Shown: piece by piece, positions 1 through 64,000 of the stretch | Layout: each line of letters starts with the position of its first letter | Position numbering within the stretch: the stretch's first letter is position 1 | From: Rhodohalobacter sulfatireducens | GTDB lineage: Bacteria; Bacteroidota; Rhodothermia; Balneolales; Balneolaceae | Assembly (NCBI RefSeq): GCF_022012475.1 | Contig: NZ_JAKLWS010000001.1 | Location: 310,001-374,000 of the forward strand | Reading direction: 5' to 3' | Length of the DNA: 64,000 nt | Translations under genes and position numbers: made by a program | Notes under the pieces: generated by a model | What the model was told of the DNA's origin: nothing | Seen by the model: the letters and a program-made list of their open reading frames with translations, nothing else | The model's database searches: none

Positions 1-79
1 TTCCCAATGGAAGACCAAAATAGTATAGACAAGCTTGATTATAGCCTTATTCCTGTACCTATTTCTGTACCAATGCAAA

Positions 80-115
80 TAAAAAAGCCCTTAGCTCTAT
101 ATGAGTCAGGGCTTA
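80..115 (-). terminator. Rho-independent terminator
   Basis: Read on the minus strand, an AAGCCCT/AGGGCTT stem (108-114 and 85-91) is followed by a run of six T. It would end transcription coming leftwards from the GIY-YIG gene and tRNA-Asp region. Bases 1-79 show no gene. Confidence 0.7.
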
Positions 116-118
116 TGA

Positions 119-152
119 AAAGCGATCCGGATCCCGAGGCGTTCTAATCAGA
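119..152 (-). pseudogene. tRNA-Asp remnant (internally deleted)
   Basis: The 13-mer AAAGCGATCCGGA at 119-131 is identical to the 3' end and flank of the intact tRNA-Asp gene at 480-492. It is followed closely by AGGCGTTCTAATCAG, which matches the anticodon-stem/D-arm boundary of that gene with one change. The T arm and most of the anticodon arm are missing, so this cannot be a working tRNA. It is one of two decayed copies near the intact gene. Confidence 0.7.
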
Positions 153-192
153 GATCATTTCCTTTATATTTATTTCATCAGCAATAATTTGT

Positions 193-408
193 TCAATGAC
201 TCTTCATCCTCTTTATCCAGTTCTCGGCCTTTATTGCCTCCGACTTAATTTCAAACTCAATGACCTTCTTTAGCTTCCAGGGTTCACCTCCTCTGGTGGC
301 AAGTGAGTGCCCCTTATTATGCTTATCTACTCTATTGTCAACATTCTTGGTTTGACCTGAATAATAGTTGTCTCTCTTTTCACTGTATATGATGTATCGA
401 TAATGCAT
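193..408 (-). CDS. Small GIY-YIG nuclease-domain protein
   Basis: This 71-residue protein has the compact single-domain GIY-YIG fold pattern seen in YhbQ-like proteins. It has an N-terminal YRYII segment, then NYYSGQT in the position of the YIG motif, a conserved Arg and His in NRVDKHNKG, and a Glu in the terminal SEAIKAENWIKRMK helix. I chose the ATG at 408 rather than the upstream one at 468 because family members begin just before the YxYI strand and an AGAGAG-like ribosome site precedes it. It lies between an intact tRNA-Asp gene and a tRNA-Asp remnant, each followed by its own terminator. The family cuts DNA; the substrate of the small members is not established. The function here is unknown. 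Confidence 0.8.
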   Translation of the reverse strand: MHYRYIIYSEKRDNYYSGQTKNVDNRVDKHNKGHSLATRGGEPWKLKKVIEFEIKSEAIKAENWIKRMKSH

Positions 409-442
409 TATAATCTCTCTTTGAGTAGAAACACCTAGATAA

Positions 443-478
443 TAAAAAAGGCTGCACATGATGAGCATGAGCAGCCTT
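443..478 (-). terminator. Terminator of tRNA-Asp
   Basis: On the minus strand a GGCTGC/GCAGCC stem with a short loop is followed by TTTTTTATT, immediately downstream of the tRNA-Asp gene. Confidence 0.75.
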
Positions 479-483
479 TAAAG

Positions 484-557
484 CGATCCGGACGAGATTC
501 GAACTCGCGACCTCCTGCGTGACAGGCAGGCGTTCTAACCAGCTGAACTACCGGACC
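484..557 (-). tRNA. tRNA-Asp (anticodon GTC)
   Basis: The minus strand folds as a standard cloverleaf. The acceptor stem GGTCCGG pairs with CCGGATC, including one G-T pair. A D arm with GGTTAG follows. The anticodon stem is CTGCC/GGCAG-like around GTC in the loop TGTCACG, and the T arm carries GTTCGAATC. The discriminator base is G and the CCA end is not encoded. An intrinsic terminator follows directly. Two damaged copies of the same gene lie on either side, at 119-152 and 583-663. Confidence 0.96.
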
Positions 558-582
558 AATATGTCAATTTCTTTGTAATGTT

Positions 583-663
583 ATCCGGTCGCCGAACTCG
601 CGACCTTCCCGCCGCCTCGGGACAGGCGTTCTAATCCCGATTCTTCGGGAAACTACCGGACCA
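583..663 (-). pseudogene. tRNA-Asp remnant disrupted by short palindromes
   Basis: The last part (CTACCGGACCAATATGTCAA in plus orientation) and the T-arm side (GAACTCGCGACC) match the intact tRNA-Asp gene next door, including non-tRNA flank. The D arm has been replaced by the palindrome TCCCGATTCTTCGGGA, and the anticodon arm by a GCCTCGGGACAGGC-like inverted repeat. The GTC anticodon context is destroyed. It reads as a tandem duplicate of the tRNA that was later invaded by two small palindromic elements. Confidence 0.75.
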
Positions 664-740
664 ATATGTCAAAATGTTGACAGACTCAAATATAAAGACC
701 TTATACGCACGAAGTCAACAAAGATTCTTTATTTATATAC

Positions 741-778
741 AAAAAAATAAGGGCTCCAGGATCAGCCGGAGCCCTTTA
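741..778 (-). terminator. Terminator downstream of the peroxidase gene
   Basis: GGGCTCC (751-757) pairs with GGAGCCC (768-774). On the minus strand the hairpin is followed by TTATTTTTTT. It sits 31 bases past the stop of the peroxidase gene. Confidence 0.8.
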
Positions 779-808
779 TCGGGATGGGATGTATGTAAGG
801 AAAACTTC

Positions 809-1351
809 TTATAAGTATTCTGTGACAGCGTTGGTCAACTCACCACTCATAGGTTCTACTCTACTCTTAAATCTTCTTACAACATTTCCGTTCCTGTCAA
901 TTAAAAATTTTTCAAAATTCCACGAAATTTCTCCTTTAAAATCAGGATTCTCTGCAGTCGTTAGATACTCAAACAGTGGGTGTTGGTCCTCACCCTTAAC
1001 TGAAACTTTTGAAAACATAGGGAATGTAACCCCATAATTTAATTCACAAAACTGAGCAATCTCCTCATCCGATCCCGGTTCCTGCCCACCAAAGTTATTC
1101 GCAGGAAAACCTAAAATTTCTAATCCCTGGTCGGAATAAGTTTCGTATAACTCTTGAAGTCCTTCATATTGGGGTGTAAATCCACATTCTGAAGCGGTAT
1201 TTACAATAAGCAAAAGTTCTCCTTCATAATCAGATAAGGAAATGTTTTCACCATTAATTGTATTTAATTCATATTGATAAACGGTTTCTACACGTTCATT
1301 AGTAGTCATAAAAACTGAAATCCAAGTAAGTAGTAGAAGTATTGTTTTCAT
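809..1351 (-). CDS. Glutathione peroxidase family protein, exported
   Basis: The product is a thiol peroxidase of the glutathione peroxidase/BtuE family, which reduces hydroperoxides with thioredoxin or glutathione as electron donor. The 180 residues carry the family's catalytic tetrad: Cys56 in [10 protein letters not shown], Gln90 in FGGQEPG, and Trp144 and Asn145 in SWNFEKFL. The peroxidatic residue is Cys, encoded as TGC/TGT, not selenocysteine. An N-terminal hydrophobic stretch (residues 3-16) suggests export, so it probably acts in the periplasm. It is transcribed divergently from the barrel gene at 1409 across only 57 bases and ends at a strong terminator. Confidence 0.93.
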
Positions 1352-1408
1352 AAGACGTTCGAACTATTTTTAAGGTTAACTACTTTCAGGCACCATATCA
1401 TTCCAAAG

Positions 1409-2161
1409 ATGAAATATTATTTAAAATTTATTTCCCTGCCCACTCTACTGGCTATCATTTACATGCTTTTACCTATTGCCAGTCAAGCTCAGATGTTTTC
1501 AATAGAAGAAGACCGACCAGAACGAGATCGAGGAATTGAACTGTTTACGATGATCGGTTTAAGTTGGGAGGTTGGTGAATTTTCTTATACCGGTAATATT
1601 GTTGATGAAAGCGAGCTTCTCAATTTTAATGACAGCATACTACGTTTTAGATTTGAAAGCCAGGGACTGGATCTGAGCCTGGGTTTTGGAGGATCTATAA
1701 CAGGTATGAACAATACCTCTTATGTGAACGTAAGCGGGCGCCTTTTTAACAACTTTAGAATTACGCGGTCAGAGTCATTCATGCTGCTACTGCCTCTGCA
1801 AATAAGCTCAGATCTATTGCAGGTTCAAAGAAATAATTCAAATGCTGAATTTCAGCAGAGTTCTCTCTCCCTTGGATCCGGATTATCAACGATTTTCAAG
1901 TTGGGAGAAAAAATTAGTTTTAACCTTAAAGCCACTCCCAATTACGGGTTCAGTTTTTCCCAGGGCCAACTTTTTGGTGGAAACCTTTTTCGGATGGATG
2001 GGAAAGGGTTTCTCTTTATTGACGACCTTTTTGGCTCAAACGCGCTCTCCATCGGTTATCACTTCGACTATCGATCCTATAAAATCGATGAGAATTCAAA
2101 CAATAATGATTACGATTATGATTATACTTCGCACTCCATAACCATCGGATATGCGTTTTAA
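1409..2161 (+). CDS. Predicted outer-membrane beta-barrel protein
   Basis: I do not recognise a named family. The 250-residue product starts with a clear signal peptide (hydrophobic to about residue 24, then SQAQ, a likely SPI site). The rest alternates polar and hydrophobic residues as in barrel strands, with repeated aromatic turns. It ends in a strand, HSITIGYAF, whose terminal Phe is the usual C-terminal signal of outer-membrane barrels. There is no plug domain or periplasmic domain. The next small gene starts four bases after its stop, so the two may be co-transcribed. Confidence 0.7.
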   Translation: MKYYLKFISLPTLLAIIYMLLPIASQAQMFSIEEDRPERDRGIELFTMIGLSWEVGEFSYTGNIVDESELLNFNDSILRFRFESQGLDLSLGFGGSITGMNNTSYVNVSGRLFNNFRITRSESFMLLLPLQISSDLLQVQRNNSNAEFQQSSLSLGSGLSTIFKLGEKISFNLKATPNYGFSFSQGQLFGGNLFRMDGKGFLFIDDLFGSNALSIGYHFDYRSYKIDENSNNNDYDYDYTSHSITIGYAF

Positions 2162-2164
2162 TTT

Positions 2165-2452
2165 ATGAAGATTGAAAAGCTGCTTCTTGAACTTGAAAGT
2201 TTATGTGAACGGGGAGGATTTACAATTCGCAAAGAGCGGGGAACATTTCGGGGAGATCAATGCATTATGGAAGGTGAAAAACTGGTGGTAATCAATAAAA
2301 ACCGGCCGGTAGAATCACAGACTGTAATCCTGGCAAAAGTGATCGATCATATTGGCCCGGATACACTCTATATAAAGCCGGCAGTACGAAAAGAGCTGGA
2401 AAAAATCTGGGAACGGCTCGATAAGTTTGATCAAATAGAAGATGAATCGTAA
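2165..2452 (+). CDS. Conserved hypothetical protein
   Basis: This is a 95-residue soluble, charged protein with no signal or membrane segment. It begins MKIEKLLLELESLCERGGF and contains GTFRGDQCIMEGEKLVVINKNRP, which resembles a small alpha/beta domain. I cannot assign a function. It sits four bases after the barrel gene and 11 bases before a PhnP-like hydrolase gene, so it is probably translated as part of that short operon. Confidence 0.7.
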   Translation: MKIEKLLLELESLCERGGFTIRKERGTFRGDQCIMEGEKLVVINKNRPVESQTVILAKVIDHIGPDTLYIKPAVRKELEKIWERLDKFDQIEDES

Positions 2453-2463
2453 CTCTGAATGAG

Positions 2464-3222
2464 ATGAAATGTACGTTTCTCGGAACCGGGACATCAATGG
2501 GCGTTCCTGTAGCGGGAGGTTTTGGCCGCGAAGAGATTGGGAATGATCCAAGAAATCAGCGCACACGATGTTCCGTTTGGCTTGAAACAGATCAGTCTTC
2601 TATTGTAATTGATGTGGGACCGGAATTTCGAATTCAATCGATCCGCTCAAACATTCGAAGAATAGATCTCGTGCTCATTACGCATGAGCATATGGATCAT
2701 ATCGCCGGTCTTGACGACCTCCGTTCATATAACTATGCACAACAAAACCCGATCCCTCTTCTCACTTCACAACGGGCAATCGACTCCATCCGAACACGGT
2801 TCGACTATATGTTTGGTGAAAAAAAATATCCGGGCTCCACTTCTCTCAGTATGGAGGTCATCGATACTCCCGAAACATTTCAGGATTTAAGAATTACTCC
2901 TCTCCCCTATAATCACGGAGACATTGATGTTCTCGGTTTCCGGGTTAACGATTTTTCTTACATGACAGATGTGAAAGAGATCCCCGATTCCACAAAAGAT
3001 AAAATTAAGGGAAGTAAAGTTCTTGTTTTAAGCGGATTGCGATGGGGGCCGCAACATCCCACTCACATGACGATTCCCGAAGCGGTTGAGATAGCCAACG
3101 AGATTGGAGCTCCTAAAACTTACCTGATCCACATGAATTCGTATGTGAACCATGCAGAAACTAATGAGAAGCTTCCCGATCATATCCGGCTCGCATACGA
3201 TCAGCTTGAAATTGAAGTCTAA
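2464..3222 (+). CDS. MBL-fold hydrolase, PhnP-like
   Basis: The 252-residue protein is a metallo-beta-lactamase-fold hydrolase of the PhnP-like branch. Its members include phosphoribosyl cyclic phosphodiesterase and related phosphodiesterases. It starts with the family's LGTGTSMGVP strand-loop and has the metal motif HEHMDH (His74, His76, Asp78, His79). Later metal-site histidines lie in PYNHGD and HPTHM and near the end in LIHMNSYVNH. The exact substrate is not set by the sequence, because no C-P lyase genes are nearby. The downstream 3223-3425 gap shows nothing recognisable. Confidence 0.85.
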   Translation: MKCTFLGTGTSMGVPVAGGFGREEIGNDPRNQRTRCSVWLETDQSSIVIDVGPEFRIQSIRSNIRRIDLVLITHEHMDHIAGLDDLRSYNYAQQNPIPLLTSQRAIDSIRTRFDYMFGEKKYPGSTSLSMEVIDTPETFQDLRITPLPYNHGDIDVLGFRVNDFSYMTDVKEIPDSTKDKIKGSKVLVLSGLRWGPQHPTHMTIPEAVEIANEIGAPKTYLIHMNSYVNHAETNEKLPDHIRLAYDQLEIEV

Positions 3223-3425
3223 AGTACGCCTGACAGCCCGTCCGAGGCTTCAAAACCTCAATTCCTTATCTCTCACGACTATCGCAAGTTTGTATCTTGT
3301 GCGGGCGTAATGGGTCCAAGTTACAAACTTGAACCAGTTGTAGATCGATATTTTTTGCAATGCACTCTAAGCAGCAGTAGAATCAAAAGGACGAAGTAAC
3401 GTGCAAGCTGCCCGTTGTACTTTCA

Positions 3426-4502
3426 TCAAAGATACTTCTTCGTATCCTCGTTCTCCTTCAACTTTTCAACTATCTCCTTCACATCCTGTGCCTGGTCGAG
3501 ATTCACGACCAAAATGGCATCATCAGTTTCTACCAGGGCTACATTATCCACACCGGCAAAAGCCACTAGTTTTTTTCCATTTGTGGAGATATAATTTCCG
3601 GATGAATTTACATATACAGCCTTTCCCTTAACTGTGGAATTCTCCTCTGATTCTTTATCCGACAACTCATGAACGGCCGTCCAGCTTCCAACATCATTCC
3701 AGTCAAAATCACCGGGAATCACATGTACTTTCTCAGCTTTCTCCATAATTCCGTAATCGATGGAGATGGGTGGACATGCTTCATAAAACCGGCGAACATC
3801 TTCTGTTTTGAAATCTGATTTTTTAAGCTTTTCTGATTCAGTAAAAATCTTAGGCAGATGCTTTTTAAAAGCGTCCAGGATAGTACTTGTTTTCCAAATA
3901 AAGATTCCGCTGTTCCACAAGTAATCACCTGATTCAAAAAAATCTTGTGCCGTCTCCTGGTCTGGTTTCTCAGTGAATTCCTGAACTCTGTATACCGGGT
4001 GATTTAAATTTTTCATTTCTATATCGCTCTCCCGATGAATATAACCATACCCCGTTTCCGGACGGTTCGGTTTAATACCGATTGTAACCAAACTTTCTTG
4101 AGTTTTTGCAGTCTCAACGGCGGTTTCTAAAACTCGTTTGAACTCATTGGGACTTCCAATCCTGTGATCAGCCGGGAGAACAATCATCACCGACTCGGGA
4201 TCTTTTTTGTTTAACAATGCCGCCGCCGAAGCAATACAGGGTGCTGTATTCCTGGCAACGGGCTCACCAATGATATTCATCGGCTCAATGGAAGGAAGCT
4301 GTTTTTCTACGAGACTCACATAATCTTTATTGGTAACTACTACCACTTGTTTCTCTTCAACAAAACCCTGTAGTCTCTCTGCGGTTTGTTGAATCATGGA
4401 AGTTTCTCCAAAAAGATTCAGAAATTGTTTGGGATTTGATTTTCTGCTTTTCGGCCAAAAGCGCGTCCCTACTCCTCCGGCCATAATCACTGCATATACC
4501 AT
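3426..4502 (-). CDS. manC: Mannose-1-phosphate guanylyltransferase
   Basis: The enzyme makes GDP-mannose from mannose-1-phosphate and GTP for polysaccharide and glycoconjugate synthesis. The N-terminus has the nucleotidyltransferase signature GGVGTRFWPKSRKSNPKQF. Further family motifs are GEPVARNTAPCIA, the metal-binding LPADHR segment, RPETGYGYI, EKPD and WNSGIF. The 358-residue length matches the single-domain type without the isomerase domain. I set the start at 4502 (MVYAVIMAGG), because the upstream in-frame codons lie in a repeat-containing leader and the family begins just before the first strand. It is a single gene between the PhnP-like gene and the sensor kinase gene. Confidence 0.93.
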   Translation of the reverse strand: MVYAVIMAGGVGTRFWPKSRKSNPKQFLNLFGETSMIQQTAERLQGFVEEKQVVVVTNKDYVSLVEKQLPSIEPMNIIGEPVARNTAPCIASAAALLNKKDPESVMIVLPADHRIGSPNEFKRVLETAVETAKTQESLVTIGIKPNRPETGYGYIHRESDIEMKNLNHPVYRVQEFTEKPDQETAQDFFESGDYLWNSGIFIWKTSTILDAFKKHLPKIFTESEKLKKSDFKTEDVRRFYEACPPISIDYGIMEKAEKVHVIPGDFDWNDVGSWTAVHELSDKESEENSTVKGKAVYVNSSGNYISTNGKKLVAFAGVDNVALVETDDAILVVNLDQAQDVKEIVEKLKENEDTKKYL

Positions 4503-4534
4503 TCTTGAATAATTTATAATTAAATCTTCCATAA

Positions 4535-4594
4535 TTTGCCACGGAGGCACAGAGGATTTTATAGAACATTTCTATTCCGCAACTCTGTGGCAAA
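4535..4594. repeat. Imperfect inverted repeat
   Basis: TTTGCCAC (4535-4542) and GTGGCAAA (4587-4594) flank a 44-base spacer containing GGCACAGAG and CTCTGTG, which extend the pairing. It lies between manC and the kinase gene and looks like a small dispersed intergenic palindrome. There is no T-run, so it is not a classical terminator. Confidence 0.45.
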
Positions 4595-4688
4595 CTGTAA
4601 ACCTTATCGATAGTTAATCCTTACAAATTCGGTGCTTCGCTCAATAATCATTCAGCACGCATAGTAAAGAAAGGTAGTCAAAACAAAA

Positions 4689-5771
4689 TCAAACCAAAAC
4701 GGGACTCGTCTGCGTCAGTGTGATGCTAAACGTTGAGCCCTCTTCCGGTGAGCTTTCGATAAATAGCTTCTCTCCATGAGCTTCCACAATATGTTTCACG
4801 ATTGCAAGCCCAAGTCCTGTTCCCCCTTTTTCCCGGGAGCGCGATTTGTCAACCCTGAAAAATCGTTCTGTTACACGCTTCAAATCTTCTTTCTCAATCC
4901 CAATGCCGGTGTCTTTCACATATAGTAACAACTTATCTTTCTTCTTTTTGTAATCGGTAACTCCAATCTCCACAAAACCTCCCGGTTTATTGTACTTCAT
5001 GCCGTTTTCAATGAGATTGATAAGTACCTGTTTCACCTGGTTTCGATCTGCCCGTACCTGGATATTCTTATCAAAATCCTTCACCCGGATTTCAATATTC
5101 TCTTTCTGTGCCTTGTACTGAAGACTTTCCACCACATCCAAAACCACATCTCTCAAATACATATCCTTGATGTTCGACTTGAGCTCACCCGTTTCCAGCC
5201 GAGAAATTTCCATCAGGTCGTTGGTTAGATAAATAAGACGATTCACATTCCGCATCGTCTTCTTCAGAAATACCTCATTTACATTATCATCATGTACCGC
5301 ACCATTCAAAAGCGTTTCAATAAATCCCTGGATCGCAAAAATCGGTGTTTTCAATTCATGAGAGATATCACCGATAAACTCCTTTCGGTAGTTTTCAATT
5401 TTATTGAGCCGGGTGAGCTCCTTGCTAACCGTATCGCTCGCGCGGACAGATCGCTGCATTAACAGGTCCAGCTCATCTTTTACAACTTCGGGATTGCTGT
5501 TGTAATCTTTGAACTTTTTCCGTGAGATATTCTTGACAATCTTGTAGAGTGTCTCAATCCGTTTTTTATGTAGTCGAACCGATATCGTATAAACCGTTAA
5601 AAAACTGAGCATGAAAACGGCCGCTCCCAAGCCAATGAGTTGTAAAACCGGCAGAGAGGTAAAAAGAAACAGAAATGCAGAAATAATCACGGCCAGAATC
5701 AGCGCAGAGGGAAATGCTGTTCTGATCGATATGGAGGAAAATAATCTTTTTTTTGAGTCAGATGAGCTCAT
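4689..5771 (-). CDS. Sensor histidine kinase (PhoR-like)
   Basis: The 360-residue membrane kinase has two transmembrane helices near residues 20-38 and 42-66 with almost no periplasmic loop, so the stimulus is probably sensed in or at the membrane. The dimerisation/phosphoacceptor motif DISHELKTPIFAIQG places the phospho-His at 138. The ATPase domain has the N box (QVLINLIENGMKYN), G1 (DTGIGI) and G2 (GTGLGLAIVKHIV). Its start overlaps the stop of the upstream response regulator by four bases, so the pair is translationally coupled. This architecture is like PhoR/WalK, but no phosphate genes are near, so the signal is unknown. Confidence 0.92.
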   Translation of the reverse strand: MSSSDSKKRLFSSISIRTAFPSALILAVIISAFLFLFTSLPVLQLIGLGAAVFMLSFLTVYTISVRLHKKRIETLYKIVKNISRKKFKDYNSNPEVVKDELDLLMQRSVRASDTVSKELTRLNKIENYRKEFIGDISHELKTPIFAIQGFIETLLNGAVHDDNVNEVFLKKTMRNVNRLIYLTNDLMEISRLETGELKSNIKDMYLRDVVLDVVESLQYKAQKENIEIRVKDFDKNIQVRADRNQVKQVLINLIENGMKYNKPGGFVEIGVTDYKKKKDKLLLYVKDTGIGIEKEDLKRVTERFFRVDKSRSREKGGTGLGLAIVKHIVEAHGEKLFIESSPEEGSTFSITLTQTSPVLV

Positions 5772-6445
5772 TCTTTAAACCTGTAACCGACACCTTTTAC
5801 AGTCTCAATATAATGATCTCCCAGTTTTTCTCTGATTTTTCTAACATGCACATCTACGGTGCGGTCTACCACATAGATGTTATCCCCCCAAACTTTATTG
5901 AGCAGAGTTTGCCGGTCGCGAACTTTTCCTCTTTTACTGGCCAGGTAATAAAGAAGTTCGAACTCTTTCCGCGGAAGCTGAAACTCCTCGTCACCGCGTG
6001 TTACAATGTAGCGGTCTTTGTCAATTTCGAGATCATGAACACTTAATTTCTGAACTTTTTCCTCGGTTTCCTCAAACCGGCGGAGAACAGCCTTAATCCT
6101 CGATACCAATTTGGTTGTACTAATCGGTTTTGTGATAAAATCATCAGCGCCCTTGTTGAGACCTTCTATCTCCGTTTTTTCATCACTTCGCGCGGTAAGA
6201 AAAATGATTGGAATATGCGACAACGTAGAATCCTCTCGCATTCGGTCACACACTTCAATTCCGTCCATCTGGGGCATCATGATATCGAGCAATACCAAAT
6301 CGGGCATATGCTCTTTAGCCATTTGAATACCGTCTGCACCATTTTCGGCCTTTAGAACATTGTAACCCTCTTGACGAAGATTGTATTCTATGAGATCTAA
6401 AAGGTCCTGTTCGTCGTCAACTACAAGAATGGTTTGTTTAGACAA
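5768..6445 (-). CDS. OmpR/PhoB-family response regulator
   Basis: This 225-residue regulator has an N-terminal receiver domain with the acidic pair in VVDDEQD, the phospho-acceptor Asp54 in LVLLDIMMPQ, the switch Thr in FLTARS and Lys in ITKPI. The C-terminal half is a winged helix of OmpR/PhoB type with RGKVRDRQTLLNKVW and the final VDVHVRKIREKLG and VKGVGYRF motifs. It is the first gene of the two-gene operon with the sensor kinase. The partner DNA sites are not known. Confidence 0.94.
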   Translation of the reverse strand: MSKQTILVVDDEQDLLDLIEYNLRQEGYNVLKAENGADGIQMAKEHMPDLVLLDIMMPQMDGIEVCDRMREDSTLSHIPIIFLTARSDEKTEIEGLNKGADDFITKPISTTKLVSRIKAVLRRFEETEEKVQKLSVHDLEIDKDRYIVTRGDEEFQLPRKEFELLYYLASKRGKVRDRQTLLNKVWGDNIYVVDRTVDVHVRKIREKLGDHYIETVKGVGYRFKE

Positions 6446-6529
6446 AATATGTCAATGTTTTATTTCGATTCATTGGAAACTAATGGCTCAACCCTACTAA
6501 AATAACGAATAAAGATTAAGACAATATTA

Positions 6530-7120
6530 TCATTTAAGCGTAGTCAGTGCTTCTTTCACAATTTCTGAAACTGTAGCCTTTGGTTTTTTCCCTGAAATTT
6601 GATTTACAGCCTGACTGGCCTGCTTCTTCGAGAACCCTAACGCTTCAAGGGCCGAGACAGCTTCCTCACGTTTACTTCTCGTTTCAATTGAACCGGATAC
6701 AACAGATGGTTGAGATTCATCAAACAACTTATCTTTCAATTCCAACACCATTCTCTCCGCAGTTTTCTTTCCAATTCCGGAAATTGTAGAAAGTGTTTTG
6801 ATATCTTGCGTAACAATTGCTTCCATCAGCGCCGGAGCCGGCATACCTGATAAAGTCGTTAATCCAAGTTTAGGTCCAATCCCTTTTACTGTAATCAACC
6901 GTTCAAAAAGATTCTTTTCTTTGTTTGATGCAAAACCAAATAATCGCTGATCATTATCGGTGATGTGGTGATAGATCAGGAGCTTCAATTTCCCTCCTTT
7001 TTCGGGCAGCGTTTCCAGTGTTTGGGTTGAGATTTCAACCCGATACCCAACACCATTTACATCAATGATACACTCATCTTCTGTTTTCTGTTGAAGTATT
7101 CCGTTGAGATAAGCGATCAT
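6530..7120 (-). CDS. ruvA: Holliday junction branch migration protein RuvA
   Basis: RuvA binds four-way DNA junctions as a tetramer and recruits the RuvB motor. All three domains are present in 196 residues: the N-terminal OB fold beginning MIAYLNGILQQK, two helix-hairpin-helix motifs (VKGIGPKLGLTTLSG and ISGIGKKTAERMVLELKDKL), and the flexible C-terminal RuvB-binding domain (EEAVSALEALGFSKKQA). It lies on the same strand as ruvC, but the two are separated by a 379-base stretch carrying a repeat element, so co-transcription is uncertain. Confidence 0.96.
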   Translation of the reverse strand: MIAYLNGILQQKTEDECIIDVNGVGYRVEISTQTLETLPEKGGKLKLLIYHHITDNDQRLFGFASNKEKNLFERLITVKGIGPKLGLTTLSGMPAPALMEAIVTQDIKTLSTISGIGKKTAERMVLELKDKLFDESQPSVVSGSIETRSKREEAVSALEALGFSKKQASQAVNQISGKKPKATVSEIVKEALTTLK

Positions 7121-7228
7121 AAATTTTTTGATTGATTTGAATCAGCCATGAGTCATCGGATGACTCAGCGACCCTAATATTTAAAATTCATTTAACAACA
7201 TATAAGTCACCCGATGACTTATCCAAGA

Positions 7229-7489
7229 ATAGCGCGAGCGTTCTTGGTCAACGAAGCTTAAGCATAGTTGACTCGCTCGTGCTCTCAATAGGGGCACCCT
7301 GACGTTTCGGGGCGCATCTACATTCTTACTCATTCCGAAGCTCTTGCTTCGTATTCTCTGCGGTGAAGCTCCAGCTTCCATTTATTTTTGGGTTCGCATC
7401 ATCAAGTGGAAGCAGAGCTTCCGGTGTACCGTTGCGAAGGTGGACCTTCGCAACGAGTAAAGAAAGAACGAGCGAGACGCTCGCGCTAT
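7229..7489. repeat. Intergenic element with 14-bp terminal inverted repeats (copy 1)
   Basis: ATAGCGCGAGCGTT (7229-7242) and GACGCTCGCGCTAT (7476-7489) are inverted copies matching at 13 of 14 bases. The interior is a series of small hairpins, including GAAGCTCCAGCTTCC (about 7365-7379), a similar GAAGCAGAGCTTCC at about 7409-7422, and GCGAAGGTGGACCTTCGC (about 7434-7451). A second element with near-identical ends and the same types of interior hairpin is at 50307-50659. No protein-coding potential is convincing. It fills most of the ruvA-ruvC gap. Confidence 0.6.
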
Positions 7490-7499
7490 CAGTCTTTCT

Positions 7500-8075
7500 C
7501 TATCCTTTCACCCGCCCCGGATTATCCTCTACAAACTGTGCCCAGCTGGACTTGCTGTTGTTTTGGTGCATCTTTTTTGACCCGGTTTGGTTCTGATTTC
7601 TGTCCGCATGTGTAAAATGGCACCACGCCACCGACAGGGCATCCGTTGCATCCTGTGATAACTTTCCTTCCGGCATATTCAACATTTTATCCAACATAAA
7701 TGCAACCTGCTGCTTGCTGGCATTTCCGTTTCCGGTAATTGCCTTTTTCACCATTTTGGGATAATACTCTGCTACCGGAATCCCCTGGTTGGTTATGGCT
7801 AAAATTGCGGCTGCTTGAGCCCGACCCAGTTTTAACATTGCCAGCGGGTCAACCCCGTAAACAGGTGTTTCTACCGCACATTCATCCGGTTGATGCTTTT
7901 TGATCAATTTGGTGATCTCTTCAAAAATATATTGGAGCCGGTCATTGTGGCTATCCATCTTTGTCATTCGAAGAACATCACAAACCTCTACCGAATAGGA
8001 TGTATTCTCCTGAACCAATACAGCATAACCTGTAGCACGTGAACCGGGATCGACACCGAGGATTTTTTTAGACAT
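7500..8075 (-). CDS. ruvC: Crossover junction endodeoxyribonuclease RuvC
   Basis: RuvC resolves Holliday junctions by paired nicking. The 191-residue RNase-H-fold enzyme keeps the four acidic catalytic residues: Asp9 in LGVDPGSRATGYA, Glu69 in AVETPVYG, and Asp142 and Asp145 in SQDATDALSVAW. The LKLGRAQAAA helix is also typical. The tail after about residue 155 is Asn/Gln- and Lys-rich and longer than in E. coli. Its stop lies 11 bases from the terminal repeat of the intergenic element. Confidence 0.95.
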   Translation of the reverse strand: MSKKILGVDPGSRATGYAVLVQENTSYSVEVCDVLRMTKMDSHNDRLQYIFEEITKLIKKHQPDECAVETPVYGVDPLAMLKLGRAQAAAILAITNQGIPVAEYYPKMVKKAITGNGNASKQQVAFMLDKMLNMPEGKLSQDATDALSVAWCHFTHADRNQNQTGSKKMHQNNSKSSWAQFVEDNPGRVKG

Positions 8076-8165
8076 AATGATCTTTTGAACATCGAATATC
8101 GAACAAGGAATAACGAATGATGAACTGAATGCCTTCGAAATTCTGAATTCCTTGTTCTTTATTCA

Positions 8166-9011
8166 TTATTCACTGTCGTCTTCTTCCGCATAAAGCTTCA
8201 CAAGTCCGTCAATCATCTCTTCAGAGATACCGGAGGTTACAAAACCACCATCATGGTAGAGGTTTTGCATGGTCACTTTTCGGGTCAGGTCGGAAAACAG
8301 AGTCACGCAGTAGTCTGCGCATTCATCCGCAGTGGGATTTCCAAGCGGTGCAATTTTATCGGCAAAGGTATACATGCCGTCAAATCCTTTAATTCCCGTT
8401 CCCGCAGAGGTCTTTGTCGGTGCTTGTGAAACGGTATTGACCCGAATTCCGCGATCGGCAAGGCGGCTTCCATAATTCCGTGCGATACTCTCTAAAAGTG
8501 CTTTGGCATCGTTCATATCAGAATATTTGGAGAAAATACGCTGCGCCCCAATATATGAGAGAGCCACAATACTCGCACCATTGTTCAACAGCTCTGTTTT
8601 TTCAGCAAAATGCAGAACTTTGTGGAGTGATATTGCGGAAATATCGAGAGTATCGTTGTACCAATCATAGTTCAGGTTTTTATAATCTATTTTCTTTCGA
8701 ACATTGGGAGACATTCCGATTGCATGAAGTATAAAATCAACGCTACCCAACTCCTCTTTGGTCTCCTTCATCAGACCTTCAACTTCCTCCTCTTTACTCA
8801 CATCGCAGGGTAATATTTTTGCGTCTGTTTTTTCGGAAAGTTCATCAAGGGCTCCCAAACGAAGTGCAATCGGTGCATTGGAGAGTACAAAATCGGCCCC
8901 TTCTCGCTTGCAGGCCAATGCTATTCTCCAGGCAATACTCCGCTTATCCAAAGCACCAAAAATTATCCCCTTTTTTCCTTTAAGTAATCCGTATCCTTGT
9001 TGTTCAGACAT
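8166..9011 (-). CDS. fabI: Enoyl-[acyl-carrier-protein] reductase (NADH)
   Basis: FabI performs the last reduction of each fatty-acid elongation cycle. The 281-residue short-chain dehydrogenase starts with the FabI-specific nucleotide-binding segment GIIFGALDKRSIAWRIA. It has HAIGMSP and the catalytic Tyr163-x6-Lys170 in YSDMNDAK, with the second conserved Tyr153 in ALSYIGA. The substrate-loop segment near TSAGTGIKGF is also present. It stands alone on the minus strand. The 90-base gap before ruvC has no gene. Confidence 0.95.
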   Translation of the reverse strand: MSEQQGYGLLKGKKGIIFGALDKRSIAWRIALACKREGADFVLSNAPIALRLGALDELSEKTDAKILPCDVSKEEEVEGLMKETKEELGSVDFILHAIGMSPNVRKKIDYKNLNYDWYNDTLDISAISLHKVLHFAEKTELLNNGASIVALSYIGAQRIFSKYSDMNDAKALLESIARNYGSRLADRGIRVNTVSQAPTKTSAGTGIKGFDGMYTFADKIAPLGNPTADECADYCVTLFSDLTRKVTMQNLYHDGGFVTSGISEEMIDGLVKLYAEEDDSE

Positions 9012-9226
9012 TCATCAAGCAGTTAAAAGATTAATACTAATTTAATCTGAAAATAACACCTTCGGCTATCACATCGAAATTGAAAAATTTGGTTACTTCT
9101 TTTGTGGTTATCGATGAAAAGAAAATCGTATTGCTTGGGATAGAATAGAACTTGATGTATGTTTAATTCATTAAACTGATGTCCGTTTGGGATAATAATG
9201 AATAAACTAAATCTTTACGCCAAATT

Positions 9227-9270
9227 GAGCCTGCCTGTCCTAAAGCTGCGGTAGACAGGCGTAATTTCGC
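9227..9270. repeat. Small palindromic repeat (GCCTGTC/GACAGGC)
   Basis: GCCTGTC at 9233-9239 pairs with GACAGGC at 9254-9260, embedded in GAGCCTGCCTGTC and GACAGGCGTAA. Nearly the same units occur at 52707-52733 before purM, and a related one sits in the tRNA-Asp remnant near 615-627. The surrounding 9012-9428 gap holds no gene I can support. It must contain the promoter of the sigma-factor operon, which I cannot place with confidence. Confidence 0.5.
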
Positions 9271-9428
9271 GTGTGTATTCCCCTCGAATTATCCTGCCCC
9301 GAACCTTCAGGGAATTTGAATGTGTTTTCGACTTAAACTAACGTTATACAAAATTATTATTTGGAACTCATATTAACTTAGGCCAGCCAATCCGGTTGGT
9401 TTAAACTTTACGTATATATCAATAGCAA

Positions 9429-10037
9429 GTGATCCTCTACTGGCTGGTAACTTTTATCGCATTTGCAAAACATTCCGATGAGGAAGAGGAATGGATGCAG
9501 CGAATTCAAAACGGGGATACAACCGCTATGAAGCTCTTATACAACAAGTATAAAAATCTTCTTTTCGGTTTGATTGTATCCATTTTAAAAAACCGGGAGG
9601 AGGCCGAAGACTGCCTGCAGGAGGTCTTTACCCAGACATGGGAGAATGCCGACCAGTTTGATGCCTCGAGAGGAAAGGTTTATACCTTTTTAGTTACTAT
9701 GGCCCGTAACAAGGCAATTGACAGAACCCGCTCCCGGGCGTTCAAAGATTCTGAAAAAGAGGATCACATCATTAACGATTTTACGTTAACGCTTGAAGGT
9801 GAGTTCAACAATCCACATGAGGAGATGGAGTTTGCCGAACGGGCAAAAATTGTGCGTAATGCACTCAATCAACTCAGTGAAAAAGAACGAAAGGTGCTTT
9901 ATGTCTCCTATTTTAATGGAATGAGTCAATCCGAAATTTCAGACAAACTGGAGATTCCTCTTGGAACGGTTAAATACCGAATGAGGCAGGGAATGATAAA
10001 ACTCCGAGACATGCTTGTACCCGACGATCAAAAATGA
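9429..10037 (+). CDS. ECF-type RNA polymerase sigma factor
   Basis: The 202-residue protein has sigma region 2 (LYNKYKNLLFGLIVSIL to DCLQEVFTQTWENADQF and KAIDRTRSR) and region 4 (LSEKERKVLYVSYFNGMSQ to TVKYRMRQGMIKLRD), with no sigma 3 domain. The start is uncertain: the longest frame begins at a GTG at 9429, and an ATG at 9495 would leave a shorter N-terminus. It overlaps by four bases an RskA-type anti-sigma gene. By analogy with SigK/RskA pairs, that membrane protein should hold this factor inactive until a signal arrives. The target genes are unknown. Confidence 0.92.
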   Translation: MILYWLVTFIAFAKHSDEEEEWMQRIQNGDTTAMKLLYNKYKNLLFGLIVSILKNREEAEDCLQEVFTQTWENADQFDASRGKVYTFLVTMARNKAIDRTRSRAFKDSEKEDHIINDFTLTLEGEFNNPHEEMEFAERAKIVRNALNQLSEKERKVLYVSYFNGMSQSEISDKLEIPLGTVKYRMRQGMIKLRDMLVPDDQK

Positions 10038-10840
10038 CAAATGAAGAACAACATAACGATTTTGAAGCTCTTTGCGCCGGCTATGTGTTGGATGCACTGA
10101 CGGACAGAGAAAACCGCCAGTTTGAGGAGATGCTTCGTGATGCCACCCCCGAACAGATTCAACTGTTTGAGGATATGATGGAAATTCGTGATGAGCTCGC
10201 CCTCGCATCTGAGCCGACCTCTCCTTCACTGGAAGTTGAAGAGAACATCATGGCTGCAATTACGGGTGAAAATGAAAAGTCCCAACCTGATGAACCTGAT
10301 CTCAAGGCCGGTTCAACGAACATTATACCAATATGGGCATACCAGGCGGCCGCAGCTATCTTTTTGATTGCATCACTGACTTTTGCATACGTGACATTTG
10401 ACCTGTCTGAAACTGTTGATTTCCAGCAATCACAAATAACAGAATTACAAAGTCAGCTCGATCGGCAGGAACAGCTTTTAACCGTTCTTTCCGGGCGGGA
10501 AGTTACGCTTGTAAACATGAATGGACTGGACCCCAGCCCCGAAGGGTATGGAAAAATAATTTGGGATCCTGACCAGGGAGAAGCTGTTCTGCAATTGGCC
10601 AATCTGCCGGCACCGCCACAAGATAAAGATTATCAATTGTGGCTGATAAAAGCTGGACAAAATCCTATCAGTGCCGGTGTATTTAATTTTGAACGGCCTT
10701 CAACCGATCTCTTTTTCCGGGTTGAACAACTGAATGAAGAACCTTCGGAAGAATCAAACACATTTGCAGTTACTCTTGAACCGAAAGGAGGTGTTCCACA
10801 GCCCACCGGTGATATGTTCTTACTTGGCGAACAACAGTAA
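10034..10840 (+). CDS. RskA-type membrane anti-sigma factor
   Basis: This 268-residue protein has a cytoplasmic N-terminal sigma-binding part (HNDFEALCAGYVLDALTDRENRQFEEML pattern, residues 7-34), one transmembrane helix near 98-120, a short coiled segment (QQSQITELQSQLDRQEQL), and a periplasmic RskA-like domain. That domain ends with motifs such as DYQLWLIKAGQNPISAGVF and FAVTLEPKGGVPQPTG, which are diagnostic of the anti-sigma-K family C-terminal domain. The ATGA overlap with the sigma gene shows translational coupling. Release of the sigma factor normally needs regulated proteolysis; no protease gene is adjacent. Confidence 0.9.
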   Translation: MTNEEQHNDFEALCAGYVLDALTDRENRQFEEMLRDATPEQIQLFEDMMEIRDELALASEPTSPSLEVEENIMAAITGENEKSQPDEPDLKAGSTNIIPIWAYQAAAAIFLIASLTFAYVTFDLSETVDFQQSQITELQSQLDRQEQLLTVLSGREVTLVNMNGLDPSPEGYGKIIWDPDQGEAVLQLANLPAPPQDKDYQLWLIKAGQNPISAGVFNFERPSTDLFFRVEQLNEEPSEESNTFAVTLEPKGGVPQPTGDMFLLGEQQ

Positions 10841-11019
10841 TAATTTTACGAACCCCAAGTTTTCCGGGATTCCATGATCCCCGGATCATCCGAAATTATT
10901 TAACGAAGTCGTGACACTTGTCCCATAAGGGATGTCTTGGGCAAAGGACTTCTGTCAAACTGCCGTCGCTTCTGGATCACTATTAAACAGAAGATTCAAT
11001 AAGTTTTATACCGTTAGTT

Positions 11020-11394
11020 ATGGATATAAAAGTACTTACACCCCGTTTTCACGGTTATTTAGATTATCTGACTGTAGTTATTTTTCTCACAGCCCCTCTT
11101 TTATTGGGACTTGAAGGTTTATCCGCCATAATCTCCTACCTCTTGGCGGCGATTTACCTGTTGATGACCTTTCTTACAGATTTCTCTCTCGGCTTTGCCA
11201 AACTCATTCCGATTAAAACACACGGTTGGGTTGAAACAGTTGCAGGCCCCCTCGTTCTTCTACTGCCTTTTGTGGTAGGGCTTTATGAAACGGCCCGTAT
11301 CTTTTACATCACAATGGGAGTTCTCATGATCGTTGTCAGTTTGCTTACCGATTATAAACAGGCTTCTTTAGATATTGAAGATATATCTGTATAA
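11020..11394 (+). CDS. Four-helix membrane protein of the SPW-repeat type
   Basis: The 124-residue protein is almost entirely hydrophobic with four predicted helices, arranged as two similar halves. Each half starts with a His-Gly-aromatic motif: HGYLDYLTVVIFLTAPLLLGL and then HGWVETVAGPLVLLLPFVVGL. This internal duplication resembles SPW-repeat/DUF membrane proteins of unknown function. It precedes the efflux operon by 85 bases on the same strand, but a functional link is not shown. Confidence 0.7.
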   Translation: MDIKVLTPRFHGYLDYLTVVIFLTAPLLLGLEGLSAIISYLLAAIYLLMTFLTDFSLGFAKLIPIKTHGWVETVAGPLVLLLPFVVGLYETARIFYITMGVLMIVVSLLTDYKQASLDIEDISV

Positions 11395-11479
11395 ATTTTT
11401 TGGGTACAACCTTCCGCAACAATCGATGTAGACATCTCGTAGAGAAAACCGTTGCTAATTAATAACGGTCAAAGCTCTT

Positions 11480-12535
11480 ATGAAATCTTTTAGCCCTCAT
11501 CTTCATCTATTTTTTCTATCCCTAATCCTGGTCACTCTCCAAGCCTGTAATGGCGGCGAAGAGATGACGGAAAATCCCGAAGACGATACTCCTACCATCC
11601 CGGTTGAAGTGAGTAATGTGAGCCGGGGGGATATTTCTGCTTACTACTCCAACACAGCTACTCTCGAAGCCGAACAGGAAGCCACCGTTGTTTCAAAAGT
11701 TCGCGGAATAATTGAAGAACTCTATGTAGAGGAGGGTGACCGAGTTCAGGCCGGGCAGGTGATTGCCAAAATTGAAGATGAACAGTATCAAATTGAGGCT
11801 GACCGGGCAAAAGCTACTCTCGACCGTTTATACAATGATTTTCAACGAAACAAGGAGCTTTTTGAACGAGAGTTGATTTCTGCTGAAGCATTTCAAAATT
11901 CACAGTATGAATATGAATCTCAAAAAGCCACTTACGATCTGGCAGCTCTCAACCTTGAGTACACATCCGTTCGCTCTCCAATCAGCGGCGTTATTTCAGA
12001 ACGCTTTGTGAAGGCCGGGAACATGATCGGCACGGATCAACAGATGTATCGAGTAACCGATTTTTCGCCACTACAAGCTGTTCTTCATATCCCTGAACAC
12101 GAGATGGCAAAAATCCGAAACGATCAGCGGGCTGAACTTCGTGTGGATGCACTTCCCAATGAAACGTTTGTGGGCCATGTAGAGCGAATCAGTCCTGTGG
12201 TGGATTCCGAAACCGGGACATTCAAAGTCACCATCTATGTGGATGAGACTCGCGATATGCTTCGTCCCGGGATGTTTGGCCGTGTAAAAATTGTGTACGA
12301 TACTCGCGAAAACACCCGTATGATTCCAAAATCGGCCGTAATTTCAGAGGACCTCGCTGAAAGTGTCTATGTGATTAAAGATTCGCTCGCCTTCAAGAAA
12401 GAGATTCAAACCGGGTATACGAACGGCTCAAACGTGGAGATCATAAATGGATTGGAAGATGGCGAAATGGTGGTAACCATCGGCCAGGGAAGCCTGCAAG
12501 ACAGCTCGAAGGTCAGCGTTATTGAAAGTCTCTAA
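11480..12535 (+). CDS. RND efflux periplasmic adaptor (membrane fusion) lipoprotein
   Basis: The adaptor bridges an inner-membrane RND pump to an outer-membrane channel. The 351-residue protein has a lipobox (LVTLQAC, Cys23) for anchoring. A split lipoyl domain follows (VVSKVRGIIEELYVEEGDRVQAGQVIAKIE and LEYTSVRSPISGVISERFVKAGN) around an alpha-hairpin (residues about 105-150). The beta-barrel (LQAVLHIPEHEMAKIRNDQRAEL) and membrane-proximal domain complete it. It is the first gene of an efflux operon, with the first permease 12 bases later. No TolC-type channel gene is in the window. Confidence 0.93.
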   Translation: MKSFSPHLHLFFLSLILVTLQACNGGEEMTENPEDDTPTIPVEVSNVSRGDISAYYSNTATLEAEQEATVVSKVRGIIEELYVEEGDRVQAGQVIAKIEDEQYQIEADRAKATLDRLYNDFQRNKELFERELISAEAFQNSQYEYESQKATYDLAALNLEYTSVRSPISGVISERFVKAGNMIGTDQQMYRVTDFSPLQAVLHIPEHEMAKIRNDQRAELRVDALPNETFVGHVERISPVVDSETGTFKVTIYVDETRDMLRPGMFGRVKIVYDTRENTRMIPKSAVISEDLAESVYVIKDSLAFKKEIQTGYTNGSNVEIINGLEDGEMVVTIGQGSLQDSSKVSVIESL

Positions 12536-12547
12536 GGCGGTACTGCT

Positions 12548-15500
12548 ATGAAAATTATCGATGTTTCGATTCGCCGGAAAGTAACAATTGCCATGTTTAC
12601 GGTGGGGGTACTGCTCTTTGGGATGGTTTCCCTCTCCCGCCTGAATGTAAACCTGCTGCCTGAACTCAGCTATCCAACGCTCACCATCCGAACGGAATTT
12701 GAAGGTGCTGCCCCGGTTGAGGTCGAAAATCTTATCACAAAACCGGTTGAAGAATCTGTTGGGGTTGTGAAAGGTGTCCAACAGGTTCGGTCCATTTCGC
12801 GAGCCGGCCAGTCGGATGTAATCCTGGAGTTTGCCTGGGGAACGGACATGAATATTGCCAACCTCGATGTGATGGCAAAACTCGATGCCGTTCAGCTTCC
12901 CCTCGATTCAGAAAAACCGGTCACTCTTCGCTTTGATCCGACTCTCGACCCCATCCTTCGTTACGCCCTCTATTATACTGATGAAGTTCCTGGAGAATCA
13001 GAAAATGATGCCTCCGTAGATTTTGCCAACTACCAGGATCTCTCCAGCCCGGAAGCGATATCGCAATTGAAAGGCCTGCGAATTCTTGCGGATGAACAGT
13101 TGAAGAAAAACCTGGAGTCATCCCTTGGAGTTGCTTCGGTAAAAATCAGCGGTGGACTGGAAGAGGAGATCCAGGTAAATATCGATCAGCAGCGGTTGTC
13201 GTACCTGAATATTCCCATAGAAACAGTGACCCAAATTTTGGGTGCTGAGAATGTGAATCTCTCCGGAGGCCGGTTGGAGGAGGGTGCCCAACAATATTTA
13301 GTCCGAACTCTCAATGAATTTCAAACCATCGACCAGATTCGGGATGTAGTTGTTGCCAGTGACTCGGGAAATGTTGTTTACCTCAGAGATGTAGCTGAGG
13401 TGGTTCAATCATACAAAGAACGTGAAGCTATTACTCGATTAAATGGTGCCGAAGCGGTAGAGATTGCCATTTATAAGGAGGGCGATGCCAATACCGTTGC
13501 CGTTGCCGAAACTGTAAATGCCCGGATGGATGAAATCCGAGCCTCGCTTCCATCAAATATGAAACTGGAGAAAGTATACGACCAATCGGTGTTCATAGCA
13601 TCGGCGGTTAATGAGGTGAAGAATGCGGGAATCATTGGGGGGATATTGGCCGTCTTGGTGCTCTACTTTTTTCTTCGAAATTTTTGGTCCACCGTTATTA
13701 TTTCGATATCCATCCCGGTCTCTGTCATCGCCACATTCAATTTGATGTACGGCAATGATATCTCACTTAATATTATGTCACTTGGGGGCATTGCTCTTGG
13801 TATCGGTATGCTGGTGGATAACTCCATCGTGGTGCTCGAAAATATTGCCCGTCATCGTGAACAGGGTAAAGGTATCGTGGAAGCCGCCCGTGAAGGTGCC
13901 GGCGAAGTTGGAATGGCTGTGATCGCATCAACCCTGACCACTATTGCCGTATTCTTTCCCCTGGTATTTGTACAGGGAATTGCTGGTCAGCTTTTTCGTG
14001 ACCAGGCCCTCACCGTTACATTTTCACTATTGGCCTCTCTTGTTGTAGCAATCACTTTAATCCCGATGCTTTCATCCATCGGCGGCGAGAAAAAATCCAT
14101 TGAACCGTTAGAATTGAAGGAACCCAAAACAAAATTTGGGCGCGGTTTGCGAAAGATCAGAATGTTCCTTTTCTACACGATTCCTACATACATCACAAAA
14201 GGTATAAAATTCATCGTCAGTTGGATTGCCAAAATCACGAAAGCTGTCTTTTCCCCATTCGTAAAAGCCTTCGATAAGGGGTACCAATACGCTGAAAGAA
14301 AATACACCTCCCTTCTGAACTGGTCACTGAATCACAAATCCGTAGTGTTGGTTTCTGCTTTTTTAATCTTTGCCGGATCAATCGCATTGGTTCCCAGAAT
14401 TGGAATAGAACTGATACCGCAATTATCACAGGGAGAGTTTTCCGTTGAGTTCAAACTTCCCCCCGGAACTCCAATTGAGAAAACAGATCAGGCACTGCGG
14501 TCTGTTCAGAACACAGCCAAGAATTACGAAGGTGTTCGAACTACCTTTGCCGTAGCCGGAACCGGGAACAAGATGGATGCCAATCCCGATGAGGGCGGCG
14601 AAAATTGGGGTGAACTGAATGTAACGCTCGCCTCCGGGGCATCTTCGTATGAGGAACAGCAGACGATGGACCGAATGAGAACATCACTCCAACAAGTGCC
14701 CGGCCTCCAATACAAATTTGCACGCCCCGAACTGTTCAGTTTTAAAACCCCGGTGGAGATTGAGATCAGCGGATTTGATCTTGAGAACCTGAAAAAAGCC
14801 AGTGATGCTGTTACAAATCGCATTTCTTCCAATGATCGTTTTGCCGACGTAAAAAGCACGATGGAAACCGGCAGCCCTGAAGTGCAGATCTTGTTTGATC
14901 GCGATCGTGCCGCCGCACTTGGATTACAGGTACATGAAGTAGCCGACCGGATTGTGAGTAATGTGCGAGGAGATGTAGCCACCCGGTATTCCTGGAGAGA
15001 TCGCAAGATCGATGTTCTGGTTCGTGCGCAAAAATCTGATCGTGCATCTATTGATGAAATCAAACGGTTGGTTGTCAATCCCGATAGCGAACGCCCCATT
15101 CCGTTGAGTGCTATTGCCACTGTACAGATTGAAAACGGGCCGGGTGAAATTCGCCGGGTATCCCAACAGCGTGTAGCCATCGTTTCGGCAAACCTGAATT
15201 ATGGCGACCTTGGTGAAGCTGCCGAGGAGGTTCAACAGATCTTGTCAGAAGTAACCATGCCTACAGGAGTTTATGCTCAAATTGGCGGTCAAAACGAGGA
15301 GATGTCGGATTCTTTCCAGTCTCTCCTGTTTGCACTTTCACTTGCGGTCTTTTTGGTCTACCTGGTGATGGCCTCCCAGTTTGAATCACTCCTTCACCCG
15401 TTTATCATTTTATTCACAATTCCTCTTGCGCTTGTCGGGGCGATCCTGGCTCTTTATTTCACCGGAACCACCATCAGTGTAGTTGTATTTATAGGGTTGA

Positions 15501-15829
15501 TTTTGTTGGTCGGTATCGTTGTAAACAATGCCATCGTCTTAATTGATTTGATCAACCAGATGAGGCAAAAAGGGACTGAAAAAATTGAAGCGATTATGGA
15601 AGGCGGTAAATCTCGGTTGCGCCCTATCTTGATGACAACCCTGACTACAACTCTCGGCCTGCTTCCACTCGCTATCGGTTTTGGGGATGGCGCCGAACTC
15701 CGTGCCCCGATGGGAATCACCGTCATCGGCGGGCTTTTAGTATCCACATTTTTGACTCTTGTCGTCATCCCGGTGATGTACTCCATCATGGATCGAAAGA
15801 GATATGTAGCTGAAACGGAGGGTGTTTGA
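12548..15829 (+). CDS. RND efflux permease subunit (first)
   Basis: This is a 1093-residue resistance-nodulation-division pump of hydrophobe/amphiphile efflux type, with the usual two repeats of six helices and large periplasmic loops after TM1 and TM7. The proton-relay region in TM4 is GMLVDNSIVVLENI, with Asp-Asn where AcrB has Asp-Asp, a change common in many RND branches. An extra cytoplasmic segment of about 60 residues (roughly 515-590, Lys/Phe-rich) lies between TM6 and TM7 and makes it longer than most homologues. It follows the adaptor gene directly. Its substrates cannot be read from sequence. Confidence 0.93.
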   Translation: MKIIDVSIRRKVTIAMFTVGVLLFGMVSLSRLNVNLLPELSYPTLTIRTEFEGAAPVEVENLITKPVEESVGVVKGVQQVRSISRAGQSDVILEFAWGTDMNIANLDVMAKLDAVQLPLDSEKPVTLRFDPTLDPILRYALYYTDEVPGESENDASVDFANYQDLSSPEAISQLKGLRILADEQLKKNLESSLGVASVKISGGLEEEIQVNIDQQRLSYLNIPIETVTQILGAENVNLSGGRLEEGAQQYLVRTLNEFQTIDQIRDVVVASDSGNVVYLRDVAEVVQSYKEREAITRLNGAEAVEIAIYKEGDANTVAVAETVNARMDEIRASLPSNMKLEKVYDQSVFIASAVNEVKNAGIIGGILAVLVLYFFLRNFWSTVIISISIPVSVIATFNLMYGNDISLNIMSLGGIALGIGMLVDNSIVVLENIARHREQGKGIVEAAREGAGEVGMAVIASTLTTIAVFFPLVFVQGIAGQLFRDQALTVTFSLLASLVVAITLIPMLSSIGGEKKSIEPLELKEPKTKFGRGLRKIRMFLFYTIPTYITKGIKFIVSWIAKITKAVFSPFVKAFDKGYQYAERKYTSLLNWSLNHKSVVLVSAFLIFAGSIALVPRIGIELIPQLSQGEFSVEFKLPPGTPIEKTDQALRSVQNTAKNYEGVRTTFAVAGTGNKMDANPDEGGENWGELNVTLASGASSYEEQQTMDRMRTSLQQVPGLQYKFARPELFSFKTPVEIEISGFDLENLKKASDAVTNRISSNDRFADVKSTMETGSPEVQILFDRDRAAALGLQVHEVADRIVSNVRGDVATRYSWRDRKIDVLVRAQKSDRASIDEIKRLVVNPDSERPIPLSAIATVQIENGPGEIRRVSQQRVAIVSANLNYGDLGEAAEEVQQILSEVTMPTGVYAQIGGQNEEMSDSFQSLLFALSLAVFLVYLVMASQFESLLHPFIILFTIPLALVGAILALYFTGTTISVVVFIGLILLVGIVVNNAIVLIDLINQMRQKGTEKIEAIMEGGKSRLRPILMTTLTTTLGLLPLAIGFGDGAELRAPMGITVIGGLLVSTFLTLVVIPVMYSIMDRKRYVAETEGV

Positions 15830-15844
15830 TGACCAATTTTAATC

Positions 15845-16112
15845 ATTCAGTGAACCACGAATTTTCCCCTCCATCCCAAGGAAGGCCCTCGGTTGGTAAT
15901 TCTCCGCTTGAGGGGAGTCCGACTTTAGTCGGGAGGGGTGTACATCCCCCCAGAGCAAATGCTCCATATACTAATTTGTTCAGAAACGTAACAGACCTTA
16001 TCTCGTTTCACTGCTCTGCTTTGAAACGGTATGTAGAGGTTACAGCCATCCCCCTTAATCCCCATTCGAAGGGGGAAGAAAAAAGTCGAAGGGGGATTTT
16101 TAAACCGGAGGC
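15845..16112. repeat. Non-coding block of G/C-run palindromes between two RND genes
   Basis: The gap between the two permease genes is rich in short G- and C-run inverted repeats. Examples are CTTGAGGGGAGTCCGACTTTAGTCGGGAGGGGTGTACATCCCCC-like units around 15908-15952 and CCCCATTCGAAGGGG at about 16060-16074. The same style of sequence (CTCCCTTTGAGGGGAG, then CAGAGGGGTGTG) recurs at about 50381-50465. I see no promoter or gene here. It may be a mobile repeat that inserted inside the efflux operon. Confidence 0.45.
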
Positions 16113-16118
16113 TCAGCC

Positions 16119-19100
16119 ATGCACATAACCGATCTCTCCATACGACGTCCGGTTTCCACGCTGATGATTTTCGTCAGTTTGGTTGTTGTAGGTTTTATTG
16201 CAACCCGGCTGGTTCCACTTGAGTTTATGCCGAACATCACCTTTCCCGGTGCTTTTGTTCAACTTCCATATCCTAACTCCACTCCAAAAGAGATCAATGA
16301 AAATATTGCACGGCCGATTGAAGAAGTATTGGCCACGTTGAGTGGAATCGACCGGATCAACTCTAACTCCGGCGAAGACAATGCGGGAGTGGTGGTGATC
16401 TTCAACCAGGGGACGGATATCAACCTGAAGGCAATTGAGATCAAAGAGAAAATTGAAAGCATTCGAAATCAGCTCCCGGATGATTTTGAGCACTACGAGA
16501 TTTTCAAATTCCAGGATGGCGATGAAGCAACCCTTCAACTCCGAATCTCCAGTGAACGAGATCTCTCAGACGCCTACGAACTTCTGAATCGAAACCTCAA
16601 GCAGCGTATTGAGCGAATTCCGGGCGTTGGACAGGTGACTCTCTATGGAGTGGAAAAGAAGGAAATTCGGGTTGAGATCAATCCGGACCGGATCACCGCC
16701 TATAATATCGACTTAAATGAACTCAGTAACAGGCTTCGTCAAGCGAATTTCTCCATTTCAGCCGGAAAAATTACCGACTCGGGGATGCGATATATGGTTC
16801 GGCCTGTAGGCGATCTTCACGGTGTGGAAGATATTGAGAACCTCATCATCGCCGACAATAACATTCGCGTTAAGGATATCGCCACTGTAAAATATACCTC
16901 CCCCGAACGAAACTATGCTCGCCATCTCGATCAGAAATACGCCGTTGGACTGGATATCACCAAAGAATCCACGGCCAATACGGTGCAAGTAGTGGATGAC
17001 GTACTCACAGAGATCGACGAAATCGGTGAACTTCCCGAGATGCACGGGATTGAGATCTACCAGATGTTTAACCAGGCCGACGGTATCCTGAGCTCGCTTC
17101 GGGAGCTTTTCAACGCCGGAATGATCGGGGCTCTTCTCTCCATTGTGGTTCTGTACATTTTCCTTCGTCAGGTAAGCACCACGCTGATCGTGGCAACCGC
17201 CGTTCCCTTCTCACTGATTGTAACCCTCGGCTTTTTCTTCTTCCTTGATATCACCCTGAATATTCTATCAATGATGGGATTGATGCTTGCCATCGGTATG
17301 CTTGTGGATAATGCCGTAGTTGTGACGGAGAATATCCATCGGTACCAACGAAAATTAAGTGACCCCAAAAATGCATCCGTACTCGGGGCGAAACAGGTAG
17401 CCATTGCGGTCACCGCAGGTACGCTTACTTCAATTATCGTATTTCTGCCAAATGTGGTGAATGAAAGTTTTATCTCGCAGCATATGTACTATATCGGGAT
17501 GGCAATTATCATTTCGCTTCTTGCATCCCTTTTGATCTCCCTGACGGTGATACCCCTGCTTGCTTCAAAAATCAAACCACCGGAAGAATCAAGGAAAAAA
17601 ACCTTTATTGACAAACTTGCGGTTCGATATTCAGCATTCCTTGGCTGGCTTCTGGATCGCAGGAAACTCTCTGTCTTTTTGATTACTCTGCTCTTTTTCA
17701 GTGGTGCCATTCCACTTTCGTTTATGAGCGTAGATATGTTCCCCCGGGTTGAAGAGCGGCAACTGAATCTTCAGTACAACCTGAATGCTTCATACACGCT
17801 TGAGACTGTGAAAGAATCAGTGGAGCGGATCGAGAAGTACCTTTATGATAACCAGGAGAAGTTTGAGATTGAATCGGTATACACCTATTACCAGCCCGAA
17901 AATGCCAACTCCACGATCAATCTTGTGCCGGATGATGAAGCTGGAAAGTCTGTCACTCAAATCAAAGAGGAGATTGAAAAAGACCTCCCGAAAATTGCGA
18001 CTGGTCAGCCTGCATTTGAATATATTAGCCGCAACAGCTCCGAGCAGGTTCGAGTATTTGTGCAAGGTGAGTCGATGGATGTTTTGGAAGATCTCGCCGA
18101 ACAGGTAGAGTGGAGATTGGGCCAGATTGAAGGGTTTGCCGATGTTCGATCGGAAGCAGAAACCGGAAGTGATGAAGTGCGCCTGACAGTGGATCATAAC
18201 AGGGCGCGTAATTTTGGGCTGACCTCCAGTGCCGTAGCCAATATGGTTTCCGGGGCTATGCGCGGGCAGACAATACAACGAATTCGGGGACCCGAAAGTG
18301 AAATCGACGTAGTGCTTGCATTCCAGGATGTAAACCGACAAACGCTCGATGATCTCAGAGATCTGCCGATATCTGTCGGAAATAACCAGACTGTAAAACT
18401 CGCTACCCTTGCCGATTTTGAGCAGAGCCCGGGAGCCGGACGAATTTTCCGTGAGAACCGTAAAACCTCTCTTGGGATTGGCGTGAACTTGGATGATATC
18501 ACCTCCGAAGAAGCACGGACGGAGATCTCGAAAGTGATGAACCAGATTGTGTATCCCTCCGGTTATTCCTGGAGTTACGGCCGCAGCTTTGGAAACGATA
18601 TTGAAGCGATGAACGTGATGCTGTTCAACATCGGCATCGCTTTCTTTTTGATCTACCTGATTATGGCCTCTCTGTTTGAATCACTCTTGTACCCTACCAG
18701 TGTAATCTCATGTATCTTCTTCGGCGTGGTGGGAATCTTCTGGTTCTTCTTTATCACAGGCACCAATTTCGATCTGATGGCTTTCATCGGAATCCTCATC
18801 CTGATGGGAATTGTGGTGAACAACGGAATTGTATTGATTGACCACATCAACCACCTGCGAACTGAAGGACTCTCCCGGCGCGATGCCGTTATTCAAGGCG
18901 GCAAAGACCGAATGCGGCCGATATTGATGACTGCAGCCACCACTGTTCTCGGTTTGATCCCTCTCTGTTTCGGAACCACCCAAATCGGCGGCGAAGGACC
19001 TCCCTACTTCCCCATGGCCCGAGCTATTGTTGGCGGACTGACGTTCTCAACTGTCGTTACACTTATCGTTCTTCCCTCGATCTACGTGATTTTGGATGAT

Positions 19101-19145
19101 ATAAGCATCTGGTCGAGACGAGTGATTCGTGCGGCGGGGGAGTGA
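16119..19145 (+). CDS. RND efflux permease subunit (second)
   Basis: This is a second, divergent RND pump of 1008 residues with the same two-fold topology, beginning MHITDLSIRRPVSTLMIFVS. TM4 carries GMLVDNAVVVTENI, and TM10-12 carry GIVVNNGIVLIDHIN and GGKDRMRPILMTA. It lacks the extra cytoplasmic insert of the first permease. Two permeases behind one adaptor suggest either a hetero-oligomeric pump like MdtBC or two alternative pumps sharing the adaptor. A 289-base repeat-rich gap separates them. Confidence 0.92.
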   Translation: MHITDLSIRRPVSTLMIFVSLVVVGFIATRLVPLEFMPNITFPGAFVQLPYPNSTPKEINENIARPIEEVLATLSGIDRINSNSGEDNAGVVVIFNQGTDINLKAIEIKEKIESIRNQLPDDFEHYEIFKFQDGDEATLQLRISSERDLSDAYELLNRNLKQRIERIPGVGQVTLYGVEKKEIRVEINPDRITAYNIDLNELSNRLRQANFSISAGKITDSGMRYMVRPVGDLHGVEDIENLIIADNNIRVKDIATVKYTSPERNYARHLDQKYAVGLDITKESTANTVQVVDDVLTEIDEIGELPEMHGIEIYQMFNQADGILSSLRELFNAGMIGALLSIVVLYIFLRQVSTTLIVATAVPFSLIVTLGFFFFLDITLNILSMMGLMLAIGMLVDNAVVVTENIHRYQRKLSDPKNASVLGAKQVAIAVTAGTLTSIIVFLPNVVNESFISQHMYYIGMAIIISLLASLLISLTVIPLLASKIKPPEESRKKTFIDKLAVRYSAFLGWLLDRRKLSVFLITLLFFSGAIPLSFMSVDMFPRVEERQLNLQYNLNASYTLETVKESVERIEKYLYDNQEKFEIESVYTYYQPENANSTINLVPDDEAGKSVTQIKEEIEKDLPKIATGQPAFEYISRNSSEQVRVFVQGESMDVLEDLAEQVEWRLGQIEGFADVRSEAETGSDEVRLTVDHNRARNFGLTSSAVANMVSGAMRGQTIQRIRGPESEIDVVLAFQDVNRQTLDDLRDLPISVGNNQTVKLATLADFEQSPGAGRIFRENRKTSLGIGVNLDDITSEEARTEISKVMNQIVYPSGYSWSYGRSFGNDIEAMNVMLFNIGIAFFLIYLIMASLFESLLYPTSVISCIFFGVVGIFWFFFITGTNFDLMAFIGILILMGIVVNNGIVLIDHINHLRTEGLSRRDAVIQGGKDRMRPILMTAATTVLGLIPLCFGTTQIGGEGPPYFPMARAIVGGLTFSTVVTLIVLPSIYVILDDISIWSRRVIRAAGE

Positions 19146-19219
19146 TTATTTGAGAGGTTGTAAGAGCCGCATCTTTTGAGTAAACTTCATTTACTTAAGC
19201 TTATTCAGTTTACACAAGT

Positions 19220-19510
19220 ATGAAAACTTCATCCGACATAGAAAAGCAATTATTGGAATTAAAACCTGTACTCATCGAAAAATTCAAAGTGAGTAATATT
19301 GGTGTGTTTGGTTCCTACGCTAAAGGAGAACAATCTGATGCAAGTGATGTAGACATTCTGGTTGACCTTCAGGAACCACTGGGATGGGCTTTTTTTGAGC
19401 TTAAAGATTTCCTTGAATCTCACCTGAATCGATCTGTTGATTTGGTAACCCGGAATGCTTTAAAAAAGCAACTCAAAGAGTCTATCTTGAGTGAGACAAA
19501 GTTTGTATGA
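19220..19510 (+). CDS. mntA: MNT-family nucleotidyltransferase (MntA-type antitoxin)
   Basis: The 96-residue protein is a minimal nucleotidyltransferase with the signature GSYAKGEQSDASDVDILVDL, i.e. GSx10DxD with both metal-binding aspartates. In known MntA/HepT pairs, this enzyme AMPylates a tyrosine in the HEPN toxin and silences it. The reading frame looks intact. Its stop overlaps the start of the HepT-like gene by four bases. That partner is disrupted, so this antitoxin may now have no active target. Confidence 0.85.
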   Translation: MKTSSDIEKQLLELKPVLIEKFKVSNIGVFGSYAKGEQSDASDVDILVDLQEPLGWAFFELKDFLESHLNRSVDLVTRNALKKQLKESILSETKFV

Positions 19511-19856
19511 GTAAAAAGGACCGGGATTATTTGTTTTACTTAGAGGACATGCTGGATTCTATGGAACGAATCATGGAGTATACAGATGGATTAACGTTTG
19601 ATGAATTTCAAGAGAGCAATCTCATCACAGATGCAGTTATTCGAAATCTGGAAATTATCGGAGAAGCTTCCAAAAACGTTCCAGAAAAAAGTATCCTGCC
19701 ATTCCATGGAAAGAAATGTACGGCTTACGAAATTTCGTAGTCCTCGAATATTTTGGTATTGACTTTGAAAACATCTGGAAAATTATCATAGATGAGCTGC
19801 CTAAAAACATTCAGGATTTGAGAAAAATTGTCACTAAAGAATCGCAAGAGAGTTGA
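19507..19856 (+). pseudogene. hepT: HepT-like HEPN toxin gene, frameshifted and catalytic His lost
   Basis: The first 77 codons match the N-terminal half of HepT/DUF86 RNases (DRDYLFYLEDMLDSMERIMEY, and AVIRNLEIIGEASKNVP). The frame then closes at 19738-19740. The expected rest, YPAIPWKEMYGLRNFVVLEYFGID and on to a TGA at 19854-19856, is found in the -1 frame. The break is at a six-A run (19685-19690): one more A would restore Glu-Lys-Lys-Tyr-Pro. In addition the HEPN active motif RNxxxHxY reads RNFVVLEY, so His is replaced by Leu (CTC for CAC). Both changes predict loss of RNase activity. A sequencing error in the A-run cannot explain the His change. Confidence 0.82.
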
Positions 19857-19892
19857 GAATTGACGTCATCGCTATTAGATATTTAATAAGAC

Positions 19893-20963
19893 TTGAGAAA
19901 TTCAACTAAACCTAAAAAGAAGAAACGAATCGTTTGGCTCCTTAGAATAATCATGCCAATCGTTGCTATAATCAGTGCAGTGGTATTTGTACCCTGGAAC
20001 GGAGTTTTTGCATGGTTGGCTCCATTACCCGATACCATTCAGGAACAAGTAGATGATGCGATAGATCACGGACTGGATGGCATTATCGTGTATGTAGATG
20101 AACCGGGAAAGCCGTCAGCACTTTATCATGCCGGATGGAAAGACAGGTCAAATCAAGTACCCGCCGATCCGGAGGCATTGTTCAAGATTGCCAGTATCAG
20201 CAAATTGTATATTGCAGCTGCAACGGTAAAATTGGTTCACAACAGTAGCTTGTCATTAGATGACACACTTTCAGAGCACTTGCCGGAACTTGAGGGAAGG
20301 ATAGAAAATGCAGGCCAGATTACCCTCAGGATGTTATTGCAGCATCGCAGCGGAATACCCAATTTTGTAGACCAAGAAGAGTTCGACTGGTCCAAGTCAC
20401 ATACAGATATCGGTGAACATCTACAGCTTGTATTTAATAAACACGCGAATTTTGAATCTGACTCTCGCTATCAATACTCCAATACAAATTATCTGCTCAT
20501 TGGCCGTATTCTTGACAATGATTTGGGATATAGCCACCATCAATACATAAAAGAACAATTATTAGATCCACTTGGGCTCACCCATACGTACAATTTGCTC
20601 GGCCAGGTGAATTCCACTGATGTGGTCAGCGGCTATCATCATCCGTACGAAGGCGATACAAAAGAACTTGATTGGGTAACTCCCGGCGGATCGATGGTTG
20701 CTACAGCCCGGGATGTGGGAATATTCCTTCGGGCTTTACATGATGGTTCATTACTAAATAGTGACGAACAAGCTATCTATTCGTCTGTTTATGAATATGA
20801 GCATACAGGTTGGCTGCTTGGGTACTATAGCATCGCACGCTATCACAAAGAGATGGATACTGTAGTTGTTCAGTTTGTAAATACCACAGGTGAAAACACG
20901 TTAATGGTATCTAATATTGTATATAATCGCATAGTCAGAATCCTGTGTGACAATGAGAATTGA
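19893..20963 (+). CDS. Serine hydrolase, beta-lactamase/D-alanyl-D-alanine carboxypeptidase family
   Basis: This 356-residue protein is a penicillin-binding-protein-like serine hydrolase. One N-terminal membrane anchor (residues 13-35) follows a Lys-rich start. The active-site motifs are SISK (Ser101, Lys104) within FKIASISKLYIA, the YSN triad in YQYSNTNYLLIG, and an HTG-like motif, EHTGWLLGY, near the end. The frame opens with a TTG at 19893. The family includes esterases, peptidases and class C beta-lactamase relatives, so the substrate is open. It faces outwards if the helix is a signal anchor. No operon partner is evident. Confidence 0.88.
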   Translation: MRNSTKPKKKKRIVWLLRIIMPIVAIISAVVFVPWNGVFAWLAPLPDTIQEQVDDAIDHGLDGIIVYVDEPGKPSALYHAGWKDRSNQVPADPEALFKIASISKLYIAAATVKLVHNSSLSLDDTLSEHLPELEGRIENAGQITLRMLLQHRSGIPNFVDQEEFDWSKSHTDIGEHLQLVFNKHANFESDSRYQYSNTNYLLIGRILDNDLGYSHHQYIKEQLLDPLGLTHTYNLLGQVNSTDVVSGYHHPYEGDTKELDWVTPGGSMVATARDVGIFLRALHDGSLLNSDEQAIYSSVYEYEHTGWLLGYYSIARYHKEMDTVVVQFVNTTGENTLMVSNIVYNRIVRILCDNEN

Positions 20964-21022
20964 ATACCATTTTTTGATCTGCCAATTTCAAACTCCAGGA
21001 TCAATTTTTCGCCATTCTTACA

Positions 21023-21631
21023 TCAGCTCCCATTCTCTTCCAACCATTTTTTCATCAAATCAATATTCTCCTGCTTTCCTTCCTGAAGAAGGTTTCGACA
21101 GTATTCTGTGTGATATTGGTGTTTTTCCAATAAATCCAGCGCGCTTTTGTACCATACATGTGCAGGTATTTTTTTCCCGTAGTAACGCTTCATTTCAACC
21201 CACATCTTCTTATTTGTTTTTCTGAAATCTGAAGTTCCCAGGTTGAACAGGTCTGCATCAGCTACAATTTTAGCTGTCAATGTAGTTGGTTTGCTGAATA
21301 CTTTCGTTGCCAGAATTGCCTCTTTCACGTTTTTTATCAGTTCCTGGTTTGCATTCTCCTGTTTTAAAAATTCAACGGCCAGTTCTGCACTTTTAACTTC
21401 ATGCCCATTACTATGATACAACAGGTATCCCACATCATGAAACCATGCGGCAATATGTACTGCCTGGGTTTCCAGCTTATTTAGTTTATAGTGATTGGAA
21501 ATCTGGTCAGCAGCTTCTACAACTTTTTCAACATGTTCCAGGTCATGGTAAACAAAAATATCATCCAGGTGAGCCTCGTAGAGTTCACGGACATGCGTTT
21601 CCACTTTTTTAATGATCTCTTTGTTGTTCAT
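21023..21631 (-). CDS. HD-domain phosphohydrolase
   Basis: The 202-residue soluble protein has the HD metal site: His33 in DLEHVEKVV, His65-Asp66 in AAWFHDVGYL and a later Asp in ADADLFNLG. HD enzymes hydrolyse phosphoester bonds, often in nucleotides or cyclic nucleotides. In related bacteria I recall this type of HD domain fused in one polypeptide to the Pycsar-effector-like membrane domain that is encoded here by the next gene upstream. That gene ends 15 bases before this one starts, so they are almost certainly co-transcribed. A role in degrading a cyclic nucleotide signal is a reasonable inference, not shown. Confidence 0.85.
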   Translation of the reverse strand: MNNKEIIKKVETHVRELYEAHLDDIFVYHDLEHVEKVVEAADQISNHYKLNKLETQAVHIAAWFHDVGYLLYHSNGHEVKSAELAVEFLKQENANQELIKNVKEAILATKVFSKPTTLTAKIVADADLFNLGTSDFRKTNKKMWVEMKRYYGKKIPAHVWYKSALDLLEKHQYHTEYCRNLLQEGKQENIDLMKKWLEENGS

Positions 21632-21646
21632 TTGCCATGAAAAAAG

Positions 21647-22279
21647 TTAGAACCCGCTTCCACCTGAAACGAGAAAGTAAACAACCAGGTAGCTGGCTAC
21701 GGAAACAGCAAGTCCCCACATAAATACATTATAGGCAATTCGAAGAAGTCGAAATTTGGTTTCAAGTACGGTCCCAAGTCCGTGCAAATCCCTTGCCATT
21801 GTATTATAAAGTCGCTTACTATCTGCCATCAGCTCTTCAATACCAGTCACATAATCTTCGCGGCTGAGCTTATAGAAATTTCCAAAATAGAGAATGTTTG
21901 ATTTGTTGGCTCGAACATCTTCGAGAGTTACAGGTTCCTTACTTACTCGAGGGCGAGCTGCAAGAATGGAATAGATCAAAGCGGTCATGCAGGTAATCAA
22001 CATCAGAGAGGTCGGAATTAACAACCAGGGATTGGTATCAATTTTCGATGAAATAGAAGCGATGATAATGGAAATAATAATACCATTGATACTAATCATA
22101 ATATTAGACTTGTTGTCTGCAATGGCACTAAGCTCCACATGAGTTCTGTAAGAAGTTCGGAACATGTCCGAAACTCCTCTTTTAAGTGAACCCAGGTTTT
22201 TCTTGTCATCGTTCTCTTCCTGCTGACCCGATTCATTTGAAGAATCTTTTGGATCTTTTTTTTCTGGTTTGTCTGACAT
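21647..22279 (-). CDS. Pycsar-effector-like (DUF5706/PycTM) membrane protein
   Basis: The 210-residue protein has a charged, disordered N-terminus (residues 1-30). Next comes the segment RTSYRTHVELSAIADNKS, which is typical of the Pycsar TM-effector family, and two helices at about 58-79 and 84-108. A cytoplasmic helical part follows (NILYFGNFYKLSREDYVTG and MARDLHGLGTVLETKFRLLR), then a last helix at 181-205. PycTM effectors are thought to damage the membrane when they receive cCMP or cUMP. Here it lies between a class III cyclase gene and an HD hydrolase gene on the same strand. The family assignment is from motif memory; the cyclic-nucleotide response is inference. Confidence 0.75.
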   Translation of the reverse strand: MSDKPEKKDPKDSSNESGQQEENDDKKNLGSLKRGVSDMFRTSYRTHVELSAIADNKSNIMISINGIIISIIIASISSKIDTNPWLLIPTSLMLITCMTALIYSILAARPRVSKEPVTLEDVRANKSNILYFGNFYKLSREDYVTGIEELMADSKRLYNTMARDLHGLGTVLETKFRLLRIAYNVFMWGLAVSVASYLVVYFLVSGGSGF

Positions 22280-22392
22280 AATGATCAGCCGATATTTATG
22301 TTTAAATCATTTTAAATTTTTGCCTTTGGAGGATATCAACCATTTTGAGTTATCTCCTCAGCAAATTTTTTGAGAATCTTTTTTAAAGAAGT

Positions 22393-24354
22393 TTACTTAT
22401 TAATTCCAATTTTTTCATTTGCCAGTCCTAACTGTCCTTCAATTTCTTTATAGTGTGGATCATCCTTCAGGTCTTTGATGAAGGGGAGTGAATGAATCAA
22501 CAATACTCCTCCTAATTTTGCATCCACAGCTTTTTGCAGATACTCAAAAGCCAGGTCATTATTTCCCAAAGCCGCGTAAACCATCGCAAAATCAAGCGAC
22601 AGATTGTGATTTGGCTCCTCCTTTTCTCTTTCTTTCAGCCGGTTGATATTTTCCTCAGCCAATACCTTGTCTCCCATTTCAGCGTAAATATATGCGAGCT
22701 GAGAAGCTCCCCTGTATTTTGAGTCGATCAGTTTTGCGTACTTTTTAATCATACGTAAAGCTTTGTCATATTTCTTTTGGCTTGCATATACCGCGGCCTT
22801 TCCTTCGTATGCTGCCCTGAACATTTTATCCAATTCCAAAGCTTCGTTAAAAGCATTCAAGGCTTTTTCATATTTGCCCATGACCCAATGGGCACGCCCT
22901 GACTCCAACAATGCCGGGAGTGAAAGAGGATCGATCTTAACGGCCGCATCGGCCTGATCCAGCATTTTATCATAATCACCAATAATGCGATAGTACAAAG
23001 ACAGTGCCTGGCGAGCTTCACTGTTATCCGGTTCCATAGTAATAGCTTTACGGAAATTGGCTTCGGCTGAGTTAAAATCCCACTTAAATAACAGGTTCAC
23101 ATATCCCAGGGCTATATAAGAATCAGCCCGGGTATTATTTAGTTCTATCGCCATGAGAGCATGTTTTTCAGCAATCATAAAAGCTAGCTTACTCTGCATA
23201 TGGCCAATGGTTCCAAGGAAGGTGTAACAATTTGCCAGCGAGGCCATTGCATTAACATACGTATCGCACTCCTCAATAGCCCGGTCAAAATAATCAATCG
23301 CTTTAAACACAGCTTCGGGCGTTCTCTTATTCCAGTAGTACAAACCCTGCAGGTAGTAGTTATAGGCTTCTACACTATTCGTTGAAGATTCGTAGATTTT
23401 TTTCTTATCCTGATCGGAGAGACTATCCTCAAGTTTATCCACAATTTTCCGGGCAATTTCGTCCTGGAAAGCAAAAATATCCTGCATATCTCCATCAAAA
23501 TTATTGGACCAGATGTGAAAGCCATCATCGGCATTGATCAACTGGGCTGTAACCCGAATTTTATTCCCTACCTTGCGTACACTGCCCTCCAAAACTGTAC
23601 TTACATTCAACTCTTTACCAATCTCCCGCACATCTTTAATCTCTTTCTTATATGCAAACACAGAAGTTCTGGATGCCACTTTCAAATCTTTAATGGTTGT
23701 AAGCGCATTAATAATCTCTTCCGTAATGCCATCGCTAAAATATTCGGTGTCTTTTTCCCGGCTGTAGTTGGTAAAAGGGAGAACCGCTATACTATTGTGA
23801 TTTGTACCCGTAAGCTTCTGCACATAGGATTGAGTAGGAACATTAAAGCCCTCATCAGCCACGGCATGAATACCTATCGGCATATAAATATTCTTGAGTT
23901 CATGTTTCCCAAATGATTCAAACCTGAAGCCGGGTTGATTTTTAATCTCGTCCACAACTTTCTCGGAGAGCATAACTGAGCCGGGAAGGCCGAGCCCCTG
24001 AACCCGTGCAGCAATATTTACCGCATCGCCATAGATTCCTTCATCATCATACATCACATCCCCCATATGGATGCCAATTCGCAGGGGAACTAACGGCTGA
24101 TTATTCAATTCTCTTTGAATATCCCGGGCACAATTCACGGCATCCAACGCACTGCCAAACATCATCAGAGTGCCATCCCCATAGTACTGCATTACCTCAC
24201 CGTGATATTTCAGCAGGAGATCTTTAATTACAGCTCGCTGCCGGTCTCTCAATAATTTGGCATTTTGCTCATCCTCATGCATCATTTTTGAGTAGCCGAC
24301 GATATCGGCAAACATCACGGCGGCAAGTAATCGTATATTATTTTGTTGATTCAT
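22393..24354 (-). CDS. Class III nucleotide cyclase with TolB-like and TPR regions
   Basis: The 653-residue protein has an N-terminal class III cyclase domain (1-170), a TolB-like domain (about 190-310, starting NSIAVLPFTNYSREKDTEYF), and a long array of TPR helices to the C-terminus. The two metal aspartates are Asp17 (FADIVGYS) and Asp60 (YYGDGTLMMF). Asn113 and Arg117 of NIAARV fit the transition-state residues. The position four residues before Asp60, which is Lys in adenylate cyclases, is Gln56, so the product need not be cAMP. No signal peptide is present. It is the upstream gene of the cluster with the Pycsar-like membrane protein (113-base gap) and the HD hydrolase. Cyclases of this TolB-TPR type also occur alone, so the link is a hypothesis. 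Confidence 0.85.
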   Translation of the reverse strand: MNQQNNIRLLAAVMFADIVGYSKMMHEDEQNAKLLRDRQRAVIKDLLLKYHGEVMQYYGDGTLMMFGSALDAVNCARDIQRELNNQPLVPLRIGIHMGDVMYDDEGIYGDAVNIAARVQGLGLPGSVMLSEKVVDEIKNQPGFRFESFGKHELKNIYMPIGIHAVADEGFNVPTQSYVQKLTGTNHNSIAVLPFTNYSREKDTEYFSDGITEEIINALTTIKDLKVASRTSVFAYKKEIKDVREIGKELNVSTVLEGSVRKVGNKIRVTAQLINADDGFHIWSNNFDGDMQDIFAFQDEIARKIVDKLEDSLSDQDKKKIYESSTNSVEAYNYYLQGLYYWNKRTPEAVFKAIDYFDRAIEECDTYVNAMASLANCYTFLGTIGHMQSKLAFMIAEKHALMAIELNNTRADSYIALGYVNLLFKWDFNSAEANFRKAITMEPDNSEARQALSLYYRIIGDYDKMLDQADAAVKIDPLSLPALLESGRAHWVMGKYEKALNAFNEALELDKMFRAAYEGKAAVYASQKKYDKALRMIKKYAKLIDSKYRGASQLAYIYAEMGDKVLAEENINRLKEREKEEPNHNLSLDFAMVYAALGNNDLAFEYLQKAVDAKLGGVLLIHSLPFIKDLKDDPHYKEIEGQLGLANEKIGINK

Positions 24355-24515
24355 CCCAGGTTTTTACAATAGCGCTTAACGAGAAGCCGAAAAGATATGC
24401 CCTGCCTAAACGCTACCAGATAATTATTTTCTAAAATTGAATATATGAAGATTTATCAAACGATATTCAATTCCTGTAGTTGCAACTCAAAATAGAGTTC
24501 ACCATTTAAATTGTA

Positions 24516-27500
24516 TCAGAACAAGAATCCGGTTTTAATGGTATATAGCGATCCATCCTCTGAAAAGCCAATCGCCGTATTGATCAGGAGGGAATCAAAC
24601 ATATTAAACCATATCCCTCCTCCATATCCATAGTGCCAGACTGATGACGACTCTCTATCAACCCAAACTCGACCTGTATCAAAAAAGCCGTTTAGGCCTA
24701 CTCTTCCGCCCAAAAAATAGTTGTAGAAATCAAACAATTCGAGTCTCAGTTCGGTATTGTTGAAAAATGAGGATCGTCCTGAAAACCGCCGCCCGTTGAA
24801 ACCTCTCAAATTTGTTGTTCCGCCTATAGTATTTGCTTCGTAAAATGGGAAATCCCCAAAAGTATGATTCCCACCGGATCGGTTTGCAATAGTAACCTGC
24901 CGATCAGTTTGAAGAGAAAAGTACAACTCCAATTCCGATTTCAAGCGGGTAAAACTCTGATCTGTATTCACTATTCCCAGGTTAACATCCCCCTCAGTTA
25001 AAAGACGAAACCCTTCTCGGGGATTTTGACCGTCGTCCAAGTCTGAAAATTTCAGACCGGCCGTAATGCCACTGAACAACTGCTCTTTGAATTCGCCTGC
25101 CGGAATCTCAAGGTTTGGATCGGAGAGTATGTTGTCCGGATCCTGTTCCACATTTGTTGCCCGAATATGAATACCCGTGTAAAATTCCATGATGTTTTTA
25201 TTGAGAACAAACCGCGGCTCCACAGAATATTGATAAAGACGGGCGCGATAGTAGTTCAGCGACCGGTCTTCGAGAGTGGTTTCATTCCCCAACCCAAAAA
25301 AGTTTTTATAGCTTTTGGGAAAGAAAAATTGGGCATCGAAATCAACTCTTCGGTTCGACGTTGCACTGCTCTGCAGGTACCATGCTCCATCATAGCGAAT
25401 ATTTGCTGCGCCGGTTGAGGGAGACACATTGGCACGTAGAAAATGACGGGAAGACGGGTTTTTTCGAAACCCGTGGCGAATAATTTCTGGCCCCCCTCCC
25501 AAAAATAGCCCGTCTTTAGAGTTGTAATCGAAATAAAGTCCTGCTAGAGTGGTATTCCATCGAAAATCAGACTTATAATTATAACTCACATTCTCAGCCT
25601 GATTCGCCAGTTTTACTTTTGAATTCGGCCCGCGATTGATATGATTTCCGGTTTCAGTATCATATATAAACACCGTGCGGCGAATTCCCTTTTTGGGAGT
25701 TTCATCGAAATACTCATCTTCACCCGAACCACCGGATATCCTGATTTTTATTGGATTTGATGATACACCTGTAATCCTGAACTGGTCGCGGCCGCCCATT
25801 CCGTAAAGACGTAATTCGTCAGTCTCACCGGCAGCAAATATTCGTTCAAAATATTGCTCCCTTCGTTCACCCCCGCCCGATAGCTTGTAAACTCTCACCA
25901 AAATCTCATCCTCAGTCAAAACGTCCACCCGGAACAACTCACGCTTGTTACTACCCGGAATGGAGACAACTCCCGAAATCAATTCGTAATATCTTTCTGC
26001 AACATCCGGTAGTTGATCCCGACGAGCTTTCAGGATTCGGATCGTCTCATCACCATACTTTTCAAATACAGGATCGGGATAATTCTGGACAGCTTCTTCA
26101 ATCACAGCATCCGTCAGCGATTTCTCAATATCCAAAGCAATCTCCAGCCATTCTGTTCTTGTAACCTGGTTGGTAAACAGGCGGGTTAAAGCTAAAGAAT
26201 TGAAATTTAGCCCTTTGAGATTTCCATAACTATCTGAAAAGTTCTGATACTGGAAAAATGGGCCCAAAACTCTGGCGGTACTTGGAAGCAGGCCGGTCAT
26301 TCTCATCATAGCTACATCCCGATCGCGTGGAATCGGTTTATAGATTTTGCCTTTTTCATCCTCGGGTTCAAAAGAAGCCCACCTCCATTGATCACTGTGG
26401 CGGTCCCAATCAGCCAGAAGCATGTCCAGCAGCCGTGCGCGCGCAAACTCTTTTTGATCCACCCGATGGTCGATATCCCCGTCCAGCTCGCGAAATAGCT
26501 CCGTACTGCTCAAAATTTCATCTGAATTTCCTACGCTTTCAACATCACTCATGTCACCGTTGGGGCGCTCTTCAAACAGTGCCAGCTCCCCGCTGATCTC
26601 GTTAGTGTAATCTCCAAGCTTAGGATCATCGGGAACAAAGTATATTGTTGGATTGGTATGGTACACTCCGGCAGCATCAGCGAGATCGGGAATTACCAAA
26701 GCGGCATAGGGATTAATGATTGAAAACTGATCCTGGGCAACATCCAGGGCAAAGGTTTTTCTAAGATTATCATCCCAAATCCTTCCGGCACGCTTATCAA
26801 CTGAACGGAGCACATAATCCCGGCCGTCTTCCCTCTCAAGGTGTAACGTTGTTGACTGGCCCTTTCCACCCATCCGAACAGGGGTCAACCCCCCTTCAAG
26901 CTCAGTTACGTCAAAAAGAGGAAATTCATTTTCAACGGACCAGTACTTTCGATTATGCTTTCCAATCAACCATTCAAACAGTCGGCTTTTGCCATCATAC
27001 CGGGGGTTTGCTGCAACGGTTCGAGTGCTGTCTGAATAATTGATGTCGGGGACAGACTCGGCAATGGCTTCATCAGAAAAAGCAACTTCAAATGGCGGCT
27101 TTAATTGGGTTTTATAGAGCAGGGTTCCGGTTGAGCCGTCTCCTTTTGGGGCCCACGCTTCCATCCACACGGAACCGTCGGCGTAATATTGAACGGTGAT
27201 AAAACCTCTGCTTCCGTATGTAAATTCTGCACCCCTTCCATGAGAAATATAGCTTCTCTTACTACCCGCCCCACTCACTATATAGTGATGATTTACTCGC
27301 TTTACCTCCTGCCGATGATATTGCAAACCATGTGAATGGCCGGCAACATAGATCATATCTTCCAGTTCGGTTGCACTGAACAACTCTTGCATTGCATCGG
27401 CCATCTTTTTGTAATGATGATGAATCACATCCTGCCTAAGACCAAACACTCTTCGATAGAGTACATAAAAACTCCCAAAAACGGGTGGCTTTAGATGAGC

Positions 27501-28262
27501 AGAGGGAGGCAGATATCCGCCGTGATTATCGTGAGTGATAAGCGGATGATGGGCGGCGATCATCAGGTAATCGTTCCGCTGTTTTTTTAAAAGATTATCC
27601 AATTGTGAAAGTACATCCCCCGCATCGAAAAGTTCATACTCCCCCGTATCGCCAAAAGGTTTTTCATACCTGTGGAACCACCATTGCGTATTAAGAACAA
27701 TCAACCGGATATCTTCTCGCAGTCTCGGGTCCTCATCGTCATCCAAAAGTTTGATGGACACCGGTCCGGGAAATCCATGATCAGGCAGAAATACATTTCC
27801 GCGATCCAGGGTTTTCTCAACAAATTCCTCCTGCCTCAGCACTCTCTCCAGCCCTTCAGGCCCGCCATTATCCCAATCGTGATTTCCCGGCAAAATCACA
27901 ACTCTACCCTCAAAATTCTCTACAGTTTTCATCAATTCGATGATCCGTCCTTCATACAATTTGCGATCCGGATGGGTAGAATCGGGAAGTCCTGCACTGT
28001 AAATGTTATCCCCTAAAAAAATAGCCGCGCTGCGCTCACCGGCATTCTTAAGAAACAACTCAAACAACTTAAGCACCGGTTCCTGTACCTGTAATGTGGC
28101 CTCTCCCGCATCGCCAATTAAGAATGTTTGATAAATTAAATCCTCCTCTGGCGGCGGCATCTGTTCCTGTGTTTTTTTCTCTTCAGGGTTGATATACAGC
28201 AGGGACTGCGAACACGAGGCAAGGAACAAAAAGATGAGAATAACTACGTATTGTTTTTTCAT
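24516..28262 (-). CDS. Metallophosphoesterase fused to an Omp85-like outer-membrane barrel
   Basis: This 1248-residue lipoprotein (lipobox LASC, Cys17) starts with a calcineurin-like phosphoesterase domain. Its metal motifs are in order: LIGDAGEA, FLGDNIYSAG, LPGNHDWD, AAHHPLITHDN and VAGHSHGLQYH. A long middle region (about 400-860) resembles no domain I can name. The last 350 residues look like a surface-antigen/BamA-type barrel: TNLRGFNGRRFSGRSSFFNN, GLNGFFDTGRVW, and a terminal strand ending in Phe. The fusion would put a phosphatase or nuclease at the outer membrane. It is preceded by about 150 bases of upstream DNA with no gene and is not clearly in an operon. Confidence 0.85.
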   Translation of the reverse strand: MKKQYVVILIFLFLASCSQSLLYINPEEKKTQEQMPPPEEDLIYQTFLIGDAGEATLQVQEPVLKLFELFLKNAGERSAAIFLGDNIYSAGLPDSTHPDRKLYEGRIIELMKTVENFEGRVVILPGNHDWDNGGPEGLERVLRQEEFVEKTLDRGNVFLPDHGFPGPVSIKLLDDDEDPRLREDIRLIVLNTQWWFHRYEKPFGDTGEYELFDAGDVLSQLDNLLKKQRNDYLMIAAHHPLITHDNHGGYLPPSAHLKPPVFGSFYVLYRRVFGLRQDVIHHHYKKMADAMQELFSATELEDMIYVAGHSHGLQYHRQEVKRVNHHYIVSGAGSKRSYISHGRGAEFTYGSRGFITVQYYADGSVWMEAWAPKGDGSTGTLLYKTQLKPPFEVAFSDEAIAESVPDINYSDSTRTVAANPRYDGKSRLFEWLIGKHNRKYWSVENEFPLFDVTELEGGLTPVRMGGKGQSTTLHLEREDGRDYVLRSVDKRAGRIWDDNLRKTFALDVAQDQFSIINPYAALVIPDLADAAGVYHTNPTIYFVPDDPKLGDYTNEISGELALFEERPNGDMSDVESVGNSDEILSSTELFRELDGDIDHRVDQKEFARARLLDMLLADWDRHSDQWRWASFEPEDEKGKIYKPIPRDRDVAMMRMTGLLPSTARVLGPFFQYQNFSDSYGNLKGLNFNSLALTRLFTNQVTRTEWLEIALDIEKSLTDAVIEEAVQNYPDPVFEKYGDETIRILKARRDQLPDVAERYYELISGVVSIPGSNKRELFRVDVLTEDEILVRVYKLSGGGERREQYFERIFAAGETDELRLYGMGGRDQFRITGVSSNPIKIRISGGSGEDEYFDETPKKGIRRTVFIYDTETGNHINRGPNSKVKLANQAENVSYNYKSDFRWNTTLAGLYFDYNSKDGLFLGGGPEIIRHGFRKNPSSRHFLRANVSPSTGAANIRYDGAWYLQSSATSNRRVDFDAQFFFPKSYKNFFGLGNETTLEDRSLNYYRARLYQYSVEPRFVLNKNIMEFYTGIHIRATNVEQDPDNILSDPNLEIPAGEFKEQLFSGITAGLKFSDLDDGQNPREGFRLLTEGDVNLGIVNTDQSFTRLKSELELYFSLQTDRQVTIANRSGGNHTFGDFPFYEANTIGGTTNLRGFNGRRFSGRSSFFNNTELRLELFDFYNYFLGGRVGLNGFFDTGRVWVDRESSSVWHYGYGGGIWFNMFDSLLINTAIGFSEDGSLYTIKTGFLF

Positions 28263-28357
28263 CCTTAAAAATAGAGACCCTTAATTAGATTAAGAAATTG
28301 CGCGAGGGTAATTATAGACTAATAAAACGTTTTTGAAATCTATTTATTCAATACACA

Positions 28358-28394
28358 AACAAAAAAAGCCGCATCTCTTCAGACACGGCTTTAA
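28358..28394 (-). terminator. Terminator of the first cold-shock gene
   Basis: On the minus strand an AAGCCG/CGGCTT hairpin is followed by TTTTTTT, 29 bases beyond the stop of the cold-shock gene at 28423. A near-identical hairpin ends the second cold-shock gene. Confidence 0.8.
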
Positions 28395-28422
28395 TGATTA
28401 AATAGATTTTGAATCCGAATGT

Positions 28423-28641
28423 TTATTCGTAATCCAGGCTCCTAACATCTACTGCGCTAAGTCCTTTTGGTGTCTCCTCAACATCAAATTCTACTCTTTC
28501 GTCATCTTCAAGACCCTGATTGGGGCCTAGATCCGGGATATTGTTTCTGTGAACAAAAATATCTTTTCCTCCTTCATCAGGCTGGATAAAACCGAAGCCT
28601 TTTGTTTTGTCAAAGAATTTTACTTTTCCTTGTTGTGGCAT
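28423..28641 (-). CDS. Cold-shock domain protein (copy 1)
   Basis: The 72-residue product is a single cold-shock domain that binds single-stranded RNA and DNA. It has RNP1 (KGFGFIQPD) and RNP2 (DIFVHRNN). The start at 28641 (MPQQGKVKFF) fits the family; an upstream ATG at 28668 would add nine unrelated residues. It is about 80 percent identical to the second copy at 28911-29129. The tail is acidic (DDERVEFDVEETPKG). A long conserved leader upstream and a terminator downstream show it is transcribed on its own. Confidence 0.95.
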   Translation of the reverse strand: MPQQGKVKFFDKTKGFGFIQPDEGGKDIFVHRNNIPDLGPNQGLEDDERVEFDVEETPKGLSAVDVRSLDYE

Positions 28642-28764
28642 AATAATAATGTATTGTTTTGTACACATACGATCAGGTGTTCATCCGGGCTAAAAAGAGT
28701 TGCATTACCAAATCGTTTCAGAAAAGATTACTATCACCCTCTTGCAGGTGTGAATTAAATTGAA
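28642..28764 (-). promoter_or_regulatory. Structured leader of cold-shock gene copy 1
   Basis: This region matches, block by block, the leader of the second cold-shock gene (29130-29264). Shared blocks on the plus strand are ATACGATCAGGTG-like, TTCATCC, CTAAAAAGA, TTACCAAATCGTTT, AAGATTACT and GAATTAAATTGA. Small hairpins (a GAACAC/GTGTAC-type and a CACC/GGTG-type) are conserved with changed loops. I read it as an untranslated leader of the cold-shock thermosensor type. The promoter should lie near its upstream end. Confidence 0.6.
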
Positions 28765-28846
28765 CAATAATAATACGAGGGTTTATGGAGAATACCTATA
28801 AATAATTTTGAATAGCTAAAAACAACTTTCTTTTAATATATATACA

Positions 28847-28880
28847 ACAAAAAAAGCCGCATCTTCTCAGATACGGCTTT
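28847..28880 (-). terminator. Terminator of the second cold-shock gene
   Basis: An AAGCCGTATC/GATGCGGCTT-like hairpin on the minus strand is followed by TTTTTTTGTTG, 31 bases past the stop of the gene at 28911. Confidence 0.8.
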
Positions 28881-28910
28881 GTGTTTTCTTTACGTATTCT
28901 CTTTGAGAGC

Positions 28911-29129
28911 CTATACGTAGTCCAAACTTACAACATTTACTGCGCTTGGACCTTTAGGTGTTTCTTCAACCTCAAATTCAACGCTTTCGTCGTCTTCAAG
29001 AGCTTGGTTAGGACCTAAACCATCAACATTGTTTCTATGAACAAAAATATCTTTTCCGCCGTCTTCCGGCTTGATGAATCCAAATCCTTTTTTTGGATCA
29101 AAAAATTTTACTTTTCCTTGTTGTGACAT
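28911..29129 (-). CDS. Cold-shock domain protein (copy 2)
   Basis: This is a 72-residue cold-shock domain protein with RNP1 (KGFGFIKPED) and RNP2 (DIFVHRNN), ending in VNVVSLDYV. It is a tandem paralogue of the gene at 28423. Leader, coding region and terminator are all duplicated, so a whole transcription unit of about 490 bases was copied. Each unit should be regulated separately through its own leader. Confidence 0.95.
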   Translation of the reverse strand: MSQQGKVKFFDPKKGFGFIKPEDGGKDIFVHRNNVDGLGPNQALEDDESVEFEVEETPKGPSAVNVVSLDYV

Positions 29130-29264
29130 AAATAGTATAGTAGTGTATTGTTATGAACACGTACGGTCAGGTGCTGTGTTCATCCATACTAAAAAGAATT
29201 GCGTTACCAAATCGTTTCCAGAGAAGATTACTGTACACCCTCTCGTAGGTGTGAATTAAATTGA
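29130..29264 (-). promoter_or_regulatory. Structured leader of cold-shock gene copy 2
   Basis: The leader contains an eight-pair stem ATGAACAC (29153-29160) with GTGTTCAT (29176-29183), and a second stem ACACC (29235-29239) with GGTGT (29248-29252). The block TTACCAAATCGTTT is identical to the copy-1 leader. Conservation is stronger in the blocks than between them, as expected for a functional RNA leader. Confidence 0.6.
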
Positions 29265-29403
29265 GTCCATAAATTAAGGGGATTTAAGCGGAATACCAAT
29301 AAATGATTTGGGGAAGAAAATTGCCCGGTAACCTTTAAACAGTAGTTCTGAACCAAAAAGTAACGTGATTATTAAAATAGATACTGATTAATTAAAGATA
29401 GAG

Positions 29404-29642
29404 ATGATGAAAAATTTAAGAACTCATATGTGGCTTTGTTTTACATTGGGTGTTTTCCAGCTGATAGCATTAGGATCGATGTATTATGTAACAACTGAAA
29501 TGGATCAATCCTCAATAGGCTTTATTTGACACCTGAACTCATTCGAATTGGCATTATAAATATGAGTATATATATGACCTATTTTTTGATTGTGCTATTT
29601 AAAGCGATAAAATATTCCTTCGAAGGTATGAATAGTATCTAA
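29404..29642 (+). pseudogene. Possible frameshifted small membrane-protein gene
   Basis: An ATG at 29404 opens a 41-codon frame with one hydrophobic helix (MWLCFTLGVFQLIALGSMYYV), closed by a TGA at 29527. The -1 frame continues without a break (LTPELIRIGIINMSIYMTYFLIVLF and on) to a TAA at 29640 and encodes a second helix. Together they would make a two-helix protein of about 79 residues. I do not recognise the family. It may instead be two unrelated short frames in non-coding DNA. Confidence 0.35.
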
Positions 29643-29700
29643 AGCCAGTTGGTTTATTTCCATGTTCTATTTATTTCTTAATTTTTTCACAAATTGAAAA

Positions 29701-30168
29701 TTGTTGAAATCCCCCAAAAAAACTTTAAACCTTGATGAGTATATCATTCGCCGAACAGGGGTTCCCATGGGTGCTTCTGGATCGTTGCGAAAAATGTTGA
29801 GGCGATCCCTGGGCGCAAAATCTCCAAAACTTTTCTGGCAATACTGGAATCCAATCTTTGGCTACTTTTTAGGAAAATACATTCACTCTCCCTTGAAAAA
29901 GTTTCTGCCGGCACCTCTAGCTATTCTACTGACATTTCTATTCAGCGGCTTAGTTCACGATATGGCAACAATTGCAGTTAGAGGAACTACTCGATTCCTG
30001 TTTACAACATGGTTTTTCTTTTTGGGAATGGGGCTGATTTTGATTGAAATGGGTAACATCAGTTGGGCAGACAAAAGCAGATCTACCCGAATAATTTCCA
30101 ACCTTAGTTACCTGATTTTATGTTTTTTAATTGCCTATGGAGTTGTCGTTTTGATAGCTGATTTATGA
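29701..30168 (+). CDS. Short MBOAT-like acyltransferase-related membrane protein
   Basis: The 155-residue protein has three or four hydrophobic segments and a core that resembles MBOAT O-acyltransferases. FWQYWNPIFGYFLGKYIHSPLK-type sequence is followed by LLTFLFSGLVHD, where the His of GLVHD corresponds to the MBOAT catalytic histidine. Full MBOAT proteins have some 400 or more residues, so this is either a truncated copy or a minimal homologue. The frame opens with a TTG at 29701. It converges on the symporter gene with no intervening space. Activity cannot be predicted. Confidence 0.6.
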   Translation: MLKSPKKTLNLDEYIIRRTGVPMGASGSLRKMLRRSLGAKSPKLFWQYWNPIFGYFLGKYIHSPLKKFLPAPLAILLTFLFSGLVHDMATIAVRGTTRFLFTTWFFFLGMGLILIEMGNISWADKSRSTRIISNLSYLILCFLIAYGVVVLIADL

Positions 30169-31923
30169 TTATCCTTGGAAATAGATGTAGATCACAAAAA
30201 TGATCACCATCAGAAGAACGGACCACACGACTTCTTTTGTCCCCCAACTTGCCCGTGATTCTCGCTTGTCTTCTTCAGTAAGAGTTTGATAAGTCAGGCC
30301 CGATATCTTTCTTTGATCAGGTGCAGAGGTTGCATAACTCACTCCAACCATCACGGCAATACAGATCAAGAACATTCCCAGGCTGTAGTATTGGAAAAAG
30401 ATGTTGTTTACGATCCACAGAAATGATCCTTCGGTATAGGCAAAATCATCCATCAGGAATGCAGGTGTGTCAACCGCCAAACGAAAGAGGCCAAGTACAA
30501 TTCCGACAATCAGCGCTGATAAACACCCTTCTTTATTTAATCGACTGTTAAAAATCCCCATGAAGAAAACCACAAAAATAGGCGGGGCCAGGTACGATTG
30601 AATTCCCTGCAGATAATCATAGAGGCCACGGCTACCCTGGATCACCGGTATCCATAGCAGGCCTACAACAATCATAACTCCAACAGCCACACGGCCAACC
30701 CATACCAACTCCTGGTCTGAGGTTTGGGGTTTGATCTTGTTATAAAGATCCATCGTGAACAGGGTAGATGAAGCATGAAAAACCCCGGCGAGAGAACTCA
30801 TCAACGCTGCAAGCAAACCGGCAACAACCAATCCCCGAATTCCAACGGGTAGGATGTAGGCAACCATCATTGGAAAAGCCGCCTGTGCATTTTCACGAAT
30901 CACCTCGCCATTTGCTCCGATCATGTGTTGCTGCATCTCGGCGATGGTTCCTGATTTAGCCAGCGCAAAAGCGATAATTCCGGGGATGATAAACAGAAAC
31001 ACTGGCAACAGTTTCAGGAAAGCGGCAAAAATACTGCCCTGGCGTGCTTGTTCCTCATTCGGTGCCCCCAACGCTCGTTGCACGATATATTGATCTGTCG
31101 TCCAGTACCACAATCCCACAATAGGAGCCGCAAATAGCATTCCAACCCAAGGGTATTGATCATTAAAATACCAGGCCATCTGGTTATCAGTAATAATCGG
31201 CGCCCATGTTGAATTGACTCCTTCCGGCACAATCGGTTTCCAGAGATTAAACATTTCAGAACCTACGGTATCAACCAATGGCCCCCACCCTCCGATGGCC
31301 TGAATTCCGTAATACAAAACAGAGAGCGAGCCAATAATCAGAACTATCGCCTGAATGGCTTCTGTGTAGGCGACTGCCCGAAGACCGCCAAGAGCCGTAT
31401 AAATTCCCGTCAGTACAATGACAATTATTGACCCAATCCAAAAGCTATTCATCCCCATGAATTGCAGCTCCGGCAGCAATACGCTAAGCACAATGCCACC
31501 GGCAAATATGCCCACCGCAATCTTTGTGAGCACATACGCTATAAGTGAAACAGTAGAAAGAAGTGTTCGTGCGAGAGGTGAAAATCTTCTCTCAAGAAAT
31601 TCAGGCATCGTATAAACCTTCGATCGAACGTAAAACGGAATCATCACCCACGCCAAAATCAGCAAACACCAGGCTTGCAGTTCATAATGGGCTAATGCCA
31701 TTCCATCCGTTGCTCCCGTCCCAGACAATCCAACCAAATGCTCAGAGCCAATGTTAGATGCAAAAATGGATGTCCCCACAACAAACCAACCCAAATGGCG
31801 TCCGGCAAGGAAAAAATCAGAAGCAGTATCGGTTTTTTGTTTGATGACCCACCAGGCAATCCCCAAAATCAGCAAGAAATAAGCGAAAATAATGACCCAG
31901 TCCAGAGCGGCGAGTATACCCAT
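30169..31923 (-). CDS. Sodium:solute symporter (SSS/SLC5 family), probable sugar transporter
   Basis: The 584-residue protein has about 14 transmembrane helices of the LeuT-like SSS fold. It begins ILAALDWVIIFAYFLLILGIAWWV and carries family features such as FLAGRHLGWFVVGTSIFASNIGSEHLVGLSG. It resembles the SGLT/vSGLT branch, which moves sugars with Na+. It is the last gene of the arabinose operon, 138 bases after araA, so L-arabinose or a related pentose is the likely cargo. The substrate assignment rests on context. Confidence 0.88.
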   Translation of the reverse strand: MGILAALDWVIIFAYFLLILGIAWWVIKQKTDTASDFFLAGRHLGWFVVGTSIFASNIGSEHLVGLSGTGATDGMALAHYELQAWCLLILAWVMIPFYVRSKVYTMPEFLERRFSPLARTLLSTVSLIAYVLTKIAVGIFAGGIVLSVLLPELQFMGMNSFWIGSIIVIVLTGIYTALGGLRAVAYTEAIQAIVLIIGSLSVLYYGIQAIGGWGPLVDTVGSEMFNLWKPIVPEGVNSTWAPIITDNQMAWYFNDQYPWVGMLFAAPIVGLWYWTTDQYIVQRALGAPNEEQARQGSIFAAFLKLLPVFLFIIPGIIAFALAKSGTIAEMQQHMIGANGEVIRENAQAAFPMMVAYILPVGIRGLVVAGLLAALMSSLAGVFHASSTLFTMDLYNKIKPQTSDQELVWVGRVAVGVMIVVGLLWIPVIQGSRGLYDYLQGIQSYLAPPIFVVFFMGIFNSRLNKEGCLSALIVGIVLGLFRLAVDTPAFLMDDFAYTEGSFLWIVNNIFFQYYSLGMFLICIAVMVGVSYATSAPDQRKISGLTYQTLTEEDKRESRASWGTKEVVWSVLLMVIIFVIYIYFQG

Positions 31924-32028
31924 AGCGAGTAGAATTAAATGTTTTTGTGATTAGTGAATTTAAGTGTCCCAGAAGCGTTGACGAATTTGTCGGAATCCTT
32001 CAAGCGTCACGAATCATTTTCTCAAAAA

Positions 32029-32058
32029 CGCTTCAAGGACCTGCGGACGCTTGAAGGT
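32029..32058. repeat. Hairpin repeat (copy A)
   Basis: CTTCAAGG and CTTGAAGG-type arms enclose ACCTGCGGACG. A close copy (ACTCTTCAAGGACC then TTCGGACTCTTGAAGGT) lies at 41569-41600. The repeat overlaps the far 3' end region of araA's downstream gap, and both copies are intergenic. Confidence 0.5.
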
Positions 32059-32061
32059 TTG

Positions 32062-33468
32062 TCAAACTTCTCTATACTCGATACCCAAAATATTGCAGAG
32101 CATTTTCCATTTCCTTCTTTGATCGCCCAAATGCAGAACCTGATGATGCGTCCCACCGGATTTCAACCATCCGTCATTACATTCACGAAGCCCGCTGGCG
32201 GGTTTAAAATGGAAATACGGCATCTCTATCGTGGGATACTCTTCGGTATCCAAGATTTCTCCGTAAGACACTACAAGCCGGAACTCTTCTCCCACTAAAT
32301 GGACCAGTGAAACCATTGTAGCCGGACCCGGCTCAGCCATAAATACGGTTGTAGGCGGATTCTCCAGATCACCAATTCCCAACACACGATTTGCCAGCCG
32401 AATCGGTTTGTCTTTTCGGGCGATTTTCCAGTTTCCTTCGCCCATATGGCTCATCAGCATCGATTCGCGTTTGAAATCCATCGCATACATTTCTGTGAAA
32501 TGAGCATCGTCTTCAAGCACGTGCCCTGCAGCTACCATGCTCGCCGTGTTGGTATCGCCTTCCGCGGCATATCCGTACCCTTCAGCCATCAGGTTGGAAG
32601 CGGCCAGCATATTGATCTGTTCAAACCGGCCGTCGCCTTTAAATGTGTCGAAATGCGCGGAAAATCCCTGGTAATTATTCTCTTCTAAAAACTTTTTGAA
32701 GCCCAGATACATCCGAACGGCATATCGCAGATTTTTCTCCGGCATGTCGTCATCCACATCAAACCGGTTTTTTTCAACCATAATGCGTTCATCGATCTCT
32801 TCATCGGTTACTGCTTCCATCGACCGATAAACTTCCCCCATATATTCCCGGTTTACTTCCGGTCCAATGATCCGCGTGAAAGCAGCTTCATCGGTAAGTG
32901 TATCGCCCATTCCATGCATCTTCCCGATCGATGCAATTCGCATTCGCTTCAATGCAGCAGCGGTTTGAGCAGCTTTTGCCCAATCACCTACATAATTTTT
33001 GAACTCTTCACTTTTCCAGTTGGCGGAAATCACCTCAAAATTGTCACCATGTGTTCGGATGATCGCATTCGCCATATCCTGCGCACCGTGAATTCCCTGG
33101 TTATAGGTGAGGTCAGCCATATCCCAATCGGTGGTTACTTCCGGTTCAGGCTGAATGTTTGCCAGCAAAATGGGCAGGTTATTCTTTTGAAGAGCGCGAA
33201 CCGTTCGCATCGCCGGACCGTATGTCAGCATCACAATCATCACCCCATCCAATCCTTTGTGATTGAAATCAGCCAGGATCTCTTCGATATCATTCCTGTT
33301 ACGGGCGGCTTTCGGAAAATCAAAATCAACCACATCTGACAACTGATCACAAACGTCACGGGCATAATTTTCCTGCCTCTCGGTGATCCCCGGAAGTGAT
33401 TTATCGTACAGCTCTTGCATAATGCCCAGCAATCCAATTTTAGGCTTTCTTTTTTGGGTGGTCGTCAT
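32062..33468 (-). CDS. araA: L-arabinose isomerase
   Basis: The enzyme converts L-arabinose to L-ribulose, the first step of the pathway encoded here. The 468-residue sequence keeps the isomerase active-site elements: Glu in EGYGYAAEGDT, Glu in HFTEMYAMDF, His in LMSHMGEGNW, and His in the C-terminal GGTHHQVL. It is shorter than the E. coli enzyme, as in other members of this lineage, and begins MTTTQKRKPKIGLLGIM. It lies 30 bases after araD in the same direction. Confidence 0.92.
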   Translation of the reverse strand: MTTTQKRKPKIGLLGIMQELYDKSLPGITERQENYARDVCDQLSDVVDFDFPKAARNRNDIEEILADFNHKGLDGVMIVMLTYGPAMRTVRALQKNNLPILLANIQPEPEVTTDWDMADLTYNQGIHGAQDMANAIIRTHGDNFEVISANWKSEEFKNYVGDWAKAAQTAAALKRMRIASIGKMHGMGDTLTDEAAFTRIIGPEVNREYMGEVYRSMEAVTDEEIDERIMVEKNRFDVDDDMPEKNLRYAVRMYLGFKKFLEENNYQGFSAHFDTFKGDGRFEQINMLAASNLMAEGYGYAAEGDTNTASMVAAGHVLEDDAHFTEMYAMDFKRESMLMSHMGEGNWKIARKDKPIRLANRVLGIGDLENPPTTVFMAEPGPATMVSLVHLVGEEFRLVVSYGEILDTEEYPTIEMPYFHFKPASGLRECNDGWLKSGGTHHQVLHLGDQRRKWKMLCNILGIEYREV

Positions 33469-33498
33469 AATCTTATTCTTGTCAAAAGTTTGTAATTA

Positions 33499-34197
33499 TT
33501 ACTGACCGTAGTAGGCATCATCGCCGTGCTTCCGGTCATAATGTTTTTTGATCAGCGAATCTTTCATGCGCGAAACATCCGGATCGATCTGTAAACTGAG
33601 GTACGCCATTTCCGCTAACTGCTCCAAAACGGCACTGTTATACACTGCTTTTTCGGCTGAACCGCCCCAGGTAAACGGCGCGTGATTTCCCACCAAGATC
33701 ATCTCTACCTCTTTGTAGGATAGGTTTCGCTCCTCAAACAGGTTCAGAATCTGGAATCCCGTTTGGTGCTCGTAGTTTCCTTCAATCATCTCATCGGCCA
33801 TCGGTGGGGCACAGGGAACATCCACCGTCAGGTGATCGGCATGGGTGGTTCCAAGGATCGGGATATCTTTCAAGGACTGAGCCCAGGCGGTGGCATGCGT
33901 GGAATGCGTATGGGCAATCCCGCCGATTTCAGGCCAGTGCTTGTAGAGAACGGCGTGGGTTTTTGTATCGGATGAGGGACGAAGTTCTCCTTCAATCACG
34001 TTCGCATCAAAATCAACAATTACCATTTTTTCCGGCGCTAAGTCCGCATACGGCACGCCACTCGGTTTGATGGCAAACACTTCTTCATTCCGATCGGCGG
34101 CACTGACATTGCCGAAGGTAAACAGCACTAATCCAAATGCATCAATCTGCATATTGGCTTCGTAGGCGGCCTGTTTGATGGAATCGTATTTGCCCAT
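33499..34197 (-). CDS. araD: L-ribulose-5-phosphate 4-epimerase
   Basis: AraD converts L-ribulose-5-phosphate to D-xylulose-5-phosphate, feeding the pentose phosphate pathway. The 232-residue class II aldolase-fold protein has the zinc-site histidines in IAHTHSTHATAWAQ and the later His in LVGNHAPFTWG. The substrate motif FGNVSAADR and the end KHYDRKHGDDAYYGQ are typical of AraD. It sits between araB and araA. Confidence 0.95.
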   Translation of the reverse strand: MGKYDSIKQAAYEANMQIDAFGLVLFTFGNVSAADRNEEVFAIKPSGVPYADLAPEKMVIVDFDANVIEGELRPSSDTKTHAVLYKHWPEIGGIAHTHSTHATAWAQSLKDIPILGTTHADHLTVDVPCAPPMADEMIEGNYEHQTGFQILNLFEERNLSYKEVEMILVGNHAPFTWGGSAEKAVYNSAVLEQLAEMAYLSLQIDPDVSRMKDSLIKKHYDRKHGDDAYYGQ

Positions 34198-34232
34198 TTA
34201 TCTATTCTGGTGTCAATTTTAAGTGTCCTTTG

Positions 34233-34300
34233 AGGCCTGACAGGTTTCTTTACCCATGGATCTTTATTTATGAGAATGAAGATCCAAACCTGACAGGCCT
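34233..34300 (-). repeat. Long hairpin in the araB-araD gap
   Basis: AGGCCTGACAGGTTT (34233-34247) is the inverted copy of AAACCTGACAGGCCT (34286-34300) at 14 of 15 positions. Inside it GGATCTT (34258-34264) pairs with AAGATCC (34279-34285). The total is a stem of about 22 pairs with one 10-base bulge. There is no T-run, so it is more likely an RNA-processing or stability element, or a mobile palindrome, than a terminator. Confidence 0.6.
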
Positions 34301-34307
34301 GGTATAA

Positions 34308-35978
34308 TTATGAAATTCTTTTTTCCACCGTATTCGCGAGAGATCTATAACTCTCATACTTTTTGCGATAGTGATTCACCCTTTCAGGTTCCGGTTCATA
34401 TCTCTTTTCAAATCCTGCTCCCATTGCTTCTACCGCTTCCTCAACTTTTGGGAAAACCCCGGTAGCTGTGGCAGCAAACATCGCAGCTCCTAACGCAACA
34501 GCCTGATTTGATTTCACAATCCGAATCGGCATGTTCAGAACATCACTCATCATCTGCATCACATAAGGAGATTTCTTCGCGACACCTCCCATCCCGATAA
34601 TTCCTTTGATCGGAATCCCCTCATCAATAAATCGATCCACAATCGCTTTGGCGCCAAAACAGGTCGATTCAACCAGCGCCCGGTACATATCCGGAGCTGT
34701 GGTTCCAAGATTCATTCCTTCAATCGCTGAAGTTAGATTCTGATTGGCATCCGGAGTTCGTCGGCCGTTCAACCAGTCGAGGGCTGTTAGGTATTTTTCA
34801 TCATCAATTGAAAGATTTTTTGAAGCAGCTTTTTCCAATTCCTGGATCAACGAATCATTTAACTCAACAAGCAACCTTTGGCGGGTTTCTTCGTCAATCA
34901 CCTTACTGTTTTGAACCGGCCAGAGAAGAATTTCCTTGAACCATGCATACACATCCCCAAAAGCGGATTGACCCGCCTCAAGCCCCACCATACCGGGAAC
35001 AACCGAGCCATCCACCTGTCCGCAAATACCTTTAATCAGTTTTCCTTCAATCTCTTCATGAGGAGCGACGAGCATGTCGCAAGTGGAGGTGCCCATTACC
35101 TTGCTCAGATAATAGGGCTCTATCTCTCCACCTACGGCACCCATGTGGGCGTCGAATGCGCCCACACCCACCACAACTTGTTCACTAAGTCGAAGTTTCT
35201 TTGCCCACTTTTTTGAAAGAGTTCCGGCCGGCTGATCGGATGTATAGGTTTCCTGAAACATGCGATCACGAATACCATCCAAAAGCGGATCTAATTCACT
35301 TAAAAAATCCTGCCCTGGCAGACCATCAAACTCTTCATGCCACATCGCTTTATGTCCGGCTGCACACCGGCTTCGTTTCATCTTGGCGATATCATCTCCG
35401 CCGGTCAGCTCAAAGGGAATCCAGTCACAGTGCTCCACCCAACTCCAGGCATTTTTTCTCACCTTTTCATCCACTCGAAGTGTGTGCAAAATCTTCGCCC
35501 AGAACCATTCGGAGGAATATATTCCACCCACATATTTGGTGTAGTCGGTCTCCCAATTCGCTGCCAACTCATTAATTTCTGTGGCTTCTTTAATAGCGGT
35601 GTGATCTTTCCAAAGAAGAAACATGGCATTGGGATTCTCCTCAAATCCTTCCGTCAGTGCCAGAGGCGTTCCCTGTTTGTTGACAGCTACCGGGGTCGAC
35701 CCGGTTGTATCGGCCGAAACGGCGACTACATTTTTTCTGATCTCATCACCTGCCTCATCCAAAACCCGGGTGATTGTTTCCGTCAATCCTTCCAAATAAT
35801 CGAGGGGGTGCTGACGGAATTGATTCGCTGATGCATCACAAAATAATCCCTCTTTCCATCGGGAGTAGTAGTGGACGGCATCCCCGATATATTCCCCGCT
35901 GGTGTTAATCAATACAGACCGAACGGAATCGGTCCCGAAATCGACTCCAATGACATATTTTGGTTTAGATGAACTCAT
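34308..35978 (-). CDS. araB: Ribulokinase
   Basis: AraB phosphorylates L-ribulose with ATP. The 556-residue FGGY-family kinase starts with the phosphate loop YVIGVDFGTDSVRSVLI. It carries AVSADTTGSTPVAV, the active-site segment VVGVGAFDAHMGAVGGEI and the C-terminal nucleotide motif GIIGMGGVAKKSPYVMQMM. The length matches the AraB group. It starts only four bases after the stop of araR, consistent with one operon. Confidence 0.94.
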   Translation of the reverse strand: MSSSKPKYVIGVDFGTDSVRSVLINTSGEYIGDAVHYYSRWKEGLFCDASANQFRQHPLDYLEGLTETITRVLDEAGDEIRKNVVAVSADTTGSTPVAVNKQGTPLALTEGFEENPNAMFLLWKDHTAIKEATEINELAANWETDYTKYVGGIYSSEWFWAKILHTLRVDEKVRKNAWSWVEHCDWIPFELTGGDDIAKMKRSRCAAGHKAMWHEEFDGLPGQDFLSELDPLLDGIRDRMFQETYTSDQPAGTLSKKWAKKLRLSEQVVVGVGAFDAHMGAVGGEIEPYYLSKVMGTSTCDMLVAPHEEIEGKLIKGICGQVDGSVVPGMVGLEAGQSAFGDVYAWFKEILLWPVQNSKVIDEETRQRLLVELNDSLIQELEKAASKNLSIDDEKYLTALDWLNGRRTPDANQNLTSAIEGMNLGTTAPDMYRALVESTCFGAKAIVDRFIDEGIPIKGIIGMGGVAKKSPYVMQMMSDVLNMPIRIVKSNQAVALGAAMFAATATGVFPKVEEAVEAMGAGFEKRYEPEPERVNHYRKKYESYRSLANTVEKRIS

Positions 35979-35982
35979 TGTA

Positions 35983-36696
35983 TCACACTTTTGGTGGTTT
36001 AAAACTTAACCCGGCACCATTCTCTTCAGCCTTCTGTTTTTCAAACTTTTTGCTGTCGAACCTGTACAGATAGGCTCCTTTCTTTGAGAATTTCTTCTGC
36101 TTTTCATCCGTTTTTTCAAGCACATTCATTGAAAGGATTCTTCTCCGGAAATTTCGTTTATCCAGATCGGTTTCGTAGATCGATTCGTACAACTGTTGGA
36201 GTTCAGGCAGCGTAAATTTTTCAGGCAGCAGTTCAAAACCTACCGGCTGTGTTGCCGCTTTATGCCTGAGCCGTCCCTTCGCAGCTTCCACCATTTTATG
36301 ATGGTCAAAAATCAGATCCGGCAGGTCATCAATCGGGAACCACCGGGCGCTGTATTTCTCTACAAGTTCTTTGTTATGGTCATGAATATTTATCAGCGAG
36401 TAGTAGGCGATGGAAATGGTTCGTTCAACCGGATCTCGATCAATTTCACCAAACCCGTACAACTGCTCGAGGTAGATATTTTTGAGTCCCGTTAGTTTTG
36501 TAAGGATTCGTGAAGCGGCCTCATCAAGACTTTCATCCGCCTCTAGAAACCCTCCCATCAAAGACCAGTTACCTTTCTCCGGTTCAAAATCTCTTTTTAT
36601 CAGCAGCAACTTGAGGTTCTGCCGATCGAATCCGAAGATAATCGTATCGAGGGCAACCGGGAACCGATCAATATTTTCGTATTGGTTTGGTAACAC
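35983..36696 (-). CDS. araR: Nudix-type transcriptional regulator of arabinose use (AraR-like)
   Basis: The 237-residue protein is a Nudix domain (residues 1-150) joined to a C-terminal winged-helix domain (about 155-215, LPEKFTLPELQQLYESIYETDLDKRNFRRRIL). This is the architecture of NrtR and the Bacteroides AraR regulators. The Nudix box GGFLEADESLDEAASRILTKL lacks the catalytic Arg-Glu and Glu-Glu residues, so it should bind a ligand, probably L-arabinose, rather than hydrolyse it. It lies within the operon it is predicted to control. A palindrome at 39507-39521 is a candidate operator. Confidence 0.88.
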   Translation of the reverse strand: MLPNQYENIDRFPVALDTIIFGFDRQNLKLLLIKRDFEPEKGNWSLMGGFLEADESLDEAASRILTKLTGLKNIYLEQLYGFGEIDRDPVERTISIAYYSLINIHDHNKELVEKYSARWFPIDDLPDLIFDHHKMVEAAKGRLRHKAATQPVGFELLPEKFTLPELQQLYESIYETDLDKRNFRRRILSMNVLEKTDEKQKKFSKKGAYLYRFDSKKFEKQKAEENGAGLSFKPPKV

Positions 36697-36707
36697 CTTA
36701 TCCGTTG

Positions 36708-38258
36708 TTATTCTATTGTCAACATTACTACAGATTTTGATGGAAGCGTGACTGACAAAGTGGTTCCGTCCAGTTCGTGATCACTAAAATCCTGTAAAAT
36801 GACATTTTCGGGATCCTCGAAAGTATTTATCGAGCTGACTTCATCTGCCGTAAGAATCATCCCTGTTGAGACTGTTCCAAGATGATCAATCCCACGAAAA
36901 TCGAGTTCAACATCCTGGGTATTGTCCGCGTCTAAATTTGTAATGGTGAGGTTAATCCGTCCATCATCACTTTTAGAAGCGGTATAACTGATGGACGGAA
37001 TCACCTCGCCACCGTGTCCGTAGCTTGTAATCGTTGAGTTTGTTTGAAGTAATTCTGTATCGAAATGAACCCTGTAGAGATCAAACACATGGTAGGTCGG
37101 CGTTTTGATCATCTGATCGCCTTCGGTTAAAATCACAGCCTGCAGCACGTTCACCATCTGGGCGATGTTAGCCATCCAAACCCTATCACTGTGTTTATTC
37201 ATAATATCCAGGGAGATGGCGGCGATCAGTGCATCTCGAAGAGAGTTCTGCTGCTGTAAAAATCCGGGGTTTGATCCGGGCAGCGGATCCGTCCAGATAC
37301 CCCATTCATCCACAAAGAGTCCCACTCGTTCTTCAGGATCATACTCGTCCATCCGATTTTTGTGACCCTGAATAAATTCGTCAAGGCGAAGGGCTTTCCG
37401 AATGCCATCAAAGTACAGGTCTTCTCCAAAGTTGACGGAGGCGCCTTTGTTCGTCCAGCTTTCACCGGCAATGGTATAGTAATGGAGGGAGATAGCATCC
37501 AACATATGAGATGCCTCCTCCATTACTTTGTCCGTCCAATAATACTGTTCATTCGAATAGCCGCTCGCAACCCTGGTAATTTCATTGCCGCTGTAATCGC
37601 GTACATACGTTGCAAAGCGTTTGTAGAGATCGGAATAGTACGCGGGATCCATATTTCCGCCGCAACCCCAGCTCTCGTTTCCGATTCCAACATAATTCAC
37701 ACCCCAGGGTTCATCGCGGCCATTTTCACGCCGGAGATTTGCCAGGTCGCTGTCGCCATCGTAATTCATATATTCAATCCAGTTTTGCATTTCACGCGGA
37801 GTACCGCTTCCAACATTCATCGCTACAACCGGTTCGGCACCAAGCATTTCTGTAAAATTTAGAAATTCGTGCGTACCAAAACTGTTGTCTTCAATCACCA
37901 TTCCCCAATGTGTGTTAATGGTATTTGGGCGTTCATCTATCGGGCCTATTCCATCTCTCCAGTTATACTCATCTGCAAAACAACCACCGGGCCACCGAAT
38001 ATTGGGAACTTCTAAATGTTGAAGAGCTTCCAGCACATCCGTTCGATATCCATTTGTATTTGGGATATCTGAATCTTCACCCACCCATACACCGCCGTAA
38101 ATTCCCTCTCCCAGGTGTTCGGCAAAGTGACCGTAAATATGGCGGCTGATGGTACTCACTTCCTGGTCGGCATTAATAACAATCTTGTTATTCTGAGCTT
38201 GTGAGGATGCTAATATGAAAAAGCTTAGAAAAATTGATAAACAGACTATTTTTTTCAT
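36708..38258 (-). CDS. Alpha-L-arabinofuranosidase, GH51, exported
   Basis: The enzyme releases terminal L-arabinofuranose from arabinan, arabinoxylan or arabinogalactan. A signal peptide (to about residue 21, ASSQAQ) precedes the TIM barrel. The acid/base Glu195 is in GIGNESWGCGG and the nucleophile Glu318 in LFVDEWGIW. The C-terminal part is the usual GH51 beta domain. The 516-residue length is normal. Its export shows that arabinose is freed in the periplasm or outside before uptake. It is 11 bases upstream of araR. Confidence 0.94.
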   Translation of the reverse strand: MKKIVCLSIFLSFFILASSQAQNNKIVINADQEVSTISRHIYGHFAEHLGEGIYGGVWVGEDSDIPNTNGYRTDVLEALQHLEVPNIRWPGGCFADEYNWRDGIGPIDERPNTINTHWGMVIEDNSFGTHEFLNFTEMLGAEPVVAMNVGSGTPREMQNWIEYMNYDGDSDLANLRRENGRDEPWGVNYVGIGNESWGCGGNMDPAYYSDLYKRFATYVRDYSGNEITRVASGYSNEQYYWTDKVMEEASHMLDAISLHYYTIAGESWTNKGASVNFGEDLYFDGIRKALRLDEFIQGHKNRMDEYDPEERVGLFVDEWGIWTDPLPGSNPGFLQQQNSLRDALIAAISLDIMNKHSDRVWMANIAQMVNVLQAVILTEGDQMIKTPTYHVFDLYRVHFDTELLQTNSTITSYGHGGEVIPSISYTASKSDDGRINLTITNLDADNTQDVELDFRGIDHLGTVSTGMILTADEVSSINTFEDPENVILQDFSDHELDGTTLSVTLPSKSVVMLTIE

Positions 38259-38291
38259 GGCAGACAGAATTTGATTTATAGGTATTGAATG

Positions 38292-39428
38292 TTACTCACT
38301 GACTTTAAACTGGTAAATTGTGGTGGTTTCGTAGGTTTCTCCCGGATTTAATACCGGGGTTGGAAAATCCGGTTTGTTTGGTGAATCGGGAAAGGTTTGA
38401 GTTTCCAAGCAAAGCGCTGCATACTGTTCGATGGGAACCCTGTGGTGCCCCGTTATACTTCCATCCAGAAAATTCCCTGTGTATAATTGGACTCCGGGCT
38501 GATCTGTATACACCTCCATGATTCGTCCGGATTCTTCATGCTCAACTGTGGCAATTTTTCGAACTCCTGAATTGGGATTGTTTAACACGTAGTTGTGATC
38601 ATAACCAGGAGGGATTGATTCAATTCGTGCACCTACCGTTTCAGGCTCAGTGAAATCAAAAGGTGTTCCTCCAACGGCACGAAGTTCGCCGGTTGGAATC
38701 AGGCCTTCATCAACAGGAGTATATCGATCGGCTTGGATTGTTAAGAGATGATCCAGAATTCCCTGCGAAGGATCTCCACTCAGGTTAAAATAGGAGTGAT
38801 TGGTTAAGTTAACGACCGTAGCTTTATCCGTGGTCGCGTGATAGTCGATTTGGAGTTCGTTGTTTTCGGTCAGTGTGTATGTAACATCTACATCCAGATT
38901 TCCGGGATATCCCTCCTCGCCATCGGGACTGAGATAACTGAGCGTTACAGAATTTTCATCTTCGTTCACTTCAGCATCCCAAAGTTTTTTATCGAAGCCT
39001 TCATTTCCCCCGTGAAGGTGGTTCTCCCCATTATTTCTCGCCAACTCATACACTTCACCGTTCAACTCAAATTGCCCATTTGCAATCCGGTTGGCATAGC
39101 GGCCGGCAATAGCTCCAAAAAAGGGATGACCTGCCTTATATTTCTCAAGATCATCAAAGCCTAAAACTACATCTTCAATATTTCCATCATTATCAGGTAC
39201 TCTAATGGAAGTGACAATTCCACCATAATTGGTGATGGAAACTTTCATTCCATTTTCATTGGTGAGTGTAAAAAGCTCAACTGATCGTCCGTCATCCATG
39301 GTTCCAAACTCCTCTGTTTCTATCTGTTGGTCAGCCGTTTGATCCTGTTCCGATGTGCAAGCAAAAAATGCTGTTAGCAAAAGAATAGCTGACAATAATT
39401 GAATTGGTTTTCCTTTTCTTATTCTCAT
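38292..39428 (-). CDS. galM: Aldose 1-epimerase (mutarotase), lipoprotein
   Basis: Mutarotases interconvert the alpha and beta anomers of free sugars so that transporters and isomerases receive the right form. The protein has a lipobox (LTAFFAC), so it is anchored outside the cytoplasm. It carries the catalytic His in VNLTNHSYFNLSG, the Glu in AALCLETQTFPDSPN and the substrate motif GRYANRIANGQF. I chose the ATG at 39428 because it places the Lys/Arg-rich signal at the N-terminus; an upstream ATG at 39473 would add 15 residues. It is the first gene of the arabinose operon. Confidence 0.9.
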   Translation of the reverse strand: MRIRKGKPIQLLSAILLLTAFFACTSEQDQTADQQIETEEFGTMDDGRSVELFTLTNENGMKVSITNYGGIVTSIRVPDNDGNIEDVVLGFDDLEKYKAGHPFFGAIAGRYANRIANGQFELNGEVYELARNNGENHLHGGNEGFDKKLWDAEVNEDENSVTLSYLSPDGEEGYPGNLDVDVTYTLTENNELQIDYHATTDKATVVNLTNHSYFNLSGDPSQGILDHLLTIQADRYTPVDEGLIPTGELRAVGGTPFDFTEPETVGARIESIPPGYDHNYVLNNPNSGVRKIATVEHEESGRIMEVYTDQPGVQLYTGNFLDGSITGHHRVPIEQYAALCLETQTFPDSPNKPDFPTPVLNPGETYETTTIYQFKVSE

Positions 39429-39506
39429 CAATCGTATGATTTCATGTTTTGGCTTGGGCAGGAACCCGCCCATCTTTTTACCCGAATATTTAATAAAAAT
39501 ATTTAG

Positions 39507-39521
39507 GTGTAAATATTACAC
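39507..39521 (-). promoter_or_regulatory. Candidate AraR operator
   Basis: GTGTAAATATTACAC is a palindrome with six-base arms (GTGTAA and TTACAC) around ATA. It lies 79 bases upstream of galM, at the head of the arabinose operon, in an AT-rich stretch. Its size and place fit a dimeric regulator site. Assignment to AraR is inference. Confidence 0.5.
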
Positions 39522-39552
39522 TTATTAGAATTAACAGAACCTGAATGGGATT

Positions 39553-39566
39553 TGCAAGCGCTTTTT
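39553..39566 (-). promoter_or_regulatory. LacI-like operator candidate
   Basis: TGCAAGCGCTTTTT contains the perfect palindrome AAGCGCTT with a central CG, the core found in many LacI-family sites. It lies about 125 bases upstream of galM and may provide a second layer of sugar control. Only one copy is seen. Confidence 0.3.
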
Positions 39567-39735
39567 TACAGGTTATGTAAGATTTCTCTAATTCTTTATC
39601 AGAAAAGCTATTATTACGTCATTTACCCGGACGAATAGAGTAGCGATTTCGCCCGGGAAACAACTTACAAGAGGTTCAAGGATTTCTTGAATCGGTCTGC
39701 AACATTCTTAATTAATCTCTCTTTAAAGAAGTTTT

Positions 39736-41298
39736 TTACCGATAAGGATACTCTTCTTCCAGATCAAACTTCTCCTGAGCTTCTTCACGCGGGGTTCCAA
39801 CCCAGTCGTCTTCCCAATAATAGGGTTGATCTTCCCAGGTAAATTCTCCGCCTGTAACACGTGGATCTCCGGTTTCTCTCAGGTATGAAAACAGTCGTTC
39901 ATGGAGCTCTTGTTGTACATCCTGGTACTCGGGATCGTCCGCCACATTATTCATTTGATAAGGGTCGCGGTTCAGATCAAACAGCTCCATCTGCGGCCTC
40001 TTCATAAATGCATCTTCATACAACGGACCAACCTCGGGATCGTCCTTGTGCATCATCATGTACTCCTTGGTGGGACTTTCGTACTGAAGCATATGAGCAT
40101 CGATATCCGCAAAAAGAGGTGGATCACCGGCCGGCCATCGGTCTGGTTCAAAGTTATAAATATAAAGGTAATCATGCGTTCGGATCGCCCGGCCCGGATA
40201 ACCAGGCCCGCCCTGTCTTGCAATCGCATGACGTTCCCTGGCGATATACACCTCATCTCTTTCCTCAAGAACTTGTCCTTCCTCGCCGGATTCCAGAATT
40301 GGTAAGAGTGATTGCGCGGTAAACTCATCAGGCACTTCAACTCCGGCTAACTGGAGAATTGTGGGCGCAATATCATTCAAATTCACGAGATCGTCCACTT
40401 TTCTGTTTGATTCAAAATGCCCCGGCCAAGAGATAATCAACGGAATCTGCGTACCGAAATCGTAGAGGTTAGCAAGTCCGCGCGGCATCATCCAGCCATT
40501 ATCGGCTGTAACCATGACAATGGTATTCTCCATTTGACCTGATTCTTCAAGCGCCGCAATAGCTGTAGCCACTTCTTCATCAAACTGCTGAATTTGATAG
40601 TAATAATCAGTCATATCCTCACGAACCTCGGGTACATCCGGCAGATAAGGAGGAACTTCAACCTCATCCAAATTCATACCGGATTCCACACCGGCATCGT
40701 AGGTAAACGGGCGATGAGGATTTCGTGAGGAGATCCAGAAACTCCAGGGAGCGTCGGACTCTTTCTGATCCAGGAATTCGCCAAAACTTTCAAATGTATA
40801 TCCGGCCGGATTTCGATCTCGTCCGCCCGCTTCCCAGTTTCCGGGTCCCCATCCTTTTCCTGAATGGCCTACGGTATAGCCCGATTCTTCCAACAGATCT
40901 ACATAGGTAGTTATGGTATCAGAAAGCGTGCTCCATAAATTGGCGCCCTGACCAATTCTCCAGATATCTTGTCCAGCCAACATGGCTCCGCGAGCCGGGG
41001 TGCACGAGGGAGATGCACAAAACGCGTTCATAAATTGGACACCATTTTCAGCAATTTTGTCAATATTTGGAGTTTGAACCACAGGATCACCATAGGTTCC
41101 CAGATGCTTGTAATAGTGATTGTCTGACATGATGAGCAGAATATTGGGGGGCTCCTCATTCGTAGTACTATCTTGCGATTGATTGCAAGAGGCAAACATT
41201 ATAGAAATGGCGAGAACAAAAGTTATAAGAAAGATCCGATGTTGTTGATTGGCAGTTTGAAGTCCCATGATCCTAAAGATTGTTGAAAAGGTTTTCAC
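39736..41298 (-). CDS. Sulfatase (formylglycine-type), lipoprotein
   Basis: The 520-residue protein is a type I sulfatase with a lipobox (MFASC, Cys38). The modification motif CTPAR starts at Cys99 in SPSCTPARGAMLAG, and the Cys would become formylglycine. Metal and sulfate residues lie in PNILLIMSDNH, VMVTADNGWM and HSGKGWGPGNWE. It is upstream of the arabinose operon on the same strand but separated by about 300 bases with its own context. The likely role is to remove sulfate from a polysaccharide before or during arabinose release, as in algal sulfated arabinans; the substrate is not proven. Confidence 0.9.
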   Translation of the reverse strand: MKTFSTIFRIMGLQTANQQHRIFLITFVLAISIMFASCNQSQDSTTNEEPPNILLIMSDNHYYKHLGTYGDPVVQTPNIDKIAENGVQFMNAFCASPSCTPARGAMLAGQDIWRIGQGANLWSTLSDTITTYVDLLEESGYTVGHSGKGWGPGNWEAGGRDRNPAGYTFESFGEFLDQKESDAPWSFWISSRNPHRPFTYDAGVESGMNLDEVEVPPYLPDVPEVREDMTDYYYQIQQFDEEVATAIAALEESGQMENTIVMVTADNGWMMPRGLANLYDFGTQIPLIISWPGHFESNRKVDDLVNLNDIAPTILQLAGVEVPDEFTAQSLLPILESGEEGQVLEERDEVYIARERHAIARQGGPGYPGRAIRTHDYLYIYNFEPDRWPAGDPPLFADIDAHMLQYESPTKEYMMMHKDDPEVGPLYEDAFMKRPQMELFDLNRDPYQMNNVADDPEYQDVQQELHERLFSYLRETGDPRVTGGEFTWEDQPYYWEDDWVGTPREEAQEKFDLEEEYPYR

Positions 41299-41568
41299 TC
41301 ATCTCATATATACAAAAGTGATCTGGGATTGCCAAGATTGGCAGGTATAAAAAAATCAGGCATATCATACCTGGCTTTCCGTGGAACTTCGGACGTATGT
41401 GATATCGGGGATCGCCGTCAGAATTTCTTATGACAACGAGTCGTTCTGAAAATGACTAAACCAATATCAATGTCTTTAGCAACCTCAACCTCCAGGTTGA
41501 ATATTCATATCAACGCTTTTATCAGTTAGCAATAGAAGTGAGCATGATGAGGTCGCCACCAAACGAAC

Positions 41569-41600
41569 TCTTCAAGGACCTTCGGACTCTTGAAGGTTCT
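41569..41600. repeat. Hairpin repeat (copy B)
   Basis: This is a copy of the repeat at 32029-32058: CTCTTCAAGGACC then TTCGGACTCTTGAAGG, with CTTCAAGG pairing with CTTGAAG. The surrounding 41299-41721 gap holds no gene. Confidence 0.5.
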
Positions 41601-41676
41601 TAACTGGTAAACGGGTTCATATCAATAAATTTTTATCAACGCAGTAGAAAAGTTGAAAAGATTGTCCACTCAAAAT

Positions 41677-41711
41677 AGGGACCGGGCTCACCAATAATTT
41701 GGGGAACCCGG
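41677..41711 (-). terminator. Possible terminator of the ferritin-like operon
   Basis: CCGGGCTCACC (41682-41692) can pair with GGGGAACCCGG (41701-41711). On the minus strand the stem is followed by TCCCTATTTTGA, a weak T-run. Confidence 0.45.
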
Positions 41712-41721
41712 GTAGAAGAAT

Positions 41722-42534
41722 TTATGAAGTGATAAATAAGCTGGCGATGTTTGTAACATCCTCCATTGTCAGGAATTCATCCCAGGCTTCAGTCACGCCG
41801 TCTGCACCAACATCTGTAACAGAGGTAACTTCAACTCCTAATTGTGATGTCTGGTCTTCGCCGGCATAAACTGCCTGCGTTGCTTCCGGCATGCCTGCTC
41901 CGCGTTCAGCCTGGGTAATCCATCCCTTCAAGCCTCGAAGTCGTCGTACTTCTGATGCGTGACGTGCTTCAACAGAATGAATAGCCAGGGCTGCAGTCAA
42001 CACCTGTGGAACTCCCTGAACAGCCGGTGCCTGGCCTTTATAGGCACGAACCCCGGTGTCTTCAAAAGCCTGTGAAAGTGCCAGGAATTGGTCATACACG
42101 TTAAACGGATCAAATGCACTGCCTACAGTAAAATCAAAGGTGGGTTTTTCGATGGGTTCTCCACCAAGTGTTCCGATTGTATCAATTAGAAAATCAACAT
42201 GCTGCTGTTCATGCTTACCAATTTGCATAAAGATATCAGCGTCTTTTCCGCTTGGAATTAAACCGGATTGGGCATTCCCCATCGCATAGAATTCATTTTC
42301 AAGATGCTCCAGAGTCAGTGCATAATTTAGTACGCCAATCAGTTCATCTGTGGATTGTGCTTTAGCCGGTGATGAAAAAGCAGAAATTGCTCCCAGGGGT
42401 AAAGCCGCGAGGGTAAGTTTCTTGCTGAAATCCGTCATTTTGCCTAATGCATCTTTTCTGCTTAAGAATTTGTCTTTCGCTTCTGAGTTGAACTCATCGT
42501 CGTTAAACTGATCTAAAAATTTAATCAAACTCAT
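41722..42534 (-). CDS. Exported ferritin-like domain protein (second of a pair)
   Basis: The 270-residue protein has a Ferritin_2-like four-helix domain. Metal-type residues lie in ALTLEHLENEFY, IGKHEQQHVDFL and HSVEARHASEV, the Glu and Glu-x2-His spacing of carboxylate-bridged di-iron proteins. An internal hydrophobic segment near residues 38-60, ending PAKAQS, looks like a signal sequence after a long N-terminal leader. The family is linked to desiccation and stress but its reaction is not established. It follows its paralogue by 30 bases. Confidence 0.8.
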   Translation of the reverse strand: MSLIKFLDQFNDDEFNSEAKDKFLSRKDALGKMTDFSKKLTLAALPLGAISAFSSPAKAQSTDELIGVLNYALTLEHLENEFYAMGNAQSGLIPSGKDADIFMQIGKHEQQHVDFLIDTIGTLGGEPIEKPTFDFTVGSAFDPFNVYDQFLALSQAFEDTGVRAYKGQAPAVQGVPQVLTAALAIHSVEARHASEVRRLRGLKGWITQAERGAGMPEATQAVYAGEDQTSQLGVEVTSVTDVGADGVTEAWDEFLTMEDVTNIASLFITS

Positions 42535-42564
42535 AATCTTGTCTCCTTAGGTCTTTAAATTTGT

Positions 42565-43299
42565 TTATTGAGGTTGGGGCATGTTACTTCCGTCGATCTG
42601 CTCGGTAATAAAGCTCTGAGCAATGGAAAGAACTTCGTTTGGCGTTCTTGTCATCTCAAGACCATTTCCGTCGATGATACCATCACCTGCGAACGAAGTA
42701 TTGCTGCTGCCGATCAGGGATCGAATAGCGGCGGCGTGCCGTGCCTCTACAGATACAATTTTACCCGTTTCCACGAGGTAATCTTTGCTTTCAATCAGCT
42801 GACCTGCACCGTTGTATGCAGAGACTCCCAGATCTTCAAATGCCTGGGCTGTTGCCAGAACACTTGAACGATCAGAAAAATCAACTGAGCTGAAATCGGG
42901 AGTCAGGCCGGGAATAATTCCGTTTGGTGCAACACTGGAAATCGCGGCTTTGAACCAATCTCTGTGAGCCACTTCGTGATTTCGCAGATCTTCAAGGATT
43001 TGTCCTTCTTCAGAACTCATTCCGCTGTAAGCAGAGTCCAATACGGCGATGTAGAAAGCGGCTTCAAGCTGTTCAAGTGCGTACGCGTAATTCAATACGC
43101 CAAGATCTCCCGAGCCCAGATTCACCATCTGATTCTCATTCTCATCATCATCCATTCCCATTGGGTTATCATCACTGCAACCGGCCAGGCCAAAAGCAAA
43201 AACGGTAGCGGCAGACGTACCTGCGTAATTCAGGAATTTTTTTCTCGATAATCCCTTGCTCATCGTCTTATCCAAAAGGTTATTATTTTCGTCAGACAT
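42565..43299 (-). CDS. Exported ferritin-like lipoprotein (first of a pair)
   Basis: The 244-residue protein has a Tat-like start (LSRKKFLNYAGTSAATVFAFGLAGC) that ends in a lipobox cysteine. A very acidic linker follows (DDNPMGMDDDENENQ), then a Ferritin_2-like domain with ALEQLEAAFY, LRNHEVAHRDWF and SVEARHAAAIR. It shares the helix motifs of the next gene, so the pair arose by duplication. The SRKK motif has Lys where Tat signals have the second Arg, so Tat or Sec export is open. The 43300-43532 upstream gap holds the promoter region and no gene. Confidence 0.8.
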   Translation of the reverse strand: MSDENNNLLDKTMSKGLSRKKFLNYAGTSAATVFAFGLAGCSDDNPMGMDDDENENQMVNLGSGDLGVLNYAYALEQLEAAFYIAVLDSAYSGMSSEEGQILEDLRNHEVAHRDWFKAAISSVAPNGIIPGLTPDFSSVDFSDRSSVLATAQAFEDLGVSAYNGAGQLIESKDYLVETGKIVSVEARHAAAIRSLIGSSNTSFAGDGIIDGNGLEMTRTPNEVLSIAQSFITEQIDGSNMPQPQ

Positions 43300-43664
43300 A
43301 TTGTTTCCTCTGTTATTTCATTGTTTATGATTTGTGATTTTTTACTGTCTTCACTAATGGGTACGAAGTGAACAGAGAACCAGATTGGATTTGGACGAAA
43401 TAAAATTAAGATCTCTTAACTTGTTCTTTTGTTTGAGGAGAATGGCGCAATTATCCCGCTTTTCAAACTTTATTATATTGACCTCAATCTTAAATATTTT
43501 CTTTCTTTATTAACGTTGGCTTCAGCCAACGGCTGGAGTTTGGCTTTTACTAGATAAAGATAGACAGCTTATAATAAAAATGTGGTTCATGATGGATTTG
43601 ATAGGGTTTTTTACGATCTTATTATCTAGTTACATCACTAGATTATTAATTTTATCCAATACCT

Positions 43665-43871
43665 ATGGGATATCCAACCAAAATGCAGCTCATTAATCGA
43701 AAAGCCAGTCAGCAGTGGTACGTAAACATGCCGGCTGCCGTTGCCGAGGCAATGGAGTTTCAAAAAGGTGAAGTTGTTGAGTGGATTGTTGACGACCAGC
43801 AGCACCTGGTGCTAAAGCGAGATTCAGATCTTGTCGCCTCGCTCAAAAAAAAACTCCCGAAGACTCGGTGA
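43665..43871 (+). CDS. AbrB/SpoVT-like small DNA-binding protein of the insertion sequence
   Basis: The 68-residue protein resembles the AbrB-type swapped-hairpin fold: MQLINRKASQQWYVNMPAAVAEAMEF, then GEVVEWIVDDQQHLVLKR. Its stop overlaps the GTG start of the transposase by four bases, so the two are coupled. It lies inside the inverted repeats and so belongs to the element. It may regulate transposase production or bind the element ends; neither is shown. Such proteins are also antitoxins, but no toxin is present here. Confidence 0.7.
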   Translation: MGYPTKMQLINRKASQQWYVNMPAAVAEAMEFQKGEVVEWIVDDQQHLVLKRDSDLVASLKKKLPKTR

Positions 43872-45295
43872 ACGCACTCTTTGACAGACTCTGGGAGCAG
43901 GCCATGCCGAAAGCTATGCAGCCGCGAACCCGCCGGAGGGCACGCGATCTGGCCACCGGTCTTCTTAACTGCGCCGGCAAGCGCACCATTTCCGGGTTAC
44001 TGTGTGGGGCCGGCCGGCAGTTTGCCGACTGGTCGGCCGCCTATCGGTTGTTCAGCCAGCAGCGGGTGGATCCGCAGCGTCTGCTGGACGTGAGCCTGCG
44101 CCAGACAATCGATATGCTCCCGGATGACGAGTTGATTGTTGCCCATCTTGATGACACGTTGATCCGAAAGACTGGCCGAAAAATACCGGGGACCAAGTGG
44201 CGACGGGATCCACTGGGTCCACCCTTTCATACCAATTTTATTTGGGGGCAGCGGTTCGTCCAGTTCTCGGTTGCGTGTCCGGACTCGGAGGGATCCTGTC
44301 GGGCACGGGCCATTCCCGTTACCTTTACCCATGCGCCCTCGCCGGTCAAACCCCGAAAGGAAGCGCCTGCCGGGCAATGGGAGGCCTATCACAGCAGCCT
44401 GACCGCAAGCAAAGTAACCCGTGTTGGACGAGAAGGTCTGACCCAGCTGCGTGATCGGGTAGATCAGGCGGGCGGAGCCGGACGCCATATGATCGTAAGC
44501 GTCGATGGAAGCTATACCAATAAGGAAATTGTGAAATACCTGCCCGAGCGCACAACCCTTGTGGGGCGCATTCGAAAGGATGCGAAGCTCTACCGGCCTG
44601 CAGACGGGCAACCGCCAACGGGCCGGCGGCGGGTCTATGGCGAGCGACTCCCCACTCCGGAGCAGCTCCGCCGCGATGAGGCGATTGCCTGGCAATCCGT
44701 GAAAGGGTTTGCCGCCGGTCGCGAGCATACCTTTGACGTGAAAATCATATCCCCTGTCAAGTGGCGCTCTGCCGGTGGCAATCAGACACTTCAACTGATT
44801 ATTATCCGTCCACTTGGCTACCGGCTCAGTAACACCTCAAAGATTCTGTACCGCCAACCAGCCTATCTTATTTGTAACGATTTGGAGCATTCCATTGAGA
44901 GGATTCTGCAAGCCTATCTGTGGAGATGGGAAATTGAGGTAAACTTTCGTGAGCAAAAGACCCTGATGGGATGTGGACAGGCGCAGGTGCGTAATGAACG
45001 CTCGGCCGAGACTGTGCCGCAGTTTGTGACCGGTGTGTATAGTCTGCTGATGGTCGCAGCAGATCGGCTGCGCCGCCAGGGAGTCCTTACCCATCTGTGC
45101 AGGGCAAAGTGGTATCCACGTAAACATGGAGATCGCTGGACAACCGGGGATATTTGCAATCGATTCAGAGCAGAGGAGTACACCCGGTATCTTGGATGGA
45201 GTTTCTCCGACTTCGTGGCCAGAGACCATCAGAGGAGAACCGCTAAAAAACAGGCAAACCCGGCCATCTCGGCACTAATAAACATGAGATATTAG
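43868..45295 (+). CDS. DDE transposase (IS701/IS4-like)
   Basis: The 475-residue transposase has an RNase-H-like catalytic core with candidate Asp in IVAHLDDTLIRKTGRK, Asp in MIVSVDGSYTNKE, and Glu in YLWRWEIEVNFREQK (the YREK-like signature of IS4-related families). The N-terminal part is a helical DNA-binding region. It starts with GTG, coupled to the AbrB-like gene, and its stop lies at the right inverted repeat. The frame is intact, so the element may still be active. The family placement is tentative. Confidence 0.88.
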   Translation: MNALFDRLWEQAMPKAMQPRTRRRARDLATGLLNCAGKRTISGLLCGAGRQFADWSAAYRLFSQQRVDPQRLLDVSLRQTIDMLPDDELIVAHLDDTLIRKTGRKIPGTKWRRDPLGPPFHTNFIWGQRFVQFSVACPDSEGSCRARAIPVTFTHAPSPVKPRKEAPAGQWEAYHSSLTASKVTRVGREGLTQLRDRVDQAGGAGRHMIVSVDGSYTNKEIVKYLPERTTLVGRIRKDAKLYRPADGQPPTGRRRVYGERLPTPEQLRRDEAIAWQSVKGFAAGREHTFDVKIISPVKWRSAGGNQTLQLIIIRPLGYRLSNTSKILYRQPAYLICNDLEHSIERILQAYLWRWEIEVNFREQKTLMGCGQAQVRNERSAETVPQFVTGVYSLLMVAADRLRRQGVLTHLCRAKWYPRKHGDRWTTGDICNRFRAEEYTRYLGWSFSDFVARDHQRRTAKKQANPAISALINMRY

Positions 45296-45588
45296 CCAAA
45301 CTCCAGACGTTGGCTTCAGCCAACGGATGTGATACTCCACTCAAACTAGGGCTTTCGCCCAATTCAACATGTAGCTAAAGGCACTTTTATTCCTACGACT
45401 TCTCAACATATTTTTTTACTTATATACAAGAGCGGTCATGCCCCTAACCCCCTTCAAAGTGGACTTTATACTGCTCAAAATCATCCTGGGAAAAATTATC
45501 CACATTGATGTTGATAATACATCTGGATGTGCGTATTTTTGGAGACTCTGCAATATTTGAAATACTACTACTTAAATGTACCTGTGTA

Positions 45589-46929
45589 ATGTTTGAAGAT
45601 TTGTCTTCTAAAATAGAATCAGCTGTACAGTCCCTGAAAGGTCAGGCACGTATCACTGATGTAAACATCGCCGAGACCGTTCGGGAGATCAGAAGAGCTC
45701 TCCTCGATGCAGACGTAAACCTTGAAGTTGCCCGCCGGTTTACTGATGAAGTAAAAGAACGCGTAATGGGATCCGACGTTTTAAATAGCGTTAACCCCGG
45801 TCAGCAGTTTACAAAGATTGTTTACGATGAGATGGTGAAAATTCTTGGCGAAGAACGCTCGGATATCGCCGTGGCTCATCAACCACCAACTGTAATTTTG
45901 ATTGCAGGATTACAGGGATCCGGAAAGACAACATTTTCAGCGAAATTAGCTCGCTACCTCAAGCAAGAGAATAACCGAAATCCAATTCTGGCTGCAGCAG
46001 ACGTTTACCGGCCCGCAGCGATCGATCAGCTGAAAACACTGGCCGGAGAAATTGATGTGCCGGTCTATTCAATCGAACAGAAAGACGCCGTTCGTGTAGC
46101 AAAAGAAGCGGTATCGATGGCCAAAAGCCTGGCACTGGATACGGTAATCATTGACACCGCCGGCCGACTCCACGTTGATGAGAAGATGATGGACGAAGTA
46201 GCAGAGATTAAGAGCTCGGTTGAACCGGATGAGATTTTGTTCATCGTGGATGCCATGACCGGCCAGGATGCGGTTAATACAGCAAAAGCATTTAACGAAA
46301 CCATCGATTTTGATGGGGTCGTGTTAACGAAGATGGATGGGGACACTCGTGGCGGTGCAGCTCTTTCTATCCGGTCGGTTGTTGAAAAACCGATCAAATT
46401 TATGAGTACCGGTGAGAAGCTCGATGCTCTTTCACCTTTTTATCCCGACCGCCTTGCTCAGCGAATTCTTGGAATGGGTGATGTTGTTTCCCTCGTGGAA
46501 AAAGCCCAGCAGGAGTACGACGAGAAGCAGGCCAAAAAACTGCAGGAAAAAATAACTTCCGACAAATTTGATCTTGTTGATTTTTACGATCAAATCCAGA
46601 AAATCAAAAAGATGGGAGATATTTCCGACTTGGTAGGAATGATTCCCGGAGCGGGAAAAGCTGTTGAAGATGCAGATTTAAGTGAAGACACATTCAAGCC
46701 CATTGAGGCGATCATCAATTCCATGACCCCGGAAGAGCGACATAACCCGGAGATTTTGAATGGAACGCGTCGCCGCCGAATTGCTAAAGGATCCGGTACA
46801 AGCGTTCGCGAGATCAATCAATTGATCAAGCAGTTTGACCAGATGAAGAAGATGATGAAGTCTATGAGCAAGATGGGCAAAATGGGCCAGGCCATGCAGG
46901 GGCTCAAAGATCTGCCATTCGGCAAATAA
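45589..46929 (+). CDS. ffh: Signal recognition particle protein Ffh
   Basis: Ffh binds signal sequences and 4.5S RNA and delivers ribosomes to the membrane. The 446-residue protein has the N domain (MFEDLSSKIESAVQSLKGQ), the GTPase motifs GLQGSGKTTFSAKLA, DVYRPAAIDQL, DTAGRLHVD and TKMDGDTRGG, and a Met-rich M domain (GTSVREINQLIKQFDQMKKMM). I set the start at 45589 because the 28 residues before it do not belong to the family. It begins the block of translation and secretion genes that ends with adk. Confidence 0.96.
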   Translation: MFEDLSSKIESAVQSLKGQARITDVNIAETVREIRRALLDADVNLEVARRFTDEVKERVMGSDVLNSVNPGQQFTKIVYDEMVKILGEERSDIAVAHQPPTVILIAGLQGSGKTTFSAKLARYLKQENNRNPILAAADVYRPAAIDQLKTLAGEIDVPVYSIEQKDAVRVAKEAVSMAKSLALDTVIIDTAGRLHVDEKMMDEVAEIKSSVEPDEILFIVDAMTGQDAVNTAKAFNETIDFDGVVLTKMDGDTRGGAALSIRSVVEKPIKFMSTGEKLDALSPFYPDRLAQRILGMGDVVSLVEKAQQEYDEKQAKKLQEKITSDKFDLVDFYDQIQKIKKMGDISDLVGMIPGAGKAVEDADLSEDTFKPIEAIINSMTPEERHNPEILNGTRRRRIAKGSGTSVREINQLIKQFDQMKKMMKSMSKMGKMGQAMQGLKDLPFGK

Positions 46930-47003
46930 AAATTATTGATACTGTCATTCTGAATGACGAAATGAAAACAAATTTACCAACATAACAATACAGGAGTACA
47001 TCA

Positions 47004-48047
47004 TTGATTAAGTTACGTTTACAACGACGAGGAAGAAAAAAACGGCCGTATTACCATATCGTGGCAGCAGACAGCCGCTCTCCAAGAGACGGGCGGATTA
47101 TTGAACGGCTCGGCCGATACGACAATGCAAGTGAAAATAAGGAGCTCACTTATGATGAAGAGCGAATTATTCACTGGTTAAAAATCGGTGCACAACCAAG
47201 CAATACCGTGCGAAATATTTTGAAACATGAAGGTATTATGTACAAAATGCACCTTATGCGCTGGGGCAAATCCGACGAAGAGATTGAGGAAGCTCTTACC
47301 GAGTGGAAAGAAGCCCGCGAAGCCAAGTCAGAAGACGATACCAGCCGTAAAGCTCAACAGAAAGAACTCCTCAAAGCCGAAGAGAAAGAGTATAAAAAAC
47401 AGCTTGAAGAGAAAGCAGCCAAGGCAGCAGAAGAATTAGAGCGAAAGAAAAAACTGGAAGAAGCCAAAGCTAAGGACGAGGAGGAAGAAGACGAAGCTCC
47501 TAAGACTCCCGCCGGTGAAATTGAAGCTGCTTTAGAAAAGGCGGAAAAATCAGCTGAAGAAACCAAGAAGAAAGCTGAAGCAAAGTCCAAAGAAAAAGAA
47601 GCTGAAGAGGAAGCTGAGGAAGATGTGAAAGCCGATGCTGAGGAGAAAACAGAAGAAGAAGAAGAAACTCCTGCTGAAGCGGAAACCAAAGAGGAAGAAC
47701 CTGAAGTAAAAGAAGAGGTTGAAGCGAAAGCTGATACCGAAGAAGCTGAGGAAGAGACTAAACCAGAAGCTGAAGATAAGAAACAGGAAGAAGCCGAATC
47801 TGATGAAGAGGATGAAGATGAGGACGAAGAAGAAGCCAAAGCTGAAACTGAGTCTGAAGAATCCGAAGAAGACGAAGAGGAAGAAAAGGCTGAAGCCGGA
47901 ACTGTTTCTACCGATATGAATGCGAACGAGGCGATTGATCACATCAAAAATACTCCACTTGAGGAGTTAGAAGGTTTTGTACCTGAAGATGAAGATCGTG
48001 TAACTGTACAGCGCGCCTGGGAAAGCAAGCAGTCTGACTCTGAATAA
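47004..48047 (+). CDS. rpsP: Ribosomal protein bS16 with a very long acidic tail
   Basis: Residues 1-85 are a normal bS16 (MIKLRLQRRGRKKRPYYHIV and LGRYDN). A Lys/Glu/Ala-rich extension of about 210 residues follows, with long runs of Glu and Asp, then a short conserved-looking end (ANEAIDHIKNTPLEELEGF, VTVQRAWESKQ). The whole is 347 residues, whereas bS16 usually has 80-100. The start is TTG, preceded by a CAGGAG ribosome site. The C-terminal block after the low-complexity part suggests a folded function, not random drift. It precedes rimM by 18 bases in the usual operon order. Confidence 0.95.
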   Translation: MIKLRLQRRGRKKRPYYHIVAADSRSPRDGRIIERLGRYDNASENKELTYDEERIIHWLKIGAQPSNTVRNILKHEGIMYKMHLMRWGKSDEEIEEALTEWKEAREAKSEDDTSRKAQQKELLKAEEKEYKKQLEEKAAKAAEELERKKKLEEAKAKDEEEEDEAPKTPAGEIEAALEKAEKSAEETKKKAEAKSKEKEAEEEAEEDVKADAEEKTEEEEETPAEAETKEEEPEVKEEVEAKADTEEAEEETKPEAEDKKQEEAESDEEDEDEDEEEAKAETESEESEEDEEEEKAEAGTVSTDMNANEAIDHIKNTPLEELEGFVPEDEDRVTVQRAWESKQSDSE

Positions 48048-48065
48048 ATGTAAAAGGAACCGGTA

Positions 48066-48608
48066 ATGGTACAATCCATAAGAAACCGGTTTGTTGAGAT
48101 AGGCCGTATCGGCAGGCCTCGCGGACTGGAAGGTGTTGTCCGCTTTATGCCGAACCATAATTTTGCTGATGACCTTTTTGATCGGGCTGATCTGTTTTAT
48201 ATGAAAAACGAACGCACCGATCTGGTTCCTTCCCGGATTGAATCCGTACATGTTGAGACCAAACGAAATCAGCAAACGTTCTTTGTAAAATTTGATATGA
48301 TTGCCAACCGCACGGATGCAGAGACGGCTCAGAATAAAGCTGTCTTTATTAAAGCAGACCTGTTTGATGAGGTAGTTGAACCTGAAGAAAATGATGAAGA
48401 ATCGTTTTTTGGCTACATCATTAAATATGATGGCGAAGAATTCGGTAAAGTTCTGGATGTTTTGAAGAATCCGGCTCACCCGATCCTTGAAGTCAAGCAC
48501 GGTTCGGGTACAATTTTAATCCCAATGGTTGATGAGTATATAGATGATACCGATCATGAAAATGGAATCATCTCTTGCATCAACCTCGATCAGTTAACGG
48601 AATCTTAA
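48066..48608 (+). CDS. rimM: 16S rRNA processing protein RimM
   Basis: RimM helps mature the 30S head and 16S rRNA. The 180-residue protein has the N-terminal RimM domain (VEIGRIGRPRGLEGVVRFMP) and a C-terminal PRC-barrel (ESFFGYIIKYDGEEFGKVLDVLKNPAHPILEVK). It is between rpsP and trmD; trmD starts three bases after its stop. Confidence 0.94.
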   Translation: MVQSIRNRFVEIGRIGRPRGLEGVVRFMPNHNFADDLFDRADLFYMKNERTDLVPSRIESVHVETKRNQQTFFVKFDMIANRTDAETAQNKAVFIKADLFDEVVEPEENDEESFFGYIIKYDGEEFGKVLDVLKNPAHPILEVKHGSGTILIPMVDEYIDDTDHENGIISCINLDQLTES

Positions 48609-48611
48609 ATC

Positions 48612-49307
48612 ATGCTGAGAATTGACATCATTTCCGGTGTTCCCGATCTGCTGACAAGTCCGCTGGAGACCAGCATTGTTGGACGGGCACGGGATAAAAA
48701 GCTTGTAGAGATTCACGTTCATGATCTGCGGGATTACACAACCGACAAACACGGTAAGATTGATGATTACCCGTATGGCGGTGGTGCCGGCATGGTGATG
48801 ACTGCCCAGCCTATTTTCGACTGTATCGAAAAACTGACAGGGCAACGCGAGTATGATGAGATCATTTTTACCGCACCCGATGGCGACACTTTTGAGCAAC
48901 AAGATGCCAACGAGTTATCCATCAAACAAAACCTGATTTTTTTGTGCGGCCATTATAAAGGAATTGATCAACGGGTTCGGGATGAACTGATCACCAAAGA
49001 GTACTCCATTGGTGATTACGTACTTTCCGGCGGTGAACTTCCGGCGCTTGTTATGACAGATGCGATTGTCCGATTATTACCCGGTGTTTTGGGTGATGCG
49101 GAAAGCGCCCTGAATGATTCGTTCCAGGAAGATCTCTTAGAAGCTCCCGTTTATACACGACCGGCTGAATTCAGAGGTAAATCAGTTCCGGAGGTGTTGT
49201 TGTCCGGCGATCATAATAAAATTAAAGAATGGCGTTTTGAAACAGCTAAAAAACGTACCAAAGAAAAACGACCCGATTTATACAAAAAATTTAATAAGAA
49301 ACATTAA
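48612..49307 (+). CDS. trmD: tRNA (guanine37-N1)-methyltransferase TrmD
   Basis: TrmD makes m1G37 in tRNA, which prevents +1 frameshifting. The 231-residue SPOUT enzyme starts LRIDIISGVPDLL and shows DDYPYGGGAGMVM, FLCGHYKGIDQRV, the knotted cofactor loop YSIGDYVLSGGELPAL and the C-terminal WRFETAKKRT. It follows rimM in the classic order. Confidence 0.96.
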   Translation: MLRIDIISGVPDLLTSPLETSIVGRARDKKLVEIHVHDLRDYTTDKHGKIDDYPYGGGAGMVMTAQPIFDCIEKLTGQREYDEIIFTAPDGDTFEQQDANELSIKQNLIFLCGHYKGIDQRVRDELITKEYSIGDYVLSGGELPALVMTDAIVRLLPGVLGDAESALNDSFQEDLLEAPVYTRPAEFRGKSVPEVLLSGDHNKIKEWRFETAKKRTKEKRPDLYKKFNKKH

Positions 49308-49331
49308 AAGCCCACTAACGAGGAAATCAAA

Positions 49332-49688
49332 ATGGATAAAATGAAATTAGTTGAACAGACCGTAATGCGAGACGATCTGCCGGAGTTTACAGCAGGCGAT
49401 ACAGTGAATGTGCATTATCGAGTCCGCGAGGGAGAGAAAGAACGTATTCAGCAGTATGAAGGTATTGTAATTAATGAACGTGGCGAAGGTGCCAACAAAA
49501 CATTTATCGTTCGTAAGATCTCTTCGAACATTGGCGTTGAAAGAATCTTTCCGTTGTACTCGCCATTTATTGCAAAAATTGAGGTTAAGAAACGAGGTAA
49601 AGTTCGTCGTTCAAAACTCTTCTATCTTCGTGATCTGAAAGGGAAAGCCGCCCGGATACAGGAAAAAGATACCAGGGAAAAACAATAG
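49332..49688 (+). CDS. rplS: Ribosomal protein bL19
   Basis: The 118-residue protein has the bL19 core: [29 protein letters not shown] and [21 protein letters not shown], ending with [26 protein letters not shown] ribosome site lies eight bases before the ATG. It is the last gene of the rpsP-rimM-trmD-rplS group. The next gene, adk, begins 60 bases later. Confidence 0.97.
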
Positions 49689-49747
49689 ACTGTTTGGTCC
49701 CTTATTGGAATCAGCTACAAACTTATAAAAACAGACGACGTTAAAGC

Positions 49748-50302
49748 ATGAACCTCATTTTATTTGGGCCTCCCGGGGCAGGTAAAGGTACGCAAGCAGA
49801 GAAACTCGTAAACCACTTTGATCTTCCCCACCTATCAACCGGGAATATCTTTCGGGCAAACATCAAAAATGAAACACCGTTAGGAAAGAAAGTTAAGTCT
49901 ATCCTGGATTCCGGTGAACTCGTTCCTGATGAAACCGTTGTTGAACTGGTAGCCGACGAACTGGACAATGAAAAGTATGATGAAGGTGTGATATTCGACG
50001 GATTTCCACGAACCGTTGGCCAGGCAGAAGCGCTGGATCAATACCTGGAAGAGAACGACAAAAAAGTGGATGCCTTCGTTACGCTTGATGTTCCGGAGGA
50101 GGAGCTCATCAACCGAATTCTGAGCCGGGACGAAGGACGCACAGACGATACTCCCGAGAAAGTAAAAACTCGCTTAGAAGTTTACCGAAATGAAACTGAA
50201 CCCGTTTTAAACTATTACAAAAAACAAGGGTTGGTTGAAGAGATAAACGGAGTCGGTGACGTAGACGAGATTTTCGAGAGAATTAAGAAAGCTGTTTCTT
50301 AG
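49748..50302 (+). CDS. adk: Adenylate kinase (short LID form)
   Basis: Adk equilibrates ATP, ADP and AMP. The 184-residue enzyme has the P-loop GPPGAGKGTQAEKL, the AMP-binding FDGFPRTVGQAEAL, and a short lid DEGRTDDTPEKVKTRL without the zinc-binding cysteines or the long LID insert. The length fits the short, AK1-like group. It is probably transcribed with or just after rplS. Confidence 0.95.
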   Translation: MNLILFGPPGAGKGTQAEKLVNHFDLPHLSTGNIFRANIKNETPLGKKVKSILDSGELVPDETVVELVADELDNEKYDEGVIFDGFPRTVGQAEALDQYLEENDKKVDAFVTLDVPEEELINRILSRDEGRTDDTPEKVKTRLEVYRNETEPVLNYYKKQGLVEEINGVGDVDEIFERIKKAVS

Positions 50303-50306
50303 GTAA

Positions 50307-50659
50307 ATAGCGCGAGCGTCCCGCTCGTGCTTCGATTCAGAGGATGGCTATCTATATAATTGCGAAGTGACAGAGTCTCCCTTTGAGGGGAGACAGAGTT
50401 TTTCAACTGTTCTTGAAAAACTCAGAGGGGTGTGCTCAATATGTTGATCCCAAGGACATCCCCCGAGTTCATTCGCTAATCGCTCAAGTCACTTTTCCTT
50501 GATCCGAAGGTCCTCCTTCGGGTCATATGAATGAAGCTCTGCTTCCATTTTCCATTCCAAAGAATAATTACAGTATTGATCAATAGGTCATCCACCTTCG
50601 CCAAAAGAGAACCCCATAGTGAAAAGTAATCGAAGGCACAAGCGAGACGTTCGCGCCAT
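50307..50659. repeat. Intergenic element with 14-bp terminal inverted repeats (copy 2)
   Basis: ATAGCGCGAGCGTC (50307-50320) and GACGTTCGCGCCAT (50646-50659) are inverted copies at 12 of 14 bases and match the ends of the element at 7229-7489. Shared interior hairpins are GAAGCTCTGCTTCC (50533-50546) and CCGAAGGTCCTCCTTCGG (50507-50523). An extra segment (about 50378-50465, with GAGGGGAG and AGAGGGGTGTG) is absent from the first copy. Part of it is repeated directly at 50666-50714, outside the element. There is no gene here. Confidence 0.6.
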
Positions 50660-50731
50660 CAATAGAAAAATTCAGAGGGCTGTGCTCAACTTGTGGATCA
50701 CAAGGAGATTTCCCCTTCGAATAGGGGAGCT

Positions 50732-51625
50732 CTAATCTTCCAAAACCTCCAAGATCCCCGGCGTAACATCCAAAATACTCTCTGCATTTCTAAACGGCTT
50801 CGTGTTTCCCTTCACAAACAGTGGAACCGGGTTTCGGGTATGCGTTTTAATGGACAGATCTTCTAAATTTCCATGATCGCTTGAGAGAACAAGTGTATCA
50901 TTCTCATCCAGATTTTCTATAATTTCTGTAATAAATCGATCCAAAACGCTTAAGAATCTATTCGCTATCTCAGGGTCTTGTTCGTGGCCGGCTTTGTCTG
51001 TGAGGTAGTATTCAAATAGAACAAGGTCATACTGACCCAGCGCTTTGAGCATTCTTACTGAAGCTTCTTCCGGTTCAATTTCCGGTACGTCTAATCGCAG
51101 TTTACTTCTCCAGGCTGATTGTATGATCTCGGCTGTGACAGCTCTTCCTTCTACCACATCTTCTAAACGATTTAGCTTTACTCCTGCAGATCGAGCCATG
51201 AGTGTGGTGCAACTCCAGCGGTTTCTCTTTTGTGATTTCTCAAAAAACAGGTCCGGATAGGCATTCAAAAAATGAGGTTTCAACCCCATCTCAATTACTT
51301 TATGAAACAGGCTTTTCTTTTTTAGCAATGGTTTAATTTCTGAATGAGGAAAAGGCCCAAAATGTCTTCCTACTACTTTAGAAGCATTCTCTCCTGTAAA
51401 CAGAGAAGTCTGACCTGTTCCACTTTGTGGAAGTCCTTCTACCTCGAGATTAGCATCGATTTTTTTGAACAGGATGGACCCCACATCTCTCTCTTCACAA
51501 CCATCATAAAGACCCGTTTCTCCGGTAAAATAGGAGAAGGATTTTAAATCGGAAGAAGCCAGTGGATTGAACTCTGTTTTTGGTCCGATTCCAACTCCAT
51601 CAACAAAAAGAAAACAAACAGCCAT
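50732..51625 (-). CDS. Alkaline-phosphatase-superfamily metalloenzyme
   Basis: The 297-residue protein belongs to the metalloenzyme domain shared by cofactor-independent phosphoglycerate mutase and phosphopentomutase. Metal-site motifs are FLFVDGVGIGP near the start, SGTGQTSLFTGEN with the catalytic Ser/Thr, LSSDHGNLEDLS and THTRNPVPLFVK near the end. It is too short for a full mutase, since it lacks the cap or insert domain, and its substrate is unknown. The start overlaps the stop of dtd by one base (TAATG), so the two are coupled. Confidence 0.8.
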   Translation of the reverse strand: MAVCFLFVDGVGIGPKTEFNPLASSDLKSFSYFTGETGLYDGCEERDVGSILFKKIDANLEVEGLPQSGTGQTSLFTGENASKVVGRHFGPFPHSEIKPLLKKKSLFHKVIEMGLKPHFLNAYPDLFFEKSQKRNRWSCTTLMARSAGVKLNRLEDVVEGRAVTAEIIQSAWRSKLRLDVPEIEPEEASVRMLKALGQYDLVLFEYYLTDKAGHEQDPEIANRFLSVLDRFITEIIENLDENDTLVLSSDHGNLEDLSIKTHTRNPVPLFVKGNTKPFRNAESILDVTPGILEVLED

Positions 51626-52065
51626 TACTTCTCCAGGATCAAAGTAACCGGTCCACTGTTTGTGAACGTTACATCCATCATCGCTCCAAACTCACCTGAT
51701 TCTATTTGTAACCCGCTGTCTCTTTTTAGTAGATCAATCATATAATCATAGAGCGGTTCCGCTTTATCCGGTTTGGCCGCTTCAATAAAGCTGGGTCGAG
51801 TTCCTTTATTAGCGTTTCCATAGAGAGTGAATTGTGAAACCACCAGAATTCCACCGTTTACATCCTCAGCAGATCGATTCATTTTTCCCTCATCATCCTC
51901 AAAAATTCGGAGGGTTGGAATCTTTCTGCAACACCAATCTACCTCTTTTTTTGTATCTGATTCGTGGATGCCAACAAGAATTAACAGTCCATTTTCAATA
52001 CTTCCTGTCACCTTATTATTAATGGTTACGCTCGCGTTTTTTACTCTTTGCACTACAACTTTCAT
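51625..52065 (-). CDS. dtd: D-aminoacyl-tRNA deacylase
   Basis: Dtd removes D-amino acids (and glycine from tRNA-Ala) mischarged on tRNA. The 146-residue enzyme has the start MKVVVQRVKNASVTIN, the LLILVGIHESDT strand, the catalytic SQFTLYGNANKG segment and the C-terminal cross-subunit NSGPVTLILEK. I chose the ATG at 52065, since the upstream 19 residues are not part of the family. It is the first gene leftwards from the candidate replication origin. Confidence 0.95.
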   Translation of the reverse strand: MKVVVQRVKNASVTINNKVTGSIENGLLILVGIHESDTKKEVDWCCRKIPTLRIFEDDEGKMNRSAEDVNGGILVVSQFTLYGNANKGTRPSFIEAAKPDKAEPLYDYMIDLLKRDSGLQIESGEFGAMMDVTFTNSGPVTLILEK

Positions 52066-52078
52066 ATGTGAGTAACTG

Positions 52079-52600
52079 TGTGGAAAACTTTGTATTTCTT
52101 GTTTAAAACAGAAATTTCTCAATTATGATCGAATCTATCCACATCAATCCACAATTAAAAACAGTTATCCACAGGGTTAAAGAATAACTTTTCGTGTTGA
52201 AAAGAGAATGTGTGTCAATAGGTGTGAAAAATATAAAATGTTGATTAGTCAAAACTCGACTTTATAAGTATCTGTTTTTTATGGAAAAATTATCCACATA
52301 ATTATTCACATATCATTAAGATGATATAAATTCATCACAATAAAAAAGTTATACACTTCTCCACATCCCCTACTACAATACAACAAAATTCAAATTCTCA
52401 TACTCTTAGTCTATACATGTGGATAACCTGATGAAAACTTCTCACTATAGATCTACGTAGATCAAAATAAAGAACATCTCTTTACCGGGTCAGAAATCAT
52501 CATATGTAAGAACAGAGATCAATTTGACAGGGTTTCTCATCATTTTATTTGTAATTCTTTATTTTTTTTGATCAATTTTTAAAAAAACTCACCGGCCAAG
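52079..52600. other. Candidate chromosomal replication origin (oriC) with DnaA-box cluster
   Basis: The gap between divergent dtd and purM has no gene but a dense set of DnaA boxes. Perfect TTATCCACA or its complement occurs at 52165-52173, 52290-52298 and 52418-52426 (reverse). One-mismatch forms are at 52079-52087 (reverse), 52135-52143, 52302-52310 and 52357-52365, with weaker ones at 52145-52153 and 52349-52357. An AT-rich tract at about 52535-52587 could unwind. A perfect 14-base palindrome GATCTACGTAGATC is at 52450-52463. dnaA and dnaN are not in the window. The density is the main evidence. Confidence 0.75.
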
Positions 52601-52667
52601 AAATCATAGATGAGGATCCTTCAATTTATCATATGAGTTCGGTACTAATTGGAAGAGATTTTACCGA

Positions 52668-52751
52668 TATTTCGTCTTCGCTTCACTCAATATGACGTCA
52701 GTTCGAGCCTGCCTTTGTCGGCAGACAGGCGTAACGAAGTGGAGTCGAGAA
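52668..52751. repeat. Dispersed palindromic repeat upstream of purM
   Basis: TTCGTCTTCGCTTCACTC-like and AACGAAGTGGAGTCGAGAA-like flanks surround GAGCCTGCC and GGCAGACAGGCGTAA (52705-52733). The core matches the repeat at 9227-9260. The repeat leaves an open frame that extends purM at its N-terminus without being part of the enzyme. Confidence 0.55.
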
Positions 52752-52786
52752 CAATTCAATGGAAACCCAACGAACCAAATAATTTC

Positions 52787-53791
52787 GTGTCAGACAAAAA
52801 ATTTACATACAAAGACTCAGGAGTTGATATTCAAGCCGGCGAAGACCTGGTGAATTCCATCAAAGATATAGTAAAGGAAACCCACAATACCAATGTGGTA
52901 AGTAATATCGGTGGGTTTGGCGGACTCTTTTCTGCTGACTTTGGATCGATGAAAAATCCCATTCTTGTAAGCAGTGTGGATGGCGTTGGAACCAAACTGA
53001 TTGTAGCATTCAAATCTGAAAAGTACGATACAGTTGGCCAGGATCTGGTAAATCATTGTGTGAATGATATTGCCGTTTGCGGAGCCACTCCCCTTTTCTT
53101 TCTCGATTATTTTTCAACCGGAAAACTGGAACAAAAAGTTGGTTTTGATGTAGTCAGCGGTTTTGCCAAAGCATGCAAAGAAAACGGTGTGGCACTGATC
53201 GGAGGAGAAACTGCCGAAATGCCGGATATATACGACAAAGGAGAATTTGACCTGGCCGGTACCATCGTTGGAGTGGTAGACCGAGATCAATTGATCACCG
53301 GTGAGAAAATTCAAAAAGGTGATCTGCTAATTGGATTCAAAAGTTCAGGCCTCCATACCAATGGATATTCTTTAGCTCGGAAAGTTTTGTTTAGTGAGTA
53401 TGATGTAAATGATCAGCCGGAGGAATTAGATCGAACGGTTGGTAATGAACTGCTCCAGGTTCATAAATCTTATCTCAACGTTATTTCGGAACTAAAAGAG
53501 GTAGATGGAGTTCATGGATTTTCCCACATCACCGGCGGTGGAATTGTAGGGAATACCAAGCGAATTCTTCCGGATGGCCTAAAACTGGATCTGGATTGGA
53601 AGAGCTGGAAACGACCCGCCATATTCGATCTGATCCAAAAAACAGGAAATGTACCGGAAGACGATATGCGTGCAACTTTTAATCTTGGGATCGGTTTGAT
53701 TACGGTGATTTCACCATCTAAAGTTGATGAAGTTGAAAAAATGTGCAGTGAATTGGGTGAAGAGATCTATAAGATTGGCTCTGTCACATAA
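52787..53791 (+). CDS. purM: Phosphoribosylformylglycinamidine cyclo-ligase
   Basis: PurM makes aminoimidazole ribotide in purine synthesis. The sequence from FTYKDSGVDIQAGEDLV onwards is typical AIR synthetase: SSVDGVGTKLIVA, LFFLDYFSTGK, ALIGGETAEMPDIY and GFKSSGLHTNGYSLARK. The open frame reaches back to an ATG at 52649, but those 46 residues come from a dispersed repeat. I therefore prefer the GTG at 52787 (VSDKKFTYKD), giving 334 residues. It is the first gene rightwards from the candidate origin. Confidence 0.92.
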   Translation: MSDKKFTYKDSGVDIQAGEDLVNSIKDIVKETHNTNVVSNIGGFGGLFSADFGSMKNPILVSSVDGVGTKLIVAFKSEKYDTVGQDLVNHCVNDIAVCGATPLFFLDYFSTGKLEQKVGFDVVSGFAKACKENGVALIGGETAEMPDIYDKGEFDLAGTIVGVVDRDQLITGEKIQKGDLLIGFKSSGLHTNGYSLARKVLFSEYDVNDQPEELDRTVGNELLQVHKSYLNVISELKEVDGVHGFSHITGGGIVGNTKRILPDGLKLDLDWKSWKRPAIFDLIQKTGNVPEDDMRATFNLGIGLITVISPSKVDEVEKMCSELGEEIYKIGSVT

Positions 53792-53836
53792 TCAAAAAAG
53801 AAAACGGTTGTCAAAACATAAAAATAGAATAGATTT

Positions 53837-54928
53837 ATGATCAGCCGTTTTCGTGCATTTGTCAGGAGGCATCAAAAATATCTTCCTGTACTCTTCTTTA
53901 TTGGCGGTTTCATCTGGGATTCGCTCACTCTCGGCCGCATCGATCGACTTTACGACCGTACTATTCTTTCCACGTACATGATTTTGCTGAGCGTGGCCCT
54001 TTACATGTTCAATGTGGCGGATGACGGGAAATGGAAAGACACATTCTTTGAAAAGTATGAGGAGTATCTCCCCCTGGCGATCCAGTTTTTTCTCGGAGCT
54101 CTGTGCAGTGCGTTTGTTATCTATTTTTCGAGAAGTGTTTCTTTTTCCAAGACTCTCTCCTTTTTCGTAATTCTTGTAATTCTACTCTTTGCGAATGAAT
54201 TTTTGAAGCAAAAGATCTCAAATAAATACCTGCAGTTCAGTGCATACTTTTTTGTGAATTTTACCTTTTGCACATTTTTCATTCCTGTACTAATAGCACA
54301 GATGAGTACAACCATCTTTATCATCTCCGGGTTGATTAGCCTGGGAACCACAATGGCGCTGATCATCTATATCTACGCGGTGAGTCCATCAACAAGGGCA
54401 GAAATTCATGAGGGGAAAACGCTTGGATTGGTTGTTGGGATTTATTTGATGATTAATACATTTTACTATTTCAATTTAATCCCGCCGGTACCACTGGCAC
54501 TTGAAAGCGGGATGGTAGCTCATGATGTTGAAAAGACAAATGGCAACTATGTTGTGACCTATCAAAAAAATGTATGGTATAAATTTTGGAGAGAAAACAG
54601 ACTAACTTACATCCAGCAGCCGGGGACGAATGTGTATCTTTTTACATCCATTTTTGCCCCAACTGATCTTCAAAAAGAGGTCTCTCACCGATGGAAATGG
54701 AAAAATCCTGAGACAGGAGAATGGCAGATTGCTGATAATATAGGGTACGAAATTACTGGCGGTCGTGATAAGGGATATCGAGGATTTACCTATAAGAGAA
54801 ATATCAAAGAGGGAATTTGGGAGGTCGATGTTATTACCGAAGAGGGGCTTGTTTTGGGAATTATAGATTTTGAAATAGAGATCGATTCAACTATTCAGAA
54901 CGTAGAGCTGGAAACGCAGATATTTTAA
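53837..54928 (+). CDS. DUF2914 membrane protein
   Basis: The 363-residue protein has about six or seven transmembrane helices in its first 230 residues. A soluble C-terminal domain of DUF2914 type follows, with SHRWKWKNPETGEWQIADNI, YEITGGRDKGYRGFTYKRN and GIWEVDVITEEGLVLG. The C-terminal domain is probably outside the cytoplasm. The function of the family is unknown. It follows purM by 45 bases on the same strand but is unlikely to share its pathway. Confidence 0.85.
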   Translation: MISRFRAFVRRHQKYLPVLFFIGGFIWDSLTLGRIDRLYDRTILSTYMILLSVALYMFNVADDGKWKDTFFEKYEEYLPLAIQFFLGALCSAFVIYFSRSVSFSKTLSFFVILVILLFANEFLKQKISNKYLQFSAYFFVNFTFCTFFIPVLIAQMSTTIFIISGLISLGTTMALIIYIYAVSPSTRAEIHEGKTLGLVVGIYLMINTFYYFNLIPPVPLALESGMVAHDVEKTNGNYVVTYQKNVWYKFWRENRLTYIQQPGTNVYLFTSIFAPTDLQKEVSHRWKWKNPETGEWQIADNIGYEITGGRDKGYRGFTYKRNIKEGIWEVDVITEEGLVLGIIDFEIEIDSTIQNVELETQIF

Positions 54929-55301
54929 ACGAATTCTATTGGATTACCTGATCTCTTTTTAAAAAAGCACATCCAACTGAAAGTAGGTGTCAGTAAAGTC
55001 TAAGAATAGTTTAGCCGATATTGCGAAAAAAATGTATCAAACAGAGTGATGGTGCCTTGATTTTTTTGAACGATTGATCGATGAAGTGCTTTTTGTTTTG
55101 ATCAACTACTAGTAATATAAAGAGTTGAGGGTATTCACTCCAAATGAAATTTATATTGTTTGATTATCAGTAATTGAAAGTATATCAATGTTATTTTTTA
55201 TATAAGTAATAGTAACTAATATTTATTAATACTGTTCATTTTTTAGAAAAAAATGCATTGAAATCGTTCCTATTTAGGGATGACCCGCATCAAACAAAGA
55301 G
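54929..55301. other. Gene-free AT-rich gap
   Basis: This stretch between the DUF2914 gene and the convergent XRE-type regulator gene has no open frame with family resemblance, no clear terminator and no repeat that I can match elsewhere in the window. Confidence 0.5.
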
Positions 55302-55517
55302 CTATAGTTTTTTATACTTAAAAACGTCCTCCAACGGACGATCAAACACATCAGCAATTTTAAAAGCCAGTTCCAGGGACGGCGAATATTTAGCCGCCTC
55401 AAGCGCATTGATGGTTTGACGGGTTACGCCGACTTTATCAGCAAGTTCTTGCTGTGTCATCTCACCATGATGAAATCTCAGTACTCGGATATTATTTATG
55501 ATTTGTCCCTCTTTCAT
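55302..55517 (-). CDS. XRE-family helix-turn-helix regulator
   Basis: The 71-residue protein is a single HTH_3 domain: [42 protein letters not shown] pattern, ending [10 protein letters not shown]. It belongs to the YozG/YgzD type of small repressors often paired with a membrane protein. It overlaps the stop of the upstream membrane-protein gene by one base. A strong inverted repeat in front of that gene (56002-56033) suggests that it represses its own operon. Confidence 0.92.
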
Positions 55518-55966
55518 CAGATAAAATCTTTTCGATAGTGATAGATCATAATCCCTCTACGGATCAGTGATGAAGTGAAAAGTGCGATAATCAGTACATG
55601 AAAGAGAGTTTTTTTCTTCCCAAGCGTCCCATAGATTTCATTAACGGATCCAAAAATACCGGAAAGGAAAAGTTGCACGAGAACGACCACAATCACAGCG
55701 ACGATAAAATTGTATGCAAACTTATTGCCGATCGCTTCTATTCTAAAATCCCGTTCATCCTGCTGAACCTTTTTCTTTTCCCAGATGATCTCTACCACGA
55801 TTTCAATTCCAACCGCAATCCAAAAGATGTTGAAGAAGAACTGGAACAGATCATCCGAAACATCCGGCAAGAATGCAGGCCAGCCGAGCACAAGTGTTAC
55901 ATAAAAAATGATTGCCGAAAGTGAAGTGGCCAAAGAGGTCCACGATAAAATTTCTTGTTTTGACAT
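55517..55966 (-). CDS. Four-helix membrane protein paired with an XRE regulator
   Basis: The 149-residue protein has four hydrophobic helices (about 13-32, 43-61, 89-111 and 122-139) with a charged cytoplasmic loop, [22 protein letters not shown]. Such proteins (often annotated as DUF2178/YozF-like) commonly travel with small XRE regulators; the function is unknown. It is the first gene of a two-gene operon. The start lies 35 bases from the operator. Confidence 0.75.
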
Positions 55967-56001
55967 AATGCATCAACTTTTTGTGAATGTATATTATTTT
56001 T

Positions 56002-56033
56002 TACGTGATGTAAAAAAAATGTTACATCATGTA
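56002..56033 (-). promoter_or_regulatory. Inverted-repeat operator of the XRE/membrane-protein operon
   Basis: TACGTGATGTAA (56002-56013) and TTACATCATGTA (56022-56033) form 12-base arms with one mismatch around an eight-base spacer. It is 35 bases upstream of the membrane-protein start, where the promoter should be. A dimeric HTH repressor encoded in the same operon is the natural candidate for binding. Confidence 0.7.
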
Positions 56034-56100
56034 TGAAAAATTATACTAAATAAAGTTTGATAGATCTAAAAAGAGTGGCATAGAACCGTTATTATCCAGT

Positions 56101-57105
56101 ATGGACAAAGGTAAAATCAGAAACCTGTTGAGGCAGAAAAATCTTGTTTATGGTTCAGAAATAACATTTAAGCACCTCAAAGGTGGTGTTTCTTCTGATA
56201 TATTTCTTGTTTCAGATGGGGTGAATTCGGTTGTAGTAAAACAAGCACTTCCAAAACTGAATGTAGAAGATGACTGGTATGCGGATATCTCGCGGAATGA
56301 GAATGAGCAAAAATTTTTACAGTTTTTGAACACGATAAAAACGGAGGCCACTCCAGAACTTCTCTATAGTAATTCAGAGCATTCCTTTTTTGTGATGGAG
56401 TTTTTGGATGAGGAGTTTCAGAATTGGAAAAAGCAGATGTTAAACGGAGTCTTTAATTCGCAGATTGCAGAAAAGTCAGCCGAATTGTTGGCAACGATTC
56501 ATCAAAAATCTTGGGACAATGAGCATTTAAAAAAGAAGTTTAACAAAGCGGATAACTTTTACGAGCTCCGAACTGAGCCCTACCTGGTTACAACCGGCGA
56601 GAGACATCCTGAACTTAAATATCTCTTTATTGATGAGGTAAAGCGTTTAAAATCCCACCGTGAAGCGATTGTACATGGAGATTTTAGTCCGAAAAACATC
56701 ATGATCAAAAATGATCGAGTGGTTCTCCTGGATCATGAAGTTGCCTGGTTTGGTGATCCCGCATTCGATCTCGCTTTTTTACTGAATCATCTCTATTTGA
56801 AAATGCTGAATCACTTCAAAAAAACAGGCAAATTTGAGGACCTGACAAAAATAGCATGGGCTACTTATTTTGAGAGCATGGGATCGGAAATAGAGGAACA
56901 GATGGAATTGCGGACGATCCGTTTACTTTTGATGATGATGCTTGCAAGAATCGACGGTAAATCCCCGGTTGAGTATTTAGAGACCGACCAGCAGGAATTT
57001 GTGAGATCTTTTGTGATGGCAAATTTACCGGCAGGAATATATTCACATGCAGAGATCAATCAAAAATGGAAATATGAACTTAAACGAACATTCGGTGAGG
57101 ATTAA
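56101..57105 (+). CDS. Phosphotransferase of the APH/choline-kinase fold
   Basis: The 334-residue protein is a small-molecule kinase of the aminoglycoside-phosphotransferase fold. It has the Brenner motif VHGDFSPKNIMI (Asp194, Asn199) and the metal Asp211 in LLDHEVAWFGDPAFDLAFL. The N-lobe has GGVSSDIFLV and the Lys in VVVKQALPK. It resembles sugar or metabolite kinases more than resistance enzymes. Its end overlaps the start of an unusual enolase gene by 32 bases, so the two are co-translated and probably work in one pathway. The substrate is unknown. Confidence 0.85.
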   Translation: MDKGKIRNLLRQKNLVYGSEITFKHLKGGVSSDIFLVSDGVNSVVVKQALPKLNVEDDWYADISRNENEQKFLQFLNTIKTEATPELLYSNSEHSFFVMEFLDEEFQNWKKQMLNGVFNSQIAEKSAELLATIHQKSWDNEHLKKKFNKADNFYELRTEPYLVTTGERHPELKYLFIDEVKRLKSHREAIVHGDFSPKNIMIKNDRVVLLDHEVAWFGDPAFDLAFLLNHLYLKMLNHFKKTGKFEDLTKIAWATYFESMGSEIEEQMELRTIRLLLMMMLARIDGKSPVEYLETDQQEFVRSFVMANLPAGIYSHAEINQKWKYELKRTFGED

Positions 57106-58375
57106 AAATATTGATGCCATCCAGGTTTTTGATTCGAGAGGTAATCCTACGCTGGAGGCATTCGTGGAATTGGAAAATGGAACTACAGGATCAGCAATTG
57201 TTCCATCGGGTGCATCCACAGGTCAGTTTGAAGCGCATGAATTGAGGGATGGAGATAAAGAAAAGTTTCTGGGAAAATCCGTCTATAGAGCCATTGAAAA
57301 TGTGAAGGGTGAAATCCGGGTTGAGCTGGTCGGAAAAGATGTTCATCAACAAGAAGAGATGGACCAGTTAATGATTGAACTCGACGGCACCAAAAACAAG
57401 AGTCGACTTGGAGCAAACGCCATACTCGGAGTTTCAATGGCCATTTCTCGAGCTTTATCCAATGCGCAAGGAAAATCTCTCTTTCAAACTCTGACAGACG
57501 GTGGCGGAACACTTCTTCCCCTACCGGAAATTCAAATTATGGGGGGTGGTGCTCATGCAGAAGGCAGTATCGACATACAGGATTTTATGATTATTTGCAC
57601 CGGTGCTGAGTCCTATCTACAGTGCCTGGAGATGACATTTAATGTATTTCATCATTGTGGTCGGCTTTTAAAAAAGAAAGGTAAGCTGGCCGGTGTGGCA
57701 GATGAAGGTGGTTATTGGCCGATTTTCGATTCAAATGAGGAATTGTTTGAAATTCTCTTAGAATCAATTGAAGGAGCAGGCTATTCACTCGGCGAAGATG
57801 TTCAACTCTCACTCGATATTGCCGCATCAGAATTTTATGATAATGGACGATATCATCTCAACCTCGACAACAGATCCCTCACGGGTGATCAATTTTACAA
57901 GGTGATCTCCGGCTGGTGTAAACAGTATCCAATCATATCTATTGAAGATCCATTCGCCGAAACAGACACTCTGAATTGGAAGAGATTTACCAAAGAGTTT
58001 GGGAATAAAATCCAGATCATTGGGGATGATCTATTCACGACAGACATCAAACGGGTAAAAGAGGGGAAAGAGGACAAACTGGCAAACAGTGTACTCATCA
58101 AACTAAACCAAATTGGAACGGTTACAGAGACGATTGAATGTATCAAACAAACACAGGAGTTTGGATGGACGCCAGTTATTTCGGCACGGTCGGGGGAGAC
58201 GGAAGATCCATTTATCTCTCATCTTGCTGTAGCAACTAATGCAGGTCAGTTGAAAGTAGGCTCATTTTCAAGATCAGAACGGATGGTAAAATGGAACGAA
58301 ATTCTGCGAATAGAGAGAGAGCTTCAGGAAAAAGCAGAGTTCATAGGCGAAAAGATTTTTTCATTCGCCATGTGA
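57074..58375 (+). CDS. Divergent enolase-superfamily phosphopyruvate hydratase homologue
   Basis: The 433-residue protein aligns with enolase throughout. It keeps the metal ligands Asp248, Glu291 and Asp318, the acid Glu211 (ADEGGYWPIF) and the base Lys343 (LIKLNQIGT). Lys394, Arg372 and Ser373 are also present. The active site differs, however: the His of the conserved SHRSGE is Ala371 (ISARSGETED), the INGG motif is IMGGG (157-159), and IEDG is IEDP. These changes touch the substrate phosphate and carboxylate region. It may be an enolase paralogue with a new substrate, perhaps the product of the overlapping kinase. If it is the only enolase of the genome, it is simply a diverged one. The start at 57074 is preferred over 57047. 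Confidence 0.82.
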   Translation: MNLNEHSVRIKNIDAIQVFDSRGNPTLEAFVELENGTTGSAIVPSGASTGQFEAHELRDGDKEKFLGKSVYRAIENVKGEIRVELVGKDVHQQEEMDQLMIELDGTKNKSRLGANAILGVSMAISRALSNAQGKSLFQTLTDGGGTLLPLPEIQIMGGGAHAEGSIDIQDFMIICTGAESYLQCLEMTFNVFHHCGRLLKKKGKLAGVADEGGYWPIFDSNEELFEILLESIEGAGYSLGEDVQLSLDIAASEFYDNGRYHLNLDNRSLTGDQFYKVISGWCKQYPIISIEDPFAETDTLNWKRFTKEFGNKIQIIGDDLFTTDIKRVKEGKEDKLANSVLIKLNQIGTVTETIECIKQTQEFGWTPVISARSGETEDPFISHLAVATNAGQLKVGSFSRSERMVKWNEILRIERELQEKAEFIGEKIFSFAM

Positions 58376-58412
58376 AATAAAAAAGGGAGAAGAATAATCC
58401 CCTCCCCTTTCA
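58375..58412 (-). terminator. Terminator of the carbonic anhydrase gene
   Basis: On the minus strand AAGGGGAG and CTCCCTT-type arms around ATTATTCTT are followed by TTTTTTATTT. It lies in the short gap where the enolase and anhydrase genes converge and may serve both directions. Confidence 0.65.
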
Positions 58413-58418
58413 GATATC

Positions 58419-59150
58419 TTACGGCTCAAGGAACGTAACTTCGCCTGTATCCAAGTCATAAAAAGCACCCATAATTACCACGTCTCCGTTGCGTTCCAAA
58501 TCAGCAATAATGGAACTTCTTTCTCTCATCTCGCTGATGGTATGCACGACGTTGTTATTCACAACTTCGGTGACGTATTCATTGTTACTGCTGGCTTGTT
58601 CGCCATCGAAGTTTTCAGTCATATCAATTGCTGGCTCAATCTTATCGAGCATTGCGGTGATGTTCCCCATCTCAACACCATCAATAGCTGATTTAACAGC
58701 CCCACAACTTTCATGGCCCATTACGATGACTACTTTTGAACCGGCAGCTGCAGTGGCAAATTCTGCGCTTCCAAGAATATCTTCGTTCACAAAATTACCG
58801 GCCACACGAGCAACAAATATATCACCAACGCCCATGTCAAAGACTGTCTCCACAGGAACGCGGCTATCCACACAAGAGATGACGATTGCACTTGGATATT
58901 GTCCACCTGCTGTAGCCTGAACCTGTGCCTGGTAGTCTCTTGGTGTTAAGTTATTGTTGACGTATCGCTCGTTTCCATCCTTCATCTGTTGAATGATTTC
59001 ATCCGGGGTAAGTTCGGCTTGATCATCTGCAGTAAGGACATCTGATGATAATTCAACAGTTTCAGTATCACTCTGCATGTTGCTTTGGGAACACGCTGTT
59101 AGAGGAAGCATTGCAATGGCAAGAATTAGAAAAATATTTTGATATTTCAT
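58419..59150 (-). CDS. Beta-class carbonic anhydrase, exported lipoprotein
   Basis: The enzyme interconverts CO2 and bicarbonate. The zinc ligands are in ISCVDSRVPVE (Cys, with the Asp-Arg dyad) and VMGHESCGAVKSA (His and Cys). A lipobox (LTACSQ) shows that the protein is membrane anchored outside the cytoplasm, which is less usual for this class. I set the start at 59150 (MKYQNIF). A strong terminator follows. Confidence 0.93.
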   Translation of the reverse strand: MKYQNIFLILAIAMLPLTACSQSNMQSDTETVELSSDVLTADDQAELTPDEIIQQMKDGNERYVNNNLTPRDYQAQVQATAGGQYPSAIVISCVDSRVPVETVFDMGVGDIFVARVAGNFVNEDILGSAEFATAAAGSKVVIVMGHESCGAVKSAIDGVEMGNITAMLDKIEPAIDMTENFDGEQASSNNEYVTEVVNNNVVHTISEMRERSSIIADLERNGDVVIMGAFYDLDTGEVTFLEP

Positions 59151-59308
59151 TGTATACATGATCTTTAGTTAAAAGTGAATTTGAATTACATAGCCACTCC
59201 CGTTTTTAGAAGCCTGAAATTTGGATCTCCCTTTTGATATAGTTTATTCGGGATAATCCGGCTTTTATTCTTTTTTTGGGTATAAGAATTTGAATGGCTA
59301 AAAAAGAA

Positions 59309-59611
59309 CTATATGAGATAGTCCGGCGGTGGAGTTGATATCTGAGGATATATCAGATCCTCAAAGATCATGCATGTACTTATAATTTGTAAACTTTCAG
59401 AAATAAAGAAAGGCTTGGAAAAATCGTGGGTAATGTCATCTTCTGTTCCATGCTCCTCTACTGCATCCGGAAAAGGAACAGATGTTTGTGTTGATATAGG
59501 AGAAGCAGGCGATGCAGGAATCAGCCAGTCATACTGATGCATAAGTGTAAAAACAGCAAAAAGCATCATCACACCAGCAATCCCGATAATATGTAACTTC
59601 GTTAAATTCAT
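59309..59611 (-). CDS. Small membrane-anchored protein of unknown function
   Basis: The 100-residue frame has one N-terminal hydrophobic helix (about residues 7-24) followed by a Pro/Ser/Thr-rich, low-complexity tail with two short motifs, FFISESLQIISTCMIFEDL and PQISTPPPDYLI. I do not recognise it. Nothing close supports it as an operon member, so it may be a lineage-specific gene. Confidence 0.45.
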   Translation of the reverse strand: MNLTKLHIIGIAGVMMLFAVFTLMHQYDWLIPASPASPISTQTSVPFPDAVEEHGTEDDITHDFSKPFFISESLQIISTCMIFEDLIYPQISTPPPDYLI

Positions 59612-59757
59612 GAATCTTCTTGTCTGGTAAGAACTTCTCTGAATTGTTCTCCGTTCCTGCTACTCAAAATTATTGAGTCGAAAATTACGAAATCTGAAAA
59701 TTTCATCTAAATCTGTTTCAGCGGTTTTGTGATTTAAAATTCGGTGTTCCATAAACT

Positions 59758-59988
59758 TTATTCATTCCGGTTTCGAAACTGTTGGATAATCGGCCTCAAT
59801 ATCTGGTCCAATCCGTTTGTCTTGATCTCATACATTGTAGCGAGATACTGACCAAGCTGACCTTTTGGAAATCCCTTTCGGTTGAACCACTCTAAATAGT
59901 GTACCGGCAACTGAGTAATATACCGTCCCTTATATTGACCGAATGGCATTCGGGCTCGAACAAGTTTGATGAGAAAATCAGATTTCAT
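59758..59988 (-). CDS. DUF3820 family protein
   Basis: The 76-residue protein matches the DUF3820 pattern: MPFGQYKGRYITQLPVHYLEWFNRKGFPKGQLGQYL. The family is small, soluble and of unknown role. It is sometimes fused to or next to nucleases of the exonuclease type, but no such gene is adjacent here. It runs divergently from the oxygenase pseudogene. Confidence 0.85.
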   Translation of the reverse strand: MKSDFLIKLVRARMPFGQYKGRYITQLPVHYLEWFNRKGFPKGQLGQYLATMYEIKTNGLDQILRPIIQQFRNRNE

Positions 59989-60101
59989 AAAAGAAACATA
60001 CCTATTCCTAAAAACCGGATAAAGTAGTAATTTTGGATTCTAATCTTTAAAAAAAGCGGATTGCTTCCCTTCCGCACAAACTAATTTATTTACAAAAAGA
60101 G

Positions 60102-60743
60102 ATGGAGATCGAAGATGCAACATATTCAGAAGAGCAGTGGATTCAGTGGATGGATGAACTGGCATTTAATGACTATGTAATCGCTGACGATTTTATCAGT
60201 GAGGAGATGTTCAGGTCCATCATGAGTTTTTTTCATGAGAAAGAGCATGGAAATCTGCTAAAAAGGGCCGGGATTGGTTCATCGGGAGAATTCCAGCTAA
60301 ATGATTCTATTCGTGGAGACTTTATTCACTGACTGGACAGAGAGCGTGATTCAGAATTGGAACCGTTCTTTGGGTTGATGGATGAGTTGATTGAATCGCT
60401 GAGAAGACACTGCTTTATGAGTTTGTCGGGATCGGAATTTCATATCGCAAAATACCCGGCAGGTTCACATTATGATCGGCATTTGGATCAGTTTAATGAA
60501 CGATCCAATCGCCAAATTACCGTTCTGATCTATCTCAACCAAAACTGGAAAAAAGGTGATGGCGGCGAACTGAAAATATATAAAGATGACAAACAGATTT
60601 TAGTTGAACCGATTGCAAAACGACTTCTTCTTTTCAAAAGTGATGTTGTTGAACACGAAGTTTTGACCACAAAGGTCCCAAGATATTCGCTTACGGGTTG
60701 GCTTCTTCATCAACCCGCAACTGTTGGATACTTGTTCCGATGA
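60102..60743 (+). pseudogene. 2OG-Fe(II) oxygenase gene interrupted by one in-frame TGA
   Basis: Two consecutive frames, 60102-60332 and the piece up to 60743, lie in the same phase and together encode a complete prolyl-hydroxylase-like oxygenase. The join reads DSIRGDFIH, stop, LDRERDSELEP. Related proteins have Trp at this place (RGDxIxWL), so a single TGG to TGA change at 60330-60332 explains it. The iron site survives: HYDRHLDQF with His-x-Asp, the distal His in VVEHEVL and the 2-oxoglutarate Arg in PRYSLTGWL. The second half alone (ATG at 60420 or nearby) would lack the N-terminal part. Confidence 0.85.
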
Positions 60744-60836
60744 TCATGATTGAGACAAAAACGGATCCATTGTTTTGATTTTAGACAATCGTCTAAGTAG
60801 ATTGCTTTAAATTGATGTCATTAAATCCAAGATCTC

Positions 60837-62120
60837 ATGAAAAGAAAGATTTTCTCATTATTCATTGTTGTACTAATCGCATCACTCAGTGGGCTATTTA
60901 CAGCTCAGGCTCAAACAAATGGCGAGTATGGTGTTGTCATTGAAGGCTTTGACTGGGGGGCGGCGGTTAACAAGGTTATTCTAACAATGGATGAACCTGT
61001 AACCACCGTCAACTGGAACGATTATAATGTAATGGTTCAACGATCCTCTGATTGTGCTGTGATTCCTGCCGGTCAGAGACTTGGCAGCCGAAATGTTGTT
61101 GCGGGGTATGTGTCAGACGCTAACGGGGAACGAGTGGAGGAAGGGAATCATGTAACATTAGTGCTGTATGTGGCTCCCAATCAGCCGATCGGATCACCTA
61201 TTCAATATTCACAGGCAGAAGGCTGCAACGGCAACAGCTGGATCGACTATAATATGACCATTCAGGATGAAACAAAGGGTTTGGTCTGGAATGAAGAGGT
61301 GAATCGGGTAATGCCCCTTATTGACCGGTTTGATCTATCCGGGACGTTTTCACACGGAGATATCACTATGTCGTATGCTTCCTATAGCCCTGAAAATGAT
61401 GATGAATCTCCACTGATCATCTGGTTGCATGGAGGTGGGGAAGGAGGTACAGATCCAACCATTCCACTGATTGCGAACCGGGCGGCAAATTATGCATCTG
61501 ATGAAATCCAAGCCATCTTTGATGGAGCTCATGTTCTCGTGCCGCAGAGCCCTACACGCTGGATGGACAGTGGTGAAGGAACCACAACTGGCCAAACGGA
61601 TGATATTTATTACGAAGCAGTGAAGGCTTTGATTGATCAATATATTGCTGAAAATCCGGATGTAGATCCCGATCGCATCTATGTTGGAGGTTGCTCGAAC
61701 GGAGGTTATTTGGCCTTCAAGCTGATCATCGAATATCCTGGATTTTTTGCGGCTGCGTTCCCAAGTGCTTTAGCTTATCGAGGTGCCTATTTTACGGATG
61801 ATCAGGTGGATCGCGTAAAAGATGTGCCTACTTGGTTTATCCATGCCAAAGAAGATGGAACCACCGTACCGGAACAAACCGTAATCCCGGTTTACAACAA
61901 ACTCAAGGATGCCGGAGCTTCAGACGTACACTTTTCATTTTATGATCACGTAGTTGATATAAACGGATTATTTGGCGGAGAGGGATATCACTACCCGGAT
62001 CACTGGAGTTGGATCTACTCACACGCCAATGAAGCCAGACGAGATTACGACGGGAGCCTGGTAAAACTGGATGGAGAACCGGTTACGATTATGGAATGGC
62101 TGGCGGGTCAATCCAATTAA
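60837..62120 (+). CDS. Secreted esterase/peptidase of the prolyl-oligopeptidase/PHB-depolymerase fold
   Basis: The 427-residue protein has a signal peptide (to about residue 25, LFTAQAQ), an N-terminal Ig-like region (about 30-150) and an alpha/beta-hydrolase domain. The oxyanion part is WLHGGGEGGTDP, the nucleophile Ser lies in GGCSNGGYLAFKL, and the Asp and His follow in the C-terminal region (AKEDGTTV, then SFYDHVVD or HYPDHWSW). This arrangement, with an N-terminal Ig domain and GCSNGG elbow, is found in secreted esterases of the feruloyl or PHB depolymerase type. The substrate is unknown. Confidence 0.85.
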   Translation: MKRKIFSLFIVVLIASLSGLFTAQAQTNGEYGVVIEGFDWGAAVNKVILTMDEPVTTVNWNDYNVMVQRSSDCAVIPAGQRLGSRNVVAGYVSDANGERVEEGNHVTLVLYVAPNQPIGSPIQYSQAEGCNGNSWIDYNMTIQDETKGLVWNEEVNRVMPLIDRFDLSGTFSHGDITMSYASYSPENDDESPLIIWLHGGGEGGTDPTIPLIANRAANYASDEIQAIFDGAHVLVPQSPTRWMDSGEGTTTGQTDDIYYEAVKALIDQYIAENPDVDPDRIYVGGCSNGGYLAFKLIIEYPGFFAAAFPSALAYRGAYFTDDQVDRVKDVPTWFIHAKEDGTTVPEQTVIPVYNKLKDAGASDVHFSFYDHVVDINGLFGGEGYHYPDHWSWIYSHANEARRDYDGSLVKLDGEPVTIMEWLAGQSN

Positions 62121-62497
62121 TGAGAAATAAAAAGGCAAAAGTGAAAAGGGAACAATTGTCCATATTTTAAATTCAGTAATAAAAGTCTCCTCATGAGGGG
62201 CTGTGAAAAATAAGGATTCAAAAGTAAATCAGGTTCGTGAGATGAACTACGAAGACCAAGAGTTTGATATTACTCAACTTCGTGTATCTTCGTGACTTTG
62301 TGTTCTCGTGGCAAATTAACCTGACGGATACTTTTAGATAATCCGTTTTTCACACCCTCTTGAGAAGAGATTTATGGGTGTGTCCGATGCTGTTGTAGTA
62401 AACATTGCAAAGACAACCTCGTAAAACCAATTTTCGACAATTGACGAATAACTTTCCCTCACTCAAGTGGGGGTTAAAAAACTTCATCAAACAAACT
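62121..62497. other. Gap before the SIMPL gene, no gene seen
   Basis: There is no supported gene here. The run TCTTCGTGACTTTGTG at about 62288-62303 belongs to a low-complexity style common in intergenic DNA of these bacteria. The upstream frame from 62405 is an artefact extension of the SIMPL gene. Confidence 0.5.
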
Positions 62498-63217
62498 ATG
62501 AAAGAAAAGAAAGATCCAGGGTTTATCGTTATCGGGGTTTCCATTTTTCTTGGGCTTGTTGCCCTTGGATATTTTCTCAGTAGTGCGGCAATATCCGTTA
62601 AAGAGTACGAACGATCCGTCACAGTAAAAGGCCTGGCAGAACAAGAACATGTGGCTGATATTGTCATCTGGCCTATCCAGTTTACCGAAGCCGGGAACAC
62701 ACTGGATGGAACCTATACTGCACTGGATAACAGCGCAGAACTGGTACGATCCTTTTTAGAGGAACGGGAAATCCAGTTGGATGAAATTACATTTTCAACA
62801 CCTTTTCTGACTGACAAATCCGCTCAAAGATATAGTGGAATGGAAAATTTCGATTTCAGGTTTGTTGCCACTCAAACGGCGACTGTGTATTCAGAAAATG
62901 TACAACAAATCCGCCAGATTATGAGTGAGCTCGTTGATCTGGGGAAACAGGGAGTAACGCTGAGCGGAGATGAATACCAGGTTCGCCCGGAGTATTTGTT
63001 TACCAGGCTTAACGAAATCAAACCGGAAATGATTGAGCAAGCGACGAATGAAGCCAGAAAAGCAGCTCAAAAATTTGCCGAAGATTCCAACAGCCGGCTT
63101 GGGAAAATAAAAACAGCCTCCCAGGGTCAGTTTTCAATTAGTGACCGGGATAACAACAATCCGCACATCAAAAATGTGAGAGTGGTTTCCACGATTGTCT
63201 ATTACTTGTCTGATTAG
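62498..63217 (+). CDS. SIMPL/DUF541 domain periplasmic protein
   Basis: The 239-residue protein has a signal anchor (GFIVIGVSIFLGLVALGYFLS) and a SIMPL domain with the typical start EYERSVTVKGLAEQEHVADI and the end NEARKAAQKFAEDSNSRLGKIKTASQG. The domain is conserved but its role is unclear; some members take part in stress or kinase-associated signalling. I set the start at 62498 because the 31 residues before it are not family-like. Confidence 0.9.
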   Translation: MKEKKDPGFIVIGVSIFLGLVALGYFLSSAAISVKEYERSVTVKGLAEQEHVADIVIWPIQFTEAGNTLDGTYTALDNSAELVRSFLEEREIQLDEITFSTPFLTDKSAQRYSGMENFDFRFVATQTATVYSENVQQIRQIMSELVDLGKQGVTLSGDEYQVRPEYLFTRLNEIKPEMIEQATNEARKAAQKFAEDSNSRLGKIKTASQGQFSISDRDNNNPHIKNVRVVSTIVYYLSD

Positions 63218-63302
63218 ATATATTTGAAGGGCAGAAGGCAAAACGCAAAAGTGTAAGGGGAAACTTTTGCCTATTACCCTTTCACTCAAAAAAAGAAAAA
63301 CC

Positions 63303-63644
63303 ATGCCCACAGTTAAACTTATAAAAATTGCACACGGCCGCAGCGGAGATAAAGGTAATGGAAGTAATGTGGGAATCATTGCTCGTCACCCGGAGATCTA
63401 CCCGTTTTTGAAGAAAACTTTGACAGCCGACCGGGTGAAAGAATATATGAAGCATATTTGCAAGGGAGAGGTTGAACGCTATGAGTTGCCAAATCTTGGA
63501 GCACTGAACTTTATTCTGAATGAGAGTTTGGGCGGTGGCGGAACTGTCTCTCTTAAACTCGACGCCCAGGGAAAGACGCATGCATCTACGCTTCTTCGGA
63601 TGGATGTTGAAGTACCGGAGGAATTGCTGGAACTGGTAAATTAA
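63303..63644 (+). CDS. AtuA-related protein (C-terminal AtuA-like domain)
   Basis: The 113-residue protein matches the small C-terminal domain of AtuA (acyclic terpene utilisation). It has KLIKIAHGRSGDKGNGSNVGIIA, then VERYELPNLGALNFILNESLGGGGTVSLKLDAQGK-type sequence. In other bacteria this domain is either fused to or encoded beside the large AtuA domain. No large partner is in this window, so it stands alone. I set the start at 63303 (MPTVKL). Confidence 0.85.
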   Translation: MPTVKLIKIAHGRSGDKGNGSNVGIIARHPEIYPFLKKTLTADRVKEYMKHICKGEVERYELPNLGALNFILNESLGGGGTVSLKLDAQGKTHASTLLRMDVEVPEELLELVN

Positions 63645-63863
63645 ATTTTCCTTTTATCACTGGATTAAGAATGTTCTTTTATAAGAAAGCTCGGGGGGAT
63701 GATATTGTTAAATCTGCTGCTATTCATTCAACAAACTACCCCTACCTCTTGATTTTTATTGAAGTTAGATTCGAATTGACCGCGATTTCTTTTATAATGG
63801 GATAGATTGTATGAATAGTGAATGACCTTTAATTGCTCTCAATTCTAATTTATCTAACAAATC

Positions 63864-64000
63864 ATGCTTCGTAAAACGACTTATTTTTTAATACTTATTT
63901 TATCAACACTGATGGTTGCGTGTTCATCCGGTGATGAATCAGCCGCAGTGTATGAAAACATGAACTTTTCTCCTGATAATGGAGGAATTACTCTGCCCGA
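63864..64000 (+). CDS. Partial lipoprotein gene, runs off the window
   Basis: The frame starts at ATG 63864 and is open to the end of the window. It encodes a lipoprotein signal (MLRKTTYFLILILSTLMVACSS, with the lipobox Cys). The residues that follow, ENMNFSPDNGGITLP, recall the start of PQQ/sorbosone-dehydrogenase-type beta-propellers (a DNGGLTLPEG motif), but too little is visible to be sure. Confidence 0.7.
   Translation, partial: MLRKTTYFLILILSTLMVACSSGDESAAVYENMNFSPDNGGITLP

Follow-up and report, generated by a model that had tools for sequence, protein, structure and literature searches.

The dtd-purM intergenic region as the predicted chromosomal origin of replication, away from dnaA, of a Balneolaceae bacterium

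The window, i.e., the whole 64,000-nucleotide stretch of DNA that was analysed, comprises bases 310001-374000 of the 524-kb contig C50; the source genome is 5.1 Mb in 138 contigs. Two divergent genes, dtd and purM, both confirmed by Pfam, are separated by intergenic DNA that contains no genes, is ~71% A+T, and holds the window's most easily melted 570-bp stretch. It harbors seven DnaA boxes, three perfect and four with one mismatch, inside 52079-52426, or 348 bp. A first-pass annotation had read the region as a candidate oriC, counting three perfect and at least four one-mismatch boxes in about 350 bases of gene-free, AT-rich DNA between divergent genes, and that description is accurate. The features are as follows, where signed positions are distances in bp from the trio-proximal box at 52357:

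51625..52065, minus strand: dtd, D-Tyr-tRNA(Tyr) deacylase (PF02580, 2.1e-59), with a conserved ATG start at 52065
52079..52087, minus strand: DnaA box TTTTCCACA, one mismatch
52135..52143, plus strand: DnaA box CTATCCACA, one mismatch, kept at -222
52165..52173, plus strand: perfect DnaA box TTATCCACA, kept at -192/-190
52290..52298, plus strand: perfect DnaA box TTATCCACA, kept at -67 (28/70 aligned regions)
52302..52310, plus strand: DnaA box TTATTCACA, one mismatch, kept at -55/-56 (34 and 15 of 70)
52349..52357, plus strand: upstream box of the tandem pair, TTATACACT, two mismatches, often TTATCCACT in relatives
52357..52365, plus strand: trio-proximal DnaA box TTCTCCACA, one mismatch, at the single genome-wide box-plus-trio site
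52366..52369, plus strand: C-rich spacer TCCC, linking the 52357 box to the trios
52370..52375, plus strand: DnaA-trios, here two clear repeats reading CTACTA (complement 3'-GATGAT-5'), motif as defined in PMC8287927
52376..52417, no strand: predicted unwinding segment from the trios to the inverted box, position kept in 69/69
52418..52426, minus strand: perfect inverted DnaA box (TTATCCACA), 61 bp from the trio-proximal box
52540..52590, no strand: AT-rich tract of low stability, probably outside the conserved element
52787..53791, plus strand: purM, AIR synthase (PF00586/PF02769), with a probable GTG start

Box counts were compared with 20,000 samples of a first-order Markov chain derived from the intergenic DNA. 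When up to one mismatch was allowed, the Markov samples averaged 0.28 sites, compared with the seven observed, and neither three perfect boxes nor a total of seven was reached in any sample (0/20,000). The cluster at 52079-52426 is the densest not only of the window but of the whole 524-kb contig, on which the runner-up (at a threshold of at least four boxes per 500 bp) had four boxes, one of them perfect; intergenic DNA with a DnaA-box cluster above chance is what an oriC should contain. A cluster of four boxes, one perfect, lies upstream of an amtB-like gene at C50:226253. Genome-wide, perfect TTATCCACA occurs 88 times in 5.1 Mb, about once per 58 kb, against 46 for a reversed-pattern control; the earlier estimate of one per 130 kb applies to random sequence. 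Between the predicted origin and purM, 52695-52731 has a similar copy at C50:51199 (37 bp, 92%) and is possibly a small dispersed repeat.

The published BUS search (PMC8287927) sets a minimum of three trios whose middle base is adenine. The window trios, CTA CTA CAA, provide two strict repeats where that program requires three; in many relatives the run extends to three or more, e.g., CTACTACTA. No farther than 16 bp from the trios there is a box with at most two mismatches (the 52357 box, with its 4-bp spacer), and a second box lies in tandem with it (52349). The strict pattern TAGTAG-N3-6-TGTGGANAW found a single match in the 5.1-Mb genome, at C50:362357, which is window position 52357. Because the box-plus-trio pattern is unique, unwinding should start at about 52370-52417, and this DnaA-trio segment, between the 52357 and 52418 boxes, is the most likely unwinding element. 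The first-pass annotation had favored a very AT-rich tract for this role; the tract exists at 52540-52590 and is of low stability, yet it was judged to lie outside the conserved element because purM of many relatives starts ~100-150 bp after the inverted box.

The named relatives with a high-identity PurM are Balneolaceae (Fodinibius, Aliifodinibius, and Balneola). Tandem DnaA boxes, a short spacer, a CTA-type trinucleotide run, and an inverted box ~61 bp on were found in all 69 dtd-linked regions, among which the inverted box is 52-78 bp beyond; conservation of the box cluster in related genomes had been proposed earlier as a check. Markov samples of those regions yielded box, trio and inverted box together in 0.22% of cases, and the contrast with 69/69 is optimistic because the motif criteria were fixed after inspecting the sequences. 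Boxes recur at -222/-220, -192/-190, -67, -55/-56, -8, +61/+62, and +70 relative to the trio-proximal box. One with at most one mismatch occupies exactly -222 in 17 of the 70 aligned regions and -220 in 12 more, and position -8, that of the tandem partner, in 40 of 70.

In two genomes (G062 and G051), purM is on another contig and the motif remains near dtd, ~265 bp away in G062. The fixed neighbor of the predicted origin is dtd, and purM is its usual right-hand neighbor. The same two genomes have an apparent rearrangement breakpoint at the origin, and in G003 an ORF of ~165 residues, DinB/YfiT-like by eye, is situated between the origin motif and purM (L130 10600-11330); genera with a longer gap may carry this ORF too. 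Among Balneolales of other families, five genomes retain the dtd-purM box cluster and one (L298) also has the box and CTA; in the four f2-family genomes the box cluster is present, and the box+CTA motif was not found with the pattern used. In class members outside the Balneolales, dtd is not linked to purM and has no box upstream, and a phylum-wide search for box plus trio gave only scattered matches beyond the Balneolaceae. Off-target matches in G015, G020, G030, G031, G057, G065, G067, G077, and G083 were treated as chance because they adjoin no dtd, purM or dnaA and have no evident inverted box at the conserved spacing.

The first-pass annotation had named the cumulative skew minimum as a check on its oriC reading, and it was examined in two family members whose genomes are closed into a single contig, G003 (purM start at 956,325, dnaA near 1.30 Mb) and G041 (purM start at 319,547 on the minus strand, dnaA near 3.62 Mb). 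Skew was sampled in 20-kb stretches, over a contiguous 380 kb around the site in both genomes, and over all of C50. Minima coincide with dtd-purM and leave the oriC reading unrefuted. In G003, the cumulative GC-skew minimum across the 380 kb is at 955,882, ~250 bp from the box+trio at 955,634, with that of the AT skew at 955,979. In G041, the AT minimum is at 320,159 and the combined GC+AT minimum at 320,168, the predicted inverted box being near 320,164; the GC-only minimum is at 283,047, 37 kb off, where the curve is flat. For the draft contig C50, the minimum falls at 353,310, 9 kb to the left of the boxes (362,079-362,426), with mixed skew just to the right, and it coincides with the start of a plus-strand gene block that includes trmD. 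Coarse whole-chromosome skew in G003 and G041 switches sign mainly at dtd-purM and near the opposite pole. When two equal arms were fitted to 160 five-kb bins, with candidate origins on a 5-kb grid, the best antipodal origin was 955,000 in G003 and 285,000 in G041, and the fit at dtd-purM itself was 0.048 and 0.040, respectively.

A dif-like 26-mer, GTCGTATAATATATATTATGTAAAGT, is identical in the source genome (C52:25081), G003 (C1:2757921), and G064 (C2:952631), and is a probable XerCD site for Balneolaceae. In G003, the site at 2,757,921 is 51.6% of the chromosome away from dtd-purM; weaker dif-like matches are 50.8% away in G041 (three mismatches) and ~47% away in G184. The terminus is thus roughly opposite dtd-purM in all three. 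Sites resembling parS lie 14-70 kb from purM in 9/9 genomes tested, ~67 kb in the source genome, and are thus origin-proximal in every one. Two of them in the source genome, C50 295362 and 295516, are 154 bp apart, in or beside a gene that we take to be rsmG/gidB and next to one that we take to be mnmG/gidA, both names having been given by recognising the sequence without a family search. The 154-bp spacing is also seen in G064, G040, G041, G023, and G026.

That dnaA is not near, as had been claimed, is borne out: it is on a different contig, C92, in the source genome and ~345-450 kb from the origin site in those relatives that have a single contig carrying the two, so that the site adjoins neither dnaA nor dnaN. 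Could the origin nevertheless be the prmC-dnaA intergenic region, with the dtd-purM boxes serving as a DnaA titration or regulatory site? Each of the 30 dnaA upstream regions scored contains at least one perfect box, and nearly all of these regions share conserved positions (about -316, -154, and -58) and the same orientation; the source genome has three perfect same-orientation boxes there (C92, 3265-3531). However, a box+trio match, and even then a weak one, was found in only 1 of the 30. Moreover, dnaA lies inside one replication arm in both G003 and G041, where the skew fit falls to 0.016 and 0.010; the expected sign is found in 75% of G003 5-kb bins if the origin is at dtd-purM versus 59% if it is at dnaA. 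The dif site is not opposite dnaA, nor is parS near it. An origin at dnaA was rejected because of skew, dif and parS, and we consider it very unlikely; the boxes upstream of dnaA are instead likely to function in autoregulation or titration of DnaA. Elsewhere, at C82 15520-15575, two perfect DnaA boxes in inverted orientation to each other lie ~126 bp ahead of a reading frame that resembles dnaB, the replicative helicase gene.

An origin placed elsewhere in the same zone, for instance in the gidA/gidB-parS region ~67 kb away in the source genome, has in its favor that mnmG and rsmG are classical origin neighbors, that parS is in or beside rsmG/gidB, and that the skew minimum of C50 is somewhat displaced from the boxes. 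This region nevertheless has no box cluster, just four scattered one-mismatch sites in 5 kb, and in G003 the skew falls on past parS to dtd-purM, the fits at parS being 0.042 in G003 and 0.035 in G041. Lacking boxes and with a worse skew fit in both genomes, it was rejected as extremely improbable. Nor is there much reason to suppose that the cluster simply serves DnaA-dependent regulation of dtd or purM. Divergent genes do flank it, and other groups of DnaA boxes precede dnaA and dnaB; yet the motif is kept where purM has gone elsewhere (G062 and G051) or has another frame before it (G003), the site is the skew switch, and the trio and inverted-box geometry is absent from the dnaA promoter cluster. 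We give this last explanation almost no credence.

With skew minima, dif position, parS proximity, and the conserved box array all in support of the oriC reading, the dtd-purM intergenic region, with its core at 52079-52426, is very probably the chromosomal oriC of this Balneolaceae bacterium. What the sequences show directly is the set of boxes with its conserved geometry, the uniqueness of the box+trio site, and, in closed relatives, agreement with the skew minimum and with the position opposite dif; the order of events during initiation is what such an arrangement would predict. DnaA would bind at 52079-52310, where a phased left array holds the high-affinity boxes, and to the tandem pair at 52349 and 52357. 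A DnaA-ATP filament would then be guided, presumably rightward, from the 52357 box onto the DnaA-trios from 52370 onward, where it would stretch the trio strand and open the duplex up to the inverted box at 52418. Helicase would be loaded in the opened segment for bidirectional replication.

The kind of system is already known: the predicted origin would be an ordinary DnaA/BUS-type one in a lineage-specific place, and what may be new is its dtd-purM placement, fixed across the Balneolales. It shares with Bacillus subtilis incC/oriC and its BUS (PMC6669920, PMC8287927) consensus DnaA boxes, upstream boxes at fixed spacing, and a tandem pair that a short spacer separates from CTACTA-type DnaA-trios, with AT-rich DNA beyond them. 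It differs in being flanked by dtd and purM, not by dnaA, in having only two clear trios, and in an unwinding segment closed by an inverted perfect box ~61 bp on. The dtd-purM array also resembles dnaA autoregulatory clusters in having conserved groups of perfect boxes, but the cluster upstream of dnaA in Balneolaceae is without the trio motif and off the skew switch.

The neighbors of Escherichia coli oriC are gidA and mioC, whereas those here are dtd and purM; both origins are distant from a dnaA whose promoter keeps DnaA boxes, and the BUS layout is clear at dtd-purM. In general, oriC flanks dnaA (PMC4285127); that of E. coli is separate from it, and its BUS layout scored as relatively weak (PMC8287927). 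No paper dealing with both Balneolaceae and oriC, and no description of a dtd-purM origin, was found in the accessible literature, the scope of which did not extend to subscription papers and DoriC.

A more speculative idea, which we regard as rather doubtful, is that the origin split from dnaA in the Balneolales ancestor and became fixed beside dtd, while the trio-less, rigidly spaced array at dnaA still acts at a distance in DnaA titration or reactivation. If true, initiation control would be in two parts spread over roughly 350 kb. The dtd-purM origin would give the Balneolales, an order with no origin described in the literature searched, one that is testable at the level of individual bases, and would show that an origin distant from dnaA, and tied to dtd, can keep its place throughout an order. 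Box and DnaA-trio motifs single out one site in a draft genome for which skew by itself gives no clear answer, and draft Balneolales genomes could thereby be oriented and growth rates estimated from coverage.
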